Assembly (NCBI GenBank): GCA_002887195.1
Contig: PJAB01001480.1
Coordinates: 1 to 14,171, forward strand
Length of the DNA: 14,171 nucleotides
DNA from: Chrysochromulina parva
Taxonomy: Eukaryota > Haptophyta > Prymnesiales > Chrysochromulinaceae
Direction of reading: 5' to 3'
Shown piece by piece: positions 1 through 14,171 of the stretch (its first letter is position 1; each line of letters starts with the position of its first letter). A program made the position numbers and the translations under genes. The notes under the pieces were generated by a model. The model was given only the letters and a program-made list of their open reading frames with translations, had not been told where the DNA came from and made no database searches.

Positions 1-1
1 G

Positions 2-2677
2 AAGCTGCCGGACCGGCTGAGGCAGACGTCGGGCGATGCGTTTCAGCTCGCGCCGCACGGCTTCATCGGCACGATGACGGAGCCGATCAAGGGTGAGGGT
101 TTGAGCAACGTGCAGCGGCTGGAGGCGATGGCGATGGCCGAGCGCAAGTGGTTTGCGTCGCAGCCGCTGCTGTCGCCGCTGTTGTCCGATGGCCTGCTGA
201 CGTGCGATGCACTCGTGGACAAGCTGAGCAGTGTCTACGCTCGATATCTGCGCAGCACCTGGGCACCACAGACGCTGATCCGCCTCAACGGAGAGATCAG
301 GCGGCTGCAGGCGAAGAGCGACGCGCTCGGCTTGCCTGAGGCGGTCGAGGCGCCAACCGGCCCGGCCCTCGACGAGCTACGGGCGGCGGCGTGCCGAGCC
401 GCCGAGGCGGTGCTGGACGACGCGATGAGTGGGATGGCTGATGAATGCTTTGATAGCATTATCAAGCCGACGGTTTCGAAGCTGGCAAAGCCTGGTGGTG
501 GCACTGGGCTAGCCGCGATGCACCTGGCGATGGTGAAGAGCGCTATGGAGAGCCACCACAGGTTTGTGAGCCAGGCGAGGCAGGCGTTCGCCGCTGACGC
601 CTCGACTTTCAAGTTGCAGCGCTTCCCCGCGTTCACCGAGGCGATTGTGGTAAAGCTGCAAACGCAGGCCTCGCACGAGCGCGGCACGTTTGTGTGGCGC
701 GAGCAGTCGACGGCGGAGCTCGTGCACGAGGCGGCGAACGAGGTGACGGACTGGAGGGAGGCCTGTGCGGCCGAGCGCGTCATGATCCGCGAGCAGATGC
801 TTCAAGTGGAGCCGGTGAAGGCAAAGACTCTCGAGGTGCTCGGAGTCGCATCGGAGAGCGTTCTCACCACCGAGGAGGTGGAGCGCGCAGTGGCCAACGC
901 GGATCCGGCTGCGGCGCTGGTGGCCTTGCTCCAAGCGTGCGCCATCGGTGCGCGGACGCCGGTGGCGAGTGGCATCGCCAGTCTCGCCGACGCACCGCCG
1001 GATCGGTCGGCGGATCCGATGCGTGGGGCACTCGCCACGGCCGGCGCCCTCCCGCCGCTGGTGGCGATGCTCGGAGATGGTACCGCTGAGGAGCGTGCCG
1101 CAGCCGCGGAGGCATTGGGGAAGCTAGCGCACAACAAGTACAACAAGGGGGCGATTGTGGCGGCGGGCGCCATCGAGCCGCTCGTGGCGCTCGTGCGCGA
1201 CGGCGACGCTCGAGGCAAGGTGTACGCAGCCTGCGCGTTGTGGAATCTGGCGGGCGGCGACGCCGTCAGAAAAGCGGCGCTTGTGGCGGCGGGCGCCATC
1301 GAACCGCTCGTGGCGCTCGTGCGTGACGGCGACGCTGAAGGCAAGGCGTACGCAGCCGGCGCGTTGCGGAATCTGGCGGGCGGCGACGCCGTCATCAAAG
1401 CGGCGATTGTGGCGGCGGGCGCCATCGAGCCGCTCGTGGCGCTCTTGTGCGACGGTGACGCTCAAGGCAAGGCGAATGCAGCCGGCGCGTTGGGGATTCT
1501 GGCGGCTTGCAACGATGCCATCAAGGCGGCGCTTGTGGCGGCGGGCGCCATCGAGCCGCTTGTGGCGCTCGTGCGTGACGGCGACGCACAAGGCAAGGCG
1601 TACGCAGCCGGCGCGTTGGGGATTCTGGCGGGCGGCGACGATGCCATCAAGGCGGCGATTGTGGCGGCGGGCGCCATCGAGCCGCTCGTGGCGCTCGTGC
1701 GCGACGGCGACGCACGAGGCAAGGCGACCGCAGCCAACGCGTTGTGGAGTCTGGCGGATGGCGACTTTGACATAAAGGCGGCGATTGCGGCGGCGGGCGC
1801 CATCGAGCTGCTCGTGGCGCTCGTGCGCGACGGCGACGCTCAAGGCAAGGCGACCGCAGCCAACGCGTTGGGGATTCTGGCGGCTTGCAACGATGCCATC
1901 AAGGCGGCGATTGTGGCAGCGGGCGCGATCGAGCCGCTCGTGGCGCTCGTGCGCGACGGCGACGCTCAAGGCAAGGCGTTCGCAGCCGCCGCGTTGCGGG
2001 CTCTGCCGTCACACATGGGCGCACAGGCGACCGCGTTTGGCCAGATGGGAGGCGGCATGGGCGGCGGCATGCCCAGCGGCAGCGGCAGCGGCAGCCCTTC
2101 AAACGGTAAGCAGAAGGAAGTCGTCGGAAACGGCGGCACTTCTGGCGGCAGTGCATGCCGGCAGGGTGTCGGCAGCTGGGCTGCGATGGCGGCCGCCTTG
2201 CCCGGCGGCATGGGCGGCGGCATGCCCGGCCAGATGGGCGGCATGGGCGGCGGCATGGGCGGCGGAATGGGCGGCGGAATGGGCGGCGGAATGGGCGGCG
2301 GAATGGGCGGCCAGATGGGCGGCATGGGCGGCGGCATGGGCGGTGGCATGCCCGGCCAGATGGGTAGCATGGGCGGCGGCATTGGCGGCGGCTTGCCCGG
2401 CCAGATGGGTGGCATGGGCGGCGGCATGCCCGGCCAGATGGGTGGCATGGGCGGCGGCATGGGCGGCGGCATGGGCGGCGGCATGGGCGGCGGAATGGGC
2501 GGCCAGATGGGCGGCATGGGCGGCGGCATGGGCGGCGGCATGCCCGGCCACATGGGTGGCATGGGCGGCGGCATGGGCGGCGGAATGGGCGGCCAGATGG
2601 GTGGCGTGGGCGGCCGCATGGGCGACGGAATGGGCCAGAATGGGCCAGATATCCCGCCAGAATGCCGGCAGAGCTGA
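2..2677 (+). CDS. Dynamin-like stalk fused to armadillo repeats and a Gly/Met-rich tail (5'-partial)
   Basis: The reading frame is open from base 2, so the ATG at 74 is probably internal. Upstream and just after it, residues such as LAPHGFIGT followed by AERKWFASQPLLSPL and a long helical stretch (to about nt 900) resemble the end of a dynamin-family G domain running into the middle/stalk region; the GTPase motifs would lie before the window. From about nt 1030 to 2005 there is one diverged and seven near-identical ARM-type repeats (AGAIEPLVALVRDGDA, then GKAxAAxAL). The last ~200 residues are MGGGMGGGMPGQ-type low complexity, similar in composition to the GGMP tail of Hsp70-interacting proteins. 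Dynamins remodel membranes and ARM arrays bind proteins, so a scaffolded membrane GTPase is a reasonable inference. ARM assignment is strong; dynamin assignment is moderate because only the C-terminal part is visible. Confidence 0.75.
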   Translation, partial: KLPDRLRQTSGDAFQLAPHGFIGTMTEPIKGEGLSNVQRLEAMAMAERKWFASQPLLSPLLSDGLLTCDALVDKLSSVYARYLRSTWAPQTLIRLNGEIRRLQAKSDALGLPEAVEAPTGPALDELRAAACRAAEAVLDDAMSGMADECFDSIIKPTVSKLAKPGGGTGLAAMHLAMVKSAMESHHRFVSQARQAFAADASTFKLQRFPAFTEAIVVKLQTQASHERGTFVWREQSTAELVHEAANEVTDWREACAAERVMIREQMLQVEPVKAKTLEVLGVASESVLTTEEVERAVANADPAAALVALLQACAIGARTPVASGIASLADAPPDRSADPMRGALATAGALPPLVAMLGDGTAEERAAAAEALGKLAHNKYNKGAIVAAGAIEPLVALVRDGDARGKVYAACALWNLAGGDAVRKAALVAAGAIEPLVALVRDGDAEGKAYAAGALRNLAGGDAVIKAAIVAAGAIEPLVALLCDGDAQGKANAAGALGILAACNDAIKAALVAAGAIEPLVALVRDGDAQGKAYAAGALGILAGGDDAIKAAIVAAGAIEPLVALVRDGDARGKATAANALWSLADGDFDIKAAIAAAGAIELLVALVRDGDAQGKATAANALGILAACNDAIKAAIVAAGAIEPLVALVRDGDAQGKAFAAAALRALPSHMGAQATAFGQMGGGMGGGMPSGSGSGSPSNGKQKEVVGNGGTSGGSACRQGVGSWAAMAAALPGGMGGGMPGQMGGMGGGMGGGMGGGMGGGMGGGMGGQMGGMGGGMGGGMPGQMGSMGGGIGGGLPGQMGGMGGGMPGQMGGMGGGMGGGMGGGMGGGMGGQMGGMGGGMGGGMPGHMGGMGGGMGGGMGGQMGGVGGRMGDGMGQNGPDIPPECRQS
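1161..2004 (+). repeat. 126-bp in-frame tandem repeat encoding ARM units
   Basis: The string gggcgccatc recurs at 1165, 1291, 1417, 1543, 1669 and 1795, and a one-base variant occurs at 1921: an exact 126-bp (42-residue) period. The last unit is incomplete. Units differ mainly in the second helix (GDAV, CNDA, GDFD). The high nucleotide identity suggests recent expansion or homogenisation rather than ancient ARM repeats. Confidence 0.95.
2041..2640 (+). repeat. Low-complexity ggcggcatg array (MGGG/MPGQ tail)
   Basis: Twelve-base units of the type ggcggcatgggc, interspersed with cccggccagatgggt variants, fill this interval and stay in frame with the upstream ARM region. The complementary strand is open as a PPPMPP pattern, which is only a shadow of the repeat. 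Confidence 0.9.
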
Positions 2678-3064
2678 ATACAACAGCGGGCGCGCCCCCA
2701 GCCGCATCGACCTATGCCTTCGGTTCCTCCGCCCCTGCTGCCGCGCCCCCCTCCGCATCGGCCTTCACCTTCGGCGCGCCCGCCCCTGCTGCTGCCGCCC
2801 CAACTCCGTCCTTCGGCTTTGGTAGCGGTAGGTAGCGGGGCCGCGCCTACCTTCGGGACCGCGGCTGCTCGCACATTTGGCAACACGCCTCTCGCCGAGC
2901 AGAGCGCCAGCGCTGCTTTCGCGGTCCCTTCCTTCGCCTTCGGCGCCACCGGAGGTGCGGCGACGGCCTCGACGGGCGACGGGCGACGCGCGACGGGCGA
3001 CGGGGGACCGGGAGACGAGGGTGTAATGTCTAACTGTAGTATTTCTGTACTGTATCAAGTTTAA
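2662..3064 (+). pseudogene. FG-nucleoporin-like fragment with an apparent 4-nt frameshift
   Basis: Beginning at the ATG at 2662, which overlaps the end of the dynamin-ARM frame in another frame, the translation reads TYAFGSSAP, AFTFGAPAP, SFGFGSG and then stops at 2833-2835. The same kind of sequence continues in the +1-shifted frame as APTFGTAAARTFGN and PSFAFGATG until the stop at 3062-3064. At the break the DNA reads ggtagcggtaggtagcgg; omitting one ggta would keep a single frame with regularly spaced FG motifs. Ala/Pro/Ser spacers with FG dipeptides are typical of nucleoporin phase-forming regions. It may be a decayed gene fragment, a displaced C-terminal tail of the upstream gene, a spliced exon, or an assembly error. 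No folded nucleoporin domain is visible, and the last ~30 codons look like untranslated sequence. Confidence 0.4.
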
Positions 3065-3195
3065 ACGAGCTGAGGAAGCCTCGACTCGCGAACAACATAC
3101 TCTCAACTCGGGCTCCCCGGCCGCCGTGTAGTCGATGATCGTGTTAGAGCGGAGCAAAAGAAGGGCGTCGATCGTTCCGTCTCTGGCAAGTAACC

Positions 3196-4767
3196 TCATT
3201 TGACGGGCTCCGCGTCTCGGGTCAGCGCCGCTAGCTCGTCAGCCGCCCATGCCGCCGCCACGTTCTCATCGGCGCCCTGCGCGGCCGCCCGTTCGAGCCA
3301 CTCGATTGCCCGGCGGCTGCAGCGCTGCACGCCCTCGCCGCTCAGGTAGCATCGGCCAAGCGCGAGCTGTCCGCTGGGATGGCCCTGCACCGCCGCCCGC
3401 CGGTAGAGCTCCGCGACCGCCTCAGCTGTCGCCGCCGGCGTCAGTAGCTTCACGGCCGCCTCCGCGGCCTCCTCCTCTGGCGCCCGGTACAGCGCCAATG
3501 AGTCGTCGCCGGACGACCGAAGCGGCAATGGCGCCCGGTACAGCGCCTCGCGAACGGCCCTGGCGAGCAGCTCGCCACCTACCTCGCCTGCTTGCACCAT
3601 CGAGCCCAGATGCACCTGCGCGAGTGCGCGGAGGCAACCACGTGGGCACTCACGTAGGCACTCAGAGAGGCAGAGCTCAATCCGAGCTCAATCCGAGCTC
3701 ACGCCGAGCTCACGCCGAGAAATGCACCTGAGCGAGAGCATTGCCTTGGCGCGCCGCCGCCGCGAGCCATCGCACAGCGCGGGTAAGGTCGTGAGGGCCG
3801 TAGCCAAACTCGTCGCCGCGATAATGAAAGCCTCCAAGCACGAATTGGGCTTCCGGATTGCCCGCCTCGGCCTCACGCTGCACCCACGGCGCCGAGCCCT
3901 CGCGCAATGCTCTCTCATCCTCTGAGAACCAGACCACGAGGGACAGCCGCTCGCCTGATCAGGGAGCTCACAACAATGGAGATCCACGGAGAGATCAACG
4001 GAGATCAATGGAGATCCACGGAGAGATCAACGGAGAGGAGATCACAAGGGATTGAGGGGTAGCCGCTCACCGGAGGGCACATGGACGCCATGCATGGTGT
4101 CGAAGCGATGCAGGAGAGCGTCGCCCGCCTCGAGCTGCACGTAGCGGCGGGAGGGCACGCCCGGCACCGCCTGCACGTACAGCCCTCCCTCGTACGCCGA
4201 CGCCGCCGACAGGCTCACGATCGCCGTCGCGAACGACGACACATCAAAGTGGGCTTCGAGTCGTCTTCTCTCCGTGGGCAGGTAGCGCCGGATGAGCACG
4301 TCCGAGACGCATGCACTAGCGGAGCCGAACCGCTCCTGCACGAAGGCTTGCAGCCTCGCGCACACGGGCGCCACATGCGCCGCGAGCGCGCCATCCATCG
4401 TCTCGCCACCCTCGACCACTCGGCACATGAAGGTTGCTTGTGCGTCGACCGTATCGAGAGCGGTGTCAAAGGCGGCCTGCCGACCATCGAGGTCGACAAG
4501 TAGCGCGCGGCGCTCCTCCGCACTCATCAACTGCGTCAGAAGATGCAGCCTTCGGCTGCCACCCAGTCCGGCGATGTGGGCCTCTGAGCCGGCGATGCCA
4601 AGGCTCTCGCTCCCAGTCCAGTCACCGATACTCGATGGCTGCGTCGAGCCGAACTGCTGGAAGAGCAGCGGCGATGGCGCTGCGAGCGCACTTGCACTTG
4701 GAAATGACGACGCGAGGAGCACAGACAAACGGCTGAGCTGGGCTCGCCTCGAGCAAGACTCGTGCAT
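3196..4767 (-). CDS. Prolyl 4-hydroxylase-like 2OG/Fe(II) dioxygenase with C-terminal Sel1 repeats
   Basis: Three exons, 447 aa: 4767-4071, 3954-3728 and 3615-3196; introns of 116 and 112 nt (phases 1 and 0). The ATG at 4767 starts an N-terminus with basic residues, a hydrophobic stretch and an ASALA site, a plausible signal peptide for the secretory pathway. The jelly-roll dioxygenase core carries the iron-binding HxD (H173, D175 in AHFD) and the distal His (H226 in MHGVHVPSGER), with R235 placed to bind 2-oxoglutarate, followed by LSLVVWFSEDE across the first intron. Residues ~245-447 contain Sel1-like repeats (AGNPEAQFVLGGFHY; QGHPSGQLALGRCYLSGEGV; AIEWLERAAAQGA). The family hydroxylates proline or related residues in proteins; the substrate is unknown. 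The splice joins restore both the dioxygenase core and a Sel1 helix, which supports the model. Confidence 0.85.
3955..4070 (-). repeat. Intron 1 of the P4H-Sel1 gene: tgatctc microrepeats and a copied exon start
   Basis: Read on the minus strand, the intron begins GTGAGCGGCTACCCCTC, while the following exon begins GCGAGCGGCTGTCCCTC (14 of 17 identical). The body repeats TTGATCTC/GGATCTC units, and the acceptor is CCCTGATCAG. Confidence 0.8.
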
Positions 4768-4772
4768 TGCTC

Positions 4773-4797
4773 TTCACACCGTCTACCACGGTGTGAA
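4773..4797. promoter_or_regulatory. Perfect 9-bp inverted repeat just upstream of the P4H-Sel1 start codon
   Basis: ttcacaccg (4773-4781) and cggtgtgaa (4789-4797) are exact reverse complements separated by 7 nt. The near arm ends 5 nt before the start codon at 4767. It could be a 5'-UTR hairpin or a dimeric transcription-factor site. The inverted repeat is directly visible; its function is inferred. Confidence 0.5.
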
Positions 4798-4978
4798 TTC
4801 CTTCGCACACTGAGGCTGAGATGGCATTTGGCGAGCCCTGCTCCCCCCCCGCCGGTTATCCCCCAGGACATGCGGGCCAGAAACCGACCGACTGAACCGA
4901 CGGAGATCCACATACGAACTCAAGAACCGAACGGGAGCTCACCGACGCACGTGCACGACTACGCACCAACCCTGGTGC

Positions 4979-5715
4979 CTATCGATGCTCGCGGCCCACT
5001 CGCACGCACGAGGTGGCGCCATACTCGATGCAGATGGTTTCGTACCAGGGAATCTCATCGAAGGTGCCGTAGTCGTCCGTCAGCTCTTCGCCAGCGGCAA
5101 TGTCGCGCCGCGCGTATGACGACACGCCATCGCCAGTGCCATCCGGATGATTGCCCGTGTTGTGGTCTGGAGCGTGGTTCCAAACCTTGCCATCGTCCAA
5201 GATCTCGATGACGCACGGAGGGTCATCGACACATGCCGATCTGTACGAGTACACGTGCTCAAGGAGATCGAGCGCGTCGTCGGCGCTCATACCAGCCAAA
5301 CGCTTGCGCAGTGACGCCTCATCGTGCTCAAGAACGTTAACGCCGACCTCATATCGCCACACTCGCGTGCCACGGGCAATCGGAGCGGTGGCAAAGATGC
5401 CCCGGCCCGCGATGAGTGAGAAACGTAGCTCGTACGGCACCTGCGAGCAGGTGGACAGTCAGTTAGCGCCGTGGGAAGCCGCTCGGTGCGATCCCGAACG
5501 TCGAAACGTACCTCGAAGCAGGATTGCGCTGCAAGCTTCATGGGCTCTTTGGCCGGTGGCGCGTCCATCATGGCATTTGTCTTAGCCGCCTCCTTGGCGA
5601 GCAGAATGTCGCGGATGCCCAGGATGGGGTCGGCGGGGCGCGTTCGCAGCACCTCGCACACCGCCGAGGCCAAAGCTGCCTGGACGCCATGCGTTGCAAG
5701 GTACTCGCGCGACAT
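4979..5715 (-). CDS. SET-domain protein with an N-terminal Dpy-30-like motif
   Basis: Two exons, 5715-5512 and 5440-4979, joined across a 71-nt phase-0 intron, give 221 aa. I chose the ATG at 5715 because the open frame upstream has no ATG. Residues ~4-40 (REYLATHGV, then RTRPADPILGIRDILL) match the two-helix Dpy-30/RII-type dimerisation motif, including the RPxDP turn. Residues ~69-210 form a compact SET domain: GRGIF (80-84), the NH pair in WNHAPDHNTG (156-157), and GEELTDDYGTF with the expected active-site tyrosine at 192. Family members transfer methyl groups from S-adenosylmethionine to lysines, on histones or other proteins. The usual NHSC is NHAP here and no clear post-SET cysteine cluster is visible, so the target is uncertain. 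The intron join (SCFE to VPYELRF) restores the start of the SET fold. Confidence 0.8.
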
Positions 5716-6353
5716 TGATACACGCGAAGCCGCGTCGGAGTACCCGACCTTCCCCAAAAGGAATGTTTCACGTGTCAGTACTCAGCACTGTGGGCTTTTC
5801 GATTACGATTTATCGTTTTTCGACAGCCGACCGCCTTCTGATACGATACTGATGAGTGAAGATCGTAAGGTCACCAGAGGTTGAACACTTGAACTTGATT
5901 ACTTGAAGGGAATCATCTCTCATCATCTCATTCGTTCGTCAAGCGAAGGCGGCCTACCATCAAGGCGCAAGTAACGGTCCAGGCGTTTCACCGTCAGCGT
6001 GCCAGGGACCCTATTAATTAGGTGTGCTAGGACGTAGAGGGAGCTAGGTTAAGGTTCATAACGCTTAACCTTAACAGGTGTGCTGATACAGGATACATCA
6101 CGTGATCGTGAACAAGCGACGACGGCATACAAGATAGTAGTCCCGTCGTGTACCCTAAAGCTTGATCTCAATGTCGTGCGGTGTCGAATGAGTGACTATA
6201 TATCGGAGCGGGGGTCGGGGATTTGTCGGGGATCCTCAGGTCGTTCCGTCTGTGTCATTGTACGTCGTAGACTCTAGCAGACCCGTGGGTGGTGGGGTAA
6301 ATCGCTACCGCGATCCTCCGTGCTCTGAGACTGGGGTCTCGACTCGCATGTGC
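5716..6353. other. Intergenic region between the SET gene 5' end and the ciliary gene 3' end
   Basis: About 640 nt, visibly AT-richer than the flanking exons, with no convincing coding sequence. It should contain the promoter and 5' UTR of the SET gene and the 3' UTR of the ciliary gene. It contains the hairpin at 6046-6071 and two copies of aggtgtgct on either side of it. No RNA gene was recognised. Confidence 0.6.
6046..6071. repeat. Perfect 8-bp inverted repeat in intergenic DNA
   Basis: aggttaag (6046-6053) and cttaacct (6064-6071) are exact reverse complements around a 10-nt loop. It could act as a termination/processing hairpin or as a protein-binding palindrome. No function can be assigned from sequence alone. 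Confidence 0.45.
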
Positions 6354-9300
6354 TTAGTTGTTGCTCAGGTCGGTATCGATCAGCCCAAAGTAGATCCAGA
6401 CGGAGCACACGCCACCCGGGTAGGCGATCGCCTTGACGGCGACGACGAACTCGACGCCATCATCCTGATTCTTATGATAGGTGGTGGATCCGAGCAGATG
6501 CTTTCGGATCTTCTTCGAGTCCTCGTACGCGTAATTGAAGGCGCGCGCCTGCAGCGTCGAACCGCCGGGTAATCTCGTCTTCACCTCGCGTTCCCATGAG
6601 GAGAGCTTCTCGAGAGCTTTCTCGTCGCCCACGCGCTTCAGCTCCTGCAGCTCGAGGCGATCAGAGGCATTCAGCGGCGATCAGCGGCATTCAGAGGCGA
6701 TCAGAGGCGATCAGAGGCACTCAGATGCCATCAAGGGGCACATCACCTGCAGCTCGAGCCCCTTGATCAGGCTCTGTACGAGCTCGGGAGACTTGTTGAT
6801 CGTCGTCTTGAGCGCCGGCCCGCGCTGCAGCTTGATCTGGGTCTCGAGCTCGCCCAAGATCTGCGCCTCGAGATTACGAAGCCGATCGGGCGCGACCTTC
6901 GGTGGGAGGCGCAGCGGTGTGTAAAAGGGGACGGGCAGACCCAGATTCTGCTCCCGCTTCTCGACGAAGCACTCCCACTGCGAGTCGGACTCGGCGGGTA
7001 GGTCATACTCAAGGAGCGCCGGGTCGCACATGCGCACGAGCTCGTCGCGTTTGGAGACCCACAGCTGCCTGTGATTGAAGATGCACTCGAGCGTCGCATA
7101 CGGCAAGTCAACCTTGGGCAGCGCGAGCTCATCGTAGAGATTACGACGGCGAGCTGCGGTCGTGGCGCCGCCGCCGCCATCGCCGCCGCCGCTCGCCTCC
7201 TCCTCCTCCTCCTCCTCGTTGTCAAAGACCCCCGCACCAGGGCGGCTGTGCGCCTTCATCTCGGCAAGCTCGTCGTCATCAAAGTAGATGATCTCGCCCA
7301 AATCTCCCTCGATCTCGTCACGGTTCAGGAGCTCGTCCATCATCACGTCCATGATGTCCGCCTCGCCCGCATCCAAAAGGTACTGATCTGTCTTGTAGTT
7401 CTCGAGCGCGCCGCCGTCGCCACTCTTGCCGCCTCCCTTGCCACCGCCCGGGCCGCCACTCCTGCCACCAGCGCCGCTGCTAGGTACGATCGCTCCAGCG
7501 CCACCGTCGCCGAGGTTGATCAACTCGACCTGCTGCGGCGCAGCGCCCGTGCCCTCGCCCTTCTTCTTTTTCGTCTTTCCGCCCGCGTCGTCTGCGGCCA
7601 CCACGGCTGCAGCAGCCGCTGCACTGCCGCCCTCCGCGCCCGGGGTCGCACTCGCCTCTGCCGCGCGCGCGAGCCCAGCCCGTTTGAGTCGCTCGTCCTC
7701 ATCCAACGGCGGGTGCCAACGGTTACGAAGCACGCGCATCGTGCCGTTGGACGATTCCCACATGCACACCGAGCCGTCGTCTTGGCGTGTGAGCACCCAG
7801 ACGTGGCGCTTCTCGCCGAGGATCGCTCCCTTGGAGCGCCCGACGCACACGTACGCATCCTCCCCAAGCCCAAGGAAGAGGTTGCACATGAGGAGCGAAT
7901 GGTCTTCGTAATCGCCCTTGCGCATCTCGAGGAAGAAAGGAGGCGCCTGCCACACGTCCTTTCGCGTCTCCTTTTTGAACGTGTCCGTGTCGGCAGACCA
8001 GGTGATACAGCGCACCATGCGCGCCACCTGCATCTTCGTCTTCATCTCCGACGGCGGCTGTGTGGGCGTGAGGTACTCGCACAACAGATGAACGGACTCA
8101 TCCTGGTCCTCAGCCGATACGAGCCGCCGGATGTCCTGCGCGCGCAATCAGAGCGCAATCAGAGCGCAATCAGAGCGCAATCAGAGCGCAATCAGAGGCC
8201 ATTCAGAGTCACTCAGAGTCACTCACGCACCTGCGGGCGCATCTCGAAGCCTGGATCGTCGCGAGAGAGTTCGAGCTTCAAATGGTCGCGCAGCTGGAAC
8301 TGGATCGCGCTCGGGATGGCGCGCCAGAACGACTTGACGCGGTTGGCCCACACCTGATGAAGAGACAATCACAGTCAGCAATCACATGCAATCAGGTGCA
8401 CTCCGAGCTCCCCATACCTCGCCGAGCTCCTTGACAGTCAGCAATCACATGCAATCAGGTGCACTCCGAGCTCCCCATACCTCGCCGAGCTCCTTGACAG
8501 TCAGCAATCACATGCAATCAGGTGCACTCCGAGCTTCCCATACCTCGCCGAGCTCCTTGACAGTGCGCTCCGCGGATTCCTCGAGCACGATGTCCTGCGG
8601 CAGGTCCGGGCAGAAATAGAGCTCGAGGTCGATCGTGGATGAGATCTTATTCCCAGGCAGGACGAGCGGCATCGCCTTCGCCTTGAAGACGCGCCCCTTG
8701 TGAAATCCCGCATGCTTGCCCGTCTCGTTCTCGACCTTCGCGTGCTCTGCGGACGTGATCTTATGCAGTGGGATTTCGCACGAGCCGAGCAGGTCGTGCC
8801 CCGCGGCGTCCTGGTCGAAGACCCGCACCTGTGGGAAAGTAGAGGCGCCGCAATGAGCACGTTCATGCTGCACTCCCATGCACTCATATGTTCTCATATG
8901 CACGCATATGCACTCATATGCACTCATATGCACTCATATGCAATCACACACAATCATACGCACCGAGATAGCTGGCTTGTCCATGAGCGATTGCAACGTG
9001 AGGGTGACCAACTTGAGAGGAAAGTAAAGCGTCTGGCGCCACTCGGGCTCGAGCGAGCGCAAGATCACCTGATGAGGGAGGCAATCAGCATGCACTCAGA
9101 GGCAATCAGCATGCATTCAGGCTCGAGCGAGCGCAAGATCACCTGATGAGGGAGGCAATCAGCATGCACTCAGAGGCACTCAGAGGGACTCAGCAAGCGC
9201 AGGATCACCTTCGTCTCCTGCTGCATCCCATCCCACTCGACGACGACGAAGGGGTCAGACGCGCCGTTGGGATCCGCCGGGATCAGCTTTGAGGCCGAGT

Positions 9301-12088
9301 TGATCCGCACGGCGAGGTACGTGATGCCAGGCTTACGCTCGACGAGTATGCCTATCTGATGGTACTCTGGCGTCTTCCCTTCGAAGAGGATCTGGCCGTA
9401 GAGCCGCCCTGCCGGCACCGTCTTCTTAGGGTACTTGCCGCGCACCTGTGGGGAAGTGGAGGCGCCGCGGTGAGCACTTGCATGCCCGCCGGCACCGTCA
9501 TCTTCGGGGACTTGGCCACTCACCTTGGGCTTGGAGGTGTCTGGTTGGTCCAGCGTGAGCTCGACTTCTACCTGCCCGTACCTGATGAGGGAGGCCATCA
9601 GGGGCGTTCAGAGCGCAATCAAGCGCCCAAGCAATGGTCATCAAGCGCAATCAAGAGCTCTCCAGGTGCAATCTGGGGCGATCCACTTACTCGAGCAGCC
9701 CGCTCAGGGGCACGTCAGCTTGACCGATGAGGTCGTCCGACGAGAAAAAGTCCCAGTCATGCACCTGTGTGTGGTGTGAACGGCGCCGTGGTGAGCACGC
9801 GCATGCAGCGAGGATCCTTAACTGTGGGATTCGAAGAAGCCCCAATCAGGGGCAATCACGTACCCGGATGCGCAGCAGCTCGTTCTCGAGCTCCGATCTC
9901 GTGCCGAGATACGCCAGTGGATTGCGCGCCTCATCAAACGTCGGGTTGAGCGTGTTGGCCTGCATATCCGTGCGTACCTAATTGCAATGAGGTGACGTTG
10001 AGCGGGCATGCAATGAGGTGAGAGGGGCAATTAGGGGAGGTGGCCGGGCATGCAATGAGGTGAGAGGGGCAATTAGGGGGGCTGGCCTGCATGTGCGTGC
10101 GTACCGTCCTCCCTGGTCAGCAGGTACGCATGCAATGAGGTGATAGGGGCAATTAGGGGCAATTAGGGGCAATCACGGTGCGTACCGTCCTCCCGAAATA
10201 GCCGCCATGACGCAGAATCTTGCACCCGGGGTGCGCGGGAGGGTCGATGGAGAAGACGATGTACGGATCGGACGTGGCCGCCATGTACCTGTGGGGACAC
10301 GACGCTGTGGTGAGCACTTGCATGCAAGGCGGGTCATCAGGTGGCAATCAGCGTACTCCTTCGGATCGAAAGTGCGCTTCGCTTCTGCTTTCTTAGCCTT
10401 GTCCAGGCGCTCCTCCTCGCGAGCGTCTTGCTGCTTCCTGAGGCGTCGCAGGCGTTTCATCTCTCTTTGGAGTTGCTCCTCCTTCTGGTCCGCGTCGCGC
10501 TGCTTCTGCAGCTCCACTCGCTCCTGGAACGAGAGCTTGCCCTTCTTCTTGGCTCCGTCGCCGCCGCCACCGCCAGACTTGCCGCCTATCCCAAGGGCCG
10601 CGAGCCAGCCGCGCTTGGGCGGCTGCGACGGCGACGCACCGTCGTTCAGAGCGTCGCTCTGGGGCCCCGTGACCAGTTTCTGGTGGTCGTGCTCGCCGCC
10701 GCCGCCGCTCGTGGTTTCGTCAGAGGCGCCCGCGCCGGCGCCCGTCTCGCCCGCCGGAGCGTTTGCTGTCGCGCCCGTGCCCCCACCGTCCTCTGGTGGG
10801 GGCAAGTACCTGCCTCCGGACTGCGCGGCGCGTTGCTTGTCGATCCGCATGCGACGATTGCGTTCCTGAGGAGGTCATCAGCAAGGTCATCAGCGAGGTC
10901 ATCAGCGAGGTCATCCCCGGATCCGCATTCGGCGGCTGCGCACCTTTTGCTTGCGCTTCAGCTCGAGCCGCTGCTTGAACGCCTCGCGCGCCGCCTCGAT
11001 CTTCGCCTTCCGCTTGGACTCTAAATCCTCGCTCTTGGCCGAGCGCTTCTTCTTCTTGGGCGTATCCGCGGCGATCAGCCCGACGCCCTTCCACAGCACG
11101 AATCGTAATTGAAAGACGAAGAGCTCTTCGAAGTAGACGACAAACGAGATGCGGAAGAGAGCGCCGCCGGACTTGGCGCTACCGCTGCCGCCGCCGTCCT
11201 TCTTCTCGTCCTTCAGGACAAACTCCTGCATCACCGAGCCCTGGGCAAGCTGCAGGAGAGAGAGCTTCTCGCCGCATCGCTTCTTGCCCTTCTTCGCCGT
11301 GAAGCTCTGGAACACCTGTGGGGGGCGACGGGGGCTCGCGCCGTGGTGAGCGCATGCACGCCATCGTGGGGACCGTGCCGACGGCTCACCTCGATCTCGA
11401 TCTCCTCCATCTCGAGATCGACGTACGAGCCCATCCAGTACACGGGGACGCCGTATCCGAACTCGTTCTTGAAGTAGTGCGGCGGGTCGTTCACGTCGAT
11501 GCGCGGACAGGCGGGCGTCTTGAACTGCGCCCCTTTCTTCGTTCCGCTCTTGACGAGACCCTTGCCGGGCACCTGTGGAAAGTGGAGGCGCCGTGGTGAG
11601 CACTGGCATGCTGGCCGGCACCGTCATCTTGACGAGAGCCAAATGCCGGGCACCTCTCGCTCCGTGTAGTCGCCGCCGACCATGATGCGCAGGTAGGAGC
11701 TGAGCCTCTCCTGGGTGAGCGCCTCGAGCTTGATCGCCTTCATCCGGAACTGGAAGACGCGCTTCGTCGTGTCCGGGTTCTTCTGCAGTAGCCGCTGGTA
11801 CTTTTCACGCTTGGCTGCCAACCGCGATGACTCCTTCGCCTCTTCACGGTTGCCCTTCTCTTTCTCGATGTCATCCCTCTTCTTCTTGGCCTCGGCAAGC
11901 TCCTTGTTCTTCTGCTCCGTGGCCGCCCGCCTCTCCTCCTTCTCCTTCTCCGATTCCTTGGCGAACGGGTTGAGCTTCGTCAAGAATGATAATCGACCCT
12001 TAGGTTCCTTTTTCGGGGTGTCGCCAACGCCGCCTGCAGCGCCGTCGCCGCCACTGGCCGCCACGCCCGCATCGCCGCCATCCGCCAT
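6354..12088 (-). CDS. Multi-C2, coiled-coil, transglutaminase-like ciliary protein (CC2D2A/CEP76 superfamily)
   Basis: My 14-exon model gives 1425 aa: 12088-11654, 11572-11390, 11315-10944, 10865-10357, 10288-10186, 9977-9864, 9764-9691, 9581-9524, 9445-9209, 9068-8964, 8828-8544, 8353-8231, 8135-6747, 6644-6354; every junction keeps frame with GT-AG ends. Order: charged coiled coil (45-103); first C2-like domain (~111-270); second C2 (~267-610) apparently split by a Lys-rich, Gly-rich coiled-coil insert (~288-500), with SDPYIVF and DWDFFSSDDLIG; third C2 (~657-800) with GASDPFVVVEW and DQDAAGHDLLG; then a transglutaminase-like domain (~890-1425). The latter shows GDYEDHSLLMCNLFLGLG, HVWVLT, CIFNHRQLW and the terminal AVKAIAYPGGVCSVWIY. 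Length and layout recall CC2D2A of the ciliary transition zone; the transglutaminase-like motifs look closer to centriolar CEP76. Tyr942 stands where active relatives carry the Cys, so it is probably a non-catalytic scaffold. Confidence 0.8.
6645..6746 (-). repeat. Intron 13: 102 nt bounded by a 12-bp direct repeat
   Basis: ctgcagctcgag occurs at 6747-6758 (last bases of exon 13) and again at 6645-6656 (last bases of the intron), exactly one intron length apart. The interior is an array of cagaggcgat/cagcggcatt-type units. The duplicated end supplies the CTGCAG acceptor. Confidence 0.85.
8136..8230 (-). repeat. Intron 12: 11-bp TGATTGCGCTC array
   Basis: On the minus strand the intron has four or more tandem copies of TGATTGCGCTC, preceded by GTGACTCTGA repeats, and ends GCGCGCAG. 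Each unit contains a TCTGATT that resembles a branch-site consensus. Confidence 0.8.
8354..8543 (-). repeat. Intron 11: 63-bp tandem repeat carrying extra copies of the exon 11 end and donor
   Basis: The 63-bp unit starts at 8386, 8449 and 8512. The third copy runs into the authentic exon 11 end (8544 upward). Two further copies of the exon end GAGCTCGGCGAG followed by a GTATGGGG donor therefore sit inside the intron. Potential donors are spaced 63 nt apart at 8543, 8480 and 8417; using an inner donor would bring a TGA stop into frame. Confidence 0.85.
8829..8963 (-). repeat. Intron 10: 10-bp GCATATGAGT array plus shared 3' module
   Basis: Several 10-bp GCATATGAGT-type units fill the 5' half (plus strand actcatatgc, about 8882-8942). 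The 3' half ends with the module seen in other introns: GTGCTCATTGCGGCGCC, a pyrimidine run, then CCCACAG. Confidence 0.85.
9069..9208 (-). repeat. Intron 9: 74-bp tandem duplication with repeated exon 10 starts and acceptors
   Basis: aagatcacctgatgag occurs at 9061 and 9135, a 74-bp period. On the minus strand, GTGATCTTGCGCTCGCTCGA is the true exon 10 start (9068) and recurs after an internal CATCAG acceptor (from 9142). A third, diverged copy, GTGATCCTGCGCTTGCT, forms the intron's 5' end (9208). Confidence 0.85.
9446..9523 (-). repeat. Intron 8: member of the shared 3'-module intron family
   Basis: 78 nt. Its last ~58 nt (9446-9504) match the end of intron 1 (11573-11631) with only about five differences and one single-base gap, including GACGGTGCCGGC, GTGCTCACC and GGCGCCTCCACTT before CCACAG. 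The same GACGGTGCCGGC also occurs in exon 9 downstream. Confidence 0.85.
9978..10185 (-). repeat. Intron 5: compound 208-nt intron with an embedded exon5/exon6 junction copy
   Basis: Plus strand 10084-10114 combines a near copy of the exon 6 start (ggcctgcat..cgtgcgtac) with the exon 5 end (cgtcctccc). Around it are 42-bp-period units starting gggcatgcaatgaggtg (10004, 10046, and a related copy near 10124) and many caattagggg motifs. It looks like two intron units flanking a relic junction. Confidence 0.8.
11573..11653 (-). repeat. Intron 1: copied exon 2 start plus shared 3' module
   Basis: 81 nt. The intron begins GTGCCCGGCA and, a few bases on, TCTCGTCAAGA. Exon 2 begins with the same two blocks in the same order, offset by one or two bases. 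The remaining ~58 nt are the module shared with intron 8. Confidence 0.85.
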
Positions 12089-12426
12089 CGCTGACTCGCT
12101 TTTCCGAGGACTACTTTTCGCACTGCTCGCGCCGCAGCCCGCGAAGGAGAACGAGAAGGTGCGCCATCTTTGCCCCACGCTTAGAAAGGCAACGCGCTGC
12201 AATGAGCATTCACGTTCACAGGCAGCTGGGGCTGGTTGCCCACTGTGCACAAAACATGCCACACGTACAATAGTAAGCCACATCGGGACAAGACACCCAT
12301 GAAGACCGACCGGCGCTTCACCGGACGTTCCACCCGTGACCCGACCTACATACAGACCTTTCGATCTGCGGTTCTTCCTCCCTCATCGAACTCTCTGTCC
12401 GTACCAGATCCGTGCTGCGCCGTGTG
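12089..12426. other. Intergenic region between the EF-hand gene stop and the ciliary gene start
   Basis: Both flanking genes read on the minus strand, so these 338 nt must hold the 3' UTR of the EF-hand gene and the promoter and 5' UTR of the C2/transglutaminase-like gene. The frame upstream of the chosen start codon (12088) is open to 12283, but its residues do not resemble the protein. I saw no clear TATA box or RNA gene. Confidence 0.5.
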
Positions 12427-13800
12427 CTACACGCGGCCAACACCAACTCCACCCGCCGTTGGCATGAGGAACGTACCCCATGGCAGCTTGTTCAGCTTCA
12501 CGTCCTCGGGCCGGCGCATGATGGCAAGGGATGGCCTCCTCCGCAACCCAGAAGTGGGCGACACGGGCGGCTCCTTGAAAAAAACGGAGAGCCGCTGCTG
12601 CTCGAGCCGCTGCCGTCGTTCTGCGGCGGCCTTGAGAATGTCAGCGAAAGCGTCGACCAGAGTTGGTGATCCGCAGACCAGTTTGATGAATTCATCCATG
12701 TCGAGGGTCCCGCTCCCATCGGTGTCGGCCGCGGCGAACAGTGCACGCGCGTGGGCCTCGTCGAGCTTTGTCTCGGCGACGGCGTAGAGAAACTCCTCTA
12801 CGTCGATCTCTCCACTAGCGTCCAGATCTGCCGAGCGAAAACACGTGAGTATCGAACTGCCGTGCTGCGACTTAATGCTGGCCGCCCACTTGCCGCGCAT
12901 CAAATCGGCAATCTGGGGTCCCACAACCGCTAACATGGCAGCCAACTGCGGCGCAGTCGTTCGGAAGTAGAGTTTGAGAACCAAGGCGAACGCTTTTCGG
13001 ATTTCCTCGGGCGACTCCCACGAAGTTGGCTGGCCGAGGCCTGGAAAGTGCTGGATGATGTTGCTGCTTCTAGGATCGACGCGCCCCTCCCGGATAGCGT
13101 TCGGCCGCGTTGCGGCGAAGGCGCCGAAGAGCTGCTTCACGTCGTACTGCAGGTGCATTGGGATGTCCTGAAGGGCGTCTGGGCCTTGCGCGGCTGTCCG
13201 CAGCGACTTGGTCGGCGCAACTCCTGAGCCCGAGCGACGCGTCTGCGTACCCTTCTGCTCCTGCTTCTTCTCGTCTGCAGGCGGTTGCTCTTCCTCGTCA
13301 AACAAGGATTTCACCTCGAAAATGGCTTTGGACTGCACGGCCAGGTTTGTGAAGCCCTCGTCCGACCAAGACGGAGCGATTAGGTGTGGCTGACTTGTGG
13401 CGCTCACGGCCGGCAGCAGGCGCACCGGCGCATCTTTTTGGGATTGCTTACCCTTCATTGGTGATTTGATAATTTCAATCGCGTTGCTGAGTCGAAATGC
13501 CCCACGGCCCTTCAGTGGTGATTTGATCAGCTCGATTGCGCTGCTGCTGCGTGCGATGACATTGTCGAGCAGCTTTCCGAGTGGCCGCCGCTGCTGGCCC
13601 TGCGCGGCGCGGCGTCTGAGGAAAGCAGTTGGTGACATGAATCCACTGCTTGAGCGGCGCAGCTCGCGCTCAAATTCGTTGTGGTCGATCGACATCGAGG
13701 CGTCTTGTCGGGGCAGAGGGCGGTCGGTCGCGCGCACGGCAGGAGGCGTCGCCCCCAAAACGTGCCTGGAGAGATGAAAAGGCGAGCTCCGACCATCCAT
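12427..13800 (-). CDS. EF-hand calcium-binding protein with duplicated AIExIKSPxKG motif
   Basis: Single exon, 457 aa from the ATG at 13800, which has a favourable AAAATGG context and follows a drop in GC content; the open frame extends upstream to 14118 but overlaps a divergent gene. ATG 13695 (MSIDHNEFE) is an alternative start. Near the C-terminus are two canonical EF-hand loops, DLDASGEIDVEE (325-336) and DTDGSGTLDMDE (359-370), each with acidic residues at positions 1, 3 and 12, followed by a helix rich in Arg/Glu/Gln. Before them (~220-320) is an uncharacterised, mostly helical region (DVKQLFGAF; AFALVLKLYF). The N-terminal third is basic and Ser/Pro-rich, with a repeated element AIELIKSPLKG (88-98) and AIEIIKSPMKG (107-117). 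It probably senses calcium; target and location are unknown, and I do not recognise the family beyond the EF hands. Confidence 0.75.
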   Translation of the reverse strand: MDGRSSPFHLSRHVLGATPPAVRATDRPLPRQDASMSIDHNEFERELRRSSSGFMSPTAFLRRRAAQGQQRRPLGKLLDNVIARSSSAIELIKSPLKGRGAFRLSNAIEIIKSPMKGKQSQKDAPVRLLPAVSATSQPHLIAPSWSDEGFTNLAVQSKAIFEVKSLFDEEEQPPADEKKQEQKGTQTRRSGSGVAPTKSLRTAAQGPDALQDIPMHLQYDVKQLFGAFAATRPNAIREGRVDPRSSNIIQHFPGLGQPTSWESPEEIRKAFALVLKLYFRTTAPQLAAMLAVVGPQIADLMRGKWAASIKSQHGSSILTCFRSADLDASGEIDVEEFLYAVAETKLDEAHARALFAAADTDGSGTLDMDEFIKLVCGSPTLVDAFADILKAAAERRQRLEQQRLSVFFKEPPVSPTSGLRRRPSLAIMRRPEDVKLNKLPWGTFLMPTAGGVGVGRV

Positions 13801-13985
13801 TTTAAGACCGCGTTTGGTGTGCTCGTCGTGTGAGTATACAACGCACCAGACGGGTTTAGTTGAGGGTCGAGGATCGAGACTCCTAATGTCACACTCGCTT
13901 TCGTTCTGTTCGTCCTTGAAAATAGCGAGCATCCCTGCGAGAGGAGAGGAGAGTCCGCCGCTGGTGCAGGGACGGCAGCGTAAAG
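13801..13985. promoter_or_regulatory. Short divergent promoter region
   Basis: Only 185 nt separate the two divergent start codons (13800 minus, 13986 plus). The half nearer the EF-hand gene (13801-13920) is AT-richer than the coding DNA and contains gtatac near 13833. No defined core element was recognised. A bidirectional promoter is inferred from the spacing. Confidence 0.4.
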
Positions 13986-14171
13986 ATGAACCTTCCACCG
14001 CCGCCACCACCACCGGACTCACACCGGCAAACGAATTCGCACGAGGCCGCAGCGGCGACGACGAGCAGCAAGGTGCTCGGAGGCGCAGCCGTTGCCGGAG
14101 GTGTCGTCGGGCTGGCATTGGTGGGTCCGTTGGCAGGGCTGGTTGCTGCGGGAGCGGCAGCGTACGCAGCA
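13986..14171 (+). CDS. Glycine-zipper protein, 3'-partial (N-terminal 62 residues)
   Basis: The ATG at 13986 has A at -3 and opens a frame that runs off the window. It begins MNL plus seven prolines, then a polar Ser/His/Thr linker, then a hydrophobic Gly/Ala-rich stretch (VLGGAAVAGGVVGLALVGPL and onward, residues ~30-62) with Gly-x3-Gly spacing, of the kind seen in glycine-zipper membrane-associated segments. The unbroken frame, sensible start context and abrupt composition change support a real gene start, but function cannot be assigned from this fragment. Confidence 0.55.
   Translation, partial: MNLPPPPPPPDSHRQTNSHEAAAATTSSKVLGGAAVAGGVVGLALVGPLAGLVAAGAAAYAA

Follow-up and report, generated by a model that had tools for sequence, protein, structure and literature searches.

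The origin of introns has been a question for a long time, and what happens between a donor intron and a recipient intron is seldom visible. A window of 14,171 nucleotides from the haptophyte Chrysochromulina parva (contig PJAB01001480.1; the window is the whole stretch of DNA analysed here) raises this question within a single gene, two introns of which share almost the same 3' part: was one copied from the other and, if so, how? Judged from the genome assembly, many genes of this alga seem to have received copies of back-half pieces of introns, with a duplicate of the recipient's own exon usually giving the missing front half.

The Host Gene and the Pair of Introns 1 and 8

The host gene lies on the minus strand (6354..12088), as do all its parts described below, and has 14 exons and 13 predicted introns. 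Once these introns are taken out, an uninterrupted reading frame of 1,425 amino acids is obtained, encoding a product in which a profile search found C2 and CEP76-like peptidase domains (PF24656, 1.5e-20; C2, 3.5e-5). Its relatives include a haptophyte homologue and metagenome sequences. Searches of Rfam gave no family match anywhere in the window, and a protein search with the repeat gene of the plus strand gave no match. Introns are understood here as predicted GT...CAG segments, and we infer the splicing of the half-introns among them.

The original prediction held that the 3' parts of introns 1 and 8 are nearly identical, and positions 9451-9504 and 11577-11630 indeed align without gaps at 91% identity over 54 nt. 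Both stretches are 3' ends of predicted introns of the one gene, namely intron 1 (81 nt, 11653-11573), read as the recipient copy, and intron 8 (78 nt, 9523-9446), read as the donor copy, each delimited by the module match, the spliced reading frame and homologues. Junction 1 is ungapped in 5 of the 7 homologues that cover it and junction 8 in 13 of 15, the exceptions being the two most distant homologues. The main feature of the pair had been missed: the 5' part of each intron copies the start of its own downstream exon, and this copy gives the predicted donor site. In intron 1 the duplicate (11627..11653), whose GT is the predicted donor, aligns to the exon 2 start (11548..11572) with a score of 18, against a mean of 7.1 and a maximum of 16 for intron/other-exon pairs; in intron 8 the duplicate (9488..9523) aligns to the exon 9 start (9411..9445, placed by homologues and alignment) with a score of 25 (intron/other-exon maximum 16), and the exon 9 peptide is kept in the protein alignment of homologues. 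The core, pyrimidine tract and acceptor follow at 11573..11612 and 9446..9486, respectively, as located by repeat alignment and genome matches.

The duplicate in intron 8 is also the source of a tag. As had been stated, GACGGTGCCGGC from the shared block is present in exon 9 as well, and pattern search and tag-pair comparison found the tag AAGATGACGGTGCCGGC of intron 1 (11614..11630) to be common only to intron 8. At up to two mismatches, introns 8 and 1 are the only places in the genome that have the 15-nt extension with NNGCATGC after it; a further 16 matches all stand at three mismatches (reversed control, 3). The proposed order of transfer, from exon 9 to intron 8 to intron 1, fits these data, the exon 9 tag lying in the duplicate of intron 8 and elsewhere only in intron 1. 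The further proposal, that the module itself arose at intron 8, was rejected: its core belongs to a genome-wide family and only a tag of 15-17 nt comes from exon 9. Over the 10 positions after the GT, exon 9 as donor matches exon 2 as target at 9 (probability of at least nine in other pairs, 0.0005), and the sequence can be read as joining target and donor in intron 1 over four matching bases, AAGA.

Other introns of the gene are built from related parts. Repeat alignment and the spliced reading frame place the core in introns 2 (11316..11389), 6 (9765..9863) and 10 (8829..8963), the last with a tail resembling those of introns 1 and 8. Intron 4 (10289..10356) is of the full-length form, bringing both a donor (GTACGCTGATTGCC...) and an acceptor of its own, and no long duplication was seen in it (score 8, inside the control range). 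Other modules occur in intron 3 (10866..10943; TGATGACC repeats and a duplicate of the exon 4 start, with a score of 13 that exceeds the control 95% point of 10 and stays below the control maximum of 16), in intron 5 (9978..10185; exon 6 start duplicated within the intron, score 18) and in intron 9 (9069..9208; module ending in CTGATTGCCTCCCTCATCAG, exon 10 start duplicated twice by repeat and intron/exon alignment). Intron 11 (8354..8543) iterates a 63-nt unit and holds a copy of the end of the exon upstream of it (score 21, against at most 15 in controls). Intron 13 (6645..6746) is a mirror case, its acceptor end being similar to the end of the upstream exon (score 13, against a control 95% point of 11 and a maximum of 15).

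A Module Family Across the Genome

The genome-wide search suggested with the original prediction returned many copies. A 71-nt query from intron 8 gave at least 46 matches at E <= 0.001, and a 21-nt part of the core gave 1,743 (876 + 867) at up to three mismatches, against 0/0 in the control. On these counts a chance match between introns 1 and 8 was rejected; paralogy as its source was rejected as well. A pyrimidine tract and YAG accompany 160 of 227 core matches, the other 67 being without such an acceptor, and the two bases after the YAG in those 160 are GT in 129, GC in 9 and others in 22 (GT background 5%). The core matches thus sit at a constant place ahead of the acceptor, which bears out the reading as introner-like copies. 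The 221 sampled core copies, a non-random sample drawn mostly from the best matches, sit in different exons, with many similar introns at unrelated positions.

Thirteen inserts consist of the core only (26-35 nt, for a conserved core of 26 nt), some of them in tandem arrays; at locus L083 one such piece, with a duplication, adjoins a sense copy in the opposite orientation, which places two cores within about 60 nt. Searches with the exact 24-nt core found nothing in the collection of bacterial and archaeal genomes and one match in a viral contig, which looks chimeric (L098). Loci L011, L013 and L018 have the string GCCCGATGCG upstream of their core and belong to a subfamily of three genome members in which the sequence from string to core differs, and TGATTGC repeats dominate the matches listed when the loci are compared with each other by BLAST. 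A second module, unrelated in sequence, has 2,054 pattern matches in the genome; at least nine sampled cases of it are put together in the same way, these being the clean ones counted by eye among 61 repeat cases without the core, many of which are simple-repeat arrays.

Build of the Copies

In the usual form (class A) the insert lies in an exon between two copies of an exon stretch, the duplicate beginning at a GT and being about 15-50 nt long (median 27; 14-49 nt with a median of 28 in the class A lengths as listed). The insert carries only the branch-point region, pyrimidine tract and CAG; the 5' half of the predicted intron is the duplicate of the downstream exon start, with the GT of the duplicate as predicted donor, and removal of the predicted intron would take out one duplicate together with the insert and restore the message. 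Similarity among class A introns covers the 3' part only and not both intron ends, although full-length forms exist (L115/L132). The acceptor lies within the insert, so that the duplicated exon does not supply both splice sites; the inserted piece has no constant left end and may bring along part of the exon-derived duplicate of its donor intron.

A flanking duplicate (score >=14) was found in 151 of the 221 core copies, against 46 of 1,095 mismatched pairs. With 15 of the 151 set aside as tandem, 136 remained, of which 72 have the donor from the duplicate, 11 are of the mirror type (class B) by rule, one is both and 52 are unclassified; a label requires that both duplicates have GT or GC, and class A copies that have diverged therefore count among the 52. 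Seven of the 11 class B rows clearly have their own donor arm (L014, L020, L039, L042, L060, L093, L100), with inserts that start at the GT of the intron and end near the branch-point region, and the others are tandem or ambiguous. The reading frame agrees after predicted splicing in 58 of all 72 class A copies and in 51 of 58 clear cases, and for clear non-triplet introns in 31 of 37 when spliced against 4 of 37 when unspliced (codon model trained on the window gene; self-check 300/300 on that same gene). Imprecise in-frame offsets seemed rare, with about one case by eye (L054). An early count of AGGT near the repeat start (50 of 121 repeats) was superseded by a rule that tracks the junction.

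Tags are shared by other introns as well, in 32 pairs including introns 1 and 8, of which three reach 9/10 exon agreement. Mean exon-start agreement is 4.1 vs 3.3 (naive P 0.0017) in a set that excludes near-identical exon-start pairs and 24 pairs with standard motifs in common, and in which one tandem pair (L003), introns 1 and 8 themselves, repeats of one locus and probable chance matches remain. Two further upstream tags had only their own copies, with no second copy in the assembly at up to three mismatches. Near-identical modules occur in 11 of 77 same-contig pairs vs 119 of 8,138 others (permutation p < 0.001; near-identical exon-start pairs excluded, five of the 11 from contig C251 and one a tandem pair), and copying is partly local.

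Possible Mechanisms of Copying

The best explanation of the half-introns, to which we give an even chance, is that the copies are made from DNA through template switching. The growing strand would leave the target exon 15-50 nt beyond a GTRNG, switch into a donor intron at a few matching bases, copy the 3' half of that intron through the CAG and the GTRNG of the donor exon, and switch back at the target's own GTRNG. This single rule would account for the insert and for the duplication, for a junction at exactly CAG|GT and for a product that can be spliced, with no transposase. Counted in its favour were the duplicates, the GT after the acceptor, the frame agreement and the one build of two unrelated modules, together with the exon 9 tag, the agreement of exons 9 and 2, the AAGA join and the local bias. 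Against it stand the lack of significant correlation between module and exon-start similarity over all copies (Mantel p = 0.148) and an unfiltered scan of all local repeats, in which AG|GT ranks only tenth among the boundaries by frequency (125 of 1,826). Most of the 32 tag pairs, moreover, are ordinary in exon similarity and non-independent, and several of the tags may have arisen by chance. Of the 136 duplicated copies, 52 do not show the GT rule in its coded form, and after 22 of the 160 acceptors there is neither GT nor GC. The CAG|GT junction can also come from purifying selection for exact splicing.

The main rival, a serious one that we hold less probable than template switching, is that excised intron RNA is mobile: whole or trimmed introns, retaining the true 3' end, the true 5' end, both or neither, would be reverse transcribed and captured at staggered nicks, the fill-in giving duplications of 15-50 nt. 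Class A inserts ending at CAG and clear class B inserts starting at GT and stopping near the branch-point region agree with this, as do five matches to reverse-transcriptase domains in the genome. The L115 intron is an exact-ended full-length copy of that at L132 (2 differences in 79 nt by reading); no duplication was seen there and the exons are not similar, in keeping with the excised-intron route and against template switching. However, mobile intron RNA predicts neither the similarity of donor and target exons (9/10 for exons 9 and 2) nor the local bias, and core-only pieces with duplications, including the oppositely oriented one at L083, are insertions without intron ends. We consider it unlikely that the module is a non-autonomous DNA transposon (a MITE-type introner) cut or copied by a transposase, although its thousands of copies, the conserved 26-nt core with 13 core-only inserts, the flanking duplications and the two opposed cores at L083, which resemble inverted ends, would suit one: class A duplications vary (14-49 nt) instead of being fixed at 3-9, neither the core nor the full-length form showed an inverted repeat at its ends by eye, the left end is variable and bears donor-site sequence, and two unrelated modules have the same build. 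Still less probable is selection alone, in which random fragments are end-joined at staggered breaks, as proposed for Daphnia, and exact splicers survive. Core-only inserts without splice sites are present here, and the available text on Daphnia describes new introns that share repeats with one adjacent exon (PMC4202315), but the repeats it gives are of 4-12 bp, two sequence families of about 2,000 matches each occur here, and clear imprecise offsets seemed rare. An assembly artefact or gene duplication is hardly credible: the assembly is fragmented (2,199 contigs), but the copies lie in different genes and exons, frames are restored, and homologues back the junctions of introns 1 and 8.

Returning to template switching, we tentatively propose, with more doubt than belief, a transposase-free intron replicator in which the class A CAG|GTRNG junction would be the homology that guides the next copy, each event giving a spliceable intron with a fresh front half from the host exon. 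The back half of any intron could join, and a large share of the alga's introns may have been built in this way.

Relation to Known Systems

The half-introns are introner-like, being similar introns at new positions from which predicted splicing would restore the message. The accessible parts of the introner survey of Gozashti et al. (2022; PMC9860276) describe co-option of splice sites, the 5' site coming from the duplication in Symbiodinium and the 3' site in Chrysochromulina, with duplications of 4 bp in both, 8 bp in Aureococcus and 3-9 bp in earlier families. The families here resemble those introners, as there portrayed, in occurring at new positions and in carrying one splice site while the duplicated target gives the other, but differ in duplications of about 15-50 nt, up to half of the intron, and also in that no terminal inverted repeats were seen by eye and the left end is not fixed. 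New Daphnia introns, attributed to repair of staggered breaks, likewise have an exon end directly repeated at the opposite intron end; their repeats are shorter than those here, and the portion of the report at hand mentions no dominant sequence family (PMC4202315). Tandem duplication of AGGT exon segments, as outlined in the available text of PMC3443670, also draws a splice site from a duplicated exon, but there both sites come from the duplicate and nothing is inserted, whereas here an inserted module brings the acceptor and branch-point region. Repeat introns number thousands in Micromonas and tens to about 500 in fungi, and partial copies of the Micromonas elements often keep only a 50-nt motif; the sections available of these sources describe both as repeat introns, with no long exon duplication (PMC3879977, PMC3443670).

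Because pieces of donor exons can ride with the copies as tags, single transfers can be traced and their junctions read. The introner survey, by the account available, demanded similarity at both intron ends (PMC9860276), a rule that would tend to exclude copies of class A, and intron gain of this kind may therefore be undercounted elsewhere.

Introns 1 and 8 of the Window Gene

The window gene is read on the minus strand from 12088 to 6354, and removal of its 13 introns at hand-chosen junctions leaves an unbroken frame of 1,425 amino acids with a stop at its end. A domain search finds a CEP76-like peptidase and a C2 domain in the product. Its closest match is a metagenome protein (77% identity); among matches with a named organism, that of Haptolina brevifila, a haptophyte, is the best (64% identity). 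Introns 1 and 8 are nearly identical in their 3' parts, as first noted, with 9451-9504 and 11577-11630 aligning ungapped at 91% identity. Their 5' parts are copies of host exon: in intron 8, 36 nt repeat the 35 nt with which exon 9 begins, and in intron 1, 27 nt repeat the opening 25 nt of exon 2. The predicted splice sites of both introns are well supported at the sequence level, because most covering homologues are ungapped at the junctions in protein alignments (5 of 7 at junction 1 and 13 of 15 at junction 8, the exceptions being the two most distant); a one-residue gap in the former alignment lies some ten residues downstream of the junction. Similarity to the downstream exon exceeds the 95% point of the control in 5 of the 13 introns, and similarity to the upstream exon in 2 of 13.

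On the plus strand, the window carries seven 126-nt repeats (42 codons) at 1006-2061, which matched no protein family in the domain search and have a unit length presumably like that of armadillo-type protein repeats. A GGM-rich tract of 12-nt repeats follows at about 2090-2656.

A Genome-Wide Family of Half Introns

The assembly searched comprises 45.07 Mb in 2,199 contigs. The 21-nt string TGCATGCAAGTGCTCACCACG, allowing up to three mismatches, occurs at 876 + 867 places and its reversed control at none, which bears out the reading of the shared module as an introner-like copy. The exact 24-nt core, the short conserved part of this module, is absent from a collection of bacterial and archaeal genomes. 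The two bases following the acceptor are GT in 129/160 core hits, GC in 9/160 and others in 22/160, against a GT background of 5%; 67 of 227 core hits are without such an acceptor.

Among 221 distinct core copies in 137 sampled loci, 151 are flanked by a direct repeat (score ≥14), vs. 46 of 1,095 mismatched pairs, in which the two flanks come from different copies. Median repeat length is 27 nt (5-95%: 17-50), and repeat identity has a median of 97%. In 72 of the 136 non-tandem duplicated copies (class A) an acceptor AG closes the insert and GT (or GC) opens the repeat, so that the first repeat copy is the predicted donor site. The mirror image (class B) applies by rule to 11/136, seven of which clearly bring their own donor (GTACGTTGATTGCC... 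or similar) and find the acceptor AG in the duplicated upstream exon; one copy fits both classes, and 52/136 are unclassified, including tandem arrays, class A copies with an altered first base, and core-only inserts. Recent class A activity is suggested by the identical repeats in 26 of 72 copies. The base preceding GT is often G (59/71), but a full AG is not required there, A standing at -2 in 36/71.

Reading frames were predicted independently on each side of the class A segments, with codon statistics taken from the window gene. Upon splicing the frames agree in 58/72 cases, or 51 of the 58 clear ones; for clear introns with a length that is not a multiple of three, agreement is 31/37 spliced vs. 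4/37 unspliced.

An array of 48-nt units at about 719-1171 of L071 (contig C760), each with core and duplicate in several copies, is tandem growth later than insertion. At about 1500 of L062 (minus strand), a core-only insert and its 31-nt duplicate lack splice sites and together span 57 nt, a multiple of three; this is possibly a translated insertion. A rare subfamily of three copies (L011, L013, L018) has GCCCGATGCG in common upstream of the core, with differing sequence between the two. An exact core with acceptor also lies at the extreme end (4380-4554, L098) of IMG/VR contig 3300027760_000958, filed as viral, which is probably a chimeric assembly and suggests that the alga or a relative was present in that sample.

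A Second, Unrelated Module

A second module, unrelated to the core and ending in CTGATTGCCTCCCTCATCAG, occurs at 1,063 + 991 places (control 0/0; pattern including the GT behind the module, up to two mismatches), with at least nine clean cases by eye of the same exon duplication. Since this unrelated module has the same duplication, the build is independent of any one set of element ends. In an unfiltered scan of local repeats AG|GT is only the tenth commonest boundary (125/1,826), so the scan alone proves nothing and the matched cases carry the proof. TGATTGC-type modules with an exon duplicate also stand in window introns 3, 5, and 9, the duplicate of intron 3 being weak (score 13, under the control maximum of 16). 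The two modules contain putative branch-point sequences, CTCAC and CTGAT, judged by the consensus. Window introns 3, 5, 7, and 9-13 consist largely of repeated TGATTGC-type units of ~10 nt, perhaps repeated branch-point-like sequences.

Direction of Transfer

The stretch GATGACGGTGCCGGC followed by NNGCATGC, at up to two mismatches, has no occurrence outside introns 8 and 1. Within intron 8 this tag lies in the copied part of exon 9, an exon with a peptide that homologues conserve; within intron 1 it is assigned to the insert, since nothing like it stands in exon 2. The predicted direction from exon 9 to intron 8 to intron 1 is thereby upheld, but the module itself did not form at intron 8, as had been proposed: the tag alone was made there. 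Other sampled introns also have upstream tags in common: L124, L059, and L024 (CTCCCCCTCG), L137 and L103 (CCCGTCCCTCAGC), and two introns of contig C251 (GTACCGGCGC). At L080 (contig C2082), one intron has a tag, TGATGGAGC, that sits in the duplicated exon of its neighbor. Tag CTCGGACGACTCGCGGC of L136 is present in the exon of L108, and two further tags found no partner in the assembly search. Introns of the same contig have near-identical modules about ten times as often as others (11/77 vs. 119/8,138; permutation p < 0.001), the 11 pairs including five from one contig and one tandem pair.

How Copies May Be Made

Two routes fit the copies, and of these template switching is preferred, at about even odds. 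The exact CAG|GT junction would then come from similarity of the donor exon start to the target, and exons 9 and 2 share 9 of the 10 bases that follow GT, a level reached by 0.05% of other pairs. Such agreement occurs in 3 of 32 tag-sharing pairs, with exons 9/2 counted in, although L108/L136 might be a short homologous peptide, and exon-start similarity over all core copies has no significant trend. Capture of excised intron RNA, in which the ends of the copy are the intron ends, is the less likely of the two. It fits class B and the few reverse-transcriptase genes in the genome, as well as the whole L132 intron, which, including its exon-derived front half, stands with exact ends in another gene (L115), where no duplication was seen by eye. 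Contigs C1434, C324, C103, and C34 of the assembly (G000) carry long open frames (1,345-2,709 aa) that contain reverse-transcriptase domains and are a possible enzyme source.

The long, variable duplication and the varying left end make a transposase-driven element less likely, although L083, with two oppositely oriented cores, may speak for it. The minus-strand core there (at about 919), opposite to the adjoining sense copy, has a perfect 22-nt flanking repeat and represents either an insertion without use of splice sites or the inverted ends of a longer element.

Comparison With Known Introners

The repeats described here (median 27 nt; 5-95%: 17-50) are longer than the introner duplications named by Gozashti et al. 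(2022; PMC9860276), which span 3-9 bp for earlier families, 4 bp in Symbiodinium and Chrysochromulina and 8 bp in Aureococcus, and longer than the 4-12 bp repeats of Daphnia (PMC4202315). Amoebophrya has direct repeats of 3-5 nt accompanied by inverted repeats (PMC7789003). Repeats of 4-30 bp (mean 11.4) have been described near the borders of introns of many kinds (PMC11782384). Tandem duplication of AGGT exons, as reviewed in PMC3443670, involves no insert, whereas here a module is inserted between the exon duplicates. The Chrysochromulina example of PMC9860276, a Tara metagenome haptophyte, could be related to class B, and families of the present genome may be listed in its supplement; that survey, which needed similarity near both intron ends, would tend to pass over class A. 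The accessible portions of these papers, and of those on viral (PMC12768974) and Micromonas (PMC3879977) introners, do not describe a build of half intron and exon duplication, nor do the titles and abstract openings among the matches listed from the open-licence literature on introners and intron gain describe half introns with long exon duplication. The mobile part is half an intron, the host exon supplying the other half; this is a real, genome-wide form of introner, and its build is new among the introners compared here.
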